The notes beneath the pieces are model-generated. The model searched no databases and was not told the DNA's origin. It saw only the letters and a list, made by a program, of their open reading frames with translations. A stretch of DNA of 64,000 nucleotides from Aquisphaera giovannonii. GTDB taxonomy: Bacteria > Planctomycetota > Planctomycetia > Isosphaerales > Isosphaeraceae. Shown here one piece after another: positions 1 through 64,000 of this stretch. The stretch lies in assembly GCF_008087625.1 (NCBI RefSeq), contig NZ_CP042997.1:310001-374000 (forward strand), written 5' to 3'. Every line of letters starts with the position of its first letter. The first letter of the stretch is position 1. The translations under genes were made by a program, and so were the position numbers.

Positions 1-2272
1 CCCAGGTGCTGCCCACGAGGATGGACAGGTTGTCCATCGCCTTCTTGATCGAGACGCCCTTCTGCATGGCGACGTCGTTGTTGATGACGATCTCGTACTG
101 CGGGTAGTTGCTGGCGAAGAAGGTGAACAGGCCCTTCACCTCCGGGCGCTTGCCCAGGGCGGCCATGAACTTGTCGGTCACCTCGCCGAGCTTCAGGTAG
201 TTCATCGTGTTCGTCTTGTCCAGGACGCGGACGGAGAAGCCGCCCGCCGCCCCGAAGCCCGGCACCGCGGGGGGCTCGAAGAACTCGAGCTTGACGTTGG
301 ACATCACCGCGCAGTCGTGCTCGAGCTGCTCGATGATCTGCTTGGAGGTCATCTTCCGCTCGGACCAGGGCTTGAGGTTGATGAGGCAGGTCCCGGCGTT
401 GGAGCCGCGGCCCTCCGTGAGCACCTCGTAGCCGGCCAGCGAGGAGACCGAGTTGACCCCGTCGATCTTCTTGGCGATGTCCTGCAGCTCGTGCGACTTG
501 GCGTTGGTGTACTCGATCGTCGAGCCCGGCGGCGTCTGGAGGATGCCGTAGATCATCCCCTGGTCCTCGAGCGGGATGAAGCCGGACGGCAGCTGCGTGT
601 TGACCGCGAAGATGCCGAACGCGAAGGCGCCGATGATCGCCGCGGTCAGCACCCGGCGCGTCACGATCCGGCGGACGAGCCCGGCGTAGCCGCCGGTGAC
701 CTTCTCGACCAGGCGGTCGAACGCCCGCAGGAAGAGGGCCAGCGGCCCGCGCTTCTTGTGGCCGGTGTGGGGCTTCAGGATCATCGCGCAGAGGACCGGC
801 GTGAGCGTGAGGGCCACGATGCCGGAGAGGACGATGGACACGGCCATCGTGATGCCGAACTGGCGGTAGAACGTGCCGACCGGCCCGGTCATGAACGTCA
901 CCGGGACGAACACCGCGGTCATCACGAGGGTGATGGCGATGATCGCGCCGCTGATCTCCCCCATGACCTCCCAGGTCGCCCGATACGGCGAGAGGTGCCT
1001 CTCGTGCATCTTGGCGTGAACCGCCTCGACCACCACGATGGCGTCGTCCACGACGACGCCGATCGCCAGCACCAGCGCGAAGAGCGTGATGAGGTTGATC
1101 GAGAGGCCGAACGTCTTCAGGCAGAAGAAGCTGCCGATGAGCGAGACCGGGACCGCCAGCGTCGGGATCAGGGTGGACCGCGCGTCGCCGAGGAACAGGA
1201 AGACGACGAGCGAGACCAGCACGAAGGCCTCGAACAGGGTGTGGAGCACCTGCTCGATCGAGGCCTCGAGGAAGCTCGAGACGTCGTAGCTGACCTCGAA
1301 CTTCATGCCCGGCGGGAAGGTCGCCTCCTGGATCTCCTTGAGCCGCTCCTTCACCTGCTCGATGACGACCGAGGCGTTCGTGCCGGGGAGCTGCTTGAGG
1401 ACGATGGCCGCCGACGGGTGGCCGTCGATGTCCGAGTAGATGTTGTAGTACGAGGCGCTCAGGTCCACCTTGGCGACGTCCTTGAGCCGCAGGACCTCGC
1501 CGTCGGGGTTCGCCTTGAGGATGATGTTCTCATACAACTCGGGCTTGTCGTACCGCCCCACCCAGGTGAGCACGTACTCCATCGTCTGCGACTTCACCCC
1601 GGTCGCCTGGCCCAGGCGGCCGGGGGAGCCTATCATGCTCTGCTCGCCCACCGCCTTCATCACGTCCTCGGCGCCGATGTTGTAGGCCCGCATGCGGTCG
1701 ATGTCGAGCCAGACCCGCATGGCGTACTGGCGGCTGCCGAGGATCGTGGCGCTGCCGATGCCGCGCACCCGCTTGATCTCGGGCAGGAGGTTGACGAAGG
1801 AGAAGTTGTAGAGGAAGTTCTGGTCGTGGCCCGGATCGGTGCTGTAGATGTTCACGTACATCAGCATGCTCGTCATGGACTGCATGACGACGATGCCTTC
1901 CAGCTCCACCAGGGGCGGGAGCCGCTGCTTCACGGTCTGGACGCGGTTCTGCACGTTCAGGACCGCCACGTTCGCGTCGGTGCCGGGCTCGAAGATGATC
2001 ATGATGGTCGCCTCGCCGGCGCTGGTGGCGGCGGAGACCATGTAGCGCATGTCGGCCACGCCGTTGATGGCCTGCTCCAGGATGACCAGCACGGAGTCCA
2101 CCAGCACGTTGGCGCTGGCGCCGGGGTAGGCCACCGTGACGAGCACGCTGGGCGGGGCGACGTCGGGGAACTGGGAGATGGGCAGGGTCGTGATGGACAG
2201 CCCGCCCAGGAACAGGATCAGGATCGAGATGACGATCGCCAGCGCGGGCCTGTGGAGGATTTTTGCGAACAT
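1..2272 (-). CDS. RND efflux transporter permease (HAE1/AcrB type), C-terminus cut by window edge
   Basis: Inner-membrane pump subunit of a tripartite proton-driven efflux system. The frame opens with ATG at 2272 (MFAKILHRPALAIVISILIL) and stays open to the window edge, giving about 757 of the usual 1,030-1,060 residues. A first membrane helix at residues 9-30 is followed by the typical porter-domain start (PISQFPDVAPPSVLVTVAYP). Further in are the first transmembrane bundle (VLVSLVVFLFLGDARSTLIP) and the conserved helix-4 motif ALVLAIGVVVDDAIVVVEAV, whose paired Asp residues carry protons in this family. The second half of the porter domain is present; the second membrane bundle is lost off the edge. 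It lies 102 bp downstream of the adaptor gene on the same strand, so the two form an operon. Substrate cannot be predicted; the HAE1 class usually exports hydrophobic drugs. Confidence 0.95.
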   Translation of the reverse strand, partial: MFAKILHRPALAIVISILILFLGGLSITTLPISQFPDVAPPSVLVTVAYPGASANVLVDSVLVILEQAINGVADMRYMVSAATSAGEATIMIIFEPGTDANVAVLNVQNRVQTVKQRLPPLVELEGIVVMQSMTSMLMYVNIYSTDPGHDQNFLYNFSFVNLLPEIKRVRGIGSATILGSRQYAMRVWLDIDRMRAYNIGAEDVMKAVGEQSMIGSPGRLGQATGVKSQTMEYVLTWVGRYDKPELYENIILKANPDGEVLRLKDVAKVDLSASYYNIYSDIDGHPSAAIVLKQLPGTNASVVIEQVKERLKEIQEATFPPGMKFEVSYDVSSFLEASIEQVLHTLFEAFVLVSLVVFLFLGDARSTLIPTLAVPVSLIGSFFCLKTFGLSINLITLFALVLAIGVVVDDAIVVVEAVHAKMHERHLSPYRATWEVMGEISGAIIAITLVMTAVFVPVTFMTGPVGTFYRQFGITMAVSIVLSGIVALTLTPVLCAMILKPHTGHKKRGPLALFLRAFDRLVEKVTGGYAGLVRRIVTRRVLTAAIIGAFAFGIFAVNTQLPSGFIPLEDQGMIYGILQTPPGSTIEYTNAKSHELQDIAKKIDGVNSVSSLAGYEVLTEGRGSNAGTCLINLKPWSERKMTSKQIIEQLEHDCAVMSNVKLEFFEPPAVPGFGAAGGFSVRVLDKTNTMNYLKLGEVTDKFMAALGKRPEVKGLFTFFASNYPQYEIVINNDVAMQKGVSIKKAMDNLSILVGSTW

Positions 2273-2374
2273 GGTGCCCTGATGGGGTCGGGGGTCGTTC
2301 CGTGCCCGGTACCCGCGCCGGCCCCGGCCCCCCCACCCCGAGCGGGGGCCGGCCGCCGCCGCGCATCCGCCCTG

Positions 2375-3616
2375 CTATTCCGCCTTGAACTTGAGGTTGG
2401 CCATGACGAGCGCCGGCGGGTTGAACTCGTACTCCACCTTCTCGCCGTCGTGGATCTGGCGCCCGCCCTCCAGGACGATCTTCTCGCCCGGCGCGAGGCC
2501 CTTGTCGATGACGAAGATGTCGTCCATCTCGTGCCGGACCGTGATCTCGCGCTGGTGCACCACGTCGTCCTTGTCCACGACGTAGACGTACCGCTTGGCG
2601 AGGACCTCGAAGACCGACCGCTGGGGGATGACGACGGCGTTGTGCGACACGTGGCTGAGCATCACGTTGCCGGTCTGGCCGTGGCGGAGCAGGCCCTTCG
2701 GGTTCGGGAAGTCGGCCCGGAAGGGGATGTTGCCGGTCTCGTTGTTGAACTTGGCCTCGATCGCGCTGATCCTGCCCACCTGCGAGAACGTCTCGTGGTT
2801 CGCCAGCACGAGCTCGACCTTCTGGTCCGCGCTGCGCTCGGCGGCCTCCATGTAGGCGAGGTAGTCGGCCTCGGGCACGTTGAAGTACACCCACATGGTG
2901 CTGTTGTCGGACAGCGTCGTGAGGACGTCGCCCTCCTTGATCAGGCTGCCGAGCTGCTCGTGCAGGCGATCGACGATGCCGTCGAACGGCGCCCGGACGT
3001 CGGTGAAGTTGAGCTCCGCCTGCGCCAGGGCCGCCTTGGCCTGGGCCCTCTCCATCTTGGCCTGGAGGAGCGCCACCTCGTTGGGGGAGATCACCTTCTC
3101 CTCGGACAGCTTCTTGGTGTAGTTGTACTCGAGCCTGGCGAGCTGGGCCTCGGCCATCTCGGCCTTCAGCTTCGACTCGTAGAGGGTCGGGACGACCTTG
3201 AACATCACGTCGCCCTTCCTGACCCGCTGGCCCTCCTGGATGAGGATCTGGGTCAGGTAGCCGCCCTCCATCGCGCAGACCTTGATGTGCTGCTTCGAAT
3301 GGATCTGGCAGACGTAGTTCCGCGTGAGGGTCACGTCCGTCGCCTCGGGGCTGGTGACCACGATCTTGTGGTGCTCCTCGTGGCGCTCCACGGCCTTGGG
3401 GTGGAGGTAGGCCTCGAGGTGGGAGACGACCTTCTCCTTGATCCGGTCGGCGTGGGTGTCGATGGAGGCGAGATACTCGTTCACCCGGGGCGACTTGATC
3501 GGCGAGACGCCGGCGGCATGCATCTTCGCCAGCCCGAGGACGCCGCCCGCCGCGAGGGCGAGCAGCAGGAAGAGGGCCGCGAAGGGCCGCCGCATGGCAA
3601 AGGCAAACGGGTTCAT
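2375..3616 (-). CDS. RND efflux periplasmic adaptor (HlyD/AcrA-like membrane fusion protein)
   Basis: Adaptor that bridges the inner-membrane permease and an outer-membrane channel. The 413-residue protein starts with a cytoplasmic Arg-rich stub and a membrane anchor (FAALFLLLALAAGGVLGLA). A lipoyl-like half-motif (GYLTQILIQEGQRVRKGDVM) is followed by a helical hairpin (residues about 155-205, YESKLKAEMAEAQLARLE onwards), the second lipoyl half (VRAPFDGIVDRLHEQLG), then beta-barrel and membrane-proximal domains. Order and length fit the family. The stretch before the lipoyl domain (about residues 30-95, rich in H, K and E) is longer than in AcrA. No outer-membrane factor gene is seen on this side; it may lie beyond the left edge or elsewhere. 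Confidence 0.93.
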   Translation of the reverse strand: MNPFAFAMRRPFAALFLLLALAAGGVLGLAKMHAAGVSPIKSPRVNEYLASIDTHADRIKEKVVSHLEAYLHPKAVERHEEHHKIVVTSPEATDVTLTRNYVCQIHSKQHIKVCAMEGGYLTQILIQEGQRVRKGDVMFKVVPTLYESKLKAEMAEAQLARLEYNYTKKLSEEKVISPNEVALLQAKMERAQAKAALAQAELNFTDVRAPFDGIVDRLHEQLGSLIKEGDVLTTLSDNSTMWVYFNVPEADYLAYMEAAERSADQKVELVLANHETFSQVGRISAIEAKFNNETGNIPFRADFPNPKGLLRHGQTGNVMLSHVSHNAVVIPQRSVFEVLAKRYVYVVDKDDVVHQREITVRHEMDDIFVIDKGLAPGEKIVLEGGRQIHDGEKVEYEFNPPALVMANLKFKAE

Positions 3617-3946
3617 GTTCTAGCCTCCAGGTTTCTCGGAGTGGTGACCGGTGCGGCGTCGAAGGCCGCGGAATCCCCGGGCGGCCGGGGCCGCGATGCC
3701 GCGGGGGCGGATCGGCTCGGGAGCTCCACGAGGCCGTGGCGGGCCCATCCCGCCGCGCCGCCCGCTCCGGGGGCGTGCCGGGGTGTGCCGGATGCTCAGG
3801 GCGACGCCCGTGCGGGCCCGCGAGCGGGCCGGATCGGGGCGAGGCGCGTGGAGGGGAAGCGGGTGGGCTTTACCGCAGGCGCGGGGAGTCGCTCGGTCGC
3901 CGTTGCGTCGACCCGGGCGGGTCCATCGGGATGGGATCGGGAAGGC
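3617..3946. other. Intergenic stretch, no gene recognised
   Basis: This holds the upstream region of the efflux operon, which reads leftward, and the 3' side of the small hypothetical. It is very GC-rich with no convincing promoter, hairpin or conserved reading frame. Open frames crossing it are antisense or out-of-frame artefacts of high GC. Confidence 0.4.
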
Positions 3947-4321
3947 TCAGCAGCGCATGGGACGCGGTGCCGATGGGGGGCCGGATGCGGTCAGGTCCCG
4001 CGCCGGCGCGAGGCGGGACGCGGAGAGGGAGGGGGAGCGGGTGTCGCAGGCCGGCAGCGCCTCGCCGCAGACCTCGTCCTCGTCCTCGTCATATTCCGAT
4101 CGCGACAGGACGACCGCGTCCTCGCGCTCGGTCCACGCCGAGACCGAGAGGTCGGGGGACTCGGGCGCGGGCGATGTGGGCGACGCGATGTCGCCCCGGT
4201 GCCCGCCCGGGCCGGGCCTCGGGGAGGCCGCCGGCCGTTGTCCCGGGGACGCGAGGATCGCGAGGAGGACCAGCAGCAGCGCGGCACCGGCGACGCGAAA
4301 CGCGGCCGCACGCGGGAGCAT
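3947..4321 (-). CDS. Small hypothetical membrane-anchored protein
   Basis: I do not recognise a family. The frame continues further upstream, but the ATG at 4321 gives a sensible product of 124 residues: a basic start (MLPRAAAFRVAG), one hydrophobic segment (AALLLVLLAILASPG) and a Pro/Ser-rich linker. This is followed by an acidic patch (SRSEYDEDEDEVCGE) and a basic low-complexity tail. That layout fits a single-pass or signal-anchored envelope protein. No functional domain is visible and the context gives no clue. Because GC-rich sequence gives many spurious frames, the gene call rests mainly on the membrane segment and is uncertain. Confidence 0.4.
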   Translation of the reverse strand: MLPRAAAFRVAGAALLLVLLAILASPGQRPAASPRPGPGGHRGDIASPTSPAPESPDLSVSAWTEREDAVVLSRSEYDEDEDEVCGEALPACDTRSPSLSASRLAPARDLTASGPPSAPRPMRC

Positions 4322-4915
4322 GCCGGCGGCGGGCCCACGCGAGGCGAAGGCGACCCCGGGCCGAATCCCCGGGGGCGACACCTCGCATCGGGTCCGACGC
4401 GCGATAGAATGGGGCCGTCGCCGACGCTTCCGCACCGGCGTCGTGGCCGGCGTGCGAGGCGACCCGATCGTACCTTCAACCCCGATCGCCCACACCGGGG
4501 TCGAGTGGGCGGCCGCGACAACGGTCCCGGAGCGACGCGAGCCCCTCTGGACACGCGGGGACTCGTCCCCGCGGCCCGTCGAGCGCGCCTCGGCTTGATC
4601 GGCTCCTGGCCTCGTCATGCGACGCCAACCTTCGTCACCATCGTCGGCCCTGCCGCGAGGCCAGGCTTCATCGAAAGACATCCACGCCCGTCGAGGACGT
4701 CGCGGCGAAGCATATCAAGAAAGCAACACTGCCTCGCGATCAGGCATCCCGGGGAGGGCAATGCCCATGCGGCCGAGGGCACGAAAGTCCACTCACTCTT
4801 CATGGGAGCCCCGTGGTTCGTGACTCAAGCTCGGCCCTTGGGAGAAGCCGTCGAGCTGGATATGCGACATTCCTATCGTGTATTTTCTATCGCGAATGCC
4901 GGGTGGAGTCAAGCG
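4322..4915. other. Intergenic stretch, no gene recognised
   Basis: Between divergent genes. Base composition falls noticeably toward 4860-4915 (an AT-rich tract around tattttctat), which is probably the promoter region of the winged-helix gene, but no clear -35/-10 pair can be assigned. Nothing else is seen. Confidence 0.4.
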
Positions 4916-5236
4916 ATGGCACCTCGTACGCCCGATCGTAGCCGCTCAACCTGGACCTTCCTCAGCAACCACGGGAACGTCCTCCTCGCCGTCGCTCGCA
5001 ATCCCGATGCCACACTTCGCGAGGTCGCCAATCTGGTCGGCATCACCGAGCGGGCGGTCCAGAGGATCATCGCCGACCTGGAGGCCGCTTGCTACCTCGA
5101 GCGCGTCCGCAGCGGCCGGCGAAATCACTACAACATTCACCCGGAATTGCCCTTGCGTCTCCCGGTCGGCTCCCATCGCGATATCGGGGCATTGATTGAA
5201 CTCGTGTGCGATCCGCCCCCGCGTCCCGGCGTCTGA
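4916..5236 (+). CDS. Winged helix-turn-helix transcriptional regulator (MarR/ArsR-like)
   Basis: A 106-residue protein made almost entirely of one DNA-binding domain: helix 1 (FLSNHGNVLLAVARNP), a recognition helix-turn-helix (LREVANLVGITERAVQRIIA) and a wing (ACYLERVRSGRRNHYNIHP). This short class of HTH proteins, often annotated MarR-like, occurs widely in actinobacteria and planctomycetes. The ATG at 4916 has GGAG about seven bases upstream; an earlier in-frame ATG at 4862 lacks one. A longer frame extends far upstream in the same register but is antisense to the efflux genes and not coding. No ligand or metal-binding residues are visible and the target genes are unknown. Confidence 0.85.
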   Translation: MAPRTPDRSRSTWTFLSNHGNVLLAVARNPDATLREVANLVGITERAVQRIIADLEAACYLERVRSGRRNHYNIHPELPLRLPVGSHRDIGALIELVCDPPPRPGV

Positions 5237-5856
5237 TCGGGCCGCCGGATGGTCGCAAGTCTTGAAATGGGCCTTGTTTTCAGGTTCGCAGGAAGGGCCT
5301 TGTGCCGGCCCCCCAGTCGCCCCGATGGCGGCATCGAGGGCGTGACCCCGGGGGCCTCCGCCGAGGACGACCGAGGCCTTGCGAAACGCAATGCGACTTG
5401 CAAAACGCATGGGTGATCTCGGGGCGTTTGCGGGGGGCAACGTGGCGATCCGTGGGCAATGTTGCCTGGAGTCCCGCGATTCGGGGCGGGACGTGAGCCC
5501 AAAGGAATACTCCGCTCGGTGCCAGGAATGTGGGCACGTGTGACTGGATCATGGCAGCTGAGGAGGCTGGACTCATACGCTCACTCGAGGCGGAGGGGCG
5601 GGCCATCCCCACGAGCCGGGGCCACGTCGCGGCGTCGCCGACCCGAGGACCCCGCCCCGCCCCCGCCTCCCCGGCCTCGAGCCGGACCGGCCGCTCGCAG
5701 GCGGGCGTCGCCCACATCGAGTCCGCACGGGCCCTCGCGGGGGAATCCGAGGCGCCCTCGGTCGGGCGGAGGGCCGCCGTCCCGTTGAAGGCGGCCGACG
5801 CGCCGCGATAGGATCCGCGACGTCCGACAACCCCAGGCGGAGAGCGAGGCCAGCCG
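5237..5856. other. 620-bp intergenic stretch, nothing recognised
   Basis: It contains only short GC-driven open frames in several registers, with low-complexity Arg/Pro/Ala translations and no domain. Around 5385-5440 the motif gcgaaacgca / caaaacgcat recurs loosely, but not as a clean repeat. No tRNA, terminator or promoter could be supported. Confidence 0.4.
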
Positions 5857-6948
5857 ATGCAGCGAAGGACATTCCTCGGATCGATGACGGCCGTTGCGAT
5901 GAGCGGAGCCGCCGGCCCCCCCGCGCCGCCTCTGCGGCTGGGCATGGCCGGGCTCGTGCACGGGCATGCGGCGGGGTTCCTGGGGCGATACCGCAACTCG
6001 AAGGAGGTCGACCTCGTCGGCGTCGCCGAGCCCGATCGCGGGGTCGCGGCGCGCTACGTCAAGGATTCGCGGATCGATCCGGACCGCCTGCATCCCTCGC
6101 TGGAGGCGATGCTCGACCGGGCGAAGCCCGAGGCCGTGGTCGCCTTCACGAGCACGGCCGGGCACCTCGGCGTGGTCGAGGCGTGCGCCGCGAGGAAGAT
6201 CCCGGTGATGATGGAGAAGCCGCTCGCGGTGGGCGTCGAGCAGGCCCGGGCCATCGAGCGGGCGGCGGCCGGGGCGGGCATCCCCGTCCTGGTGAATTAC
6301 GAGACGACGTGGTATCCGTCCAATCGCGCCGCCTACGCGCTGGCGAAGGAAGAGAAGGCGCTGGGCGAGATCCGCAAGGTCGTCGTCCACGACGGCCACC
6401 GCGGGCCGAAGGAGATCGGCGTGCAGCCGGAGTTCCTGGACTGGCTGACCGACCCGGAACGGAACGGCGCCGGGGCCCTCTTCGACTTCGGATGCTACGG
6501 CGCCAACCTGATGACCTGGCTGATGGACGACGCGAGGCCGACGTCGGTCACCGCCGTGACCCGGCAGTTCAAGCCCGAGACCTACCCCAGGGTGGATGAC
6601 GAGGCGACGATCCTCCTGGAGTACCCCGGGGCGCAGGCGATCCTCCAGGCGTCGTGGAACTGGCCGTTCGACCGCAAGGACATGGAGGTCTACGGCCGGA
6701 CGGGCCAGGTGCTGACCGTCGGCCTCGGCGGCCTGCGCGTCCGCCTGGCGGGGAAGGCCGAGGAGCATCGCCAGGCCCCGCCGCTCCCCCCGCCGGAGGA
6801 CGACTTCCTCCGCTACCTCGCCGCGGTGGTCCGCGGCACCATCAAGCCGTCCGGCCTCTCGTCGCTGCGGAACAACCTCATCGTGGTCGAGATCCTCGAC
6901 GCCGCCCGCCGCTCCGCCGCCACCGGCCGGGCGGTGCAGTTGGGCTGA
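5857..6948 (+). CDS. Gfo/Idh/MocA family oxidoreductase, exported
   Basis: NAD(P)-dependent oxidoreductase of the glucose-fructose oxidoreductase/inositol dehydrogenase superfamily. The 363-residue protein starts with a short twin-arginine-like leader (MQRRTFLGSMTAVAMSG), common in planctomycete members that fold in the cytoplasm before export. The Rossmann domain begins at LRLGMAGLVHGHAAGFLG; the glycine pattern is slightly unusual. The diagnostic EKP motif is intact (VMMEKPLAVG, about residue 121), as are the alpha/beta C-terminal domain residues (GALFDFGCYGANLMTWLM). The ATG has GAGG eight bases upstream. Substrate unknown; relatives act on sugars or sugar-like compounds. It stands alone, ahead of the FG-GAP gene. 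Confidence 0.92.
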   Translation: MQRRTFLGSMTAVAMSGAAGPPAPPLRLGMAGLVHGHAAGFLGRYRNSKEVDLVGVAEPDRGVAARYVKDSRIDPDRLHPSLEAMLDRAKPEAVVAFTSTAGHLGVVEACAARKIPVMMEKPLAVGVEQARAIERAAAGAGIPVLVNYETTWYPSNRAAYALAKEEKALGEIRKVVVHDGHRGPKEIGVQPEFLDWLTDPERNGAGALFDFGCYGANLMTWLMDDARPTSVTAVTRQFKPETYPRVDDEATILLEYPGAQAILQASWNWPFDRKDMEVYGRTGQVLTVGLGGLRVRLAGKAEEHRQAPPLPPPEDDFLRYLAAVVRGTIKPSGLSSLRNNLIVVEILDAARRSAATGRAVQLG

Positions 6949-7087
6949 GGGTCCAGCCCGGGAGCATGGCACTGTGGATCCCTCGACCTCATCCGACTCC
7001 CCTTAGGAAGCTGTGGGTCATCCGGAAGTGGAGCCCCTACCACGGTCCATCGAATTCCGGATCATCACGAGCCGCCAGTGAGAAAGA

Positions 7088-7120
7088 ATCTCCCTCTCCC
7101 GCTCGGCGGGAGAGGGAGAT
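7088..7120. repeat. Perfect 15-bp hairpin, CTCTCCC-type intergenic repeat
   Basis: ATCTCCCTCTCCCGC (7088-7102), loop TCG, then the exact reverse complement (7106-7120). It lies between the oxidoreductase and FG-GAP genes. There is no T-run, so it is not a classical intrinsic terminator. Related GC-rich hairpins with the CTCTCCC/GGGAGAG core recur at 22143, 23926-24100 and 44297, so this is a dispersed repeat. Confidence 0.8.
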
Positions 7121-7186
7121 ATCTCTTCTCCCCCTGCTCGAGGTCGAAGGATCTCAACGGGCCGTCCGCCGCATTCGAGGATTGGC

Positions 7187-9961
7187 ATGAAAGCACTACG
7201 GCTCTTTCTCATCCTGCTCGCGATTCCCATGGCGCCATCGGCCCTCGGCGGCCCCCCGCCGGGCGCCTGGCTCCAGTTCCGCGGGGACCGCGGCCTCACG
7301 GGGCACTCGTCGCTGAAGGGGCGGATCCGCCATCCCGGGACGGTCTGGACGCAGTTCGTCGGGGCCCGCGCGACGCTCCTGGCGGTCCGGTTGGCGGGGG
7401 ACGGAACGACGACCGTGCCCCTGCCCGCGGCGGATGCGCATCCGGGGCGGTGGTCGGAGGTGCTCGACCGCTGGCGCGTCGGCCCGGCCCTGGCGGACGT
7501 CGATGGGGACGGCAACGTGAAGGAAACGGCCGTCGGCCCGCAGCATCGGATCGGCAAGTTTCTGGCCGATCGCCCGGGGCTCCAGAAGCTGGAGGTGGAC
7601 TCGCTCTTCTCCGCCCAATCCGATCCCCCGCCGCCGGCGACCGCGCGGCTGCTGGCGCGTCGCGGCGGGGCCTGGGAACGCGTCTGGGCGAGCGTGCCGA
7701 TCCCGCTCCAGTACGTGGCCAACCCGATCACGGGCGACTTCGACGGCGACGGCCGCTCGGACGTGGCCGTGACCCCCTGGTACGACCTCTGGGTGTTCGA
7801 CCTCCGGACCGGCGCGTTCAAGTCGAAGGCCCGCTTCATGCCGGAGGGGTCCGAGAGCGGCCGGGCTTACGGATGGCTCGGGGCCGCGGACTTCGACGGC
7901 GACGGCCGCCAGGAGTTCGTCGTCCTCGGCGACTTCGAGAACTTCCTGGCCGTTCTCGGCTGGAAGGACGGCACGCTCGCCCCGCTCTGGTCCCGGCTGA
8001 TCGAGCGCGGGATCGCCATGAAGAAGACGATCCTCAGGACGGGGGCCCTGCCCGTCCGGGACATCGACGGCGACGGCCGGCCGGAGATCGTGGTCTCGCT
8101 CCACGACGCGGCCGGCGACGGCCGCTGGCACACCCTGGCGCTCGAAGGCCTGACCGGGCGGACGAGGCTGGACCTCCCGGATCAGGTGCTCGCCGGCCCG
8201 ATCGACCTGGACGGCGACGGCTGCGACGAGCTGGCCTGCACCGAGGCCCGCGGCCCGCTGATCCCCGACCGTGCAAGGCTCACCGTCTTCGGCTTCAAGG
8301 GGAAGAGACTGCGGGCCCGCTGGACGGCGGACGGCGCGGCGTACCAGGTCCAGACGCTGGGCGAGCTGCCGGCCTCCGTGAACACCGACGCCCAGACGGG
8401 GACGGCGACCCTGCTCGCGGTCCCGTCGGACGACCGGGGCCGGCCGTGCTTCGTCACGCGGAGGGCCGCGGATCGGGACTCGGGGCGGATCGAGCTCGCC
8501 TTCTGGCAGGCCGACGGGGCCGGCGAGGTCCGGCGTCGGGGCCTGATCGCGGGCCCTCACCTGGAGGCCCTCGCGGGCCGGGGCGAGCCGGCCGGCCGGG
8601 CGGAGGTCCTGGTCCGCGCCCGGGTTCCCGGCGACGAGGCGAGCGACGTCGCGTTGAGTTCCCTCGAAGGGACGATCCTGTGCTCCCGGCGAGAAGCCCC
8701 GCCGCTCTCGACCCCGGTCGCGGGCCGGCTGGACCCGCGAGGGCGCCCGAGCGTGGTGGTCCAGGGGGCCTGCGATCGCCTGGTGGCCTTCCAGCCGGAG
8801 CGGGGCGGGAGGCCCGCGAAGGCGATCGCGCGACGGCCCGGGCGGGGGCTCTACACCGGCTCGGGGCGGTTCGGCGGCGGGGCGGGCTACGGCGGCGTCG
8901 TGCTGGCCGACCTGCTCGGCGACGGCTCGCTGGCCGTCGTCGCGGCGACGAGCTCGCCCGACGGCCACGCCCGGCTCGTCGCGTACGGGCCGACGGGCCG
9001 GCCCCTCTGGGAGCATGACTTCGACGACCTGCCGGGCTCGCCCCCCGAGTGGAACCTCGGCGGCCTGACCCTCTGGTTCGCCGGCAAGTTCACCGACCCC
9101 CGGCGCGACGACGTCCTCGTCAACATCCGCCGCAGCACGATGCACAGCGACGAGGCGTTCCTGCTCGACGGCCGCGACGGCCGGCAGGTCTGGCACCGCA
9201 CGCAGGGCGCGAACGCCGCGGGCAACCAGCGGGCCTGCGGCGGGAGCTGGATGGCCGCCTTCGACCAGGACGGCGACGGCCGGGACGACGCCCTCTGCCT
9301 CTACCCCGACGTCGTCTCGGCCTTCGACGGCCCGTCCGGCAGGCTCCTGCTCGACCGCCACACCAATCGCGATGTGTTCAAGGACGTATGGGTCATGTAC
9401 GCCGTCCCGGCCGCCGCCGACTTCCTGCGCCGGGGCCGCCCGCAGGTCCTCTACGGCGGCAACGCCACGATGTTCGCCCTGCTGGCGGCGGACGGCTCCC
9501 CCATCTGGCGGCACGGCCCGACGCCGGGATGGCCGGACGTCCTGCCCGGGATCGGCGACCTCGACGGCGACGGGGCGATCGAGCTGCTGAGCGTGGGGCA
9601 TCGGCGGCCTCCCGGCCCCGGGCAGGAGGTGCGTTGCTACGACGCCGCGACCGGCAGGCTCGAATGGACCCTGCCCCTGGCCGGGCTCGACCCGACCTCC
9701 GAGGCGAGCCCGCCGATGGCCCCCGCCACCGCCGACCTCGACGGCGACGGCCGGGACGAGGCGGTCGTGGCCCTGGGGAGGACCCTGCTCGCGGTGGGCA
9801 CCTCGCCGGACGGCAAGTCGGGCGCCGTCCGCTGGTCCCTCCCCTTCCCGGATCCGCTCGGCCCCCCCGCCATCGCCGACACCCTGGGAGACGGCACCGC
9901 CGAGGTCGTCGTCACGTGCGGCGACGGGAATGTCTACGGAGTGGGAGGGGCGGGCCCTTGA
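7187..9961 (+). CDS. Large secreted FG-GAP/VCBS repeat protein
   Basis: 924-residue protein with a signal peptide (MKALRLFLILLAIPMAPSALG) and a repeated beta-propeller-type architecture. Calcium-binding-style repeats of the form D-x-DGDG-x-x-(D/E) occur near residues 104, 184, 235, 291, 340, 693, 791 and 850, matching the FG-GAP/VCBS family. The segment between residues about 350 and 690 lacks clear repeats, so there are probably two propellers with a spacer. Such proteins are extracellular and structural or ligand-binding; no catalytic motif is visible. The ATG at 7187 has GAGG six bases upstream. It appears monocistronic. Confidence 0.88.
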   Translation: MKALRLFLILLAIPMAPSALGGPPPGAWLQFRGDRGLTGHSSLKGRIRHPGTVWTQFVGARATLLAVRLAGDGTTTVPLPAADAHPGRWSEVLDRWRVGPALADVDGDGNVKETAVGPQHRIGKFLADRPGLQKLEVDSLFSAQSDPPPPATARLLARRGGAWERVWASVPIPLQYVANPITGDFDGDGRSDVAVTPWYDLWVFDLRTGAFKSKARFMPEGSESGRAYGWLGAADFDGDGRQEFVVLGDFENFLAVLGWKDGTLAPLWSRLIERGIAMKKTILRTGALPVRDIDGDGRPEIVVSLHDAAGDGRWHTLALEGLTGRTRLDLPDQVLAGPIDLDGDGCDELACTEARGPLIPDRARLTVFGFKGKRLRARWTADGAAYQVQTLGELPASVNTDAQTGTATLLAVPSDDRGRPCFVTRRAADRDSGRIELAFWQADGAGEVRRRGLIAGPHLEALAGRGEPAGRAEVLVRARVPGDEASDVALSSLEGTILCSRREAPPLSTPVAGRLDPRGRPSVVVQGACDRLVAFQPERGGRPAKAIARRPGRGLYTGSGRFGGGAGYGGVVLADLLGDGSLAVVAATSSPDGHARLVAYGPTGRPLWEHDFDDLPGSPPEWNLGGLTLWFAGKFTDPRRDDVLVNIRRSTMHSDEAFLLDGRDGRQVWHRTQGANAAGNQRACGGSWMAAFDQDGDGRDDALCLYPDVVSAFDGPSGRLLLDRHTNRDVFKDVWVMYAVPAAADFLRRGRPQVLYGGNATMFALLAADGSPIWRHGPTPGWPDVLPGIGDLDGDGAIELLSVGHRRPPGPGQEVRCYDAATGRLEWTLPLAGLDPTSEASPPMAPATADLDGDGRDEAVVALGRTLLAVGTSPDGKSGAVRWSLPFPDPLGPPAIADTLGDGTAEVVVTCGDGNVYGVGGAGP

Positions 9962-10077
9962 CCCCGGGATGAGGCCCGGCGGGGTCGGCCCCTCCCGCCC
10001 CGGATCGCGACTCCAGGACGCCGGGGCTGCTTTTTTTCAACACTCCGTTGCCTGCTGTTTATGAAAAGTTGATCAGG

Positions 10078-10108
10078 TTGAGTGGAGGGCCTAAGGTTTA
10101 TATATGAT
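10078..10108 (+). promoter_or_regulatory. Possible sigma-70-like promoter of the exosortase unit
   Basis: An AT-rich island in a GC-rich intergenic region carries TTGAGT (10078) and TATATGAT (10101), 17 bp apart, about 40 bp before the first gene. Spacing is ideal but the boxes are imperfect. Confidence 0.35.
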
Positions 10109-10147
10109 AGTGGAAGCTTGTATTGTACGTGATGGGGGCGTTGGGCC

Positions 10148-10405
10148 ATGCTCGGACACCGGGGCGGCACGAGGCGTTGGAACACCGAGAGTTTGCGTCG
10201 CCTGGGCTTCGCGGCCGGGTTGGCCATCTGCCTCTCGGCATCCGCGGCCGCGCATGCCTCGGCGCGGGGCGGCCCCGAGGGCGGCAAGAACCAGACGCCG
10301 GAGATCGACTCGGCGTCCGCGGCGGGTGCCCTGACGGTCCTGACCGGCGGCTTCCTGATCGTGGCGGATCGGATCCGCAAGGCTCGGTCTCGCCGGGAGC
10401 CATGA
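10148..10405 (+). CDS. VPEID-CTERM-type sorting substrate, tiny exported protein
   Basis: 85-residue protein built as an exosortase substrate. It has a signal peptide (FAAGLAICLSASAAAHASA) and a very short mature stretch (RGGPEGGKNQ). Then comes a TPEID motif in the place of VPEID, a hydrophobic helix (AGALTVLTGGFLIVADRI) and a basic tail (RKARSRREP). This is the tripartite signature of PEP-CTERM-like sorting signals, here of the exosortase E class. If both ends are processed, only about 10-20 residues remain, so the product is essentially a peptide. Its stop overlaps the exosortase start by four bases (ATGA), so the two are co-translated and the pairing is clear. Function of the mature peptide unknown. 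Confidence 0.85.
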   Translation: MLGHRGGTRRWNTESLRRLGFAAGLAICLSASAAAHASARGGPEGGKNQTPEIDSASAAGALTVLTGGFLIVADRIRKARSRREP

Positions 10406-12060
10406 CCTCGCCCGCGGCGGCCGGAATCCCCGGCCGGGAGGGAGGCCGTCCGCAAGGCCGGCGTGATCTCCTGCTCGCGGCGGCGCTGCTCGCGATCCCG
10501 GTCGGCGAGGCCCTCGGCCTGACGATCGCCTTCGACTCCGGCGCCGCGACGGATCCGCTGCTCGGGGGCCTGGTGAGCCGATCGCACGCGATCCTGGAGG
10601 TCGCCATCGTCATGGCGACGGTCGGCTCCCTGCTCGGGATGCGGAGTCGCGAAGGAGGGGGCGGCCCGTTCGGCCTGCCCGCCCCCGCGAGGTGGTCATG
10701 GGCGTTCTTCGTCGCGCATCTTGTGGCGCTCTCGCTGTTCACCTGGATGACGTCCGTCGTCCTGTCCGGGGGGCCTCGCCCGGCCGCGGAGGGCCTCGCA
10801 TGGGCGGCCGGCTGGTCGCTCGCGGCCGTGGCGACGTTGCTGGGCTGGGTCGCGATCTGGGTGGAGCCGGCCCGGTGGCGGCCCCTGGCCGTGCGGGGCC
10901 CGGGCCTCTTCCTGGCGCTCGGCGCGGCCGGCCTGGCCGCCTGGGGATCGGGGCGGATCGCCGAGGGGTTGTGGGTGCCCCTGAGTCGGCTGACCCTGGA
11001 AGCCGTCCATCTCCTGCTCCGCCTCTACGCCCCGGACGCGGTCTGCGATCCCGGGCTCCGGCTCGTCGGCACATCGAGGTTCTCCGTCGAGATCGCGCCG
11101 GCCTGCTCGGGCTACGAGGGGATCGGGCTGGTCCTGGTCCTGACCGCCTGCTTCCTCTGGATCTGCAGGCGGGAACTCCGCTTCCCCCGGGCGCTCCTGC
11201 TCATCCCGGCGGGCGTGTCGCTGATCTGGCTGGCCAACGTGGGCCGGATCGCCACGCTGATCGTCATCGGCAGCCTCGGCCATGAGGGGCTGGCCCTCGG
11301 CGGATTCCACTCGGTCGCGGGCTGGCTGGCCTTCACGGCCGTCGGGCTGGGGATCGTGGTCGTCGCTCGCTCGTCGCCGTATTTCTCGAGGGACGCGGAC
11401 CTCGCCCGGCTGCCGGCGCGTGAGTCGCCGACGGAGCCCTACCTGCTGCCGATCATGGCTATCCTCGTGGTGGCGATGGCCTCGCGCGGCCTCGTCGCGG
11501 GGTTCGACGTCCTCTACCCCCTGCGGGTCGTCGCCGGCGGGGCGATGCTGCTGGCGTATCGGCCGCGAGACGCAAGGCTCCGGCCGTCGGCGTCGTGGCA
11601 GGCCTTCGCGCTCGGCGGGGCGGCGTTCGTCGCCTGGATGGCGTTGGAATCCCTCGGCCGGGGCGGGCCCCCGCCGGAGGCGCTCGCCCGCGTCACACCA
11701 CCTCCGATGTCCCCGGCCCTGCTGGCGGGCTGGCTCGCCTTCCGGGTGCTCGGCTCGGCCCTGGTCGTCCCGGTCGCCGAGGAGCTGGCCTTCCGGGGCT
11801 ACCTCACGCGCCGGCTGATCGCCCCGGATTACTGGAACATCCCCGTCGGCACCTATTCGCATTCCTCCTTCGTCATCTCCTCGGCCCTCTTCGGGATGCT
11901 CCACGATCGGTGGGCCGCCGGGGTGGCGGCGGGGATGATCTACGCCGCCGCCCTCTACCGGCGGGGCGAGCTCTCCGACGCCGTCGCGGCGCACGCGACC
12001 ACCAACGCGATGATCGCCGCCGCGGTGCTGATCACGGGGGACTGGTCGCTCTGGGCCTGA
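10402..12060 (+). CDS. xrtE: Exosortase E fused to CPBP intramembrane protease (VPEID-CTERM system)
   Basis: 552-residue polytopic membrane protein with two catalytic modules. The N-terminal exosortase module has the Cys in ACSGYEGIGLVL, the Arg in NVGRIATLIVIG and the His in GGFHSVAGWLAF, the Cys-Arg-His triad that cleaves and transfers sorting substrates. The C-terminal CPBP (Abi) module carries EELAFRGYL, FGMLHDRW and HATTNA, the Glu-Glu-Arg/His/His-Asn motifs of intramembrane metalloproteases. The fusion is diagnostic for the exosortase E class. The ATG at 10402 overlaps the substrate gene stop; an in-frame extension further upstream is antisense-like Arg-rich sequence and was rejected. 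Confidence 0.95.
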   Translation: MTSPAAAGIPGREGGRPQGRRDLLLAAALLAIPVGEALGLTIAFDSGAATDPLLGGLVSRSHAILEVAIVMATVGSLLGMRSREGGGGPFGLPAPARWSWAFFVAHLVALSLFTWMTSVVLSGGPRPAAEGLAWAAGWSLAAVATLLGWVAIWVEPARWRPLAVRGPGLFLALGAAGLAAWGSGRIAEGLWVPLSRLTLEAVHLLLRLYAPDAVCDPGLRLVGTSRFSVEIAPACSGYEGIGLVLVLTACFLWICRRELRFPRALLLIPAGVSLIWLANVGRIATLIVIGSLGHEGLALGGFHSVAGWLAFTAVGLGIVVVARSSPYFSRDADLARLPARESPTEPYLLPIMAILVVAMASRGLVAGFDVLYPLRVVAGGAMLLAYRPRDARLRPSASWQAFALGGAAFVAWMALESLGRGGPPPEALARVTPPPMSPALLAGWLAFRVLGSALVVPVAEELAFRGYLTRRLIAPDYWNIPVGTYSHSSFVISSALFGMLHDRWAAGVAAGMIYAAALYRRGELSDAVAAHATTNAMIAAAVLITGDWSLWA

Positions 12061-12292
12061 CGGGCCCTCCCGGGCGAGGGGGCCGGTCCGCCGGCCCACG
12101 TCGCGGACGCGACCGGCGCGACGCCATCCGCGAAGTGCGGCCCGCGGATGAGGGGCGCGGTGGGCGCGTCCCGCCCGCGGCTCCGTCGCAGCCCGGTCGA
12201 CGACCGGGGCGCCGATCGCCCCCCGGCCGGCCTCCCCGTGCGATCCCGGGGAACACGGCCACGAACGGGGCGTCGGGGCCGGGCCCGTCGCG

Positions 12293-13783
12293 TCACGGTC
12301 GGGGCTTCGCCCCCGTCGTCTCGCCGTCGGCGGGGGCCCCTTCCCCGTCCGCCGGACGGACGGCGCGGCCCTTGAGCTTGCGGGAGGCGTCGCCGAGCTC
12401 GTGCTGCATGGCGTCGGCCCGGGCCTTCAGGCGGGCGACGACGTCGGGGTGGGCGGGGGCGACGTTCGTGGTCTCCCCGAGGTCGTCGCGGAGGTTGTAG
12501 AGCTCGAGCCCGACGGGCAGCTTCCTGTACTTGCCGGGGACGCCGCCGCGGCCGGGGGCCTGGCCTTGCATCGTCCGGGAGTCGTGGGGGAGCAGGAGCT
12601 TCCAGTCCCCGCCGCGGACGGCCTGGAGGCTGCCGTCATACCAGATGAAGAGGGCCTCGTGCGGGCTCTTCGCGCCGGGCGCGGCCAGGAGCAGCGGCGT
12701 GATGTCCCTGCCGTCGATCGGGAGCCCCGGCAGGCCGGCTCCCGCGAGCGCGGCGAAGGTCGGCAGCAGGTCGATCGTCGCGGCGACCTCGCGGCAGGTG
12801 GAGCCCGCCGGGATGCGGCCCGGCCATCGGGCCAGGAAGGGCTCGCGGATGCCCCCCTCGAAGCTCGTCCCCTTGCCCTCGCGGAGCGGGCCCGCGGAGC
12901 CGGCGTGGTCGCCGTAGCTCAGCCACGGGCCGTTGTCCGAGGTGAAGATCACCAGCGTCCGGCCGTCGAGCTCCAGCTCCTCGAGCGTCCGGAGGATGTC
13001 CCCCACGCCGGCGTCGATCTCCTCCAGCACGTCGCCGAACGCCCCGCGCGAGGTCCGGCCGGCGAAGGCGCCGGAGCGGAAGAGCGGCACGTGCGGCATG
13101 CTGTGCGCCAGGTAGAAGAAGAACGGCCCGTCCTTGTGCTTGCGGATGAAGTCGACCGCCCGCCGCGAGTACGTGCCCGTGAGCGACTCCTGGTCCTCGG
13201 CCGTCACGTCCGGGTCGACGACGCGGTCGCCGTCGATCATCGGCAGGTCGGGGTAATTCCTGGGCGCCTCGGGGTGGTGGGGCCACATGTCGTTGGAGTA
13301 GGGCAGGCCGAGGTACTCGTCGAAGCCGTGGTGGACCGGGAGCTGGGAGGGCTTGCAGCCGAGGTGCCACTTGCCGGCCATGCCCGTGGCGTAGCCCCGA
13401 GCCTTGAGCATCTCGGCGATCGTCGTCTCGGCGTGCGACAGCCCGACCTTCGCCTTGGGCCCGAGTGCGCCCCGGATCGAGACCCGCTCGTGATAGCACC
13501 CCGTCATCAGGGCGGCCCGGGACGCGGAGCAGACCGCGCTGGAGACGTAGAAATCGGTGAAGCGGACGCCCTCGCGGGCCAGCCGGTCGATGTTCGGGGT
13601 CGCGTAGCCGGTCGCCCCGGTGCAGCCGAGGTCGCCGTACCCGAGGTCGTCGCAGAAGATGAGCACGATGTTCGGCGGCGGGTCGGCGGCCTCCGCCCGG
13701 GAGGGGGTGAGGCACGGGCACGCGAGGAGGAGGAGGGAATGGATGATCGTCACGCCCTGATGTCGCGTCGCGCCGGTCCGCAT
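12293..13783 (-). CDS. Secreted sulfatase (arylsulfatase A-like)
   Basis: Type I sulfatase that hydrolyses sulfate esters, probably on sulfated polysaccharides, outside the cytoplasm. A signal peptide (GVTIIHSLLLLACPCLTPS) is followed by the metal-binding start PPNIVLIFCDDLGYGDLGC. The formylglycine motif is CSASR (in VCSASRAALMTG), with the modifiable Cys in place, then GKWHLG and the second metal site IFTSDNGPW. At 496 residues it has the usual length. The ATG at 13783 has GAGG seven bases upstream; the frame runs on 20 residues further but without signal-peptide character. No formylglycine-generating enzyme is in the window. It is transcribed toward, and converges on, the exosortase gene. 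Confidence 0.94.
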   Translation of the reverse strand: MRTGATRHQGVTIIHSLLLLACPCLTPSRAEAADPPPNIVLIFCDDLGYGDLGCTGATGYATPNIDRLAREGVRFTDFYVSSAVCSASRAALMTGCYHERVSIRGALGPKAKVGLSHAETTIAEMLKARGYATGMAGKWHLGCKPSQLPVHHGFDEYLGLPYSNDMWPHHPEAPRNYPDLPMIDGDRVVDPDVTAEDQESLTGTYSRRAVDFIRKHKDGPFFFYLAHSMPHVPLFRSGAFAGRTSRGAFGDVLEEIDAGVGDILRTLEELELDGRTLVIFTSDNGPWLSYGDHAGSAGPLREGKGTSFEGGIREPFLARWPGRIPAGSTCREVAATIDLLPTFAALAGAGLPGLPIDGRDITPLLLAAPGAKSPHEALFIWYDGSLQAVRGGDWKLLLPHDSRTMQGQAPGRGGVPGKYRKLPVGLELYNLRDDLGETTNVAPAHPDVVARLKARADAMQHELGDASRKLKGRAVRPADGEGAPADGETTGAKPRP

Positions 13784-14361
13784 CCGTCGTCCTCTTCGCA
13801 AGACGGGCCGCCCGGCCCCATGCCGCGGCCCGGGTCGGAGCATACCCCAGGGCGCGCGCCCCCGCTACCCTCGTGCGAGCCTTCGGGATGCGCGGGGTCC
13901 GTCCCGCCGCCGGCCGCGGGCCGGCCTCGGACGCCGACGGCGCGCAGGGGGTGGGCCGAGGGCACACGGGGCCCCGCGATCGAGGCGGGCCGGATGGTGT
14001 GGACGGGCTGCGGCGAGGAAAGTCCGCCGCGGCGCAGCGCAGGCCTCACTACAGCTCCGACCGGGATTGGTCGGGGCGGGTGTGAAGGCGCCGCAATTCG
14101 TCAAATTTGGTGATTGCTATTGAATCCGACCATGCTCCGCGAGACAATGTTTTTCACGCGAAACCCGCCGCGGCCCGGAATCGTGCGGTCTTGCACCTCC
14201 GGCATCCTTCCGAGGCCCGCGGAGTTCGAGCGGCGCCGGGTTCCCGACCCGGGCCGCTCATCCTCCTCGTATAGGTTAGGTCACGCGATTTCGGGCGCTG
14301 CGCCGCGTTCGGGATAATTTTCCCGTGGCGAGGCAGGCCCCGCGTCGGGAGTACCCTATCG
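13784..14361. other. Divergent intergenic region with possible promoters
   Basis: Between the sulfatase (leftward) and the lipoprotein (rightward). An AT-rich patch at 14095-14160 contains TTGAAT, 17 bp and GACAAT. A second one near 14289-14318 has a poor -35 and GATAAT about 44 bp before the lipoprotein ATG. A GAGGAAAGTCCG stretch near 14015 resembles a conserved RNase P RNA segment, but no other RNase P features follow. No gene is seen. Confidence 0.4.
14289..14318 (+). promoter_or_regulatory. Weak promoter candidate for the lipoprotein-DUF1559 pair
   Basis: GATAAT at 14313-14318 is a five-of-six match to the -10 consensus, within AT-rich sequence ahead of the lipoprotein. The -35 region (TTTCGG at 14289) is poor. 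Confidence 0.3.
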
Positions 14362-14712
14362 ATGAGGCGAGCGTCCGCATCTGCCGTCGGATTCCCCCAC
14401 GACCGCCCGGGCCCGGGTCCGATCCCCGGCCGGGGGCCCGGGGATCGAATCCTCCCCACCCCGCCCCCCCGCTCGCGGCCCCTCGCGGCGGCGGTGGCCC
14501 TCGTCCTGGGCCTCCTGGCGGGCCCGATCGTCGGCTGCAATCACCCCGACGCGGGCTCGATCGACCTTTCGGCCGCCAAGGCCGCCGCCGCCAGTTCGGG
14601 CCAAAAAATGCTCGAGCCGGGCAGCATCAAGCGGCCGGGCCGGGCCCGCACCCAGCCGAGTGCCGAGGCCCCCAAGCTGGCCCCGACGGGCCGGACCGCG
14701 GCGAAGCACTGA
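14362..14712 (+). CDS. Small lipoprotein preceding DUF1559 gene
   Basis: 116 residues with a Pro/Arg-rich start, a hydrophobic segment ([19 protein letters not shown]) ending in a lipobox-like GPIVGC, and an Ala/Lys-rich low-complexity mature part. The position of the Cys and the short mature region fit a lipoprotein. Similar tiny lipoproteins commonly sit next to prepilin-like DUF1559 genes in planctomycetes, as here (80 bp apart, same strand). GGAG lies about nine bases before the ATG. The signal peptide is unusually far from the N-terminus (Cys near residue 59), so the true start may be downstream, but no better ATG is present. Confidence 0.7.
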
Positions 14713-14792
14713 GCCGCGTCGGCCTCTCCCGTCCCGTCACCGTCGTCCGCGTCGCGAACAAGTCCGCCCGCCCATCGTCGAGGGGTCCAACC

Positions 14793-15866
14793 ATGCCCGC
14801 CCGTCCCATCCGCCGCGCCGTCCGGCGTGGCTTCACGCTGATCGAGCTGCTGGTCGTGATCGCGATCATCGCGATCCTGATCGCGTTGCTGCTCCCGGCC
14901 GTGCAGTCGGCCCGCGAGGCCGCCCGCCGAGCCCAGTGCACCAACAACCTGAAGCAGATCGCGCTGGCCGCGATCAATTACGAGTCGAGCAGCGGCTGCC
15001 TGCCGCCGGGCCACTTCTTCACCCGCTATTCCTGGGGCTACTACTACGGCTCGAACTGCTTCGTCCAGATGCTCCAGTACTTCGAGCAGCAGGCGGTCTC
15101 CAACGCGTTCAACTTCAACCTCAGCTCCTACGACAGCCCGAACCACACCGTGGCCGGCGCCGCGCTCTCGTCCCTGTGGTGCCCGAGCGACGCCGCGGCC
15201 TCCGAGCGGTTCCCCATCGACGCCGACCTGCAGAACTACTACGGCCCGCCGGCGCCGGGGTTCGCGGGTGTCATCTTCTCCAGCTACGCCAGCAACAACG
15301 GCCCGTGGGCGATGTACTACGACCTCTCGAGCCCGGACCTGGACCCGGCCGTCGCCCCCCTGGCCTACCGGGCGTGGGTGGCCGCCACGCGCGGAGTCAT
15401 CTTCCCGGGCTCTTCCATCAGGCTGGGGGGGATCACCGACGGCACGAGCAACACGCTCCTCTTCGGGGAGCACGCCCACGGGATCCTCGCCCCCGGCGAC
15501 CAGAAGACCAGCCAGCACTGGCACTCGGGCTGGTGGGGCGACACCCAGTTCGACACGATCAACACGATCAACGCCTACAAGACGCTCCGGTCGGCGATCG
15601 CCTCCGGGGCCTGGTGGATCGCCCTGCGGTCGGCCTCCAGCTTCCACCCCGGCGGGGCCAACTTCGCGCTCTGCGACGGCTCGGTCCGGTTCCTCAAGGA
15701 GACCATCGACACGTGGCCGACCGACCCGGCGACGGGCTACGACCCGGTCGGGGTCGCGTACGGGCCCAATTACGGCGAGTACTACATGGGCACGGCGAAG
15801 CCCAGGGTCTACCAGGCCCTGTCCACCCGCGACGGCGGCGAGGTGATCAGCAGCGACGCGTATTGA
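14793..15866 (+). CDS. DUF1559 domain protein with type II/IV prepilin leader
   Basis: 357-residue protein with a textbook class III signal ([20 protein letters not shown]), cut by prepilin peptidase after the Gly. Then come the characteristic [20 protein letters not shown] segment and the DUF1559 C-terminal part with [18 protein letters not shown]. This family is strongly expanded in Planctomycetes and thought to form surface pseudopilin-like structures. The ATG at 14793 was chosen because it leaves a short basic leader directly before the cleavage site; the frame is open much further upstream, but through the lipoprotein gene in another register. Confidence 0.95.
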
Positions 15867-15922
15867 GCGGCCCCGGGCTCGTCCGCGGCCGGGGAGCCTC
15901 CCGGCCGCGGGACCGGCCGCCC

Positions 15923-17179
15923 TCAGGTCGCCGCCCGGGGCCCGGTCAGCTCGTCGAGGATCGTCCGGCGTCCGGCCGGGTCGCGGAACGTGCCGTGGGT
16001 CTCGACGACCCGCTCGCGGTAGGCGGGGTCCTCGCGCCGGAGGAGCTCGTGCAGCCGGCGGAGGCGGTAGTGCGGGATGGCCGGGTAGAGGTGATGCGGG
16101 ATGTGCATGTCCTGGCCGTAGACGAACACGGCCCAGCGCGTGAACGGGTCGGCGTGGAAGACCCGCGAGTTCGTCAGCCGGCCCGCGTCCGCGTTGGAGT
16201 GCTGGTAGACGTCCCTCAGGAACATGAAGAACATGAAGGACGTGCCCATCGGCAGGAACCAGAGGAGGAACACGTAGGGCACGGAGGCCCCCGCCGTCGC
16301 CCACCGGAGATGGGCCAGCAGCCCCAGCGTCAGGGTGTAGTATCCCAGGCGGATCAGGCTGGCGAACCGGACCGAGTAGATCGACCGCAAGGGCGAGCGG
16401 AAGTGGATCCGTCCGGGCAGGCCGTAGATCCCGGCCGCCGCCAGGCCGATCCCGATCAGGCCGGCGGGCGCCAGCCATCGCGGCCGGTCGCTCAGCGTCA
16501 GGGCCCAGTAGGCCGCGTTGATGCCGAAGACGTAGGCGAGGCCCAGCAGCGTCCCCAGCCGGGCCCGCCCGCCGCCGGACCGGTCGTAGTAGGCGTTCTT
16601 CCCCTGGCCCAGCGTGTTCACCTCGATGTAGGCCCACTGGTAGCGGAGGAACCGCACCGGCGCGACCAGGAAGCCGAAGTAGATCACCCGCACGAACCGC
16701 GCCCGCGACATCGGGAACTCGTCGAACCGCTTGCCGTGGCCGAGGTTGAGGATGTCCGGGTCGCGACCCGGGTCGTTGGTGAACTGGTGATGCGCCATGT
16801 GGAAGACGCGGTAGAAGTGGGTGGCCGTCAGCAGGGGGAACATGCAGAAGAGGTCGGGGATCAGGTCGTTCAGGAAGCGATTCCGCATGAACGTATAATG
16901 GGCCGCCTCGTGCCCGAGGCCCGCCAGCCGGTGCTGGATGGCGCCGACCAGGACGAGGGCGATCGCGAACACGGGGACGTTCCAGGACCACGCCAGGCCC
17001 CATCGCTCGCGGGACTCCGCGAACGCGACGGCCCCGCCGATGACGGCGGCCAGCGAGAGGTACTCCATGGCGAGATAGCCGAGGTTGCTGACGTTGTCCG
17101 CTCGCCGCAGCTTCATGACCTCGCTTCGCAGGGCCGGGCTGACGCGGACGCCCCCGGACGGCTCGGGGCTGGGCTCCAT
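15923..17179 (-). CDS. Fatty acid desaturase family protein
   Basis: Membrane di-iron enzyme of 418 residues that probably inserts double bonds into acyl chains or acts on related lipids. The three histidine boxes are intact: GHEAAHYTF, HMAHHQF and HIPHHLYPAIPHY. Between them are the expected hydrophobic segments (for example YLSLAAVIGGAVAFA and VPVFAIALVLVGAI). The ATG at 17179 follows GAGG at a short spacing; a GTG directly before it is an alternative. It converges on the DUF1559 gene and stands alone. Desaturase versus hydroxylase or carotene ketolase cannot be told from sequence alone. Confidence 0.9.
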   Translation of the reverse strand: MEPSPEPSGGVRVSPALRSEVMKLRRADNVSNLGYLAMEYLSLAAVIGGAVAFAESRERWGLAWSWNVPVFAIALVLVGAIQHRLAGLGHEAAHYTFMRNRFLNDLIPDLFCMFPLLTATHFYRVFHMAHHQFTNDPGRDPDILNLGHGKRFDEFPMSRARFVRVIYFGFLVAPVRFLRYQWAYIEVNTLGQGKNAYYDRSGGGRARLGTLLGLAYVFGINAAYWALTLSDRPRWLAPAGLIGIGLAAAGIYGLPGRIHFRSPLRSIYSVRFASLIRLGYYTLTLGLLAHLRWATAGASVPYVFLLWFLPMGTSFMFFMFLRDVYQHSNADAGRLTNSRVFHADPFTRWAVFVYGQDMHIPHHLYPAIPHYRLRRLHELLRREDPAYRERVVETHGTFRDPAGRRTILDELTGPRAAT

Positions 17180-17182
17180 CAC

Positions 17183-17523
17183 ACCTCACGCCTTTCTCAT
17201 GCGGATCCGGGGCCTTGAACCTGCCTTCGAGCCCGTGCCGAGCGACGGGCGACCCGCCGCGCCCCGGTCCCGGGCCTCGCGACACGGACTCCAAGCGAAT
17301 TCTGCACCACGGATGGCGGGGTGCAAACTCGCCGCAGGCCGGAACCCCGTTTCCACCGGCCTGGCCGGGAAGGTCGGCGTAATCCGTTGGGGCGGTCGGG
17401 CTTCGAGGCCGGGGCCCCGCCCGCGCGGGGGGCGGTCCCCGGGTACGTCCCCCGTTCGCCGGGCGAATCCGTGTAAGGCTTCCCGCCCGGTCGTGTAGAA
17501 CCGTGTGGAAGGAGGACCCAGCG
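17183..17523. other. Divergent intergenic region with strong RBS for the sigma factor
   Basis: Separates the desaturase from the sigma-kinase operon. The only clear element is GGAAGGAGGA just upstream of the sigma-factor ATG (17524). No promoter boxes stand out. Confidence 0.5.
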
Positions 17524-18180
17524 ATGGACGAGCCGCCCGCCACGCGGTGCTCGCTGATCGTCAAGCTCCGCGACCCGGCCGACACGGCGGCCTGGCGGGA
17601 GTTCGTGGAGATCTACGAGCCCCTGATCCACCGGCTGGCCCGCCGCAAGGGGCTCCAGGAGGCCGACGCGCACGACCTCGGCCAGGAGGTCTTCCGGGCC
17701 GTGGCCGCGTCCGTCGGGCGGTGGGACCCGGCGCGGGGGCGGTTCCGGGCGTGGCTCTCGACGATCGCCCGCAACCTGCTGCTCAACTTCCTCACGAGGG
17801 GCCGCGCCCAGCCCCGGGGCAGCGGGACGACCAGCGTGCAGGACCTGCTGGAGGCCCAGCCCGCGGCCGACCCGTTCGCCACGGCGATCTTCGAGGACGA
17901 GCACCGCCGCCGCCTCTTCCGCTGGGCGGCCGAGGACATCCGCGGCGAGTTCACCCCGGCCACCTGGCAGGCCTTCTGGGGGACCGCCGTGGAGGGCCGA
18001 AAGCCGGCCGAGGTCGCCGACTCGCTCCGCCTCTCGGTCGGCTCCGTCTACGTCGCCCGCAGCCGGGTCCTGGCCCGCCTCCGCCGCCGGATCGAGCGCC
18101 TCGAGCTCGAGCCCGGCCGCGAGGCGGCGATCTCGAACGCGAAGGAGGCCCACCATGAAGGCCCGATGGGATCCCTGTGA
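17524..18180 (+). CDS. ECF-type RNA polymerase sigma factor, planctomycete class
   Basis: 218-residue sigma factor. Region 2 is clear (YEPLIHRLARRKGLQEADAH, then DLGQEVFRAVAAS and FRAWLSTIARNLLLNFL), followed by region 4 with its helix-turn-helix (KPAEVADSLRLSVGSVYVAR). The ATG at 17524 has a perfect GGAGG about ten bases upstream. The last 26 bases overlap the start of the kinase gene, so the two are translationally coupled. Sigma factors coupled to Ser/Thr kinases are frequent in planctomycetes, and the kinase or its zinc finger probably controls sigma activity. Target promoters unknown. Confidence 0.93.
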   Translation: MDEPPATRCSLIVKLRDPADTAAWREFVEIYEPLIHRLARRKGLQEADAHDLGQEVFRAVAASVGRWDPARGRFRAWLSTIARNLLLNFLTRGRAQPRGSGTTSVQDLLEAQPAADPFATAIFEDEHRRRLFRWAAEDIRGEFTPATWQAFWGTAVEGRKPAEVADSLRLSVGSVYVARSRVLARLRRRIERLELEPGREAAISNAKEAHHEGPMGSL

Positions 18181-19705
18181 CGCCGGCCGCCTGGGCCTGC
18201 TGGCCGAGGACCGGCTCCCCCCCGGCGAGCTCACCCGGCTGGAGCAGCACCTGGAACGCTGCCCGCGATGCCGCGACACGCTCGACCGGATCGTCGGCAC
18301 CGACCGCTGCGCGGAGGAGGCCCGCCGGTACCTCGACGAGGAGGGCGGGGATGAGGACCTCCTCGGCCCCTCGGACCACCCCGACGGCCCGCTCGACTTC
18401 CTCGCCCCCTCGGACTGGCCGGACTCGATCGGCCGGCTCGGCACGTACGAGGTCAAGGGCGTGCTCGGCCGCGGCGGCATGAGCGTGGTCCTCAAGGCGC
18501 TCGACCCGGCGCTCGGGCGGGTCGTGGCGATCAAGGTGATGACGGCCTCGCTGGCGAGCTGCGGGGCGGCCCGGCGGCGGTTCTTCCGCGAGGCGAAGGC
18601 CGCGGCGGCGGTCGTGCACGAGCACGTCGTCGGCATCTTCGCGGTGGACGAGGCGGCCGGCCTGCCCTTCCTGGTCATGGAATATGTCCCGGGCCGCTCG
18701 CTCCAGGACCGGCTGGACGCCCTGGGTCCGCTGCCGGTCACGGAGGTGCTGCGGATCGGGATGCAGACCGCCTCCGGCCTCGCCGCGGCGCATGCCCAGG
18801 GGCTGGTGCACCGCGACGTGAAGCCGGCGAACATCCTGCTGGAGGACGGCGTCGAGCGGGCCCGGCTGACCGACTTCGGCCTCGCCCGCGCCGCGGCCGA
18901 CGCGGCGATGACCCGCAGCGGCGTCGTCGCCGGCACGCCCCACTACATGGCCCCGGAGCAGGCCCGCGGCGAGACCGCCGACCCGAGGGCCGACCTCTAC
19001 GGGCTCGGCTCCACGCTCTACGCGACGCTCGCCGGCTTCCCGCCGTTCCGGGCCGAGTCCCCCCTGGCCGTCCTCCGCCGCGTCTGCGACGACGAGCCCC
19101 GCCCGCTCCGCGGCATCAACGCCGAGGTCCCGGACTGGCTGGAGGCGATCATCGCGAAGCTCATGGCCAAGGATCCGGGCCGCCGCCACCAGTCCGCCGC
19201 CGAGGTCGCCGACCTCCTCGCCGCCTGCCTCGCCCACGTCCAGCAGCCCCTCGCCTCCCCGCTGCCGGACGCCCTGAGGAGGCGGCCGGACCGGCGACGA
19301 AGATGGGCCGTCGCTGCGACACTCGCCCTCGCCCTGACCGCCGCGACCGCGTCCGCGTCGCTGGCGGCCTGGAAGGCGTGGGGGCCGTCCCCCGCGGTGG
19401 AGGATGTGGGCGCGAGGCAGACGTTCTCGGCCCCTTCCCCGCGGCCGTCCGCCCCCGCGGACGGCGGCCCCGATGACATCCTGCGTCAGCTCGAACAGGC
19501 CCGGGCCCACGCCGCCTCGATCGAGGCGGAGCTCCGCCGCCCGGCCCGCCCCGACGAGGACGGCGTCTCCGGCCTCGCCGGCGACCTCGCGACGCGTGCC
19601 GAGGCCCTCGAGCGGGAGCTCCTCCCGGCCCGCGCGTCGCCGTCCACCGATGGTTCCCGCGTTCCCCCGACCTTCCCCAGCCCCACCAAGGAAAGCAGGA
19701 GATGA
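18155..19705 (+). CDS. Ser/Thr protein kinase with N-terminal anti-sigma-type zinc finger
   Basis: 516-residue membrane kinase. The N-terminus carries HLERCPRC (H32, C36, C39), the H-x3-C-x2-C pattern of zinc-binding anti-sigma domains. The kinase domain (about 96-370) has GRGGMSVVLKALD, the ATP-binding Lys in VVAIKVM, the catalytic loop HRDVKPANILL (about 222), TDFGLAR (about 242) and APEQARG. A transmembrane helix (about 386-408, VAATLALALTAATASASLAAW) is followed by a short extracytoplasmic part with coiled-coil character (LEQARAHAASIEAEL). Overlap with the sigma gene and the zinc finger suggest that it binds the sigma factor and links its release to phosphorylation; this is inference. Confidence 0.93.
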   Translation: MKARWDPCDAGRLGLLAEDRLPPGELTRLEQHLERCPRCRDTLDRIVGTDRCAEEARRYLDEEGGDEDLLGPSDHPDGPLDFLAPSDWPDSIGRLGTYEVKGVLGRGGMSVVLKALDPALGRVVAIKVMTASLASCGAARRRFFREAKAAAAVVHEHVVGIFAVDEAAGLPFLVMEYVPGRSLQDRLDALGPLPVTEVLRIGMQTASGLAAAHAQGLVHRDVKPANILLEDGVERARLTDFGLARAAADAAMTRSGVVAGTPHYMAPEQARGETADPRADLYGLGSTLYATLAGFPPFRAESPLAVLRRVCDDEPRPLRGINAEVPDWLEAIIAKLMAKDPGRRHQSAAEVADLLAACLAHVQQPLASPLPDALRRRPDRRRRWAVAATLALALTAATASASLAAWKAWGPSPAVEDVGARQTFSAPSPRPSAPADGGPDDILRQLEQARAHAASIEAELRRPARPDEDGVSGLAGDLATRAEALERELLPARASPSTDGSRVPPTFPSPTKESRR

Positions 19706-19707
19706 TC

Positions 19708-20307
19708 ATGAATTTCCGATCGATCCCGGCCAGGCGTGCGCTCATGACCCTCGCCGTGGCCGGCCTCGCCGCCTATGCCTCCGCCTTCAGCCTCGCCCAG
19801 CAGATGGCACGCCCGGTGACGGTGCCGGTGCCGGCGGGCGGATCCGCCGTCACCATCGCCCCGGCCCAGGCCGCCGGCGACACGACGTACTACAGGACCT
19901 ACTCCGACGACGTCCTCGCCCCGGCCCAGGCCGCCGGGACCGCGCTCTTCCGGGCATACGGCGAGGCCGGCCGTGCGTGGTCGCCCGTCGACCTCGCCAG
20001 GCACCGGGCCTCGTCGCAGCTCTCGGCCAAGGAGGCGTCGATCGCGCAGGAGGCGGACTCCCTCGCCCGCCAGCTCGAGTCCGCCGACAGCGACGCGAAG
20101 CGGTCGGACCTCAAGGCGAAGCTGAGCGAGGCCCTGGGCAAGCAGTTCGACCTCCGCCAGGAGCGGCACCAGAAGGAGATCGAGGCCCTGGAGGCCCAGG
20201 TCAAGAAGCTCAAGGACCTCGTGGACAAGCGCAAGGAGAACCGCTCCGAGATCATCTCCCGGCGGCTCGACCAGGTCGTGCGGGACGCCCAGGGCCTGGG
20301 CTTCTGA
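19708..20307 (+). CDS. Exported coiled-coil protein, third gene of sigma-kinase operon
   Basis: 199 residues, no recognised family. A signal peptide (RALMTLAVAGLAAYASAFSLA) precedes a short linker and a long charged helical region (about 95-199) with heptad-like Leu spacing (SLARQLESADSDAK, KEIEALEAQVKKLKDLVDK). AGGAG at 19697-19701 fits the ATG at 19708 (six-base spacer). The ATG at 19702, which overlaps the kinase stop, is too close. The kinase ends with its own extracytoplasmic helical segment, so an interaction across the membrane face is conceivable. Function unknown. Confidence 0.8.
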   Translation: MNFRSIPARRALMTLAVAGLAAYASAFSLAQQMARPVTVPVPAGGSAVTIAPAQAAGDTTYYRTYSDDVLAPAQAAGTALFRAYGEAGRAWSPVDLARHRASSQLSAKEASIAQEADSLARQLESADSDAKRSDLKAKLSEALGKQFDLRQERHQKEIEALEAQVKKLKDLVDKRKENRSEIISRRLDQVVRDAQGLGF

Positions 20308-20388
20308 CGGGCGGCCCGGAGAGGCTAGGGCGCCGGACTTCCGAGCCCCCTTCCACTCACTCAGCAGGGCAGAGCGCCGAGAGGACTT

Positions 20389-20477
20389 CCCCCCTTACGA
20401 AGGGGGGATACAGGGAGATGTATTCGATGGCCCCGGCCGGTCCAGTACACCCCTCCAGCTCGCCCTTCGTAAGGGGG
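20389..20477. repeat. Inverted pair of CCCTTACGAAGGG hairpins
   Basis: CCCCCCTT-ACG-AAGGGGGG (20389-20407) is a perfect hairpin; a reverse-complementary copy, CCCTT-CGT-AAGGGGG, lies at 20463-20477. The two halves can also pair with each other, making a cruciform. It sits between the convergent ends of the coiled-coil gene and cheA, where a bidirectional terminator could serve, but no T-tracts follow. Confidence 0.7.
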
Positions 20478-20570
20478 AGGGCCGGACAAGGTCAGGGCGT
20501 CGGCCGCGATGCGGGCCGACGCCCTCGCGTGCTCCGTGCGTCCGGCGGCCGGGAAAGTCGAAGCCTTGCC

Positions 20571-22994
20571 TTACATCCCCGCCCTCGCCATCTCCCTCCC
20601 CACCATCCGGCCCGCGGCCATGGTGATGACGGCATCGACGTCCAGGATCAGCGACACGCGGCCGTCGCCCAGGATGCTGGCGCCGGAGAGGCCCGGCACG
20701 GCGCGGAAGTTCTTCTCCAGCGACTTGAGCACGACCTCCTGCATGCCGATCAGCCGATCGACGACGAGGCCGATGGTCGTCTCGCCGTTCTGCACGACGA
20801 CGACGCGGACGGCCTCCGGGTGCGTGCCGTTCCCGTCGCCGTCCTCGGGGCCCGCCTCGCGCATCGCCGGCGGGTGCGGGCGGCCCGACCATCGGAAGAG
20901 CTCCTTGAGCGAGACCAGGGCGATGATCCGCTTGCGGACCTCGATCGTCGGCCTCCCCTGGACGCGGAAGACCTGCGACGCCTTGACCTCGACGATCTCG
21001 TCGATGTGGTCCAGCGGCAGGGCGTACACCTCGTCGAAGACCTGCACGAGCAGGCTGGACATGATCGCCAGCGTGAGCGGCAGGCGGATCGTGAAGACGG
21101 TCCCCTGCCCCGGCGTCGAGCGGACGTCCACGGTGCCGCTGAGGTTCTCGATGCGGTTCTTGACGATGTCCATGCCGACGCCGCGCCCGGAGATGTCCGT
21201 CACGGCCTCCGCCGTGCTGAGGCCCGGGTGCCAGATGTAGGCGATCAGCTCGCGGTCGGTGAGGCCGGCCGCCTCGGCCTGCGAGACGAGCCCCCGGGCG
21301 ACGACCTTGGCGCGGATCCGCTCGCAGTCGATGCCGCGGCCGTCGTCGCCGACCGTGATCACGACGCTGTTGCCCCGGTGCGTCGCCTGGAGCGTCACCG
21401 TGCCGGCCCTCGGCTTGCCGGCGGCCTCGCGGGCGTCCGGCGGCTCCAGGCCGTGGTCCACCGAGTTGCGGACCATGTGGATGAGCGGGTCGCCCAGCTC
21501 GTCGATCATCCGCTTGTCCAGCTCGGTCTTCTCGCCGCCGAGGGCCAGCAGCACCTCCTTGCCCGACGAGTGGCTGAGGTCGCGGATCACCCGGCGGAAC
21601 CGCTCGAAGAGCGGGCCGATCGGCACCATCCGCGTGTCCAGCACCCCCTTCTGCAAGCCGTCCGTGACCCGCCCCAGGCTGTGGATCGCCTCGTTGAGCG
21701 CCTTGAGCGTCTCGCGGCCCTGCCGGAGCCGGTCGAGCTCGCCGTGGATCTCCCGGACGTTGTCCCGCAGCCGGCGGACGTGCCCGGCCCAGCGGTCGAG
21801 CGCGCCGTCCCCCGCGCCGGCCGCTCCGAGGCCGTCCAGCCCGCGGGTGATGCTCTCCAGCCGGTCCTCCGTGTCCGCGGCGAGCGCCTGGGTGTTGGAC
21901 CCGCGGAACAGCTCGTCGAGCCCCCTCGCGATGTCCACGAATCGGGCCTTGTTGATGACGAGCTCGCCCGCCAGGTTCATCAGGTAATCCAGCCGGTCGC
22001 TCTCCACGCGGATCGTCTCCGCGACCTTCTTCTTCGGGGCCGCCGCGGCGGGAGGCTCGGAGGCGGGGACGACGGCCGCCGGCACGACCGGGGGCGGGAC
22101 GGCCGAGGCGGATCGAGCCTGCTCGGTCGGCGCGACTTCACTCCCTCCACCCACCGCGGGGGAGGGTTGGGGAGAGGGGGCGACCGCCTCGGCCGCGGGG
22201 GAAGCCGTCGAGGGCAGGGAGGCCCCGGCCTCGATGCGGATCCGGGCGACGCCGTCCACGTCGGCCAGCGACCGCAGCTCGTCCGGCCCGCCGGAGGTGG
22301 CGAGCCATACGGTGAACTCGGCCAGCGACTCGGCCTCCTCGATCTGCTCCGCCGGGGGCCTCGTCTCGATCACCGTCCCGCGCGTCGCCAGGCGGCTGAG
22401 CACCAGCCTCGCCTTCATGTCGGCGAGCGGCAGGTTGGGCTCGAAGACGACAGTCACCGCGACGCGCTCCGGCTCGTCCGACGGCGAGGCCGCCCGCGCC
22501 GGCCCCGGCGCGGGGGCCGGCGTCCCCGGCTCGTCCGCCGCGGGCCCGGCCGGGGCCTCGGCCGCCGGCTCCGGCGGCCTCGCCGATGCCGGCGCCGGGG
22601 CCTGCGACTCGTCCAGCGCGGCGACCACGAGCGGCACGAGGGAGGCGAGGTCCGCGCGGCCGGCGCCCTCGGCGCGGAGCTCGCGGTGGTAGTCGCGGAG
22701 CTCGTCCAGGCAGCGGAACGTCAGGTCGAGGACCGGCCGGTCGAGGTCCCGCTTCTTGCTCCGGAACTGGTCGAAGAGGCTCTCCAGGTGGTGCGTCAGC
22801 TCCTTGACGGAGTCGAAGCCCATGACGACCGACGAGCCCTTGATGCTGTGGAACATCCGGAAGGCCTCGGCCAGGGCCTTGGCGTCGGCCGGGTCCTGCT
22901 CCAGCCGGAGCAGCGCGTCGTTCAGCGCGGCGATGTGCTCGTCGGTCTCGTCGAGGTAGAACGGCAGCAGCTCGGCAGGGTTGAACCCCGACAT
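20571..22994 (-). CDS. cheA: Chemotaxis histidine kinase CheA
   Basis: 807-residue chemosensory kinase with five recognisable parts. The Hpt domain has the phospho-accepting His (MFHSIKGSS, H49). A P2-like domain lies around residues 165-240, followed by a Pro/Ala-rich linker. The dimerisation helix pair starts at SDRLDYLMNLAGELVINKAR. The ATPase domain has an N-box (HMVRNSVDHGLEPPDAR), GDDGRGID and GRGVGMDIVKNRIENL; the CheW-like C-terminal domain follows. No receiver domain is fused on. AGGAG precedes the ATG by seven bases. It ends a same-strand run cheW - receptor - cheR - cheA. The linker contains residues SPQPSPAVGGGSE encoded by a dispersed repeat. Confidence 0.97.
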   Translation of the reverse strand: MSGFNPAELLPFYLDETDEHIAALNDALLRLEQDPADAKALAEAFRMFHSIKGSSVVMGFDSVKELTHHLESLFDQFRSKKRDLDRPVLDLTFRCLDELRDYHRELRAEGAGRADLASLVPLVVAALDESQAPAPASARPPEPAAEAPAGPAADEPGTPAPAPGPARAASPSDEPERVAVTVVFEPNLPLADMKARLVLSRLATRGTVIETRPPAEQIEEAESLAEFTVWLATSGGPDELRSLADVDGVARIRIEAGASLPSTASPAAEAVAPSPQPSPAVGGGSEVAPTEQARSASAVPPPVVPAAVVPASEPPAAAAPKKKVAETIRVESDRLDYLMNLAGELVINKARFVDIARGLDELFRGSNTQALAADTEDRLESITRGLDGLGAAGAGDGALDRWAGHVRRLRDNVREIHGELDRLRQGRETLKALNEAIHSLGRVTDGLQKGVLDTRMVPIGPLFERFRRVIRDLSHSSGKEVLLALGGEKTELDKRMIDELGDPLIHMVRNSVDHGLEPPDAREAAGKPRAGTVTLQATHRGNSVVITVGDDGRGIDCERIRAKVVARGLVSQAEAAGLTDRELIAYIWHPGLSTAEAVTDISGRGVGMDIVKNRIENLSGTVDVRSTPGQGTVFTIRLPLTLAIMSSLLVQVFDEVYALPLDHIDEIVEVKASQVFRVQGRPTIEVRKRIIALVSLKELFRWSGRPHPPAMREAGPEDGDGNGTHPEAVRVVVVQNGETTIGLVVDRLIGMQEVVLKSLEKNFRAVPGLSGASILGDGRVSLILDVDAVITMAAGRMVGREMARAGM
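22143..22182. repeat. CTCTCCC-type repeat embedded in the cheA coding sequence
   Basis: The GC-rich hairpin (CTCCACCCACCGC/GCGGGGGAGGG-like, ending ggggagaggg) matches the intergenic repeats at 23926-24100. Here it is read in frame as part of the CheA linker (translation includes PSPQPSPAVGGGSE). It causes no frameshift, so an unstructured linker has tolerated or gained the insertion. Confidence 0.65.
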
Positions 22995-23010
22995 CGCAGG
23001 CTCCTCTCTC

Positions 23011-23847
23011 TCAGGACTGCTTCTGGTAGAGCCAGGGTTTGACCTTGGTCAGCGGGTCGAGCATCGTGTAGATCCCCTCGGTCGGGCCGACGACGAGGTA
23101 CGCATCCTTCGCCATGGCCGCGAGCACGTTCCGGACGACCGCCTTCTTCGATTCGGCGTCGAAGTAGATGAGCACGTTCTTCAGGAAGATGCAGTCGAAC
23201 GGATCCTCGCGGAGGGGCAGCATCAGGTTGTGGAGCTTCCAGGTGACGAGCGAGCGCACGTCGCCCTTGACGGTCCACCTGCGGGGGCGGGACTCGGCGT
23301 CCTCGTCGAAGTACTTCTTCCTCTCGGCGTCCGGGACCAGGTGCACGGCGCGGTCGTCGTACACGCCGGCCTTCGCCGAGGCGAGTACCGCGCCGCTGAG
23401 GTCGGTGCCGACGATGTGGACCTTCCAGCCGGGCAGGATCGGCCGGGCGGCCAGGGCCTTCAGGGCGATCGAGTAGGGCTCCTCGCCGGTGCTGCACGCG
23501 GCCGACCAGATCCGCACGCTCCGCGTGTGCGTATGCCGGCGCGCCCGCTCGGCGAGGCCCGGGAGGAACTCGCCGGCGAGCCAGGCGTAGTGCTGCGGGT
23601 CGCGGTAGAAGTACGTCTCGTTGGTGGTGATCGCGTCCAGGAACAGCGGCATCTCGGCCGCGCCGGCGGGGGACGTGATGAAGGCGTAGTAGGCCGAGAA
23701 CGCGTCGATGCCCGTGGCGCGGAGCCTCCGCCGGACGCGGTTGGCGATGAGCACGCGCTTGTTGTCCGCGATCCGGATCCCGGCGGACCGGTAGATCAGC
23801 GAGCAGAAGCGGCGGAACTCGTCCTCGGTCAGCTCGTCGGCGCTCAT
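23011..23847 (-). CDS. cheR: Chemotaxis receptor methyltransferase CheR
   Basis: 278-residue SAM-dependent enzyme that methylates receptor glutamates. The N-terminal helical domain (LTEDEFRRFCSLIYRSAGI) is followed by the SAM fold with IWSAACSTGEEPYSIA (about 114) and the acidic NTFTDLSG-like segment IVGTDLSGAVLASAK. It carries TNETYFYRDPQHY, the family hallmark (usually TNxTxFFR), and ends with CIFLKNVLIYFDAESKK. It lies directly upstream of cheA (16 bp) and both probably share a transcript with the receptor and cheW. No CheB methylesterase is in the window. Confidence 0.96.
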   Translation of the reverse strand: MSADELTEDEFRRFCSLIYRSAGIRIADNKRVLIANRVRRRLRATGIDAFSAYYAFITSPAGAAEMPLFLDAITTNETYFYRDPQHYAWLAGEFLPGLAERARRHTHTRSVRIWSAACSTGEEPYSIALKALAARPILPGWKVHIVGTDLSGAVLASAKAGVYDDRAVHLVPDAERKKYFDEDAESRPRRWTVKGDVRSLVTWKLHNLMLPLREDPFDCIFLKNVLIYFDAESKKAVVRNVLAAMAKDAYLVVGPTEGIYTMLDPLTKVKPWLYQKQS

Positions 23848-23925
23848 GACGACGCGGCCCCGGGGGGGCGGGGGCTGACGCGTCCGCCCTCCTCCTCACG
23901 CTCCACCCACAAGCATCGCTGCGCC

Positions 23926-24100
23926 TCTCTGTCCCCTCCCCCCTGGTGGGGGAGGCTTAGGGAGAGGGGGAAGCGCGAGCTCTGGATCGCGGGGCGTTCT
24001 GCCGATCGGTGGGTGCTCGATCCGGGCGTGGCGATCTCGCCCGTCCGAGGCGGTCGCCCCCTCTCCCTGACCCTCCCCCGCGGTGGGGGGAGGGGACAGA
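23926..24100. repeat. Inverted pair of CTCTCCC-type repeats between cheR and the receptor gene
   Basis: The left arm (23926-23970) and right arm (24057-24100) are imperfect reverse complements of each other: GTCCCCTCCC with GGGAGGGGAC, and GGGAGAGGGG with CCCCTCTCCC. They flank about 85 bp of unrelated sequence. The rest of the 403-bp gap (23848-24250) holds nothing recognised. The arrangement looks like a small non-autonomous palindromic element rather than a terminator. Confidence 0.7.
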
Positions 24101-24250
24101 ATGACGCGGCCGCGCTCATGGACGATGACGAGCCCGCGAGGTGCGCAGCCCGGATGGATGACGGCGGATCGCCTTCGCCCGTCGGGAACCCGTCGCCTCG
24201 GCTGCCTGTACGCATCGGACCACCCTGCCCCGTCCCGCCGCCGCCGCGGA

Positions 24251-26758
24251 TCAGACCTTGAACCCGGAGATCACCTGCTTGAGCGAGGCGGCCTGGGCGC
24301 CGAGCTCCTCCGCGCTGGCGGAGAGCTGCTCGGAGCTGGAGGCGTTCGTCTCGGTGATGCTGGAGACGTTCTGGATGGCCTTGTTGACCTCGGTGGAGGC
24401 CTCGGTCTGCTCGCGGGTGGCCTGGGCGATCTTGGCGATGCTCGAGGCGGTCTCGCGCACCCCCTCGACGATCCGCGCCAGCGACTCCCCCGCCTTCTCC
24501 GAGAGCTGGGCGCCGTCGGCGACGCGGCGGGTCGATTCCTTGATCAGCGCCGTGATCTCCTTGGCCGCGGCGCTGGAGCGCTCGGCCAGCTTGCGGACCT
24601 CGTCGGCGACGACGGCGAAGCCCAGCCCGTGCTCGCCGGCGCGGGCGGCCTCGATGGCCGCGTTGAGGGCCAGGAGGTTGGTCTGGCTGGCGATCTCGCT
24701 GATGACCTGGATGATGTCGCTGACCTGCTCGCTCGACTTCTTGATCAGGACCATCGCCTCGATGGCCTGCTCCACCGAGTCGCCCCCCTGCTTCGCCAGG
24801 TGCGTGGTCTTCTCCGCCAGGCCCGTCGCCGAGTCGGCGTTCCGGTTGATCTCGACGATGGCGAGCGAGAGCTGCTGGATCGAGGCCGACATCTCCTCGA
24901 CGGTCGCCGCCTGGTTCTGCGCCGACTCGCTGAGGTAGCTGGCGCTCTCGGCGACGACCCGCGAGCCCTCGGCGAACTGGCTGGCCGACTCCATGATCTG
25001 GCCGATGATGTTCTTGAGGTCCCGGATCATCTCCGAGAGGGCCTCGCCCAGCCGGCCCATGTCGTCGTCGCCGCGGACGTCCACGACGACGCTGAGGTCC
25101 CCCTCCGCCGCCGCCCGGGCGACCCTCATGAGCTGGTTGACCTTGGCCTCCAGCTCCTTCTTCGCGCGGTCGATCTTCGCCTGCTGGTCCAGCCGCTCCA
25201 TCGCCGAGCCGACCAGCCGGCCGACGTTCCTCAGCGCGTCCAGCCGCGCCGGCGAGGGCTCGAGCTTCTCCTCGGTGAAGAAGTCCATGGTGCCGGCCAC
25301 GCGGCCGGCCACGAGGATGGGTATGCAGACGCCGGACTTCAGCCCGTTGCGGCGGGCGGCCGGGGCGCGCGAGCAGCCCTTCATCTCGCCGAGGTCGGGC
25401 ACGAAGACGAGGTCCCGCGACTGCCAGGCCTGGCCGTTGAGCCCCTCCCCCTCGCGGAACCGCGACTCCGCGGTCACCCGGCGGAACTCCTCGCCGACGG
25501 AGCCGGAGTCCTGCCCGAAGTGCAGCGCGTGGTCCTCCGGCCCCACCTCCCAGAACGACCCGTACGACCAGCCGAAGGTCTCGCGGACCGTGGCCAGCGC
25601 CGCGGCGATCGCGTCCCGGCCCGACCCCGCCCGCCCCAGGCCCATCAGGAGCTGGTTGATGGCCGAGGTGTTCGCCGCCAGCTCCTCCTCGCGGGCCTTC
25701 GCCGCGAGCTTCTCCGTGACGACCTCCCAGGTGATCATCGGCCCGCTGTAGCGGCCCTCGTGGTCCACCATCGCCGTCACCAGCAGCTCGAACCGCTCCG
25801 GCCCCACGTTGATGAGGGCCTTGCGGGGCAGGTTCCGCGGGTCGGCCAGCAGCCGGCGCTGGTGCTCCGGCGCCCGGTGGAAGACGTCGATCGTGTGGCC
25901 GATCATCTGGTCGGCCCGGATCGGGAGGTGGGCCTCCAGCCTCCTGAGCGTCTGGGCGGCCGCCGGGTTCATGTACCGGATGATCAGGTCCAGGTCCGCG
26001 AACATCATGTTGATGGGCGCGTTCTCGACCATCTGCCGGATCCGGGCGAGGTCGGCCTGCTTGCCCAGGTTGGCGATCTTGTCCGAGGCGAGCTGGCCGA
26101 TGACGCGGAGGGCGTTGAGCCGGGCGGGGCTGATCTCCAGGGCCCGGAGGGCGAAGAAGTCCATGGTGCCCACGACCTCGCCGCCGACCTTGATGGGCAG
26201 GGCGACCGCGCTGCGGACGCCGATCCGCGCCGCCAGCGGGGCGCGGCTGCAGTCGCGGAGCTGGCCCAGGTCGTCGACGAACACGACGTCGCGCTCCCGC
26301 CAGGCCCGGCCGTTGAGCCCCTCCCCCTCGCGGAAGCGGGCCGTCCGGGTGTGCCGCTGGAACTCCTCGTCGATCCGCCCGGAGTCGGCCGCGAAGGCCA
26401 GGACGTGCTCGGCGGCGTCCACGGACCAGTAGGAGCCGTACGCCCAGCCGAACGCCCGGCGGACCGTGTCCAGGACCGAGCGGGCCACCTCGTCGGCGGT
26501 GCCGGCGCGGATGATGGCCTCGGTCACCTCGATCATCGCCCGGACGCCGGCCTCCGCCTCGGCCGCCGCGTCCCGCGGGGTCTGCCCCGGCGCGCCGTCC
26601 ATCGCCTGGGGCTGCTCCAGGGTGCCGGCCGACGCCATGGCCCGGCGCGATCGCCGCGCCGGCGGGGCCTTCGGGGCCGGGGCGCGCCGGGGCCGGACGA
26701 TCGGCTGCCGCGGCCCGTCCGCGGGATCGGGGGGGGGCGAGGAGGGGTCGATGCTCAT
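24251..26758 (-). CDS. Soluble methyl-accepting chemoreceptor, GAF-PAS-GAF-HAMP-MCP
   Basis: 835-residue chemoreceptor with no membrane helix, so it senses in the cytoplasm. There are two closely related GAF modules (about 85-225 and about 375-515). They share FGW-x-YGS-x-W, FREGEGLNG-x-AW and GTMDFF, a clear internal duplication. Between them is a PAS-like domain ([19 protein letters not shown]). A HAMP-like segment ([20 protein letters not shown]) leads into the signalling domain with the hairpin tip region [20 protein letters not shown] and [17 protein letters not shown]. It is followed by cheR and cheA on the same strand. The GAF ligand is unknown; no conserved Cys/His cofactor site is obvious. 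Confidence 0.94.
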
Positions 26759-26858
26759 GGCCGCGCTCGTCGTTGTGGGTCGTGGGTGCGATGTCGTTGC
26801 ACGGGTGGATCGCGGGCGTCTGTCCGTCTGCCTTGCGGATGCTGGTCGTCGCGACGGC

Positions 26859-27416
26859 TCAGGCGGTGGCCGCCGCCGCGGCCAGCTCGTCGGCCTCGAA
26901 GAGCTTCTCGATGTCGAGGATGATCAGCAGCCGGTCGTCCAGCTTCGCCAGCCCGGCGAGGTAGCGCTGGCTGACGGCCAGGACGCCGAGCGGCGGCGGC
27001 TGGACCTGGTCCCGGTTGATCCGCATGACCTGCGTGACCGCGTCCACCACCACCCCGACGGTCTTGTCGTGGACGTTCACGACGATGGTCCGGGTCTCGT
27101 CGTCGATGTCCCGGGCGGGCAGGCCGAACCGCTTCCGCAGGTTGACGATCGGGATGACCGACCCGCGCAGGTTGATGAGCCCCTCGATGAAGCCCGGCAC
27201 CTCGGGCAGCCGGGTGATCGGCTTCATCAGGATGATCTCCTGGATCTTCGTGATGGCGATCGCGTAGTCCTCCTCGTCGAGCCGGAAGCCGACGAGCTGG
27301 ATCACCGGCTGGTCGCCCCGGCCGAGGCCGGCGATCGACGCGCCCTGGGATGGACCGGGAGCCATGGGTGCTTCGCCCTGATGAGCCGCCGAGGATGCCG
27401 CCGCCGCCGCCGGCAT
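26859..27416 (-). CDS. cheW: Chemotaxis coupling protein CheW
   Basis: Adaptor that links receptor and CheA. The core ([20 protein letters not shown], then [20 protein letters not shown] and [12 protein letters not shown]) contains the conserved NLRG motif and the arginine used for receptor binding. Start is uncertain: ATG 27416 (185 aa, used here), ATG 27365 (168 aa) with a weak AGGGCG-like site, or TTG 27446; the first 40 residues are low-complexity. It opens the chemosensory operon, 100 bp ahead of the receptor gene. Confidence 0.94.
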
Positions 27417-27600
27417 GCGCCCGGGCAAGATCTGCCCGGCACGCAATCTGAGGAGATTGTATCACATCGGCCAGGTTTGTCGGGCGAATCCTGGGCCCCG
27501 ACACCGAGCCTTCGCGGGCGGAACCCGGGGCCGGTCCGCGACCAGGCCCCGGCGAGCCATGCAGGAGGCCCGCCGCGGGCGACCGATCGGAGTAGAATGG

Positions 27601-27846
27601 ATGTTTATGAGTACCGTCACGCTGCAAGAGCTGCAACGGGATCCGGCCGCCCTGCTCGCGCGGGTCGAGGCGGGCGAGAGGATCGTGGTGTCCCGGGAGG
27701 GCCGGGCCGTCGCCGAGCTCCGCCCGATCGTCCCGGCCCCCCGCGAGCCGAGGCCGATCGGCCTGGCCGCCGGTGAGTTCGCCGTCCCGGCCGACTTCGA
27801 CGCCCCCCTGCCCGAGGATGTCCTCCGGACCTTCGAGGCCCCATGA
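27601..27846 (+). CDS. Type II antitoxin, Phd/YefM family
   Basis: 81-residue antitoxin: an N-terminal dimerising and DNA-binding fold (STVTLQELQRDPAALLARV, IVVSREGRAVAELRPI) and a C-terminal arm ending in FDAPLPEDVLRTFEAP, the usual toxin-neutralising tail. GGAG lies eight bases before the ATG at 27601. The stop codon overlaps an ATG (ATGA at 27843) of what was the toxin gene. The antitoxin looks intact and may still bind DNA, but its partner is broken. Confidence 0.85.
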   Translation: MFMSTVTLQELQRDPAALLARVEAGERIVVSREGRAVAELRPIVPAPREPRPIGLAAGEFAVPADFDAPLPEDVLRTFEAP

Positions 27847-28040
27847 GGCTCCTCCTGGAGGCCCCTGTTCCTCTCTTCTCGGTCGCTGGTGCACTCGCCG
27901 AGCCGGCTCCGATCCGCGATGGCGACAGTCCCGCAGAGTCGCCCTCGGGGGCCCGCCCTCACGGGGTGCTCCCCCTGTGTTGCTCCGTCGCGGCCCGGTC
28001 GTGGTTTGCGGCATGGTTTGCGGAAGGCCTCGTGGTGGGT
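27843..28040 (+). pseudogene. Decayed PIN-domain (VapC-type) toxin remnant
   Basis: The first codons read MRLLLEAPVPLF, close to the family start MRLLLDTHVFLW. The thread continues only after a +1 shift near 27875, with SLVHSPSRLRSAMATVPQ matching the family stretch around SLVDSPRLSPRLRSAIA. The first catalytic Asp has become Glu-Ala, and downstream the frame dissolves without the second and third acidic sites. The position directly after a Phd-type antitoxin with an ATGA overlap is what marks it as a toxin relic; the remaining similarity is short. Confidence 0.5.
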
Positions 28041-28056
28041 CGGGGCGCCCGAGGGA

Positions 28057-29364
28057 TCATGGTCCCGGCTTCTCGGTCTCCGCGACCAGGGCGTCGACGA
28101 TCCGGTCGAGGTCCTGCGCCCGCACGTCCTTGAAGCGGATGCGGCCGCGGGCGTCGAGGACGTGGATCATGGGGAAGGACGTGACGCCCCAGGCGGTCGT
28201 GATCGGGCCGCCGGTGCCGCCGTCCCACCAGCATGGCCAGGTGATCTCCGCGTCGCGGATAGACTTGCGGAGCGTGTCCCTGCCCTCATCGGTGTTGATG
28301 CCCAGCAGGGCGAAGGGCCTGCCCTTCAGGCGTGCGACGAGCTCGCGCTCCTTCGGGTAGAGCCCCCGGCAGGGCCCGCACCAGTTCCCTGAGAAGATGA
28401 GGACGACGACCTTGCCGCGGCTCTCGCCGAGGCGGAACGGATGGCCCTCGACATCGACGCCCCGGATCTCCGGCGCGACCTTGCCGACCGCCAGGTCGCG
28501 GATCTCGGAGAGCTTGCCGCGGGCGATGTCGCCGATCGTCCGTCCCTCGAAGTAGCCGACGCCCGGGACGTCAGCGAACTCGACGACGCAGCGGTCGTAG
28601 AACGCCTCGGCCTCCTTCGCGAGCGCCTCCGGATGCGTTCGCTTGGCGAGAGCCTCGATGAGCCCCTCCCGCCATGTCCCCCCGTACTCCTTGCTCGACT
28701 TCGAGGGATCCCTACGATCGCGGAGCACCTGCGCCTGCGTCTGAAGGAAGTCGGCCAGGTCGTTGCACGCCCGACCGCGCTCGTCGCGGCTCGGGTTCCG
28801 CTCCAGGACGGCCCGCAGGAGTTGCTCGGCCTCGGGGACGTCGAACAGCACGAAGATCGTCCCCGTGATCCGGCTGATGTTGCCGGCGCGGACGTGATCA
28901 CGCAGGAGCAAATCGACCGCCCGCCGGGCCTGGTCGGTCGGGAAGCCTCGCGTCGTCATGATCACGTGGCGCAGGGCCTCGACGGCGGCCGGGTCGTCGG
29001 GATGCTCCCTCGCCAACAGGAGGAGCCGATCGGCCCTCGCGGCGACGGCCGCGCAATACCGGGCCCATGCCTCGGACTCCGCCCGGGCGACCTCCGTGGC
29101 CGCGGCCCCGCTCTCCTTCAACTTCCGGGCTCGCTCCGATTCCCCGTCATGGACGCGCGAGGACGCCTCGTCGGCGCGGGTGGCCGCCTCGAGTTCCCCG
29201 CGGATCGCCGAGGGCGGCTCCGGCCGCGGGCCCCCGGCCGGAACGCCTGGCGGAGCCGCCGACGCATGGCCGAACCACAGGAGCGGGAAACAGGCTGCGG
29301 CGACGACCGCCCTTGTTTTATGAAAACTCATTGATATTGAACGTCGGCCGGGCGTCTTCTCCAT
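28057..29364 (-). CDS. Secreted thioredoxin-like (TlpA/redoxin) protein
   Basis: 435-residue exported protein. After a signal peptide (RAVVAAACFPLLWFGHASA) comes a long helical region (about 40-300), rich in charged residues and without a recognised domain. The C-terminal TlpA-type thioredoxin fold starts at GKVAPEIRGVDVEGHPFRL and has the active site NWCGPCR, then the cis-Pro region GVTSFPMIHVLD. This layout (large N-terminal part plus TlpA domain) is very common in planctomycetes. The ATG at 29364 is preceded by GAGGG at a short spacing; ATG 29331 would give a more compact signal peptide and is an equal candidate. It likely reduces disulfides outside the cytoplasm. Confidence 0.88.
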   Translation of the reverse strand: MEKTPGRRSISMSFHKTRAVVAAACFPLLWFGHASAAPPGVPAGGPRPEPPSAIRGELEAATRADEASSRVHDGESERARKLKESGAAATEVARAESEAWARYCAAVAARADRLLLLAREHPDDPAAVEALRHVIMTTRGFPTDQARRAVDLLLRDHVRAGNISRITGTIFVLFDVPEAEQLLRAVLERNPSRDERGRACNDLADFLQTQAQVLRDRRDPSKSSKEYGGTWREGLIEALAKRTHPEALAKEAEAFYDRCVVEFADVPGVGYFEGRTIGDIARGKLSEIRDLAVGKVAPEIRGVDVEGHPFRLGESRGKVVVLIFSGNWCGPCRGLYPKERELVARLKGRPFALLGINTDEGRDTLRKSIRDAEITWPCWWDGGTGGPITTAWGVTSFPMIHVLDARGRIRFKDVRAQDLDRIVDALVAETEKPGP

Positions 29365-29472
29365 CGATCCCTCGGATATCATACGGCAGAGTTCGGAATC
29401 TCGAGCGTCGAATGCCATCCAAAGTGCCGCGGCGGCTTGCCTGCCTCGATCGTCATGGCAAGGAGTCTTGCG

Positions 29473-29898
29473 ATGGACTGGAACGGCATCTCCGCCCCCG
29501 GGTGGCTGTGGCTCGTCGGCCTGCTCGGCTTGATCGCGGCCGTGGCCGCGTTCGGGCTCCGGTACAAGCGCCGGGGGGACGCCGCGCTGCGGAGGGTCTA
29601 CGACGGGCTCACGATCCATTCGTCGGAGCGGCCCGGCGCGGTGCCCGTCCGGTTCCACACGTACCACGGCCTGCTCGTCTACGCGGTCCAGACCGAGCAT
29701 CGCTTCTGGGCCGGCCCGAAGGACGCGCGGGCGGCGTTGTGGCGGTTGCACCGGTTCAATCTGGTCTGGGGCATGTTCGCCCGCGGGCTGCTGCTCATCC
29801 CGCTCGTGTCCTACACCAACTATCTCGCGCAGAAGCGGTCGATCGCCCGCCGGGCGCCGAAGCCCGCGGCCGCGGGCCTCGACGACGAGCTGGCCTGA
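29473..29898 (+). CDS. Small hypothetical membrane protein
   Basis: 141 residues, no recognised family. A membrane helix near the start (WLWLVGLLGLIAAVAAFGL) is followed by a basic stretch, a soluble middle (TIHSSERPGAVPVRFHTYHG) and a second hydrophobic segment (WGMFARGLLLIPLVSYTNYL). The ATG at 29473 has AGGAG seven bases upstream. It is divergent from the thioredoxin-like gene with about 100 bp between them. It looks like a genuine gene from the RBS and from membrane topology. Confidence 0.7.
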   Translation: MDWNGISAPGWLWLVGLLGLIAAVAAFGLRYKRRGDAALRRVYDGLTIHSSERPGAVPVRFHTYHGLLVYAVQTEHRFWAGPKDARAALWRLHRFNLVWGMFARGLLLIPLVSYTNYLAQKRSIARRAPKPAAAGLDDELA

Positions 29899-29914
29899 CT
29901 GCCGGGCGGGCGAG

Positions 29915-30100
29915 TCACCATCCCCGCCGCATCCCGCCGGCTCCCCCTTCCGCCTGAGGGGGTCGCGCCCCGTTCCGCGCGATTCGGGGCGGCAGGACTC
30001 GCACGCGGCGCTTCGACGTCTCGACGACAATCAAGCTATCCGCCGAGAGCTCCGCCCATCCCGCGGAGAGATTCATATCCACGACGATCCGCAGGCTCAT
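29915..30100 (-). pseudogene. DUF5615 PIN-like toxin with internal deletion
   Basis: 61 codons remain of a family that is usually about 110-120 residues. The N-terminus MSLRIVVDMNLSAGWAE matches the conserved family start with its catalytic Asp. It jumps straight to the family C-terminus (SADSLIVVETSKRRVRVLP). The middle, including the HDLDF-type acidic motif, is missing, and the frame then runs into unrelated sequence. The start overlaps the antitoxin stop by four bases, as in intact DUF433/DUF5615 pairs. The deletion is in frame, but the active site is gone. Confidence 0.65.
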
Positions 30101-30324
30101 CGGCCGACGAGCTCCTCCTCTCGCTCCTGCAGGCGCCAGGCCGCGTAGGCCAACGCCTCGTCGAGGTCGGCCACCACGAGGTAGGGGTAGGCCTCGAGGA
30201 TGCGCTCGCGGGATGCGCCCGAGGCGAGCAGGCCAACGACGGTTCCGACGGTGACCCGCAGGCCGTGGCTGCAAGGCTTGCCGCCCATGACGCGGGGGTC
30301 ATGCGTGATGCGCGCGAATGTCAC
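30097..30324 (-). CDS. DUF433 family antitoxin
   Basis: 75-residue protein of the DUF433 family, which pairs with DUF5615 toxins. The family core is complete: THDPRVMGGKPC, HGLRVTVGTVVGLLASG, SRERILEAYPYLVVADLDEA. The GTG at 30324 was chosen because of a strong GGAGGAG six bases upstream; the frame is open further upstream but without family similarity. The expected Ile-Arg after GGKPC reads Ser-His, a small oddity. The partner toxin immediately downstream is deleted internally, so this gene is probably a leftover regulator. Confidence 0.85.
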   Translation of the reverse strand: MTFARITHDPRVMGGKPCSHGLRVTVGTVVGLLASGASRERILEAYPYLVVADLDEALAYAAWRLQEREEELVGR

Positions 30325-30445
30325 CGGAACTCCTCCTGTTTCGAGCCGCGTCGGACCGGCCGCTCGAGCGACTCCCCGCGGATCGGTCCGCGTCTGTCCC
30401 CACAAGTGTATCGCCGAGTCGTTCGCCGGGCCGGGATCGTCGGCG

Positions 30446-32236
30446 TCACCGGGCCTTGGCCGCGGTCGTCTCCGCGATCCAGTCGGTGATGGTCGCGATC
30501 GCCGTCGGGGCGAGGGTCTCCTCGAGCTCGTTGTACTCGGAGAGGGAGCCGGTCTTGCAGGTCTGGAACAGGTGGTTCAACCCCGGGAGCTCGCGGGCGG
30601 TGAACCTCGTGTTGCCGCCGGACTTGAGGGCCTTCTCGATCTCGGCGAGGTTCTCCTTCGGCGGGACCTGGAGGTCCTTCTCGCCGATGAGGGCGAGGAC
30701 CGGGCACGCCACCTTCGCCAGGATCGGGCGCGGGTCGCGGTCCATGAAGTCGCGGAACCAGGGGGTCCGCACCAGCTTGAGCCGGGTCTCCATGACCCCC
30801 TCGGACGCCTCCGCGGCCTTGCGCTGGTCCTCGGGGAGCGTGCCCAGGTAGGCCTTCATGGCCGCGTGGACCTTGGCGTCGGCCGCCTCCTCGTCCTTCT
30901 CCGCCCGGACGATCCCGAAGAGCTGGCGCTGGAGCTCGGTCGTCCGCTCCTGCGTGGCCTCGTCGGCGCCCAGGTTCTTCAGGATCGCCCGGCCCTGGAG
31001 GTAGACGATCTCGTCGCCGGGGAGCCCCGTGCCGGCCATCAGGACGATGAAGGCGACGTCCTTCGACCGGGCGGCGACCATCGGCGCGATGATGCCCCCC
31101 TCGCTGTGGCCGACCAGGCCGATCCGCGCCGGGTCGACCTCCTTCCGCGACTTCAGGAACTCGATCCCCGCCAGGACGTCGCCCACGGTGTCCTCGGCGG
31201 TGGACTTCAGCGTGTCGCCCGTCGAGCCGCCGACGCCCCGGTCGTCCACCCGCAGGGCGGCGACGCCGCGCTTCGCCAGCGCATCGGCCAGGACCAGGAA
31301 CGGGCGGTGCTCGAAGAGCGTCTCGTCCCGGTCCTGCGCGCCGGAGCCGGTGATGAAGAGGGCCGCGGGGAACGGCCCGGCGCCCTGCGGCACGGTCAGC
31401 GTGCCGGCGAGTGTGACCCCGCCGGCCTTATTCATGTAGCTCACGTCGATCGACTTGTACGGGAACGGGCCCTTCGGCGTCTGCGGGCGGCGGGTCTCGG
31501 AGGCCTTCTCGGTCTTCTTCAGGTTCAGCGGGTACTTGGCGCCGAACTGCGTCCACGTCCCTTCGGCCTCGGTGCCGTCGGCGTTCAGCTTCCCTTCGTA
31601 CGTGCCCTGGAGCGCCTTCAGCTCGAATTTCAGGCTGGCCTTGTCGACCGCGACCGAGTCCACCTTCAGGCCCTTGGCGCCCTGGTCCGGGCTGTCCATC
31701 TTGGCGATCGGCGTCCCGTCGGCCGCCTTGCCGACGTGGAAGACCAGGCGGAGCTTCAGCCCCCCGCCCAGCTCCAGCTTGCCCTCCCAGAGCTGCTCCG
31801 GGCCGACGATCTTCGGCACCGGCTTCGGAGCCTTGGTCGGCCGGAACGTGAGCGGCAGCTTCGCCCCGCGCTGGGACCACGTCCCCACCGCCTCCTTGCC
31901 GTCCTCGCTCAGCTTGCCCTCGTACTTCGCGCCGGAGATCTTGAGGCCGAAGCTGAGCTTGCCGTCGGCGAGCTTGAACGAGTCCAGGGCGAGCCCCTCG
32001 AGGCCCTCGTCCGGGCTGTCCATGGTGGCCGAGCGGATGACCCCCTTGTCGTCCCGCCTGATGTTCAGGACCAGCGTGACCTCGCGGGGCCCGGCCTTCA
32101 TCGTCCCCTGCCAGTGCGCCACGTCGTCGGGCGCGGGCCTCGGCTGGCCCTTCTCCTGGCCCGGGGCGGGCGGCGTGAGGGCGGCGGCGGCGCAGAGCGC
32201 CAGCGGGGTGATCCACGATCTCGGCAGCGTGCTCAT
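30446..32236 (-). CDS. Secreted alpha/beta hydrolase with duplicated N-terminal beta domains
   Basis: 596-residue protein with a signal peptide (WITPLALCAAAALTPPAPGQ). Two similar beta-rich domains follow (about 30-130 and 140-235), recognisable by SPDEGLEGLALDS and SPDQGAKGLKVDS and by YEGKL repeats. The hydrolase domain (about 260-596) has the nucleophile GHSEGG, the acid in IGEKDLQVP and the His in PGLNHLF. It most resembles dienelactone-hydrolase or S9-like esterases/peptidases; the substrate is unknown. GAGGG lies six bases before the ATG. It is followed by the S9 peptidase upstream on the same strand (110 bp), possibly a shared degradative unit. Confidence 0.9.
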   Translation of the reverse strand: MSTLPRSWITPLALCAAAALTPPAPGQEKGQPRPAPDDVAHWQGTMKAGPREVTLVLNIRRDDKGVIRSATMDSPDEGLEGLALDSFKLADGKLSFGLKISGAKYEGKLSEDGKEAVGTWSQRGAKLPLTFRPTKAPKPVPKIVGPEQLWEGKLELGGGLKLRLVFHVGKAADGTPIAKMDSPDQGAKGLKVDSVAVDKASLKFELKALQGTYEGKLNADGTEAEGTWTQFGAKYPLNLKKTEKASETRRPQTPKGPFPYKSIDVSYMNKAGGVTLAGTLTVPQGAGPFPAALFITGSGAQDRDETLFEHRPFLVLADALAKRGVAALRVDDRGVGGSTGDTLKSTAEDTVGDVLAGIEFLKSRKEVDPARIGLVGHSEGGIIAPMVAARSKDVAFIVLMAGTGLPGDEIVYLQGRAILKNLGADEATQERTTELQRQLFGIVRAEKDEEAADAKVHAAMKAYLGTLPEDQRKAAEASEGVMETRLKLVRTPWFRDFMDRDPRPILAKVACPVLALIGEKDLQVPPKENLAEIEKALKSGGNTRFTARELPGLNHLFQTCKTGSLSEYNELEETLAPTAIATITDWIAETTAAKAR

Positions 32237-32347
32237 GTTGTCCCTCGCGTCGTTGAGGATCGGGCCGGCGACGTTCCGGCCCCGGGGAGCATTCGCCGGC
32301 CGCCTCGAATTATCAGGCCGGCGGCGGGCCCGGCCTCCGCGGCGGGC

Positions 32348-34510
32348 TCACGGCCGCTTCGCCAGGCCCAGCTGGTCGAGGAGGAACGCGTCCAGGAAGG
32401 CGGCCTCGCGGATCGCGTCGTAGCGGCCCGAGGCCCCGCCGTGGCCGGCGTCCATGTTCGTCTTCAGCAGCAGCGGGTTGCGGTCGGTCCGGGTGGCCCG
32501 CATCCGCGCCACGTACTTCGCCGGCTCCCAGTACGGCACCTGGCTGTCGTTCAGCGAGGTCCGCACGAGCATCGCCGGGTAGTCGGCCGCGCGGATGTTG
32601 TCGTAGGGGGAATAGCTCCGCATGTAGGCGTACTCGACGGGCTCCGCCGGGTTGCCCCACTCGAGGTACTCCTGGATGGTCAGCGGCAGGCTCGGGTCGC
32701 TCATCGTGTTGATGACGTCCACGAACGGGACCTCCAGCACGGCGACCTTGCAGAGGTCCGGCCGGAAGTTGCAGGCCGCCCCGATGAGCAGGCCCCCCGC
32801 GCTGCCGCCGCGGATGGCCAGGCGGTCGCGGCCCGTGAACTTCTCCGTGATCAGGTGCTCGGCGCAGGCGATGAAGTCCGTGAACGTGTTCCGCTTGGCG
32901 AGCATCTTCCCGCGGTCGTGCCAGGCCTTGCCGAGGTCCCCTCCCCCGCGGACCTGGGCGACCGCGTAGACCATCCCCCGGTCCAGCAGGCTGAGGTTCG
33001 CCGAGCTGAACGTGATCGGCGTGTCGGCCCCGTACGCCCCGTAGCCGTAGAGCAGCAGCGGCGCCGAGCCGTCCCGCGGCGTCGTCTTCCTGTAGACCAG
33101 GGCGATCGGCACCTTCGCCCCATCGGCGGCCGTCGCGAAGATCCGCTCGGAGGCATACTTCGAAGGGTCATAGCCGCCGAGCACCTCGGTCCGCTTCCGC
33201 AGCGTGGCCGTGCGGGCCCGCATGTCGTAGTCGTAGACGGATGCCGGCGTGATCATCGACTGGTAGCGATAGCGGAAGACCGTCGTGTCGTACTCCGGAT
33301 TGAGGTCCCCGAATACCGAGTACGCCGGCTCGGGGAAGGGGACGCGGTGCGAGCCGCCCGCTTCCAGGTCCAGGACCTCCAGGAACGGCAGGCCCCGGTC
33401 CACGCCGGCGACCACGGCGAAGTCCTTGAAGACGTCCAGGTCCTTGAGCGTGATCCCCGGCCGCGCGGGGACCAGCTCCTTCCAGGACTCCGGCCGGGGA
33501 TCCGCGGCGGGCGCGGTGACGAGGCGGAACTCGCGGTTCCCCTCCCCCTTGTTGGTCCGGATGTAGAAGGTGCCGTCGCGGTGCTCCGCCCGGTACTCGT
33601 GGCCCTTCTCGCGGGGCAGGATGACGCGGGGCTCCGCCTCCGGCCGGTCGGCCGGGAGGGACCGCTGCTCGTCCGCGTCCGAGCTGGACGAATGGATCAT
33701 CACGAGCTTCCGGTCCCGCGTCCCCGCCACGTAGGCGCGGAACAGCTCGTCCTTCTCCTCGTAGACGAGGGCGTCCCCCTTCGGGTCGGTGCCCAGCGCG
33801 TGGCGGTAGACGCGGTAGGGCCGCTTGGCGGCGTCCTCGGTGCCGTAGAAGAGGACCTTCCCGTCGGCCGACCAGGCGACCGAGGTCACCTTCGGGACCG
33901 TGTCCGGCAGGAGCGTGCCGGCGTCCAGGTCCTTCACGACGAGGGTGTACTCGCGGTAGCCGGTGACGTCCGTGGCGTACGCCAGCAGCCGGCCGTCCGG
34001 GCTGACCGCCCGCGGGCCGACGCTCAGGAACTTGCGGCCCTTCGCCAGCTCGTTGCCGTCGATCAGGACCTGCTCGGGGGCGTCCTCCGAGCCCTTCCTC
34101 CGGGCGTAGATGGGGTACTGCTCCCCCTCCACCGTCCTCGAGTAGTAGAAGTAGCCGCGGTCGCGATACGGCACGTCCAGGTCCGTCTGCTTGATCCGCC
34201 CCAGGATCTCCGCGTAGAGGGCGTCCTCCAGCGGCTTGAGCGGCCTCATGAACGCCTCGGTGTGGGCGTTCTCGGCCTTCAGGTAGTCGACCACGGCGGG
34301 GCTGGTCTTGTCCCGGAGCCAGTGGTAGGGGTCGACGCGGAGCTCGCCCTGGAGGACCGTGGCCCTGGGCGCGACCTTCGCGACCGGGGGCGGGACGGGC
34401 GCCGCCGGGGACATGCCCGGGCCGTCGCCGGCACGCGAGGCCGCCGTCAGGAGGGCGAGGGCCGGGACCAGGGCGTGGAGCCTGCCGATGCGTCGCCGCG
34501 TTCGCCTCAC
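32348..34510 (-). CDS. S9A prolyl oligopeptidase / oligopeptidase B family peptidase
   Basis: 720-residue serine peptidase that cleaves short peptides. A leader (LHALVPALALLTAASRAG) suggests export. The seven-bladed propeller occupies about residues 60-430, and the catalytic domain has the serine in GGSAGGLLIGA, the acid in LNDSQVPYWEP and the His in DAGHGGASGR. The acidic and RGG pocket motifs (YAVAQVRGGGDLGKAWHD) point to oligopeptidase B/PtrB-like enzymes. The start is GTG at 34510 with GAGG seven bases upstream. It is followed by hydrolase 30446-32236. Confidence 0.94.
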   Translation of the reverse strand: MRRTRRRIGRLHALVPALALLTAASRAGDGPGMSPAAPVPPPVAKVAPRATVLQGELRVDPYHWLRDKTSPAVVDYLKAENAHTEAFMRPLKPLEDALYAEILGRIKQTDLDVPYRDRGYFYYSRTVEGEQYPIYARRKGSEDAPEQVLIDGNELAKGRKFLSVGPRAVSPDGRLLAYATDVTGYREYTLVVKDLDAGTLLPDTVPKVTSVAWSADGKVLFYGTEDAAKRPYRVYRHALGTDPKGDALVYEEKDELFRAYVAGTRDRKLVMIHSSSSDADEQRSLPADRPEAEPRVILPREKGHEYRAEHRDGTFYIRTNKGEGNREFRLVTAPAADPRPESWKELVPARPGITLKDLDVFKDFAVVAGVDRGLPFLEVLDLEAGGSHRVPFPEPAYSVFGDLNPEYDTTVFRYRYQSMITPASVYDYDMRARTATLRKRTEVLGGYDPSKYASERIFATAADGAKVPIALVYRKTTPRDGSAPLLLYGYGAYGADTPITFSSANLSLLDRGMVYAVAQVRGGGDLGKAWHDRGKMLAKRNTFTDFIACAEHLITEKFTGRDRLAIRGGSAGGLLIGAACNFRPDLCKVAVLEVPFVDVINTMSDPSLPLTIQEYLEWGNPAEPVEYAYMRSYSPYDNIRAADYPAMLVRTSLNDSQVPYWEPAKYVARMRATRTDRNPLLLKTNMDAGHGGASGRYDAIREAAFLDAFLLDQLGLAKRP

Positions 34511-34529
34511 GTCGGGCCTCGATTCGGCT

Positions 34530-35840
34530 TCAGGTCGTCTTCTTCAGGGGGCCCGGGGGCGGATCCCCCAGGCCGAACAGGTGGCGGACGGCGGAGAGGA
34601 AGTGGTGCGGCTGCTCGTCCCTGGCCCCGGCGACGGCGGAGCGGACCGCGGCGCGGGGGTGGTGGAGGAACTGGTTCTGGAGCCGGGCGGCCATCCGGGC
34701 GATCGCCTCGCGGTCCTCGTCGCTGAGGTTCGGCCGGCTGGCGAAGAGCGACTCGAGCTCCCGGCCGCGGATCGCGTCGGCGTTGCTGCCGATCTGCCGG
34801 AGGATCGCCCCGGCCGCCTGCTGGTGCCGGAGCAGCGAGTAGCAGTCGGCCGTCTCCCGCTCGATGATCACCAGCGCCGGCTCGATCCCCCTCTGGCGGC
34901 GCTGGAGGTTCTGCTCGGCCTGGGCCCGCAGGTCGTCCACGTGGTAGAGCGCCACCTGGTCCAGGTCGCCGATCCTCGCGTCGAAGTCGCGGGGGATGGC
35001 GATGTCCAGGATCAGGGCCAGCCGGTTCCGCCTCGCCCGCTGGACGCGGACGTACTGGTCGTGGGTGACGATCGGCTCGGAGGCGGCCGTCGTGCTGACG
35101 ACCAGGTCGGCCTCGACGAGCGCCTGGCCCAGCCGGTCGAACGGGACGGCGACGCCGCCCCATCGCCGCGCGGCGGCCTCGGCCCGGGTCGGGTCGCGGT
35201 TGGTGACGAGGATCCGGCCGGGGCTCAGCGCCTTCAGGTGCTGGAGCGTCAGCTCCCCCATCTTGCCGGCGCCGATGACCAGGACGGTCTTGTCCGCGAA
35301 GGTGTCGAAGACCTCCCGCGCCACGTCCACGGCGACGCTGGCGACGGAGAGCTTGCCCTGGTCCATGCCGGTCTTCTCGCGGACCGCCTTGCCCACCCGC
35401 AGGGCCGACTGGAAGACCGTGTGGTAGACCGGGCCGACGGTCTTCCGCTCGACCGCCGTGCGGTACGCCTCGCGGACCTGGCCGAGGATCTGGCCCTCGC
35501 CCAGCACCAGGCTCTCCAGGCTGGCGGAGACGCGGAAGAGGTGCCCGACCACGCCCTCGTCGTGGTAGCTGACCAGGTGCCCGGCGCAGACGTCGGGGCG
35601 GACGCCGTGGAAGTCGGCCAGGAACGAGCCGAGGCCGTCGGCGTCCGGCACGCAGTCGGCGGGCCCGGCGAGGTAGACCTCCACGCGGTTGCAGGTCGAG
35701 AGGATGACCACCTCGCTGCCGGGGAACTCCCGCGGCAGCCGCTCCAGCGCCCGGTCGCACTTCGGGCCGTCGAACGCGAGGGCCTCGCGCACGCCGGCCG
35801 GCGCGGAGCGGTGGTCGACGCCCAGGGCCAGCAGCTTCAC
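34530..35840 (-). CDS. hemA: Glutamyl-tRNA reductase
   Basis: First committed enzyme of C5 tetrapyrrole synthesis: reduces glutamyl-tRNA to glutamate-1-semialdehyde with NADPH. The 436-residue protein has the N-terminal motif LGVDHRSAP and the nucleophilic Cys in LSTCNRVEVY. SASLESLVLGEGQILGQV and the NADPH-binding VIGAGKMGELTLQHL follow, then the C-terminal dimerisation domain. The start GTG at 35840 overlaps the upstream CcsA/HemX-like gene by four bases. Length is as expected. The pairing with a HemX-like gene is a widespread haem-biosynthesis arrangement. Confidence 0.96.
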   Translation of the reverse strand: MKLLALGVDHRSAPAGVREALAFDGPKCDRALERLPREFPGSEVVILSTCNRVEVYLAGPADCVPDADGLGSFLADFHGVRPDVCAGHLVSYHDEGVVGHLFRVSASLESLVLGEGQILGQVREAYRTAVERKTVGPVYHTVFQSALRVGKAVREKTGMDQGKLSVASVAVDVAREVFDTFADKTVLVIGAGKMGELTLQHLKALSPGRILVTNRDPTRAEAAARRWGGVAVPFDRLGQALVEADLVVSTTAASEPIVTHDQYVRVQRARRNRLALILDIAIPRDFDARIGDLDQVALYHVDDLRAQAEQNLQRRQRGIEPALVIIERETADCYSLLRHQQAAGAILRQIGSNADAIRGRELESLFASRPNLSDEDREAIARMAARLQNQFLHHPRAAVRSAVAGARDEQPHHFLSAVRHLFGLGDPPPGPLKKTT

Positions 35841-36757
35841 GACGAGCCCCCCGCCACGCGGGCCGCGCCGTGGGCCGTCGGCAGCCGCAGCGCCTCCACC
35901 CCCACCCAGGTGAACACCAGGAACGCGAAGGCCACGATCGTCAGGAGCATCACGCTCCGCCCCCTCATCGCCGGCCGGAACCTCGCGTGCAGGAGGGCCG
36001 CGAAGACCGCCCACATGCCCAGGGCGCTGACGACCTTCGGGTCGCTCCAGCGGATCACCGGGACGCCGCCGTAGACCGCCGCGGCCGCCCCCGCGCCCGC
36101 CACCTCCCCGGCCGCCGCCGCGACCGCCTCGGCCCGGGCCTTCACGCTCAGGACCATGCCGATCAGCAGCCCGAAGGTCAGCAGCGGGAAGGCCACCGTG
36201 ATCGCCGCGCGGTTGACCCGCTCGGATTGCTCCAGGCTCGGCAGCGAGAACCCCGACGGCGCCGGCCGCTTGGCCTTCAGCCGCCGCATCTGCGCCAGGT
36301 ACATCAGGCCCGCCGCGAAGGCCAGGCAGGTGCAGACCGCCCCGGCCAAGAGGAAGATGCCGTGCACCGTCCCCCAGAAGGCGAACATCCCGGATTCCAC
36401 CCACTCCGGGCCCCGCGGCGCGAACCGGCCCGCGGCGGCGATCAGGCCCAGGACCAGGGGCAGCACGAACACCCCCACGGCGACGTTCCTCGGCCAGTGG
36501 AGCATCAGGTACAGGCCGATCAGGCCGACGATCCAGGACAGGACCATCATCGACTCGAAGGACGTCGTCACCGGCAGCGGGACCCCCTCCTTGACGGCGA
36601 GGTTGGCCAGGTAGAGCGTCTGCACGAGCCAGCCCAGGGCCGTCAGGATCACCGTCAGGTGCCATCGGATCGGGCTGCGCACCACGAGCCTGGCCAGCTC
36701 GGCGGCCAGCGCCAGGCCGTAGGTGCCCGCGAAGCAGAGGATTTGCAGCCGATCCAT
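35837..36757 (-). CDS. CcsA/HemX-like cytochrome c assembly protein
   Basis: 306-residue integral membrane protein with about eight hydrophobic segments (ALAAELARLVV, HLTVILTALGWLVQTLY and others). It has the conserved region WGTVHGIFLLAGAVCTCLAF and a second aromatic/His-containing loop (IRWSDPKVVSALGMWAVFA), typical of the CcsA/HemX group that handles haem. It overlaps hemA by four bases, so it is translationally coupled and likely modulates haem supply (HemX role) or cytochrome c maturation; which one cannot be decided. The ATG at 36757 was chosen at the first membrane segment, since the long frame upstream is Arg/Gly-rich and non-coding. Confidence 0.92.
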   Translation of the reverse strand: MDRLQILCFAGTYGLALAAELARLVVRSPIRWHLTVILTALGWLVQTLYLANLAVKEGVPLPVTTSFESMMVLSWIVGLIGLYLMLHWPRNVAVGVFVLPLVLGLIAAAGRFAPRGPEWVESGMFAFWGTVHGIFLLAGAVCTCLAFAAGLMYLAQMRRLKAKRPAPSGFSLPSLEQSERVNRAAITVAFPLLTFGLLIGMVLSVKARAEAVAAAAGEVAGAGAAAAVYGGVPVIRWSDPKVVSALGMWAVFAALLHARFRPAMRGRSVMLLTIVAFAFLVFTWVGVEALRLPTAHGAARVAGGSS

Positions 36758-37018
36758 TCGGGGATGCCCCCGGCGTCGTGGTGGGACCTCGCCCCGCGGC
36801 CCGATCTTTCCCCGCGAGGGGCCCGCGGCCCGGGGCACGACCGCAAGCCATTGTAAGATCCCGGGGGCCGAAATCCCAGACCGGCGGCAGCCCGGTCCTC
36901 GCGACGCCCGGCGATTCCGGGTTCCCCCCGGGGGCCGCGTCGGGCAGGATAGAAGGGCACCGGCCCCGACCCATGTCCGTCCGGCGGGCCGCCGCGAATC
37001 CCCGGAAGCCGCCCCCAC

Positions 37019-38245
37019 ATGGCACGCCGCCCGACCAGGTCCGCCGCCCGCACCCGCCCGTCGCCGCCCAGCCCAACGGCCCCGAGCCCCGCCCGGGCCC
37101 GCCCGCGGCCCGGCAGTCGCCCGTGGTGGCGGTCCCGGCGGGCGGCCCTCGGCGGGGCCGCCCTCGCCGCGGCCGCGGTCGCCCTCGCGGCGATGCTCCT
37201 GGCCCCGGCCGGCCCGAGGCGGCAGCGGGCCCGCGCGGAGGACCTGGCGAGGGCCCACGACTGGAAGGGGGCCCGCGAGGCCTGGCGGCGGATCAACGCC
37301 TCCCCGGGGGCCGACGCCGCCAGCCTCCTGGGCGAGGCGAAGGCCTGCCTGGCCCAGGGCCTGGCCGGCCAGGCCGAGGGCCTCCTCCTCCGCGCCGCCG
37401 ACGCCGACCCCTCGGCCCCCGAGCCCTGGCTCCTGCTCCTGGAGATCCTCCGCGTCGAGGACCGGCCCGGCGAGGCCCTCCGGCTCGGCCGCCGGGCCCT
37501 CGACGGCCTGGACCCCGCCGGCCGCCGCGACCTCCTCCGCGAGCTCACCTTCGCCGCCCTCACCGACGTCCCCGACGACAACGCGCGCACCTACCTCCGG
37601 CGCTGGATCGACGCGGACCCCTTCGACATGGACGCCCGCATCGCCCTGGTCCGCCGGATCGCCGCCGACCCCCGCGGCGACGACCCCGACCGCGACTCCC
37701 GCCTCGCCGAGCTCGAGCGCCTCGCCGCCGCCCACCCCGACCACCTCCCCGCCCGCGAGGCCCTCATCACCGCCCTGGCCGACGCCGGCGAGGCCGACCG
37801 CGGCCGCGTCCTCCTGGAGGCCTGGCCCGCCGGCCGCCGCGACGCCCGCTACTGGGGCGCCCTCGGCCGCTGGGAGCTCGACATCGAGCGGCGGCCCGAC
37901 CGCGCCGCCGAGGCCCTCGCCCGCGCCGTCGCCGAGGCCCCCCAGGACTGGCGGATCCACTACCGGCTCGCCCGCGCCTACCAGGCCCTCCGCCGCCCCG
38001 ACGACGCCCGCCGCGAGGCGGAGTCCGTCCGACGCATCCGAGAGCTCCTCGACCCCCTGACCCTCGGGCCCCAGCTCGAGGCCGCCTTCGCCCGCCCCGG
38101 CGACCCCGCCTCCGCCCTCGCCCTGGCCTCCCTCTGCGACCGGGCCGGCCTGGCCCACCTGGCCGACGCCTGGCGGGCCCTCCCCCCGGACCCCGCCGCC
38201 GCCCGGGATCCGCTGCCCCCCCGCAGCGGCCTCGGGGCCCATTAG
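37019..38245 (+). CDS. TPR-like repeat protein, membrane-anchored
   Basis: 408 residues. A basic, Pro-rich N-terminus and one membrane helix (ALGGAALAAAAVALAAMLLA, about 45-64) precede helical repeats of the tetratricopeptide type. Examples are ARAHDWKGAREAWRRI, AEGLLLRAADADPSAPEPWL, AAEALARAVAEAPQDWRIHY and ARAYQALRRPDDARREAE. The protein probably scaffolds partner proteins outside the cytoplasm. It is divergent from the CcsA gene; the 260-bp gap holds no clear element. GC content is extreme even for this window, so neighbouring frames are also open. No specific partner can be named. Confidence 0.85.
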   Translation: MARRPTRSAARTRPSPPSPTAPSPARARPRPGSRPWWRSRRAALGGAALAAAAVALAAMLLAPAGPRRQRARAEDLARAHDWKGAREAWRRINASPGADAASLLGEAKACLAQGLAGQAEGLLLRAADADPSAPEPWLLLLEILRVEDRPGEALRLGRRALDGLDPAGRRDLLRELTFAALTDVPDDNARTYLRRWIDADPFDMDARIALVRRIAADPRGDDPDRDSRLAELERLAAAHPDHLPAREALITALADAGEADRGRVLLEAWPAGRRDARYWGALGRWELDIERRPDRAAEALARAVAEAPQDWRIHYRLARAYQALRRPDDARREAESVRRIRELLDPLTLGPQLEAAFARPGDPASALALASLCDRAGLAHLADAWRALPPDPAAARDPLPPRSGLGAH

Positions 38246-38513
38246 GACGCATGCCGGCCGCGGGGGCGGCGGGCGAGACTGGCGGGGCCCGGCATCCGCC
38301 GGCGACCGGGCGGGACGGGGCCGCCCGCCCTCATCCTCGCGACCTCACGCCGCCGTCCTCCCCCGCGAGGCCCGCCGCTCGAGTTGACCCCCGGCAACGC
38401 GAGCGGCCGCAGGGAAACACCGCGTCGAATCTCCCGCCGCGGCGGGTCACCTCCGGCCGCGAATCTGCATAGAAAGTCATGAGGAGCATGTCTTTCTTCG
38501 AGGGAATCCGACG

Positions 38514-39587
38514 ATGATGATCGAGGCCCACGCCTCCGCGCGTCCCGACGCGGACATGGACCTGAAGACCCGGCACAGGCCGGCCGCGGGCCCGGTCCCG
38601 CGCCGGGGCCCGTACGCGGAGCCGGAGCGGATGATGGACGACCTGGACCCCGTCGACCTGCCTCGCAAGGTCCTCCTCATCGAGCCCTGCCGCGACGAGC
38701 AGGCGTGGCTCAGGAACGAGCTGGCCGGCGGCCAGATGGAGGTCTACACGGCGGCCGACCTGATCACGGCGAGGCGGGCCGTCTCGCTGTTCCGGCCCAA
38801 CCTGATCCTCGCCCAGCTCCGCCTCCCCACGCACGGCGGGCTCGAGCTGGTCCGCCTGCTGAAGGGGGACGCCGAGACCCGGCCGATCCCCGTGATCCTC
38901 TACGCCGACCTCGCCACCGCCGACGAGCGGGTCCTCGCCCTGGACCTCGGCGCGGCCGACGTCGTCACCAGGCCCTTCGCCGCCGCCGAGCTCATCGCCA
39001 GGGTCCGCGCGGCGATCCGCGCCCGGCACCTCGTGGAGATCCTGGAGGCGAGGGCCCACATCGACGCCCTCACCGGCCTGGCCAACCGCGGCCTGCTGGA
39101 GGACCGCCTCCCCCGCGAGTGGGAGGGATGCCGCCGCCGCGGCCAGCCCCTGTCGATTCTGATGGCCGACCTCGACCACTTCAAGTCCATCAACGACACA
39201 TACGGCCACGCCGCCGGCGACGAGGTCCTCCGCCGGGCCGCCGCCGCCATGGCCCACTCCGTCCGCGTCAGCGACCTGGTCGCCCGCTACGGCGGCGAGG
39301 AGTTCGTGGTCGTCGCCCCCGACTGCGGCCCCGAGACGGCCATCGACCTCGCCGAGCGCTTCCGCCTGGCCGTCGCCGCCCTCCGGATCGTCGAGCACGG
39401 CGTCCCCATCCCCGTCACCGCCTCCGTCGGCGTCGCCAGCGTCGTCGCCGACGACCTCGACGACGCCACCCCCGCGGCGCTCCTGAAGCGGGCCGACGAC
39501 GCCCTCTACCACGCCAAGCAGTCCGGTCGCAACGCGACCTACACCAACCACCCCACCCGCGGCATGCTCCTCGCCCCGGCCACCTGA
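38514..39587 (+). CDS. Diguanylate cyclase with degenerate receiver domain
   Basis: 357 residues: a short basic leader, a receiver-like domain (about 51-170) and a GGDEF domain (about 180-345). The cyclase is intact: IDALTGLANRGLLEDRL, MADLDHFKSINDTYGH, GGEEF (about 259). A product-inhibition site RVSD lies exactly five residues before GGEEF. The receiver is not: the phospho-acceptor Asp position reads LILAQLRLP, the acidic pocket VLLIEPCRDE lacks the paired Asp, and the conserved Lys reads Arg (VTRPF). Control is therefore phosphorylation-independent or through partner binding. It makes cyclic di-GMP. GAGGG precedes the ATG; the second ATG (38517) is equally possible. Confidence 0.93.
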   Translation: MMIEAHASARPDADMDLKTRHRPAAGPVPRRGPYAEPERMMDDLDPVDLPRKVLLIEPCRDEQAWLRNELAGGQMEVYTAADLITARRAVSLFRPNLILAQLRLPTHGGLELVRLLKGDAETRPIPVILYADLATADERVLALDLGAADVVTRPFAAAELIARVRAAIRARHLVEILEARAHIDALTGLANRGLLEDRLPREWEGCRRRGQPLSILMADLDHFKSINDTYGHAAGDEVLRRAAAAMAHSVRVSDLVARYGGEEFVVVAPDCGPETAIDLAERFRLAVAALRIVEHGVPIPVTASVGVASVVADDLDDATPAALLKRADDALYHAKQSGRNATYTNHPTRGMLLAPAT

Positions 39588-39633
39588 ACGGCCACGGACA
39601 TCGACCGAAGGGGACGGGGGGACGGGGGGATTT

Positions 39634-39828
39634 CAACCGCGGAAAACACGGAAAAGCACGGAAGGGGGATGAGGGCGGACCGTCGGAGATGGTCCGCCCC
39701 GGGGGGCACGCGGTTAAATGTAGTTGTGTTCCATTGTAAGAATGCTCGCCCGTTCATTCGGGCGAGCCGCTCGAGTCCCCGGGCCTGCCCTCATCCCCCT
39801 TCCGTGCTTTTCCGTGTTTTCCGTGGTT
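39634..39828. mobile_element. Palindromic element with 42-bp inverted repeats and two hairpins
   Basis: The arms 39634-39675 and 39787-39828 are reverse complements with a single mismatch; the core is the motif ACGGAAAACACGGAAAAGC. Between them lie two perfect hairpins: GGGCGGACC/GGTCCGCCC (39673-39699) and GCTCGCCCG/CGGGCGAGC (39744-39767). A short direct repeat, GGTTAAATGTA (39712 and 39826), also occurs. It contains no coding sequence. It sits between the convergent ends of the diguanylate cyclase and UDP-glucose dehydrogenase genes. Relatives occur at 58679 and 63205. Confidence 0.8.
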
Positions 39829-39864
39829 AAATGTATTTGTATTGAATTTTATATGATCCGTGGA

Positions 39865-41178
<1,314 letters not shown>

Positions 41179-42083
41179 GGTGTATCTGACTCCTTGGCCG
41201 GGCTCGCCCCGCGATGCCCAACCTCAATCTCGGCCTCGCGCCCGATCCGTCCACCCGGCCCCGAATCCCCGCTCCTCGGCGGGCCGCGGCCACGGCTCGG
41301 CCTGCGTCGCGTCGCCCCTCGCCCGATCTTTCCTTCAGGCCCGCATTATGCGTAAACCCGTCTCAGCCCGACAAGTCAAACCGGCCGCCTGATGCCCCGC
41401 CGCCTCGCGACCCGTCATCCCCCCCGACCCTCCTCACATCGCACCCATCCGCCCGCCCGTCGCCCCATACCCGGCGGCTCCGTGGGTTCGCTCGCGCGCG
41501 GTGTGGGAGGCGTGGGTTTGCCGTAAGGTGTAATCATTGAGGACTTTATGATCGGAATCAATTTGCTTCACCGGGGCCGATCCTCCCGCCGATCTGCGGT
41601 CCATCGCCGGCCCGGGCGGCACCTGCCCCCGCCTGCGAACGCTCGATCGCCAGCCCGGGGCCCTGCATCGGCCCTCTCCGCGCCCGCCATAACCAGGACG
41701 CCCGCCGCCGACCCCCGAGGCCGATCGCATCGTCCCGCCGGCACATCGTCGCGGCCCCCCGTTGAAACACATTGGAGCATGCATGTGGCGTTCGGCTCGA
41801 TGATGGGCCCCGGCCGACGCGGCCCCTCCCGGAGATCCGCCCGTCGCGTCGCGGGCGGCGCGTGCCGCCCTCGCGCGGAGTCTCGTACTTCCACCCCGGG
41901 ATGATCCTCGCCCCGGCCCGCCCGGTTTCACGCCCTCGGGATTTCCTCCGGGTTGGCGACCGGTCGCCGCGAGCGGTTCGGATCAACCCGGTGGACGGGG
42001 TCGGTCCGGGGGGCTACAATCCCGCCCCCGGCCCGGGGATGGTCCCGGGGCGGCGAGGCGGCCTGGGATTCGGGGGCGGGCGC
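41179..42083. other. 905-bp divergent intergenic region
   Basis: Holds the upstream regions of UDP-glucose dehydrogenase (leftward) and the glycosyltransferase (rightward). An AT-rich island at 41522-41575 contains TTGAGG, TTATGAT and, on the other strand, TTGATT; it may be a promoter in either direction but no pair is convincing. Open frames across it translate to Arg/Gly-rich low-complexity sequence. No RNA gene is seen. Confidence 0.45.
41992..42020 (+). promoter_or_regulatory. Possible promoter of the glycosyltransferase gene
   Basis: TGGACG (41992) and TACAAT (42015), separated by 17 bp, in an otherwise GC-rich stretch. The distance to the ATG at 42039 or the GTG at 42084 is reasonable. 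Confidence 0.35.
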
Positions 42084-43415
42084 GTGATCCATGTCGGCAT
42101 CGTCTGCCCGAACTCGCCGGGGCACGTCAACCCGATGATCGCGCTGGCCGACGCGGTCCGCGCCCGGGGCCGACGCGTCACCTTCTTCCTGATGGGAGAG
42201 CCGCCCGCGCCGGTCGCGGCCGCCGGCTTCGAGGCCGTCTCGCTGGGCGGCACCGTCTTCCCGGCGGAAGAGTACCGGGCCGCGTTCCTGCGCCTCGGCT
42301 CGCTCCAGGGCCGCGCGGCGCTCGACTACACGATCGCCCTCTTCCGCCGCTCGGCCGAGGCCGCACTGGCGGTCGGCCCGGGCGTCGTCCGCGAGGCCGG
42401 GGTCACCCACCTGCTCGTCGACCAGGCCTCGACGACCGGCGGCACCGTGGCCGACCAGCTCGGGCTGCCGTTCGCGACCGTCTGCAACGCCCTGATCCTG
42501 CACCCGGACCCGGACGCCCCTCCGTACTTCACGCCCTGGGTACCCGGCAAGTCCGGGTGGACGCGGCTGCGGAACCGGATCGCCTGGGCGGGGCTGGGGC
42601 GGAAGACCCGGCCGATCCTGGACCTGATCCGCGAGCACCGCCGGCGCCACGGGTTGACTGTCCCGCGCCGGCTGGCCGACACCTGGTCGACGCGCCTCCA
42701 GATCAGCCAGCAGCCGGCGGCCTTCGAGTTCCCCCGCTCGGCCTTGCCGGCCTCGTTCCGGTTCGCCGGCCCGCTCCGGCTCCCCGGCGGCTACCCGCGG
42801 GTGGACTTCCCCTGGGACCGGCTGGACGGCCGCCCCCTGATCTACGCCTCGCTGGGCACGCTCCAGAATCGGGTCGCGTCCGCCTTCCGGACGATCGCCG
42901 AGGCCTGCGACGGGCTCGAGGCCCAGCTCGTGATCTCGACCGGCCACGGCGTCGCGCCGGAAGCCCTGGGCGACCTCCCGGGCCGGCCCGTCGTCGTCCC
43001 CTACGCGCCCCAGCTCGAGCTGCTGTCCCGCGCCGCCCTGGCCGTCACCCACGCCGGCCTGAACACGGCCCTGGACGCCCTGAGCCTGGGCGTGCCCATG
43101 GTCGCCACGCCGGTCACCAACGAGCAGCCCGGCATCGCCGCCCGGATCGCCTGGACGGGCTCCGGCGAGGCCCTCCCCTCCCTCGACCGCCTCACCCCCG
43201 CGGCCATTCGCCCGGCGATCCTCCGCGTCCTCCGCGACCCCTCCTACCGCCACGCCGCCGCCCGCATCCGCACCTCCATCCTCGCCGCCGGCGGCGCCTC
43301 GCGGGCCGCCGAGTGGATCGACGCCGAGCTGATCGGGACCCCGCGCCTCCCGGAGGTCGTCGAGCCGCAATATCAGGACGTCGCCCGGCCGGCGTCGGCG
43401 CCATCCGATCGATGA
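42084..43415 (+). CDS. GT1-family glycosyltransferase (MGT/CrtX-like)
   Basis: 443-residue enzyme that probably transfers a sugar from a nucleotide donor to a small or lipid-like acceptor. The N-terminal half starts at VIHVGIVCPNSPGHVNPMIA. The donor-binding C-terminal half has LIYASLGTLQ, VVPYAPQLELLSRAALAVTH and the signature HAGLNTALDALSLGVPMVAT. The closest families are UDP-glycosyltransferases of the MGT and zeaxanthin glucosyltransferase (CrtX) type; carotenoid glycosylation is possible but unproven. The start is GTG 42084 at the fold's first strand; ATG 42039 would add 15 Gly/Arg-rich residues. Confidence 0.88.
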   Translation: MIHVGIVCPNSPGHVNPMIALADAVRARGRRVTFFLMGEPPAPVAAAGFEAVSLGGTVFPAEEYRAAFLRLGSLQGRAALDYTIALFRRSAEAALAVGPGVVREAGVTHLLVDQASTTGGTVADQLGLPFATVCNALILHPDPDAPPYFTPWVPGKSGWTRLRNRIAWAGLGRKTRPILDLIREHRRRHGLTVPRRLADTWSTRLQISQQPAAFEFPRSALPASFRFAGPLRLPGGYPRVDFPWDRLDGRPLIYASLGTLQNRVASAFRTIAEACDGLEAQLVISTGHGVAPEALGDLPGRPVVVPYAPQLELLSRAALAVTHAGLNTALDALSLGVPMVATPVTNEQPGIAARIAWTGSGEALPSLDRLTPAAIRPAILRVLRDPSYRHAAARIRTSILAAGGASRAAEWIDAELIGTPRLPEVVEPQYQDVARPASAPSDR

Positions 43416-43523
43416 CCCCGATGGACCCATGGACCCTGGTGGACCGGGCGAGGCTCGAATCGGCGTCGCGAGATCGCGTAGGATGCGACGGATGCAACCG
43501 CCCCGTAGCGGAGGAGACGCCCC

Positions 43524-43745
43524 ATGTCCACGATCACCCTCCGGGAGGCCCAGGCGACCTTGCCTGAGCTCGTCCGCCGCCTGGCCTCCGGCGAGGAGGT
43601 CATCATCACCGAGGGCGACCGGCCCGTCGCCAGGCTGGTGCCGGCCACCCCCTCCGTGGAGGCGCGGCCCGTCGCCCGGCTGGGGGCGCTACGCGGGACG
43701 GTCCTTTCCATGGAGCGTTTCGACGACCCAGCAGCGAGACGATGA
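43524..43745 (+). CDS. Type II antitoxin, Phd/YefM family, with altered C-terminus
   Basis: 73-residue antitoxin. The N-terminal DNA-binding fold is intact (MSTITLREAQATLPELVRRL, EEVIITEGDRPVARLVPATP). The C-terminal arm is not: a 71-bp partial tandem duplication (repeat arms 43690-43726 and 43761-43797) shifts the frame so that the protein ends SMERFDDPAARR. Reading the second copy in the old frame gives SMERFDDSLEEFREDTE, whose stop overlaps the toxin start as a GTGA, the expected original ending. The antitoxin may still bind DNA but is likely impaired in toxin binding. Confidence 0.8.
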   Translation: MSTITLREAQATLPELVRRLASGEEVIITEGDRPVARLVPATPSVEARPVARLGALRGTVLSMERFDDPAARR

Positions 43746-43797
43746 ACGAGTGCCGGCGGGTACGCGGGACGGTCCTTTCCATGGAGCGTTTCGACGA
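43690..43797. repeat. 37-bp direct repeat, 71-bp period, in an antitoxin gene
   Basis: TACGCGGGACGGTCCTTTCC and the following 17 bases occur identically at 43690-43726 and 43761-43797. The 71-bp period is not a multiple of three, so the duplication truncates the antitoxin. Confidence 0.9.
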
Positions 43798-43827
43798 TTC
43801 CCTGGAGGAGTTCCGGGAGGACACGGA

Positions 43828-44214
43828 GTGAGGCTCCTCCCCGACTCGCATGCGCTCATCCGGGCGGCCGATGATCCCGCAAGGCTCGGCGAGCAGGCAC
43901 GCGGCCTGATCGAAGAGCCGGCGCACGACCGGCTGATCATGCGGCCACCCTCTGGGAGATCGCCATCAAGGTGAGCCGTGGGAATCCGCCGCTCTCCCTG
44001 CCATACCGACGGTGGATGGACAGGGCGATCGCGGACCTGGCATTGGTCGTCCTGCCCCATCACGCTCGATCATGCCGAGCGCCAGGCGAGCCTCCCGCGG
44101 CATCATCGCGACCCTTTCGATCGCCTGCTCGTGGCCCAGGCGCACCTCGAAGGCGTCCCGATCGTGAGCGCCGATTCGTCCTTCGATGCCTGCGGCGTGA
44201 CGCGGCTCTGGTGA
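43828..44214 (+). pseudogene. PIN-domain (VapC-type) toxin with two frameshifts
   Basis: The family can be followed end to end over 129 codons, but only through two shifts. Frame 1 gives MRLLPDSHALIRAADDPARL and IEEPAHDRLI. After a lost base near 43939, the thread continues as ATLWEIAIKVSRG, PLSLPYRRWMDRAIADLALV. An extra C in the CCCC run at 44055-44058 restores frame 1 as PITLDHAERQASLPRHHRDP, FDRLLVAQAHLEG, VSADSSFDACGVTRLW. The unshifted frame stops at 43974. Catalytic Asp (PDSH), Glu (WEIA) and the DRLL Asp are all still readable, so the damage is recent, or could be an assembly error in homopolymers. Confidence 0.8.
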
Positions 44215-44296
44215 GGCGACCCCCGGGGTGTTGGAAAGAGGGCGATCGGCCGCGTGGATCATCCCTCGGGTTCTGTTGCGCGGCCGGGCCGCGATT

Positions 44297-44338
44297 CCTC
44301 TCCCTCGCCCGCTCGCGGGAGAGGGGCGGGGTGAGGGT
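44297..44338. repeat. CTCTCCC-type hairpin repeat
   Basis: CTCTCCC (44298-44304) and GGGAGAG (44317-44323) form the arms around CGCCCGCTCGC; the segment continues GGGGCGGGGTGAGGGTC. It belongs to the same dispersed family as 7088 and 23926-24100, and lies between the PIN toxin relic and the HTH antitoxin gene. Confidence 0.65.
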
Positions 44339-44406
44339 CCTCGATCGCCCCGAGCTTCGCGGGGGCCGCGTCGATCCAGGGCTCGCCCCGGCGGCGGCGG
44401 AGCATC

Positions 44407-44760
44407 ATGAGGAGAGGCGAGCCGAGGAAGAGAGACGACGCTCCGGTGAGCGTTGAGCCATCCGGCGGCAACGTCTTCGCCGACCTGGGCCTGAAGGACC
44501 CCGAGGAACTCCTGGCGAAGGCCCAGCTCGTGCAGCGGATCGCCGACATCCTCGACGAGCGGCAGCTCACCCAGGCCGCGGCGGCCGAGCTCCTGGACAT
44601 CGGCCAGCCCAAGGTCTCGGCCCTCCTCCGCGGCAAGCTCGCGGGCTTCTCCACCGATCGCCTCTTCCGGTTCCTCAACGCCCTGGGCCGCGACGTCGAG
44701 ATCGTCATACGCCCCGCCCGGGACGGCCGCGAGGCCGACACGCGGGTCGTCTCCGCCTGA
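44407..44760 (+). CDS. XRE/HigA-like helix-turn-helix antitoxin, partner missing
   Basis: 117-residue protein of the group that serves as antitoxin to RelE/HigB-like toxins. The core is fully conserved: NVFADLGLKDPEELLAKAQL, the HTH (LTQAAAAELLDIGQPKVSAL), LRGKLAGFSTDRLFRFLNAL and GRDVEIVIRPA. Such genes normally follow their toxin, but the 190 bp upstream contain a repeat and no toxin-like reading frame. The ATG at 44407 follows GGAG at four bases; a GTG at 44446 lies nearer to the conserved part and is an alternative. It likely acts only as a repressor here. Confidence 0.85.
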   Translation: MRRGEPRKRDDAPVSVEPSGGNVFADLGLKDPEELLAKAQLVQRIADILDERQLTQAAAAELLDIGQPKVSALLRGKLAGFSTDRLFRFLNALGRDVEIVIRPARDGREADTRVVSA

Positions 44761-44910
44761 CGCGAGCCATCCGGCTCGCCGGGTGATTCGCTCGCGGGGT
44801 CGCGGACGCCGGCCCCTGGCCGGGATGCTCCTGGACCGCGGGCCCGGGCCGCCCCGTCAAAGGTCGGTCCCCGCGGAAGGTGGTGGCCCCGATCGGTCCC
44901 TCAGGTCGGT

Positions 44911-45744
44911 TCAGCGCGGGGCCATCTCGAGCTCATCGTCGAGCTCCTTGCCGTGGGCCTGGATGTCGGCGATCAGGTCATCGACCTCGGAGGATGCGTA
45001 GAGCTGGACCGCTCCCTGGTGGAGGATGCGGCCGACCCGGTCCCTGGTGTCCCGGCGGCTGGAGGCGAAGTTCCCGACGACGACGAGTTGGAGGTCGCCC
45101 AGTCGGGGATCGGGCTCGCGATAGAGGGCTATCCCCTCGACGGCGTGGACGCTGGCGGTCCGTACGACTTGGGCCGGGTCATCGGAACGGAAGCTGACTG
45201 GCTGGATCAGGTTGAAGCGGCCGTTCTTGTATCCGAAGGGGACCTCGATCCGCTTCTGAAGTCCCGGGACCTCGAGCTCGATGTCCCGCCTGAGCTTACG
45301 CCCGAGCTGCGCCTGGCCCAGCTTCCGGGCCAGTTGCCGCCTGAAGCCGCCGGCGGAGTTGGGCCGCTTGCGGACCCCGACCACCTCCTCGAAGAGCTGA
45401 TCCAGGTCCCTCGCCGGATCTCCGACGGTGACCGGCCGCGGCGCGGTGATCTGGATGGCGTTGCCATGCCGACGCGCGAACGCCTCCAGGTCCTCCGGCT
45501 TCCGGAACTCGGCGCCCTCCCGCTCCAGGCGCTCCTGGACCGCCGCCTTGTACGAGTTGACCCGCGTCCAGTCGAAGGACTGCTTCCCGAAGAACTTCTG
45601 AATCCGGGAATTATCCGGCGAGACCCGCGCCTCCAGGAAGCTCGACTCCGGGCAAAAGAGGATCACGCCGACGTTCGCCGCCTCGAGCCGAGACAGGTCG
45701 GGACAGAACTGGATGATCGAGTAGTAGCCGGGTCTTGCGTTCAT
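44911..45744 (-). CDS. DUF3037 family protein
   Basis: 277-residue protein of the DUF3037 family, biochemical role unknown. The family start is clear (GYYSIIQFCPDLSRLEAANV, GVILFCPESSFLEARVS); the rest is mixed alpha/beta without catalytic motifs. DUF3037 genes often sit beside HipA-like kinase genes, and here the start is 31 bp after the HipA-like gene on the same strand. It is the last gene of the putative defence operon. A substrate or regulator of the kinase is a reasonable guess only. Confidence 0.85.
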   Translation of the reverse strand: MNARPGYYSIIQFCPDLSRLEAANVGVILFCPESSFLEARVSPDNSRIQKFFGKQSFDWTRVNSYKAAVQERLEREGAEFRKPEDLEAFARRHGNAIQITAPRPVTVGDPARDLDQLFEEVVGVRKRPNSAGGFRRQLARKLGQAQLGRKLRRDIELEVPGLQKRIEVPFGYKNGRFNLIQPVSFRSDDPAQVVRTASVHAVEGIALYREPDPRLGDLQLVVVGNFASSRRDTRDRVGRILHQGAVQLYASSEVDDLIADIQAHGKELDDELEMAPR

Positions 45745-45775
45745 GGTTGTCGCTCCGCCTCGTCCGTGAGACGCC

Positions 45776-46582
45776 TCAGCCTTCGTTGGGGCAGAGCTTA
45801 TCCATTATAGAGGCGCCCAGGAAGGCCGCTCTAGAGGTCAGGAACTGGGCCAGGGCGTCTCTCGTCGCTCGATCCACATCCCATTCTTGAGGAATGCCTT
45901 GCGTCAACGAGTCGGCGTCGCTTCGGCGGAACTCGCCGAGTCGGCGGGCGGCTTCGAGCCCGGCGGTCGAGTCCAGCCGCGGCCGGAATTCCGGGAACAG
46001 TCCGTAGATCCGTTCGTCCCGAATCGGGTCGATGTGGCCGATCCTGGGAGTGAGCGGCCTGCCGCACGTGAAGCAGTGCGAGTGGTCCATGGCCCGGACG
46101 AGGAATCGCCCGGCCGGGGCCTGTTCGCTGAGGAAGACATTCCTCCAGTTGATCCGCGAACCTCCCGGGGCGTATCGGTCGCAGTTCAAAATCCAGGTGT
46201 CGAGGATCACGAGCCGGGTGAGATCCTCGGGGTTGATGAGCTGGTCGAGCTGCCGATCGGAACCGCCCCAGCCGTCTCCCGCATCCTCCCTGGTGAGGAA
46301 TGCCGGCCCTGGCGTGACGGGCTCTCCGCCGAGGAATCTCAGCCCGTACTCGGCCTTCACCTCGATCACGGCGAAATCGAAGGTCGGCAGGCCCAGCCAC
46401 CTCGCCAGTTGCGTCCCGAGGAGGTCACAGGCGAGGACATGCGGGCCCTCCGGGTTCCCCATCGCTTTCAGGTACGCCTTCGCCCGATCCGTGACCACCT
46501 TGATGGGCCGGGTCCCCGTCCCGAGGCCAATTTCCTGGCGGAGGATGCGCGTCGGTTGCCAGGGATCTCGGGAGCGGCTCAT
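45776..46582 (-). CDS. HipA-like kinase
   Basis: 268-residue protein related to the kinase domain of HipA. A nucleotide-binding part (RPIKVVTDRAKAYLKAMGN), a conserved middle (LARWLGLPTFDFAVIEV), a catalytic-loop segment (LDTWILNCDRYAPGG, then NWRNVFL) and a metal-binding Asp (VRAMDHSHCF) can be aligned with that fold. It is shorter than canonical HipA and lacks the N-terminal HipB-binding subdomain, and no HipB-like gene is adjacent. The ATG at 46582 follows GAGGG. It lies between the DUF499 ATPase (107 bp) and DUF3037 (31 bp), which suggests a kinase arm of the defence operon. Confidence 0.82.
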   Translation of the reverse strand: MSRSRDPWQPTRILRQEIGLGTGTRPIKVVTDRAKAYLKAMGNPEGPHVLACDLLGTQLARWLGLPTFDFAVIEVKAEYGLRFLGGEPVTPGPAFLTREDAGDGWGGSDRQLDQLINPEDLTRLVILDTWILNCDRYAPGGSRINWRNVFLSEQAPAGRFLVRAMDHSHCFTCGRPLTPRIGHIDPIRDERIYGLFPEFRPRLDSTAGLEAARRLGEFRRSDADSLTQGIPQEWDVDRATRDALAQFLTSRAAFLGASIMDKLCPNEG

Positions 46583-46689
46583 CGATCCATCCCTCAGAAA
46601 CACTTCGCTGGACGAGGGGCCGGCGCGAGCCACTCTCGGTCATCCCGACGTGCTCTCCGCGAGTCTGGCTTCCTCGTCGGACGGCGGTG

Positions 46690-49635
46690 TCACGACAGAT
46701 CAACCTGCTCGTCCAGCTTGAGGTCCTTGAGCGCGGCGCGGATCTTCTCGACCTGGGCCGACGAGAGGCCGGCGTCCGGATCGGCGGGGATCACGATCTC
46801 GGCGGTGAGACTCAGTCCCTGCGCCAGGGCGAAGGGGGAGACGACCTTGGCGTAGAAGTTGGTCCACTTCTGAGGCGGGATCGTCCCTCTCCAGCGGATC
46901 ATCTTCGGCTTTGTCGCCGTGCCGCCGCCCGCCTTGTCGTCCTGCTCCCCTCGCTCATGCCGGGCCTGGACGCGGATCTCCGCGCGGGCCTCGACGTCGC
47001 CGACGCGGGCCACCACCTGGAAGACTCCTGCGTCCGGGCCGACGCGCACCCGGCCGTCCTGTTCGACCTCGCAGCCGGGGGCCGACCACTCGGGGGATTC
47101 GACGGTGAAGGGCTGGCCGTACTGATCGATCCCCTTGAGGGAGAATGTAGCGAGCTCGCCGGGGTGTACGTCGATGCGGCCGGGATGGATCGCCAGTTGG
47201 TGCAGCCGCGGCGGCTCCAGGAGCTTCTGGGCGTCCTCGGCGCGGAGCAGGACGTAGTCCTCGCTGATCTCCACCTCGTGCTCGCCCAGGGCCTCGCCGA
47301 AGCGCTCGAGGACCGTCCGGGCTCCTACCTTTCGGGCGTAGCCGACGAACTTCGAGCTCACGGCGTCGGAGATGGTCCGCTTGATGATGTTCGGGTCGAT
47401 CAGCCTGGGCAGCGCCGGCGAGGCATAGAAGGCGTCGCGGACGGCCTTCGTCGGCCACTCGGTCAGGGCCGGCGGCCAGTAGCGGACCAGCCGAGAGCCG
47501 CCGACCTTGTCCGTAATCTCGTCGTCCTTGATCAGCGTGCCGACGATCAGGTCGGGCAGCGTCGACGCCATGCTCGAGTTGATCTGGCCGAGGTCGACGT
47601 CCTTGATCGCGTTGCCCTTGTTTAACATGAGGATATGACGATAGGACCGCCAGAGTGCCTCCCGCAGGTCGGCCTTCGCCCGGCCCAGGCTCTGGTTGAG
47701 CGAGCGCTTCTGGGGCTCGTCGAGCTGGCCGACCGTGGCCTCGTCGTCGCGGACGTCCTCCCAGGCCAGGAGGTCCCGGGCGGCGTCGGTGACGGCGGTC
47801 GCCTCGGAGGGGGCGGCGAAGATCAGGGCCGACTTGAAGGTCCGGCCCGATGTGCCGCACTCCTTGACGATCGACTCGACCAGGCTCCTCGTGCCGGAAC
47901 TCTCGGCGAGCCGGTCGGGGGCCAGGACGACGAGCGTCAATTGCGGCCGGTCGGGGACGTCGTTGGAGCGCTCGGGGAAGAACCGGCGGTCCAGGAACTT
48001 CGGCCCCTCGCGGAAGAGGTCCTCGACGGTCTTCCGCACGCGATCCTCGACGTCCTTGGGCTTGACCGCGCCTCGCCGGGAAACCAGGATCTGGTTGAGG
48101 TTCGGCCGCAGGCCGTAGCGGTAGCGGTTCCGGTCCCAGTTGAGGTAGAAGCACCTCGCCGTGAGCCCTTCCAGCACGGTGTCCACATCCGTGAGGTTGA
48201 CGTCCGGGCCGCCGACCGCGGCCCGGATCTCGGGGAGGGACGCCTCGGCCTTGGCCTGGCTCTGGCCGCCGTTGGACTCCATGAAGATCACCGTGGCGAC
48301 CTTCTGGTGCAGCCGGTCCTTGCGGATCGCCTCGGTCGCCTCCCGGTCGAGCACCCGGGCGTGCGAGTCCTTCTTGCCCGCGATGTCCGACGTCACCGGG
48401 ACGGAGAGTAGCTCCGTGCCGAGCTCCTCGAAGAGGGCGTCGCGGAAGGTCTGGTCCTCGAACGGCGACGAGCCGAGCGTGATGAGCGGCTCGTTGGCCG
48501 CCTTGCGGTGCTCCTCGCGGTAGGCCCAGGCGATCCAGAGGGCGAGCAGCCGGAGGACGCCCCGCGTGCGCTGGAACCGCGGCAGGGTCTGCCACTTCCG
48601 CTCGAAGACGGAGATCACGCTGGGGTGGAACGGGTACGACGCCCGGAACAGGTCCGCGGGCGACTCGCCCCCGAGGTGGCTCACCAGCGAGGCGTTCTCG
48701 CCGGCCCACTCGGCATAGGCCTGGATCGTCCGGTTCATGTCGTCGGAGAAGCCGTTCCATTCGAAGAGACGTCGGCGGATGATCTCCGTGATCTCGACGT
48801 CGGACGACATGCTGATCGCCTTGCCCAGGCGGCCCAGGAGCTTCTTGAGCGAGTCGAAGTCGCGCTGGTCCTCCGCGCTCATCTCCAGCTCGGAGGCCGG
48901 GATGGAGACGCAGAGGACGACGTGATCCTGGCCGCGCACCTCCTCGGAGAGGCTGTGGAGGAAGGTATGGAGCTGGGAGACCATGTCCAGCTTGCGGGCC
49001 TTGCTCACGTAGTTCATCAGCTCGTCCATCAGGAGCAGCGAGGGCTCCTGCGGGAGCATCCTGCGGATGACGTCGCCGGCGGGGGCGATGCCCTGGGCGT
49101 CGTGCCTCGCCACGACCTCGAACGAGGAGGGGCCGAGCTGCCAGGCGAGCTCGCCCCAGGGGGTCCTGCGGACCGGCTCGCCGGTGTCGCCGCCGCCGCG
49201 TCCGTTGAGGGCGTCGAACTCGGTGCCGACGAAGACGGCGACGCGCGATCTGGGGACGGACTTCACCTTCGCCCGCGACAGGACGGCGTCCATGCCCCGC
49301 CAGGACCTGACCGCCTCGCCGCCGCGGGCCAGGTGATAGAGCGCGGTGAGGGCGTGGGTCTTGCCGCCGCCGAACTGGGTGGCCATGTTGAAGACGGCGG
49401 AGGTCTCCACCTTGTCCCCATTCAGCCGCCGGGCGGCCTGGGCCATCAGGTCCAGGAGGCTCCGTGTCATGTAATTGCGGTCGAAGAACCGGACGGGGTT
49501 CAGGTAGTCCGGATGGGCCCGGCCGTCGCGGATGTGGTCGAGGTGGACGGCGAACTCCGAGGCGTCCAGCGGGCGGTTCTCCCGCAGGTCCTCGCGGGGC
49601 GTGACGGCCTGATACCAGGGGCGGAGCTTGGCCAC
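46690..49635 (-). CDS. DUF499 P-loop ATPase
   Basis: 981-residue ATPase of the DUF499 group, related to BrxC/PglY-type proteins of phage-defence systems. Walker A is FGGGKTH (residues 88-94) and Walker B LLLMDELMNYV (about 201-210). A large helical middle contains EIIRRRLFEWNGF and FPERSNDVPDRPQLTLVV; the C-terminal part (about 780-981) is beta-rich and ends in a helical tail. The GTG start at 49635 lies three bases after the stop of the broken toxin's tail and uses GGAG within it. It is probably the ATPase of a helicase-methyltransferase-ATPase defence system; direct role unknown. Confidence 0.9.
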   Translation of the reverse strand: MAKLRPWYQAVTPREDLRENRPLDASEFAVHLDHIRDGRAHPDYLNPVRFFDRNYMTRSLLDLMAQAARRLNGDKVETSAVFNMATQFGGGKTHALTALYHLARGGEAVRSWRGMDAVLSRAKVKSVPRSRVAVFVGTEFDALNGRGGGDTGEPVRRTPWGELAWQLGPSSFEVVARHDAQGIAPAGDVIRRMLPQEPSLLLMDELMNYVSKARKLDMVSQLHTFLHSLSEEVRGQDHVVLCVSIPASELEMSAEDQRDFDSLKKLLGRLGKAISMSSDVEITEIIRRRLFEWNGFSDDMNRTIQAYAEWAGENASLVSHLGGESPADLFRASYPFHPSVISVFERKWQTLPRFQRTRGVLRLLALWIAWAYREEHRKAANEPLITLGSSPFEDQTFRDALFEELGTELLSVPVTSDIAGKKDSHARVLDREATEAIRKDRLHQKVATVIFMESNGGQSQAKAEASLPEIRAAVGGPDVNLTDVDTVLEGLTARCFYLNWDRNRYRYGLRPNLNQILVSRRGAVKPKDVEDRVRKTVEDLFREGPKFLDRRFFPERSNDVPDRPQLTLVVLAPDRLAESSGTRSLVESIVKECGTSGRTFKSALIFAAPSEATAVTDAARDLLAWEDVRDDEATVGQLDEPQKRSLNQSLGRAKADLREALWRSYRHILMLNKGNAIKDVDLGQINSSMASTLPDLIVGTLIKDDEITDKVGGSRLVRYWPPALTEWPTKAVRDAFYASPALPRLIDPNIIKRTISDAVSSKFVGYARKVGARTVLERFGEALGEHEVEISEDYVLLRAEDAQKLLEPPRLHQLAIHPGRIDVHPGELATFSLKGIDQYGQPFTVESPEWSAPGCEVEQDGRVRVGPDAGVFQVVARVGDVEARAEIRVQARHERGEQDDKAGGGTATKPKMIRWRGTIPPQKWTNFYAKVVSPFALAQGLSLTAEIVIPADPDAGLSSAQVEKIRAALKDLKLDEQVDLS

Positions 49636-49638
49636 GGT

Positions 49639-50001
49639 CTATTCTCCGGCTCGACTCACGGCAAGGAGGAAGAGTTCGTCTGGGATGGGCGGCCCGGCGC
49701 CGCATCCATCTCCGGCGGGTGGCTGTGGCGGAGCGCAGCGACCCCACGGGATCGCCGCGGCGAGGTGGTGTCCCCGGCGAGAGTCCCGGGCCGCACGGAT
49801 TGGAGCCGCTCCACCTCGCGCCGACGCGGCGATATCCCTGGCCTGCGGTTGGGCCGCGGCGATCCCGTGGCGTCGCTGCGCTCCGCCACAGCCACCCTGG
49901 AGCGAGCCCTCAGCCGGGTGGCGGCACCTTCCTCGGAGCAGCTCGAACCGCGCGACGTGCGAGATCACGATCAGGGGGGACGCGTTAACGACGCGTATCA
50001 A
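49639..50001 (-). pseudogene. DUF3368 PIN-type toxin disrupted by a palindromic element
   Basis: From a possible TTG start at 50001 the frame reads IRVVNASPLIVISHVARFEL, the DUF3368 N-terminus with its catalytic Asn/Ser region. It then runs into an inserted 181-bp palindrome (49717-49897). On the far side PIPDELFLLAVSRAGE resembles the C-terminal end of the family. The middle, with the other acidic residues, is gone. The start overlaps the UPF0175 antitoxin gene by 17 bases, as in intact pairs. The frame stays open through the insert, so a nonsense protein could be made. The C-terminal match is short and is the weaker part of this call. Confidence 0.65.
49717..49897. mobile_element. 181-bp MITE-like palindromic element
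   Basis: The ends are long near-perfect inverted repeats: GGGTGGCTGTGGCGGAGCGC at 49717 and its complement ending at 49897, extending about 45 bp each with one or two mismatches. They also include the ACGGGATCGCCGCGGC/GCCGCGGCGATCCCGT segments. The central 90 bp carry no gene. No target-site duplication could be identified with confidence. It lies inside a toxin gene and looks like a non-autonomous insertion; no matching transposase is in the window. Confidence 0.8.
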
Positions 50002-50251
50002 GGATCCGCTCCACCTCGGCGTCCAGCTCCTTGGGCGTGACCTGGAGGGCATCGACCCTCCCGGCGGCCAGCGCCTTGAGGAAGCCGGCTCGCGTCAGGC
50101 TGGCCAGCTCCGCCCCCTTGCCCTGGGAGATGCGCCCCTGGCTGTACCACTGGATCGCGGCGGCCAGCCGGAGCGCACCGGGCAGGTCGCCCTCGGACGC
50201 GGCGACCACGCGGTCCAGGTCATCGGGGACTTCGACGGTGATTGTCTTCAT
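49985..50251 (-). CDS. UPF0175 family antitoxin
   Basis: 88-residue antitoxin with the family layout: a beta start (MKTITVEVPDDLDRVVAAS), an HTH-like centre (ALRLAAAIQWYSQGRISQGK, GAELASLTRAGFLKAL) and a C-terminal arm (VTPKELDAEVERILDTRR). UPF0175 proteins pair with DUF3368 PIN toxins, and the gene overlaps such a toxin (now broken). It starts 20 bp after the methyltransferase stop, so it is embedded in the defence operon and probably co-transcribed. It appears intact. Confidence 0.85.
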   Translation of the reverse strand: MKTITVEVPDDLDRVVAASEGDLPGALRLAAAIQWYSQGRISQGKGAELASLTRAGFLKALAAGRVDALQVTPKELDAEVERILDTRR

Positions 50252-50271
50252 GCGGCGCCTCCTCCGCTCGA

Positions 50272-53200
50272 TTATAAGCCCAAACCCTTCTTGCGCGCGA
50301 GGACGCCGTCCACCCAGCGCTTCTCGTCGATCCCCGTCGGATACAGGGCGGAGAGGGACTGGGCGAGCTTCCAGAACCGGGCGTCGCGGCCAGCCCCCTC
50401 CTCGACGAGGAAGCGCTTGAGGGCCTCGCCGCGGTTGGCGGCGAACAGGATCATGGCCTGGTGGACGCGGTCCAGGACCGTCGAGCCGGGCCGGAAGTCC
50501 GGGATCTCGGCCGTCTCACCCACCTCGCCCTTGCCGTCCGCCTTCTTGAGCGGGCCGAACATGGTCATCTGGGTGGCCTTCTTGCCGGCCTTCTTCGCCC
50601 CGGCGGCCGGCCCCGTCGCGTCCTTGCCGAAGAGGTGCTTCGCCCGTTCCCCGACCGGCAGCAGTCGGGCCTTGTCCCCCTTCACCTCCACGACGGTCGG
50701 ACTCTTCTCCAGGTGGACCCCCAGCCCCTGCGCGATCTTCCGCGCAGCGTCGAACTCCAGGACGAACCCGCTCAGCTTGACCGGCTTGCCGCCCGAGTCC
50801 TCGTCGTCCTCATCCTCCTCGTCGTCCTCACCCTTCGCGGCCTTGCCGCCTGCCGCCGGGGCCGAGGTCCCCAGCGTCCACAGCCACATCGCCGTGAGCC
50901 TTGCGTCCGGCTCCAGCCCGGCGGCGTCGGCATCCTGGAAGATCATCGACAGGGCCTCGTTGGACACCGCTGCCCAGACATGCTCCAGATACTCGCGGAG
51001 CGGCACGGCATCCCCGTTGGACTTCTCCACCCGGCTGTACCGACTGAAGATCTCCAGCGCCGGCCCGAGACACGCGAAGATCGCATCCGCCCCGACGATG
51101 CCTTCGGAGGCGAGCCGTGGCATCCAGTCGTGAATTCGGCCGGGCAACTCGGCGAGGACGTCTCGCCAGTCGCCGATGTCGGATTCACGGAGTAAACCGT
51201 CGGAGCTTTCGCGGGGGCGACAGACGAGGTGGACAGAGGATGCTAGCGAACTCTGACGCTTGGCCAAGAGGCGTGTAGCCATCTCAGTGTCGATAGGCCA
51301 AGATCCTGTTACATACCATCCGCTCTCGATTACTGCTGCGATTAATGACTCCCATGCCTCTGTGTCAGTGTGTGCGAACACCACGATTCCGATGCCGCCG
51401 GGTCGAACAGCAGACCTTGAGGAATCAAATGATTTCTTCATTTGGGATTCATAGAATTGCTTGTCTTTCTGCCTTGACGCTACCTCTGAATGTGGAAGAT
51501 CTTGTACGCACTCCTCTGCCTTGGGTGATTCTTCAGATTTGAAATACTCTGGGAACTCATGCCCTATTGTCCGCTTAAGCCAAACGTAAAAGAAATCTGC
51601 AAGGTGCGAGTAAGGAACCGAGTAGTAGTACGGTGGGTCTGTTATGACGGCGTGGGCCGAGTCGTCGGGCAAGTGCAGCCGCGTTGCGGAGCCTTGTTGT
51701 GCTACGCCAGCGCTGAGGTGGGCCGCAGAATTTGCCTCTATCACTCTGCATACCCACTCGATCGCTCCAGAGATTCCTACATCGGACAAGAGACTGGCTT
51801 CGGCGAACTCCCAGACGATCGGGATCGCTTGCCTCGCGAACACGTGGTCTACAAACTCGCGACCAGTATGCCATATGACTTGCGCGGCAAGTTTGTCTGC
51901 ACAACGGTCGATACAAAAGGCCAGAAGCAACGTCGCGGCCTTCGCAAGCTCTTCGTCTGAGTTGTGTCGCTGCTGGTTCTTTTGTTTAACATCGGCGGCT
52001 TGCAAGAGTTGACATAATGTCACGAGGGCAACCAATTGGCGTTGGTTGAATAAATCGCGCCATCGTAGCATTCCGTATGCTGGAACGCTTACCCTTCGAG
52101 GCTCTGTCGTTGCAATTGTCTCATGCGGAGTGGGGGGTATACCAAGTTTTTGCGTCCTGTCTATCGAATGGAGTCGTTCGGCAGCCCTCTTGAATGCCTC
52201 AAGGTCATGTGCGTTTGGCAGTCTATAGTTGCGGCCTGCCCCATTCGGAGACGCAACAACCACACAATAAAGTCGTGCATTTCCCGCGCCGCCATGTTGA
52301 GCCACGAGTTGGTGGCGGACTCGGCTCACTGGAGTCGTATAACCGCAATAAGGACAGGTGGCGGAGCCTCGTCTTACAGTACCATCTACTTCATCTTGGT
52401 CGACAGAGCCACCAGTCTCCTGGTCAATCCAATACGTCTGTCTTCTGGCGACAATCCGAAAGTCGACGCGTTTGGACTTTCTGTTTGGGATCAACTGCAG
52501 CCTGATCGCGCGTGCGTCCCTTTTGGAGAGCCATAGGGACCGAAGAAGGGGCACTTCAACGCCGCAGTCACCCCCCTCGCATCGGATCGTTCTCGCCCAT
52601 AGGTATGCAATAGGGGAAGATCCATCAGGCTCTCTTGGATAGAACTCGGTTAGTTGCTTCTCTGCTTCTTTCTTAATCCACTCTCCCCGCTTGCGGACCT
52701 CATCGGCGAGTTTCTGTCCATACTTGGGGATGTACTCTAGAACAACCTTGTTCAGCAGCACGGCCACGGGATTGAGGTCCGACGCGAAGGCATCGGCACC
52801 GACTCGCAGAGCCTCAAGAGGGATCGACCCGCCGCCGGCGAAGGGGTCGACGACGAGGGGGCGGGTGCCGGGCTCGCCGCCGAGGGCCTCGTGGGAGGCC
52901 TGGGTGAGGGCGCGGCTGGTTTCCAGGTAGGCGGGGACGGTGGAGTTGTCCCAGTTGGCGAAGTCGGCGATGAAGTCCAGGAGGGCGGTCCGCAGCCGGT
53001 GGTTGTCGTCCATCAGCTTCGGGAACTGCTTGGCCTGGAGGAAGCGGGGGAAGCTTTCCGGCCCCTGGAGCTTGCCCTGGTCGGCGGCCCAGCCCTTCAT
53101 GAGCGTGCGAGCGGTCTCCCGGAACGCCTTCGGGCAGAGCGGGTCCGCCGGGTCGGGCCAGAGCGCCGCGCAGATCACCGCGCGGCAGGCCGCAAGCGGT

Positions 53201-53325
53201 CGGCGGGCCCACCAGATGTGCAGCGTGGAGATATGCCCGTGTCGGATCGACTTCTCCCGCCTCGCATGGGCGGAAATCCGGGCGATCGGCAGGTCCACTT
53301 CGATCAGGCGCTTAGTGTAATTCAT
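50272..53325 (-). CDS. DUF1156 DNA methyltransferase
   Basis: 1,017-residue putative adenine-N6 DNA methyltransferase. SAM-binding motif I is DPFAGGGSIPLEALR (residues 160-174), preceded by the DUF1156 start (KSIRHGHISTLHIWWARRPL). The catalytic motif DPPYYYSVPY lies near residue 562. A CPYCGYTTP zinc-ribbon half lies near residue 318. The C-terminal 250 residues are helical with a long acidic stretch (DDEEDEDDEDSGG). The ATG overlaps the OLD-like ATPase stop by four bases. The central part (about 51240-52760) is much AT-richer than both ends, pointing to recombination of the target-recognition region. Likely protects self DNA. Confidence 0.92.
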   Translation of the reverse strand: MNYTKRLIEVDLPIARISAHARREKSIRHGHISTLHIWWARRPLAACRAVICAALWPDPADPLCPKAFRETARTLMKGWAADQGKLQGPESFPRFLQAKQFPKLMDDNHRLRTALLDFIADFANWDNSTVPAYLETSRALTQASHEALGGEPGTRPLVVDPFAGGGSIPLEALRVGADAFASDLNPVAVLLNKVVLEYIPKYGQKLADEVRKRGEWIKKEAEKQLTEFYPREPDGSSPIAYLWARTIRCEGGDCGVEVPLLRSLWLSKRDARAIRLQLIPNRKSKRVDFRIVARRQTYWIDQETGGSVDQDEVDGTVRRGSATCPYCGYTTPVSRVRHQLVAQHGGAGNARLYCVVVASPNGAGRNYRLPNAHDLEAFKRAAERLHSIDRTQKLGIPPTPHETIATTEPRRVSVPAYGMLRWRDLFNQRQLVALVTLCQLLQAADVKQKNQQRHNSDEELAKAATLLLAFCIDRCADKLAAQVIWHTGREFVDHVFARQAIPIVWEFAEASLLSDVGISGAIEWVCRVIEANSAAHLSAGVAQQGSATRLHLPDDSAHAVITDPPYYYSVPYSHLADFFYVWLKRTIGHEFPEYFKSEESPKAEECVQDLPHSEVASRQKDKQFYESQMKKSFDSSRSAVRPGGIGIVVFAHTDTEAWESLIAAVIESGWYVTGSWPIDTEMATRLLAKRQSSLASSVHLVCRPRESSDGLLRESDIGDWRDVLAELPGRIHDWMPRLASEGIVGADAIFACLGPALEIFSRYSRVEKSNGDAVPLREYLEHVWAAVSNEALSMIFQDADAAGLEPDARLTAMWLWTLGTSAPAAGGKAAKGEDDEEDEDDEDSGGKPVKLSGFVLEFDAARKIAQGLGVHLEKSPTVVEVKGDKARLLPVGERAKHLFGKDATGPAAGAKKAGKKATQMTMFGPLKKADGKGEVGETAEIPDFRPGSTVLDRVHQAMILFAANRGEALKRFLVEEGAGRDARFWKLAQSLSALYPTGIDEKRWVDGVLARKKGLGL

Positions 53326-54797
53326 CTTCGCTGCGACGCTTCCTTCAACATCTCAATCAATCGGTTTACTTCCGCTGCTGGAATGTCGCGTGCATACGCA
53401 CGCGCTGCCTCCTGGATGAGAAACTCCTTCTCGCAGGACGTCCTCCGGCCAATGGCCTTGAAAATCTCATGGCAGTCCGCACCGGCGACCTCGGCTTCGA
53501 GATCCTCGATCTTTAGCCTGTAAGTCTCCTCAATCATGCGCCGCGCGGACGGGTTCTTGAACAACTCGCTTTCGGGCGGCTCCCTACCCGGCAGGCAGAA
53601 GATATAGCGTTGCGCGTCGACCGTTTCGCCGCCATCCAGAACGGCCGCGAGTTTCAGTCCGGCCTCGCTGAGGGTTTTCATCGTGCGCCGGATCGCGTCT
53701 TTCCCGCTTTCGTCAATCCTTCCCGACTCCCTACGCTCCCGGGCGATGGCGATGTGAATCGTGGCGAGGAAATCAGGATTGTGGCGTCGGATCAGTTCCG
53801 TGAGGACGGATTTTGCGGACTCATCCTCAACGAGGACAGTCAGCGCCTTATCGTGGCCCTCGGTGAGCAGGCTGGCAGCCTGGCGTGCGCCGATCCCTGG
53901 AAGAGCGGTAATCGCCTCTCCGTTCCGGGCCAGGAAGACCAACGACGCGTCGGGGAGCGAGCGAAGCAGCATGCTGCTATGCGTTGTGAGCAGAACTTGG
54001 TGACGCTTCCGTTCCACCAGGTCGAGTATGTATTTGCCGAGTTCGTATTCCGCTGAAGGGTGCAGCGAGATCTCTGGCTCTTCGAGCAGGATCAGGGACC
54101 GTGGAGGCATTGCCTCTAATCGCTGTATCAGGCACTGGATGCGACCCTCGCCACAGCCCATATGGGCCTCCGAATAACGGTTGCCGTTCCGGTTAGCGGA
54201 CAGCAGTGTCTCTGTGCGAGATTTGTGGCTTACTTGGTTCGAGTGGATTTCTTGGTATGCACTGCTTAGTATTCGGGCGATATGCTGCTTCAACTCTTCG
54301 GGTAGAGCCTGTGCGTCGCCAAGCGTTAAGCGTGACGCGTTCATGAAAACGAAATCACGCTGTTCGCTACGGGGGAGGAAGACCGCTACGCCGCCAAAGA
54401 AGACCTCCCGGGCTGGACGCCTTGGGTAACCCTGCCAGCGAGATGTATCGGGATTATAGGAAAGGGTAAGTGGTTTGGGCCCCAATTGATCCTGAAACTC
54501 GAAATGAACCTTAGCAGTCTTCGAAAACACCGTCTGGTCGAGAGGCCCCTTACGCATGAAACTATTGATCGTGAAATTTGCCGGGCAATCATAAGCCGCT
54601 GCGCAGAGTTGGAGTAGCGTTGACTTCCCAGTCCCATTGAATCCCGAAAAAGCAGTGATAGGATTTCTGAAATCAATTGTGGTTTGGGAGTGGCATCTCA
54701 CACCCGAGACAACGAGCTTGCTGATCACGTTGCCAAATTCGTTATACCGCGAGTTGGCGCCCCAGAGATTGGCCAGCTTGCGCCTTGGATCACTCAT
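53322..54797 (-). CDS. OLD-like ATPase (AAA-15/OLD family) with Toprim-like C-terminus
   Basis: 491 residues. An ABC/SMC-type ATPase core has Walker A (FSGFNGTGKST, residues 51-60), a signature-like CGEGRIQCLIQRL, Walker B (LILLEEPEISLHP, about 234) and the switch His (LLTTHSSML). A C-terminal segment (VLVEDESAKSVLTELI, about 316) resembles the Toprim start of OLD nucleases. Base composition is far lower in GC than its neighbours (29 of 60 in 54541-54600), so it was probably acquired. It overlaps the helicase by eight bases and the methyltransferase by four; it is fully coupled to both, and likely an effector of the system. Confidence 0.88.
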   Translation of the reverse strand: MSDPRRKLANLWGANSRYNEFGNVISKLVVSGVRCHSQTTIDFRNPITAFSGFNGTGKSTLLQLCAAAYDCPANFTINSFMRKGPLDQTVFSKTAKVHFEFQDQLGPKPLTLSYNPDTSRWQGYPRRPAREVFFGGVAVFLPRSEQRDFVFMNASRLTLGDAQALPEELKQHIARILSSAYQEIHSNQVSHKSRTETLLSANRNGNRYSEAHMGCGEGRIQCLIQRLEAMPPRSLILLEEPEISLHPSAEYELGKYILDLVERKRHQVLLTTHSSMLLRSLPDASLVFLARNGEAITALPGIGARQAASLLTEGHDKALTVLVEDESAKSVLTELIRRHNPDFLATIHIAIARERRESGRIDESGKDAIRRTMKTLSEAGLKLAAVLDGGETVDAQRYIFCLPGREPPESELFKNPSARRMIEETYRLKIEDLEAEVAGADCHEIFKAIGRRTSCEKEFLIQEAARAYARDIPAAEVNRLIEMLKEASQRR

Positions 54798-57700
54798 GAT
54801 TTCCCGCTTCCTTCACGGTGCTCGGCCTGACTTTGTACTGCTCAACCTTCGTCACCGGTTGCCAGTCGAGACGGGCCGGGTCCCGGATCGTATTGAGTTC
54901 GGGCTTGCCGGCGCAGTTGAAGACGGCGTAGAGCCAGTAGTCGCCCTTGAGCCGCTCGGCGGCCTTGTACTCGTTGGCGCTCAGGAAGATCTCGCCAACG
55001 CCGGCCCGGCCCTTCACCTCGATGAACCGGACCTCGACGAACGACTTCGGGTCCTCGGGGTGGGGCCTGCGGGAGATGAGGTCGAAGCCGCGGTCCTCCG
55101 ACTCCACGCTCTCGACGACGCAGCCGCGGGCCTCCTCGTGCTCGGTCGCGACCTTCACGGCCAGGCGTTCCACGGCGTCGTCGCGGACCATGGGGGCGAT
55201 CTGCGGCGTCTGCCGGTCCGGGTGAGGCAGGACCATCGCCCGGCCGATGTGCGTGATCGCGCCGATGGTGCAGTGCCGCTCCTGGTCGAGCTCCCGCCGC
55301 CGCGCCTCGAGCCGGTTGTTCAGCTCGTCCACGTGCTGCTCGGCCTGGGCGATGAGCCCTTCCAGGCCGGGGACGTTCTTGCCCTCCAGCCGTCGCGACT
55401 CCAGGTTGGCGTACTGGACCTGGCCGCGGTCGATCAGGGCATTGAGGCTGATCTCGACGTGCCGCGCGACCTTCTCGATCTCCGCGGCCCGCTGCGCGGC
55501 GATCTCGGCCAGCCAGGGGCTGAGGGCCTCCTCGTAGAGAAATGCCTCGATCTCGATCCGCTCCGGTCGCGGCAGGTCAGCCTCCGGCGCGGGCGCGGTC
55601 CCCTCGGGGGCGGGGTTGATGTCGTGCAGGAGCGTCGGCCGCCGGACCGCCTTCCGGCCGTCGGGATCGGTCTCGACGACGAACAGGCGGCGGTGCAGCG
55701 TCCGCCCCCGGCCGTCCTGCACCGAGGCCGCGAAGACATCCAGCAACCCCGGCCGCTCGCGCTGGATGTCCAGGAAGATCGCCCCCCGGCGCAGGTGCTC
55801 TTCGACCCGCTCCAGCGCCTCGTCCCGGACCGCCTCGAAGAGCGGGTGGCCGGGCGTGACCCATTCGAGCGTCGGCTCCTTCTTGAGGATCTCCTTGTCG
55901 AAGGCGATCCGCCCGTACTCGCGGCCGATCTTGCCGAACCGGGGCTCGAGCGCGTTCCCCCGGTGGATGAGCTGCCGCGGGACCTTGCCCACCCGGTAGG
56001 TGTGGCTCCCCTTCGCGATCTCCTGCGGCGTGACGCCGGCCACCGGCGCGGCGGCGACGAAGAAGTCCTCGATGGCCTCCGGCACGAGCCGCCCTTCCCG
56101 GGCCTCGACGGTCTTGCCGAGGATGGCGTGCAGGTTCAGCTCCCGCCGGGCCAGCCCCTCCAGGGCGGATTCCGTGATCTGCCGGAACCGCTCCGGGTCG
56201 GTCTCGCGGACGATCCGGTCGGTGATCGCGTGCTCGCTGGTCCGCCTGGCGTAGAGGTCGCGGAAGAGCTTGTCCAGGAAGTTGGCGGGGAAGATCTCGC
56301 CCACGACGTCGAAGACCTGGTCGGTGCCCAGCTCGTTGCGGATCTCCCGCAGCCGCTCCAGCAGCTTGTCCAGGACGCGGCCCTCGCGGGTGTTGCGGGA
56401 GACGAAGTTGAAGACGATGCAGTCGTGCTCCTGGCCGTAGCGGTGGATGCGGCCGATGCGCTGCTCCAGCCGGACGGGGTTCCAGGGGATGTCGTAGTTG
56501 ATCATCTGGGAGCAGAACTGGAGGTTGATGCCCTCCCCGGCGGCCTCGGTCGCGACGAGCACCTGGGCGGCCTCGCGGAACTCACGCTCCGCGTAGATGC
56601 GCGTGCCCGGCGTGTCGCGGTCGCCGATCTTCATCCCGCCGTGGATCTGCGTGACCGTCAGCCCCCATTCGCGGAGCTTTCCCAGCGGCCGGCCGTCGCG
56701 GCCGTCCCCCACCAGGTAATCGAGCGAGTCCTTGTGCTCGGTGAACAGCAGGAGCTTCTTCGACGGGTCGGAGAGGAAACCCTGGTCCTTGAGCACCCCC
56801 TTCAGCCGAGTCAGCTTGGACTCGATCTCCCGCTTCTCCAGGGAGCGTGCCGTGTCGATGAGCCGGGACAGGCTGGCGATCTCGACCCGCAGCGCGGCGG
56901 GGTCCACGGAGGCGACGATCCCCTCGAGCTGGCCGATGATCCTCTGCTGCTCGTCCTCCGGCAGCTCGTCGAAGTCGTCCGGCACGCGCTGGTCGATCTG
57001 CTGCTTTCGATAGCCTTCGGGGTCGGCCAGGATCTTCTCCCGGCGATCCTTCATGCGTTGCAGGGTCCGCCGCACGGCGTAGATGGTGGAGGCCATCCGC
57101 CGCTGGAGCAACGCCATGGTGAAGCCGATGGCCCGGCCGCGGGCCCCGTCCTCGCTGGAGGCCTGGATCGACTGGTCCTCGACGTACCGCGTGAGTTCCT
57201 CGTAGAAGTCGTACTCGTCGCCGTCGAGGTCGAAGCCGACGGTCATCACCTCCCGCCTCGTGAACAGCTTGCGGACCTCCCCGGTGTCCGGGTCGGGGAA
57301 GGAGACGAGGGCCTCCTTGGTCCGCCGCAGGTAGAACGGGGCCTCGTTCCGCCGCATCGCCTCCTGGAGGCTCCGGACGTTGCCGTAGACGTCCCGGTCC
57401 AGGAGGGAGAGGAAGAGGCAGAAGTTCTCCGGCTCCCCCTTGTGGGGCGTGGCGGTCATCAGCAGGAAGTGGTCGGTCATCTCCGAGAGCTTCTCGCCGA
57501 GCTGGTAGGCGAGCGTCTTCTTGTCGCCGGCGTAGGCGCTCATCTTGTGAGCCTCGTCCACGATGACGAGGTCCCAGCGCGAGCGGAGCAGGCTGTCCCG
57601 GGCGTCCTCGATGCGGGAGACCCACGAGACGGACGTGACGAGCTGGTCGTGGTCCTGCCAGGGGTTCTGCCCGTAGTTGGCGCGGAGCAGGTCGCTGCGG

Positions 57701-58251
57701 ACGACCGTGAAGTCCTCGCGGAACTTGTCCTTCAGCTCGCGCTGCCACTGGAACGAGAGGTTCGCCGGTGTGACGATGAGCGTGCGCCGGACCAGCCCGC
57801 GGGCCTTCAGCTCCTTGAGCAGGAGCCCCGCCATGATCGTCTTGCCGGCCCCCGGGTCGTCGGCGAGCAGGAAGCGGATGCGCGGGAGCTTGAGGAAGTA
57901 GCCGTAGACCGCCTCGAGCTGGTGCGGGAGCGGGTCCACGCGGGCGATCGATAGGGAAAAGAATGGGTCATACTCATAGGCTAGCCCGAGCCGATGCGCC
58001 TCCACGCCGATGCGGAACAGGGCCGCCGAGCCGTCGAAAGGCCCGGATTCCCCGGCGACCTCGAGTTGAGCCATCTGCTCGGGACTGAGGATGAGGTCGA
58101 GGTTGCGATGCGTCTTCGTCCCACGGCCCTGGACCTTGAGCGAAGCCCCGAAGGGATGGACCGTCTGGACCTCCATCGCCTCGGGGATGAACGGCCCGGA
58201 GATGATCACCCCTCGCCGGATCCGGTCCGCCTTCGTGGTGGAATCGGCCAT
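54790..58251 (-). CDS. SNF2-type helicase with C-terminal DUF3883 domain
   Basis: 1,153-residue superfamily 2 helicase. Walker A is ADDPGAGKTIMAG (about 130), motif II DEAH in LVIVDEAHKM (about 230), motif III LLMTATPH, motif V VATEAAGEGINLQ and motif VI QRIGRIHRYGQ (about 597). A long helical middle follows. The C-terminal DUF3883 domain (about 1045-1125, RGFDLISRRP, RFIEVKGRAGVGEIFLSANE) has the Asp...Glu-x-Lys pattern of the PD-(D/E)XK nuclease fold. It opens the defence operon and likely translocates on, and possibly cuts, invading DNA. Confidence 0.94.
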   Translation of the reverse strand: MADSTTKADRIRRGVIISGPFIPEAMEVQTVHPFGASLKVQGRGTKTHRNLDLILSPEQMAQLEVAGESGPFDGSAALFRIGVEAHRLGLAYEYDPFFSLSIARVDPLPHQLEAVYGYFLKLPRIRFLLADDPGAGKTIMAGLLLKELKARGLVRRTLIVTPANLSFQWQRELKDKFREDFTVVRSDLLRANYGQNPWQDHDQLVTSVSWVSRIEDARDSLLRSRWDLVIVDEAHKMSAYAGDKKTLAYQLGEKLSEMTDHFLLMTATPHKGEPENFCLFLSLLDRDVYGNVRSLQEAMRRNEAPFYLRRTKEALVSFPDPDTGEVRKLFTRREVMTVGFDLDGDEYDFYEELTRYVEDQSIQASSEDGARGRAIGFTMALLQRRMASTIYAVRRTLQRMKDRREKILADPEGYRKQQIDQRVPDDFDELPEDEQQRIIGQLEGIVASVDPAALRVEIASLSRLIDTARSLEKREIESKLTRLKGVLKDQGFLSDPSKKLLLFTEHKDSLDYLVGDGRDGRPLGKLREWGLTVTQIHGGMKIGDRDTPGTRIYAEREFREAAQVLVATEAAGEGINLQFCSQMINYDIPWNPVRLEQRIGRIHRYGQEHDCIVFNFVSRNTREGRVLDKLLERLREIRNELGTDQVFDVVGEIFPANFLDKLFRDLYARRTSEHAITDRIVRETDPERFRQITESALEGLARRELNLHAILGKTVEAREGRLVPEAIEDFFVAAAPVAGVTPQEIAKGSHTYRVGKVPRQLIHRGNALEPRFGKIGREYGRIAFDKEILKKEPTLEWVTPGHPLFEAVRDEALERVEEHLRRGAIFLDIQRERPGLLDVFAASVQDGRGRTLHRRLFVVETDPDGRKAVRRPTLLHDINPAPEGTAPAPEADLPRPERIEIEAFLYEEALSPWLAEIAAQRAAEIEKVARHVEISLNALIDRGQVQYANLESRRLEGKNVPGLEGLIAQAEQHVDELNNRLEARRRELDQERHCTIGAITHIGRAMVLPHPDRQTPQIAPMVRDDAVERLAVKVATEHEEARGCVVESVESEDRGFDLISRRPHPEDPKSFVEVRFIEVKGRAGVGEIFLSANEYKAAERLKGDYWLYAVFNCAGKPELNTIRDPARLDWQPVTKVEQYKVRPSTVKEAGNHE

Positions 58252-58399
58252 TTCGTGGTCGCCTTTGGGGACGCAGCAGGCAGGTCCGGGCCATCGTTCG
58301 ACGCAGAAGCATTCTCAGGGATGAACCCTAGCTCGTCGATGGGGTCCCGATTCCCGGGAGCCTAGAAAGGCCCGCAAGGCCAGTGTGGCCATACATGGT

Positions 58400-58429
58400 A
58401 TTATGGCGCCAATCGCGGGCCTGTGCCAG
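58400..58429 (-). promoter_or_regulatory. Possible promoter of the defence operon
   Basis: Read leftward: CTGGCA (58429-58424), 18 bp, CATAAT (58405-58400), four and five matches to sigma-70 boxes. This would place the start site about 140 bases before the helicase ATG. The overlapping palindrome could bind a repressor. Confidence 0.35.
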
Positions 58430-58678
58430 GGGGTCGCCTGATTCCGTGATAAGGTCGAGCGGCGTAGGTCGGATCGGCCGCGGCGCCCTCGCGGGTGAGG
58501 CCCCGGGAGGGCGGAGGGTGTCCGACGGGCCTGGTTAAGAGAGTCGAATGAACATCAAGTCCGGATTCTCATCAAGGGGTGAAGGCTTTCCCGGAGCCCG
58601 CGGGCGGCATTCCCCGCTTCGGCCTCTCCCGGCCTCCGGGGACTTGCGGCAACGCGTCTCTCATCCCTGCCATTCCCC

Positions 58679-58730
58679 TTCCTTCCGTGCCTTTCCGTGC
58701 TTTCCGTGGTTGAAATCCCCCCGTCCCCCC
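58679..58730. repeat. Solo copy of the ACGGAAAG repeat
   Basis: CCTTCCGTGCCTTTCCGTGC and the following CTTTCCGTGGTTGAAATC match (in reverse complement) the arms of the elements at 39634-39828 and 63205-63493, ending in the same CCCCCCGTC run. No inverted partner is found within several hundred bases, so it is a solo arm. Confidence 0.75.
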
Positions 58731-59118
58731 GCCCGGATTCGTCCGCGGATCCGGCCGTGGCGCGGCCCGGGCCGGGCGTTCGCGGGGATCATGAACAAGA
58801 ACTCATCCCGTGTTGCTCTTGACCCGGGCGGGCCGGGGGCCCGATGGTGGATGGCTTGCCGGTGGTCGGGCCGGGGGCGGTTCGCCGCTCGAATCGTCCG
58901 GAGCGGTCCCGGATTTGCCAACGTGTAGGAAGACCACCCATAGCGACCGAGACGCCCGTACCGTGCCCGATCCGATCGAGACGGCGGAGGGTGGGCGTTT
59001 GCGGCTCGCGACGACGGAACCGAATGGATCCCGGCGGGCCCGGCAGGATGGAAAGCCGGGCCCCGGGGCGGGCCCGCGGGCCTGATATCGCTCCCCTTGC
59101 GCGCAGAACCCCCCCCTC

Positions 59119-59988
59119 ATGACGCTCGCCACCGCCACGGAACGGTCCGAAGGGATCGCCGACGACCCGAGATTGACGACACGGCTGGGCTGGTTCGCGG
59201 TCAACCTCCTCGCGGGGCTGGCCCCGACGCTGCTCTTCTTCGCCTGGGTCGAGCAGGACGCCTCGCTGCCGGCCGTCGGCCGGCGGCTGGGATGGCCGTG
59301 GGTCGACCCGCACATCGGCTCGGTCGCGGGCCGGGTGCTCTGGGACGTCGGCCTGTTCGGGATGTTCGGATTCCTGCACTCGTTCTTCGCCCAGGTGGGC
59401 GTCCAGGCCACGGTCCGGGCCATGGTGCCGGCGGCGGCGATCCGCTCGTTCTTCCTCGCGGTGACCGGGACCGCGCTGTTCCTGATGATGGGCCTCTGGC
59501 AGCCGACCGGGGTGGTCGTCTGGCGCCTGCCGGTCTCGGCGGACGCCGAGGCCGCCCTCGCCGCCGCGATCTTCGCGGTGCCGGCGCTGGTCATCCTGCG
59601 GCTGCTGGTCCGGCTCGGGTTCTTCGAGTTCCTCGGCTGGGCCCAGCTCTTCGGCCCGGCGTCGGCGTCGGAGCGCACCGCGGGCATGCCGGAGCTGCGG
59701 ACGACCGGCATCTACGGGTGGGTCCGGCACCCGGTCTACACCGGGCTGCTGGCCATGTTCCTCCTCGGCCCGACCCTCTCGCTGGACCGCCTCACCGTGT
59801 TCCTGGCGGCGCTCGCGTACCTGTCGGTCGGGATCCCGGTGGAGGAGCGCAAGCTGATCCGGCTGTTCGGCGACGCCTACGTCGAGTACCGCCGCCGGGT
59901 CCCCGCGCTGCTGCCCCTGGGCCTGCCGGGCCTCGCCCGGGCCGGCCAGCCGGCCCGCGACCCGCGCCCGGCCGAAGACGGTCTTTGA
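59119..59988 (+). CDS. ICMT/NnrU-like membrane methyltransferase family protein
   Basis: 289-residue polytopic membrane protein. N-terminal segments (FAVNLLAGLAPTLLFFAW, LFGMFGFLHSFFAQVG) recall NnrU-type proteins. The C-terminal part has the isoprenylcysteine/phospholipid methyltransferase signature TTGIYGWVRHPVYTGLLAMF, with EERKLIRLFGDAYVEYRRRV, including the SAM-binding RHP motif and the paired Glu residues. It is probably a SAM-dependent methyltransferase acting on a lipid or lipid-linked group. It is followed by 60018 and an SDR with short gaps, which suggests one lipid-modifying unit. Confidence 0.85.
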   Translation: MTLATATERSEGIADDPRLTTRLGWFAVNLLAGLAPTLLFFAWVEQDASLPAVGRRLGWPWVDPHIGSVAGRVLWDVGLFGMFGFLHSFFAQVGVQATVRAMVPAAAIRSFFLAVTGTALFLMMGLWQPTGVVVWRLPVSADAEAALAAAIFAVPALVILRLLVRLGFFEFLGWAQLFGPASASERTAGMPELRTTGIYGWVRHPVYTGLLAMFLLGPTLSLDRLTVFLAALAYLSVGIPVEERKLIRLFGDAYVEYRRRVPALLPLGLPGLARAGQPARDPRPAEDGL

Positions 59989-60017
59989 CAGAATCCTAGA
60001 CGAGGGAGAATTCGACG

Positions 60018-60626
60018 GTGCATCGATCGATCACGGTCCTGTTCCGGCGGGACGCGTCGCGCGACCGGCGGCGGGACCGGCTGCAATTCGCCGGGTATCG
60101 GATGCTCTGGCCCGACGGCCGCGAGATCGCCGTCGGCCTGGACGCGTTCTGCCGCTACGGCCAGCGGCTGCTGGGGCTGGACCGGCACCTCGCCGGCGTG
60201 GCCGAGCGGCTCATCGAGATCCTCTGCTTCCCGGTCCACGACCCCGACGGGCCGATGACCCGCCTGCCCGGCCACCGCGTCCGCCGGTTCTTCCTGCACC
60301 GCGACGGCCCCCGCGGCCGGCTCCACTTCCTGGACGGGACCCCGACCGAGGTGGACTTCGTCCTGGGGCGGGACGAGCCCTCGGTCGTGGAGTGGATCGG
60401 GCTGGCCGACGCCCCCAACCGCGCATCGGTCTGCCTGGACCTGGCCGCCCGCCCCGCGGCGGCGCCCCCGACCGCGACGGCGTCCGCGGGCCTCCGGTCG
60501 GAGTCGAAGTCGTCGCCCGCGTCGACCCCGCCGTCGCCTTCCCCTGCCTCTCCCATCCCATCGTCCTTGTCGACTCCGCCGGGCCCGCTGCGGCGCCCCG
60601 TCGGGGAGGAGGTGCCCAGACCGTGA
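60018..60626 (+). CDS. Hypothetical protein coupled to the SDR gene
   Basis: 202 residues, no recognised family. A compact N-terminal part (about 1-140) looks folded (HRSITVLFRRDASRDRRRDR, LQFAGYRMLWPDGREIAVGL, LHFLDGTPTEVDFVLG), with no signal peptide or membrane segment. The last 60 residues are Ser/Pro/Ala low complexity. The stop overlaps the GTG start of the next gene by four bases (GTGA), so the two are translationally coupled and likely functionally linked. Confidence 0.75.
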   Translation: MHRSITVLFRRDASRDRRRDRLQFAGYRMLWPDGREIAVGLDAFCRYGQRLLGLDRHLAGVAERLIEILCFPVHDPDGPMTRLPGHRVRRFFLHRDGPRGRLHFLDGTPTEVDFVLGRDEPSVVEWIGLADAPNRASVCLDLAARPAAAPPTATASAGLRSESKSSPASTPPSPSPASPIPSSLSTPPGPLRRPVGEEVPRP

Positions 60627-61780
60627 GCGATGCCATCCTGCTGACCGGGGCCACGGGCCTGCTCGGGCGCTACCTTCTCCGGGACCTGACGACGCGAGGC
60701 GTGCCGGTGGCCGTGCTGGTGCGCGGCGACCGGAAGGAGCCGGCCGAGTCCCGGGTCGAGTCGATCATGGCCGGCTGGGAGGAGGAGCTGGGCCGGCCCC
60801 TGCCCCGCCCGCGCGTGCTGGAGGGCGAGCTCACCGCGCCGGGGCTGGGCCTGGCCGGCGAGGACCTGCGCTGGGTCGGCCGCCGCTGCGCCGGGGTGCT
60901 CCACAACGGCGCGAGCCTGACCTTCCACGGCGCCGACCGCGCCCGCGACCCCTGGCTGACCAACGTCGGCGGCACCGCGAACGTGATCGAGGTCTGCAAG
61001 GAGGCCGGGATCCGGTCGTTCCACCACGTGTCCACGGCCTACGTCTGCGGCCAGCGGACCGACCTGGTGACCGAGGACGAGCCGCTGCGCGACGGTCCGT
61101 TCCGCAACGACTACGAGCAGTCCAAGGCGGAGGCCGAGGCCCTGGTGCGCGGCGCCTTCCCGGGGTCGGCCACGGTCTACCGCCCGGCGATCATCGTCGG
61201 CGACTCGGCGACCGGGTACACCTCGACGTACCACGGGCTCTACCTGTACTTCCAGTACGTCAGCCTGATGGGCCGGTTCGCCGCCCGCGACGCCGACGGC
61301 CGCTGGGAGCTGCCGCTGCGCCTGAACTCCACCGGCGACGAGCGGCGCAACCTGGTGCCCGTGGACTGGGTCTCCGCGGCGATCGCCGGGATCGCGACCC
61401 GGCCCGAGCACCACGGGCGGACCTACCACCTCACGCCGACGCCGGCGGTCACGGCGCGCGAGCTGGTGGAGGCCATGGCGGCGGCCTTCGGCTATCATGG
61501 CGTAACCTTCGCCGGCCCCGGGGCGTGCTCCGCCGGCGACCTGAACGAGGCCGAGTCGACGTTCTACCAGTACTGCTCGGAGTACGAGCTCTACTGGGCG
61601 GCCGAGCCGGAGTTCGACGCGACCCACACCCGGGCGGCCCTGCCCGACCTCCCCTGCCCGGCGGTCGACGCCGCGCTCGTGGCCCGGCTGGTCGCCTTCG
61701 CCGTCCGCGACGGCTGGGGCCGCGCCTCGCGGCCGCGGAAGAAGCGCCCGGTCGCCGCCCCGGCCGCCGCCCCCTCTTGA
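60623..61780 (+). CDS. Thioester-reductase-like extended SDR
   Basis: 385-residue NAD(P)-dependent enzyme of the extended short-chain dehydrogenase group. Key motifs: cofactor loop LLTGATGLLGRYLLRDL, NGASLTFHG, VSTAYVCGQR and the catalytic YEQSKAEAE (Tyr-x3-Lys). The overall pattern (long inserts after the cofactor loop, VYRPAIIVGDSATGYTS) matches the reductase domains of carboxylic-acid/peptide synthetases and fatty acyl reductases. It would reduce an acyl-thioester or a sugar-type substrate; the neighbouring ICMT-like gene favours lipids. Start is GTG 60623, with GGAGGAGG about ten bases upstream. Confidence 0.88.
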   Translation: MSDAILLTGATGLLGRYLLRDLTTRGVPVAVLVRGDRKEPAESRVESIMAGWEEELGRPLPRPRVLEGELTAPGLGLAGEDLRWVGRRCAGVLHNGASLTFHGADRARDPWLTNVGGTANVIEVCKEAGIRSFHHVSTAYVCGQRTDLVTEDEPLRDGPFRNDYEQSKAEAEALVRGAFPGSATVYRPAIIVGDSATGYTSTYHGLYLYFQYVSLMGRFAARDADGRWELPLRLNSTGDERRNLVPVDWVSAAIAGIATRPEHHGRTYHLTPTPAVTARELVEAMAAAFGYHGVTFAGPGACSAGDLNEAESTFYQYCSEYELYWAAEPEFDATHTRAALPDLPCPAVDAALVARLVAFAVRDGWGRASRPRKKRPVAAPAAAPS

Positions 61781-61842
61781 TCGATCCGTCCGCCCGAGCC
61801 ACCGCCAGGGCCCGACCAGGGCCCCCGTGTCGGAGACACGCC

Positions 61843-62238
61843 ATGACCGAACCGGCCCCCGCCCCCGCCTCTGCCCCCGCCCCGACTCCCGTTCGCCCGC
61901 GGTGGCCGCTCGCGACGTTCACCTTCTTCCTCGGCATGCTGTTCGGCCTGGCGATGGCCGCGGGCGCCTACTACGCCGCCTCGCGATACCTGCGGCCGCC
62001 CGAGCCCGCCGGCCCCGCCCGGCCGGTCTTCCCGCGGGAGGAGTTCACCCGCCGCGTGATGGGCAAGTCGGAGGACGAGGTCGTCGCGGCCGTGGGCCGT
62101 CCGGACGTCACCTCGGAGGACAACGGCGCCCGCTACTGGCACTTCAAGAAGCGGACCCGGGACCCCGTCACGCAGGACGAGGACACCGACGTGCAGGTCG
62201 TGATCAAGGAAGGGAAGGTCACGAACATCAACTTCTGA
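61843..62238 (+). CDS. Membrane-anchored BamE/SmpA-like small protein
   Basis: 131 residues: a Pro/Ala-rich cytoplasmic start, a membrane helix (LATFTFFLGMLFGLAMAAGA) and an extracytoplasmic domain. Its pattern (FTRRVMGKSEDEVVAAVGRP, DNGARYWHFKKRT, VQVVIKEGKVTNINF) resembles the BamE/SmpA fold, in which a GxP loop is followed by a beta strand pair. BamE assists outer-membrane protein assembly, but this protein has a transmembrane anchor rather than a lipobox, so only the fold is proposed. Confidence 0.75.
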   Translation: MTEPAPAPASAPAPTPVRPRWPLATFTFFLGMLFGLAMAAGAYYAASRYLRPPEPAGPARPVFPREEFTRRVMGKSEDEVVAAVGRPDVTSEDNGARYWHFKKRTRDPVTQDEDTDVQVVIKEGKVTNINF

Positions 62239-62594
62239 ATGCGACCTCGGGGTCGGGCCGCCGGCCGGGGCGCGCCTGCGTCGGGGTCGCCGCCCCTCGT
62301 CGTCGGGAAAACCCGCGACGTGGGCCGCGAGGAGTGCGCCGGCGGCCGGGCCGGGGGCCGGTTGCCTCAAGGCGAGGCCCGCGCCCCGCCGATCAGAGAG
62401 GCGAGGGAATGGATCCCTGACCGATCCGAATGGAACGGCCCCGAGAGCGGGGAGGGGGAAGCCGGCCGCCGCACCAGCAGGGGGCGAGGCCGCCCGATTC
62501 TCGTACCATCCCGATTCCTCCGGGATGGCTCTCGATTCCATACGACCCGTGCAGCCCCGGCGGTCCACGGCCGGCCAGGGCGCAGGAGGCCCCC
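62239..62594. other. Intergenic stretch, nothing recognised
   Basis: 356 bp of GC-rich sequence between two same-strand genes. Only the AGGAGG at 62584-62589, the ribosome binding site of the lipoprotein gene, is clear. Confidence 0.45.
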
Positions 62595-63188
62595 ATGCGC
62601 GCCCGCCTTTATCTGCTCCCCGTGCTGCTGGCCGCCCTGGCCGGCTGCTCGTCGTTCAAGGAACGGCTCTTCTCGCCGCTGACGAAGCGCCTGGACCTGG
62701 TCAACAGCCAGCTCAGCGAGACCAACCGCCAGCTCCAGTCGGTGAATAGCCAGCTCGGGGAGACCAACCACCTCCTCGGCTCGGTCGACCAGCACCTCGG
62801 CAAGGTCAACGAGCAGCTCGACACCACCAACGCCCGCCTCGGCAGCGTCGACAGCCGCCTCGGCGAGACCAACGCGAACCTGGCCGGCGTGGTCAAGGCC
62901 CTCGGCACGACCAACGAGAAGCTCCAGGGCGTGGACGCCCGCCTGGCCATCACGAACCAGAAGCTCGGGGGCGTCGACGACAAGCTGGCCGGCACCAACG
63001 CCAAGCTCGACGGCACCAACGCCAAGCTCGACGGGACCAACGCGAAGCTCGACGGCGTGGACGGGAAGCTCAGCATCACCAACCAGCGCCTCGAGCGCGT
63101 GGAGACCCGGCTCGACGACACGAACAAGAAGCTGGACACCGTCGTCCAGGGGGTCACCAAGATCCCGGGCGTGAAGCCGCCGGAGTGA
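62595..63188 (+). CDS. Coiled-coil lipoprotein with Asn-rich heptads
   Basis: 197-residue predicted lipoprotein (lipobox LAALAGC, Cys 17-18). Nearly all of the mature part is a regular seven-residue repeat, written as L-x-x-T/V-N/D-x-x. Examples are QLSETNRQLQSVNSQLGETN, RLGSVDSRLGETNANL and LAGTNAKLDGTNAKLDG. The Leu and Asn/Val positions alternate in the core, a pattern seen in trimeric coiled-coil stalks where core Asn residues bind ions. There is a perfect AGGAGG five bases before the ATG. It may act as a spacer or stalk between membrane and cell wall; no known family. Confidence 0.85.
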   Translation: MRARLYLLPVLLAALAGCSSFKERLFSPLTKRLDLVNSQLSETNRQLQSVNSQLGETNHLLGSVDQHLGKVNEQLDTTNARLGSVDSRLGETNANLAGVVKALGTTNEKLQGVDARLAITNQKLGGVDDKLAGTNAKLDGTNAKLDGTNAKLDGVDGKLSITNQRLERVETRLDDTNKKLDTVVQGVTKIPGVKPPE

Positions 63189-63204
63189 TCCACGGACGGA
63201 TCCG

Positions 63205-63493
63205 GACGGGGGGAGTTCGACCACGGAAAGCACGGATGACACGGAAGGGGCCAGGGAGAGGGTTGGGCTGATCGGCGTTCGAAGGCTTCGCGGGTGACGC
63301 CGAGGGTCGCGCACGGGCCCCGGGGATGCCGCCGGACGACCTGGCTGGGCATCGTCCGGTCAGGGGGGCAGGAGCCCACGAGGCTCGCGGACGCCTCGGT
63401 GGGGATCGTGACGGACCGCCGGCCGACCTGCCCCTCTCCTTGCCATCCCCCTTCCGTGTCATCCGTGCTTTCCGTGGTCGAACTCCCCCCGTC
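63205..63493. mobile_element. Palindromic element with perfect 46-bp inverted repeats
   Basis: 63205-63250 and 63448-63493 are exact reverse complements over 46 bp; the core is CGACCACGGAAAGCACGGAT. They flank 197 bp of GC-rich sequence with no reading frame of interest. This is the clearest member of the family also seen at 39634-39828 (arms 42 bp, spacer 111 bp) and as a solo arm at 58679. Confidence 0.85.
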
Positions 63494-63659
63494 TGCATCC
63501 CGTGGACCAAGGCCGCGTCGGAGGGCGGCCCGACTGTTTTCCCACCGCTGGCACGAGAGGTGCAAAGCCAGGGATTACCCCTCGACCGGCACCTCGTTAT
63601 CCGGATCGCTCTCAACGCGTGGTTCGACCGCGGCCCCCCGTCGGAGGGCCCGGCCGCGA

Positions 63660-63687
63660 CTGACGCTTAACCAGGATAACATACTAT
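63660..63687 (+). promoter_or_regulatory. Possible promoter of the last gene
   Basis: CTGACG (63660), 16 bp, TACTAT (63682), in an AT-rich patch 18 bp before the start codon's leader. GGAGG follows at 63696-63700. Confidence 0.4.
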
Positions 63688-63705
63688 CATTCCACGGAGG
63701 GAATC

Positions 63706-64000
63706 ATGATCCTGCCGCATGCTGCCGCTGCGGGCCGCGTCCGCGTCGAGTCCATCGTCGGCATCGCGCCCGGGGGCCGTCGATCGCTGGCCCGCCTCGC
63801 CCTGCGGGCGGGCCGCTCGACGGGGATGCGCGAGGGGGCCCGCGTGGCCGGGATGCTGTTCCTCAAGTGGATCACGTCCGGGCCCGCCCCCGGGACGAAT
63901 CGGCCGTGGGAGCCGGCGGCCTGGGCGTTCGCGGTGGCCGTCGCGTCGCTGCTGGTCCTGGTCGCCCGCTGCCTGCGGGGCCGGGCCTCAAGGGCCGCCC
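63706..64000 (+). CDS. Hypothetical protein, cut by window edge
   Basis: ATG at 63706 with a perfect GGAGG five bases upstream opens a frame that stays open to the window end (98 residues visible). The start is a basic, Gly/Arg-rich stretch (RVRVESIVGIAPGGRRSLAR); at about residue 73 a membrane helix begins (AWAFAVAVASLLVLVARCL). No family recognised from the fragment. Confidence 0.6.
   Translation, partial: MILPHAAAAGRVRVESIVGIAPGGRRSLARLALRAGRSTGMREGARVAGMLFLKWITSGPAPGTNRPWEPAAWAFAVAVASLLVLVARCLRGRASRAA

Follow-up and report, generated by a model that had tools for sequence, protein, structure and literature searches.

An exosortase E/CPBP protease fusion and its probable, nearly bodyless substrate in Aquisphaera giovannonii

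We identified two overlapping genes, one for a very small sorting substrate and one for an exosortase E/CPBP protease fusion, in the window, a 64,000-nucleotide stretch of the Aquisphaera giovannonii genome (Table 1). The 85-residue substrate has the layout MLGHRGGTRRWNTESLRRLGFAAGLAICLSASAAAHA-SARGGPEGGKNQT-PEID-SASAAGALTVLTGGFLIVADRIRKARSRREP, with an arginine-containing start followed by a hydrophobic core that has SASAAAHA at its end. An earlier note on this DNA had described a self-contained unit tied together by an ATGA overlap, in which the substrate consists of a signal peptide, a TPEID motif, a helix and a basic tail. We see the same anatomy in the open reading frame, the overlap is real, and the family matches of the enzyme given below agree with such a two-gene unit. 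The estimate of about ten residues between signal peptide and motif was right in that the substrate is nearly bodyless, although the count was slightly low: the spacer has 13 residues if cleavage is placed by eye between AHA and S, and 17 according to our script, which uses an internal TTG start and a different site. The tail scores 41.9 bits against our tail profile, among whose seeds it is itself included. The substrate has no match to any Pfam or NCBIfam family, and its tail differs from the consensus of the family and has no PGS after PEID, where many relatives have one.

Table 1. Features of the substrate-enzyme unit, in window coordinates
Feature	Position	Strand	Description or basis
Micro-substrate ORF, 85 aa	10148..10405	+	Signal peptide, spacer of about 13 residues, PEID, hydrophobic helix, basic tail
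Predicted signal peptide	10148..10258	+	Cleavage placed by eye between AHA and S, approximate; script chose another site
Predicted mature spacer SARGGPEGGKNQT	10259..10297	+	Predicted from sequence
PEID motif, hydrophobic helix and basic tail	10298..10402	+	Sequence, tail profile
ATGA overlap, substrate stop/enzyme start	10402..10405	+	Sequence
Exosortase E/CPBP protease fusion, 552 aa	10402..12060	+	NCBIfam and Pfam matches
Exosortase motifs C235 (CSGYEG), R282, H303	11104..11310	+	Invariant in 38/38 aligned relatives
CPBP motifs E460-E461...R465, F497...H501, H531...N535	11779..12006	+	Invariant in 38/38

The enzyme scores 203.6 bits (203.8 in the genome search) against TIGR04162, the exosortase E/protease family of the VPEID-CTERM system (cut-off 150), and 144 bits against the CAAX-protease-related family TIGR03008 (cut-off 81.05). 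Both halves are also over their Pfam cut-offs, as Exosortase_EpsH (32.6 bits) and Rce1-like (52.6 bits). The 38 aligned enzymes in which the motifs are invariant are the window enzyme and those of 37 of the 80 scanned loci. We take R282 and H303 to be catalytic residues of the exosortase half and FxxxH to be one of the CPBP protease motifs. The remaining two, EExxxR and HxxxN, are described CPBP protease motifs (PMC11980579). An AlphaFold2 model of the enzyme had a mean pLDDT of 83.4, and its best PDB match on a second look was a weak one to SpdC (residues 339-549, Z 6.9, rmsd 6.0, 180 aligned). There was no match to viral structures at E 0.001, nor of the enzyme sequence to PDB sequences at 0.01.

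The pair resembles the exosortase E/VPEID-CTERM system (TIGR04162 and TIGR04161) in having the exosortase-CPBP fusion over its cut-off, with both motif sets, and an adjacent short substrate with a PEID-type tail; the substrate and enzyme genes of Paracoccus likewise overlap by four bases, GTGA there and ATGA here. It differs in that the tail gives no match to the VPEID-CTERM family TIGR04161 (cut-off 33 bits). Three other planctomycete substrates reach 16.7-23.1 bits against this model (23.1 for the second substrate of the A. giovannonii genome), and three alphaproteobacterial substrates score 35.1, over the cut-off, and 29.7 and 32.0, slightly under it. A search of the whole genome with TIGR04161 at E 0.001 gave no match, and no control matched either. 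A profile comparison of planctomycete tails with four alphaproteobacterial tails gave a probability of 95.3 (E 2.2e-8). Since TIGR04162 is passed and TIGR04161 failed, the enzyme is a member of the system, and for the tail a diverged relationship is the most that can be claimed.

Other sorting systems share some of these features. Archaeosortase A, with its PGF-CTERM substrates, belongs to a homologous enzyme superfamily; its substrates include the large S-layer glycoprotein, and it is not known to have a fused CPBP domain. Its product is lipid-anchored (PMC7157517), and we borrow this model for the short product proposed here. The PEP-CTERM/exosortase (EpsH) systems also have a tripartite C-terminal signal and an enzyme of the same superfamily. 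In contrast to these, the window pair has a PEID tail and a fused CPBP domain, its enzyme scores only 35.2 bits against TIGR02602 (cut-off 105.55), and the same genome contains many PEP-CTERM matches together with a separate EpsH-type exosortase. The myxosortases MrtX and MrtJ are not known to have an exosortase domain. They provide a described case of a CPBP protease acting as a sorting enzyme, with MYXO-CTERM and JDVT-CTERM targets, and MrtJ resembles the enzyme described here in having one neighbouring target as its partner (PMC11980579). The MYXO-CTERM and JDVT-CTERM signals have an invariant motif cysteine, unlike the window motif, and the scores against the myxosortase families are low (28.9 of the 100 bits required for NF040914, 28.4 of 75 for NF033192). 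Searches for literature on exosortase E, or on exosortase with VPEID-CTERM, found no paper; the 2012 archaeosortase/exosortase paper lies outside their coverage.

The A. giovannonii genome (10.5 Mb, three contigs) has two exosortase E enzymes over the TIGR04162 cut-off. A 16-tail profile found two strong tails in it, one beside each exosortase E, and the four other matches listed had E 0.88 or worse (150 of 187 candidates scored in a first search, 77 of 77 in a second). The second unit (L157, about 9955000-9960500 of contig C1) has its own 68-residue substrate, and a 1157-residue SdrD_B protein adjoins it downstream. PEP-CTERM matches (TIGR02595) at E up to 1 number 44, in open frames of 135-721 residues, with 150 of 190 candidates scored. 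The EpsH-type exosortase lies at C1:227427, about 93 kb upstream of the window unit, and scores 150.5 bits against TIGR02602; from their appearance we take the frames beside it to be EpsI-like and GDP-mannose-dehydratase-like. Given this separate enzyme, we rejected the ordinary PEP-CTERM proteins as substrates of exosortase E. The earlier note had considered that other genes with VPEID or TPEID tails might be the real substrates. This fails because the profile search turned up two such tails among the candidates scored, each next to an exosortase E; as it gave no third tail, real substrates elsewhere in the genome were rejected.

The tail and the enzyme occur together beyond this genome. Among 45 Isosphaeraceae genomes, a strong tail (E <1e-11) was present in 17 of the 19 with the enzyme, a figure that is partly circular because the tails used to build profile A1 came from Isosphaeraceae loci with the enzyme next to them, and in none of the 26 without it, a count free of this circularity (Fisher 1.6e-10). 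The enzyme-positive set includes two genomes under the cut-off, G017 with the enzyme in two pieces and G023 with a partial one (132.9 bits), and weak tails in the enzyme-negative G034, G064 and G062 (E 0.014 to 0.095) were scored as absent. The strong tail was missed in G001 and G008, and in both of them the start of the enzyme gene lies at the edge of a contig. G001 has weaker tails with PEIA for PEID (L056 and L060; E 3.6e-5 and 3.6e-4), one of which stands after a Gln/Asn/Gly repeat. In a search of 198 genomes of the class, with at most 41 candidates scored per genome, a tail at E <1e-11 turned up in four further genomes that do not belong to the family, and all four hold the enzyme over the cut-off, a result likewise independent of how profile A1 was built; three other tail matches were weak (E 1.9e-4 to 0.007). 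When the sequences of 104 loci were shuffled five times, the tail profile gave no match over 20 bits and three over 9 (maximum 10.3), and on 27 real loci without exosortase E it gave at most 8.1 bits. These values stay far under the score of the window tail, and a chance pattern was rejected. Enzyme and tail distances were correlated (r 0.57, permuted maximum 0.17, n 49), which also mirrors shared ancestry.

Nearly bodyless substrates were found in many lineages. A scan of species genomes gave at least 80 loci, the 80 listed out of 187 relatives, under titles that include Planctomycetota, Acidobacteriota, Myxococcales, Deltaproteobacteria, Methylococcaceae, Cellvibrionaceae, Burkholderiales, Hyphomicrobium and further groups. 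In 88 of 104 loci a tail matched with 23 bits or more, a figure that is partly circular because the profile was seeded by a regular expression on the same loci (98 seeds); the 104 include two loci brought in by the tail itself (L046 and L054) and eight duplicates. Of the 16 loci with no tail, ten have 4 kb on both sides, and in these a looser pattern found no short substrate and one ordinary PEP-type tail (L137). With duplicates dropped, there were 103 candidate substrates in 80 loci, with starts and cleavage sites called by our own permissive rule, and the sizes that follow are for the 100 with a predicted signal peptide. Among the loci listed, the median distance from cleavage site to motif was 12.5 residues (at most 10 in 40 of the 100, at most 20 in 62, more than 100 in 13), and the median substrate length was 69 residues. 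The 13 long-bodied substrates come from a Rhodocyclaceae bin (L098), Methylococcaceae bins (L122, L128) and gammaproteobacterial bins (L140, L143). Substrates in three loci with 153-323 residues before the motif bear the same kind of tail, so it is the tail that defines a substrate. A single substrate per enzyme is not general, as 17 of the 80 loci contain between two and four tails.

Alphaproteobacterial plasmids have similar pairs. In the ten records examined of 15 with a match (nine of them annotated), we found eight short substrates of 57-88 residues (L153-L156, L174, L175, L178 and L179, of which L174 and L175 are near-identical Paracoccus); L177 has its substrate in an open frame of 205 residues, and in L176 no tail was found. 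Two of the short substrates (57 and 88 residues) are annotated as VPEID-CTERM proteins. The suggestion of a system not yet described is thus not supported, since the enzyme also bears an NCBIfam name: the bodyless substrate is common across phyla, within a system already named in databases.

Comparison of close relatives indicates which parts of the substrate are kept. For 47 pairs with at least 75% tail identity, which are not independent and include long-bodied substrates, mean identity was 0.85 in the tail (inflated because the pairs were chosen on tail identity), compared with 0.52 for the signal peptide and 0.31 for the spacer. Codon differences are the better guide. In the tails of ten hand-chosen close pairs, not all of them independent, 67 codons differ synonymously and 21 non-synonymously. 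Five of these ten pairs are unequal in total length before the motif and six, by our own rule, in spacer length, and the four with equal-length spacers have four synonymous and eight non-synonymous codon differences there. L008 and L012 have identical signal peptides and tails that differ at one residue, and their spacers are GGPNPT and GGGLEAA. The proline-rich spacer of L006 and L019 is mostly kept, with two of seven residues different, and the L123 paralogues have an identical spacer, VSS. In L142, L123 and L112 the spacer has two or three residues. From these codon patterns, the tail is under purifying selection between close relatives, and the short peptide often changes. The earlier note had proposed a search of related genomes for conserved mature-peptide residues; the spacer often differs even between close relatives.

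The genes around the unit are not universal. The window unit has directly upstream a 924-residue FG-GAP/PQQ-repeat protein with a signal-peptide-like start (7187-9961) and downstream, on the opposite strand, a sulfatase-family protein (PF00884; 12293-13843). Farther along the forward strand are an ORF with a putative prepilin-like segment, of a sort that planctomycetes often have (14325-15866) and, about 6 kb from the unit, a protein with Pfam Pkinase and putative zinc finger matches (18155-19702). The FG-GAP protein is absent from the neighbour clusters shown (three or more loci) and was rejected as a conserved partner. In clusters built from 87 loci, a fatty acid hydroxylase (PF04116) occurs within about 4 kb in seven (L085, L109, L110, L117, L120, L139 and L140, from Acidobacteria, Gammaproteobacteria and one deltaproteobacterium); all six members tested with Pfam were positive, L110 being the seventh and outside the test. 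This recurrence fits a possible link to lipids or to a lipid acceptor. A Poly_export cluster covers six of the 87 loci, four of them Methylobacter or Methylomicrobium, with both members tested positive, and polysaccharide genes adjoin exosortase E in five of the nine annotated alphaproteobacterial plasmid records. Exosortase and PEP-CTERM genes have been tied to the holding of polysaccharide on cells (PMC12188702). Several other clusters look like antisense frames of the enzyme. In L169 (genome G119; 7204-13999, minus strand), a protein with protein kinase and FGE-sulfatase domains lies between exosortase E and a 460-residue substrate frame.

The clusters also contain a recurrent large protein with SdrD_B domains over the Pfam cut-off. 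It lies beside exosortase E in eight of 14 Isosphaeraceae loci (L073, L074, L075, L081, L082, L086, L157 and L160; 14 of the 20 enzyme loci were surveyed), at L131, one of two loci labelled Gemmataceae, and in three of four alphaproteobacterial loci scanned (L153, L154 and L156). Our own SdrD_B profile was negative at the window, L092, L158, L159, L161 and L162, and by Pfam L162 has Big_3_5 repeats instead of SdrD_B. The SdrD_B proteins of the three Rhodobacterales plasmids (L153, L154 and L156) all end in DCLC.

This distribution bears on whether the sorting signal might have been split from its cargo, so that the bodyless micro-protein would serve in trans as a detached anchor or adaptor for a tail-less SdrD_B adhesin or an exopolysaccharide. 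The five SdrD_B C-termini inspected are without an exosortase E-type tail, and the domain is sparse, with six matches in the A. giovannonii genome; both points count in favour of the idea, as does the recurrence of SdrD_B proteins beside the enzyme. Against it, SdrD_B is absent from the window locus and from most others (present in 13 of 91 scanned, one of the 13 weak), and five further annotated alphaproteobacterial records have no neighbour named SdrD, as judged from annotation names only. We regard such an arrangement as unlikely. Another reading is that the micro-protein goes unprocessed and serves the exosortase as a small membrane subunit or as a regulator. Because signal peptide and tail are both conserved in the pairs L008/L012 and L006/L019, the functional form could be a two-helix hairpin. 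The substrates with bodies of 153-323 residues carry the same kind of tail, however, signal-peptidase-like sites were predicted in 100 of 103 candidates (by our permissive script), and the signal peptides of L002 and L018 have diverged, with 20 of 35 codons non-synonymous; an unprocessed subunit is likewise improbable.

The earlier note had suggested a peptide released by the two proteases, with a signalling or surface-coating role; as a signal, it would be secreted and act between cells. The product left after two cleavages would be short, the CPBP protease MroQ takes part in maturation of the AgrD pheromone, and some pheromones are hypervariable. Kinase-like genes form a cluster in four of the 87 loci, including the window, whose copy was tested and is the Pkinase protein mentioned above, and response-regulator genes a cluster in three, of which one was tested; G119 has its kinase-domain protein by the enzyme. 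A spacer of two or three residues would nevertheless make a poor fit to such a role, near-identical orthologues differ in it, and review of the clusters in three or more of the 87 loci showed no receptor family recurring in most loci within about 4 kb. A kept tail with an often-changing peptide, down to two or three residues, argues against a specific signal and for surface processing or anchoring, and we consider signalling quite unlikely. Least probable of all, and in our judgment very improbable, is that the window substrate is a degenerate remnant and that the real substrates lie elsewhere. Its tail is off the family consensus and NCBIfam does not recognise it, but the two tails found among the candidates scored in the genome each stand by their own enzyme, the enzyme motifs are intact, short substrates are common elsewhere, and the ordinary PEP-CTERM proteins have a separate exosortase.

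We favour, with a probability of roughly 0.6, a dedicated sorting pair of the exosortase E/VPEID-CTERM type that would yield a very short stub, either placed on the membrane or freed from it. The TIGR04162 match, the pairing of enzymes and tails, the invariant motifs of both halves, the conservation of the tail and the surface and lipid genes among the neighbours all speak for it. The layout, the pairing, the pattern of conservation and the intact motifs are observed; cleavage, acceptor, step order and role are inferred. In this account the signal peptide would export the micro-protein and the tail would keep it membrane-bound. The exosortase half would then recognise PEID, the helix and the basic end and cut at the motif. 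The short N-terminal stub could be passed to an envelope acceptor, either a polysaccharide or, as with archaeosortase A, a lipid; alternatively it could be released. The fused CPBP half would belong to the same pathway, probably by removing or trimming the helix left behind. Little seems to depend on which residues make up the stub, so it more likely serves the cell surface as a structural part or an anchor than as a message, and a surface role for the predicted product is plausible.

To our knowledge, the acceptor of bacterial exosortase substrates is an open question in the field. A nearly bodyless natural substrate encoded beside its enzyme would give a product small enough for direct mass spectrometry. 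If the micro-protein did anchor a separate molecule in trans, we know of no earlier sortase-like system in which the sorting signal and the displayed molecule are on separate chains. The frequent near-absence of cargo in different phyla suggests that, in this branch, selection maintains processing or anchoring itself more than what is carried.
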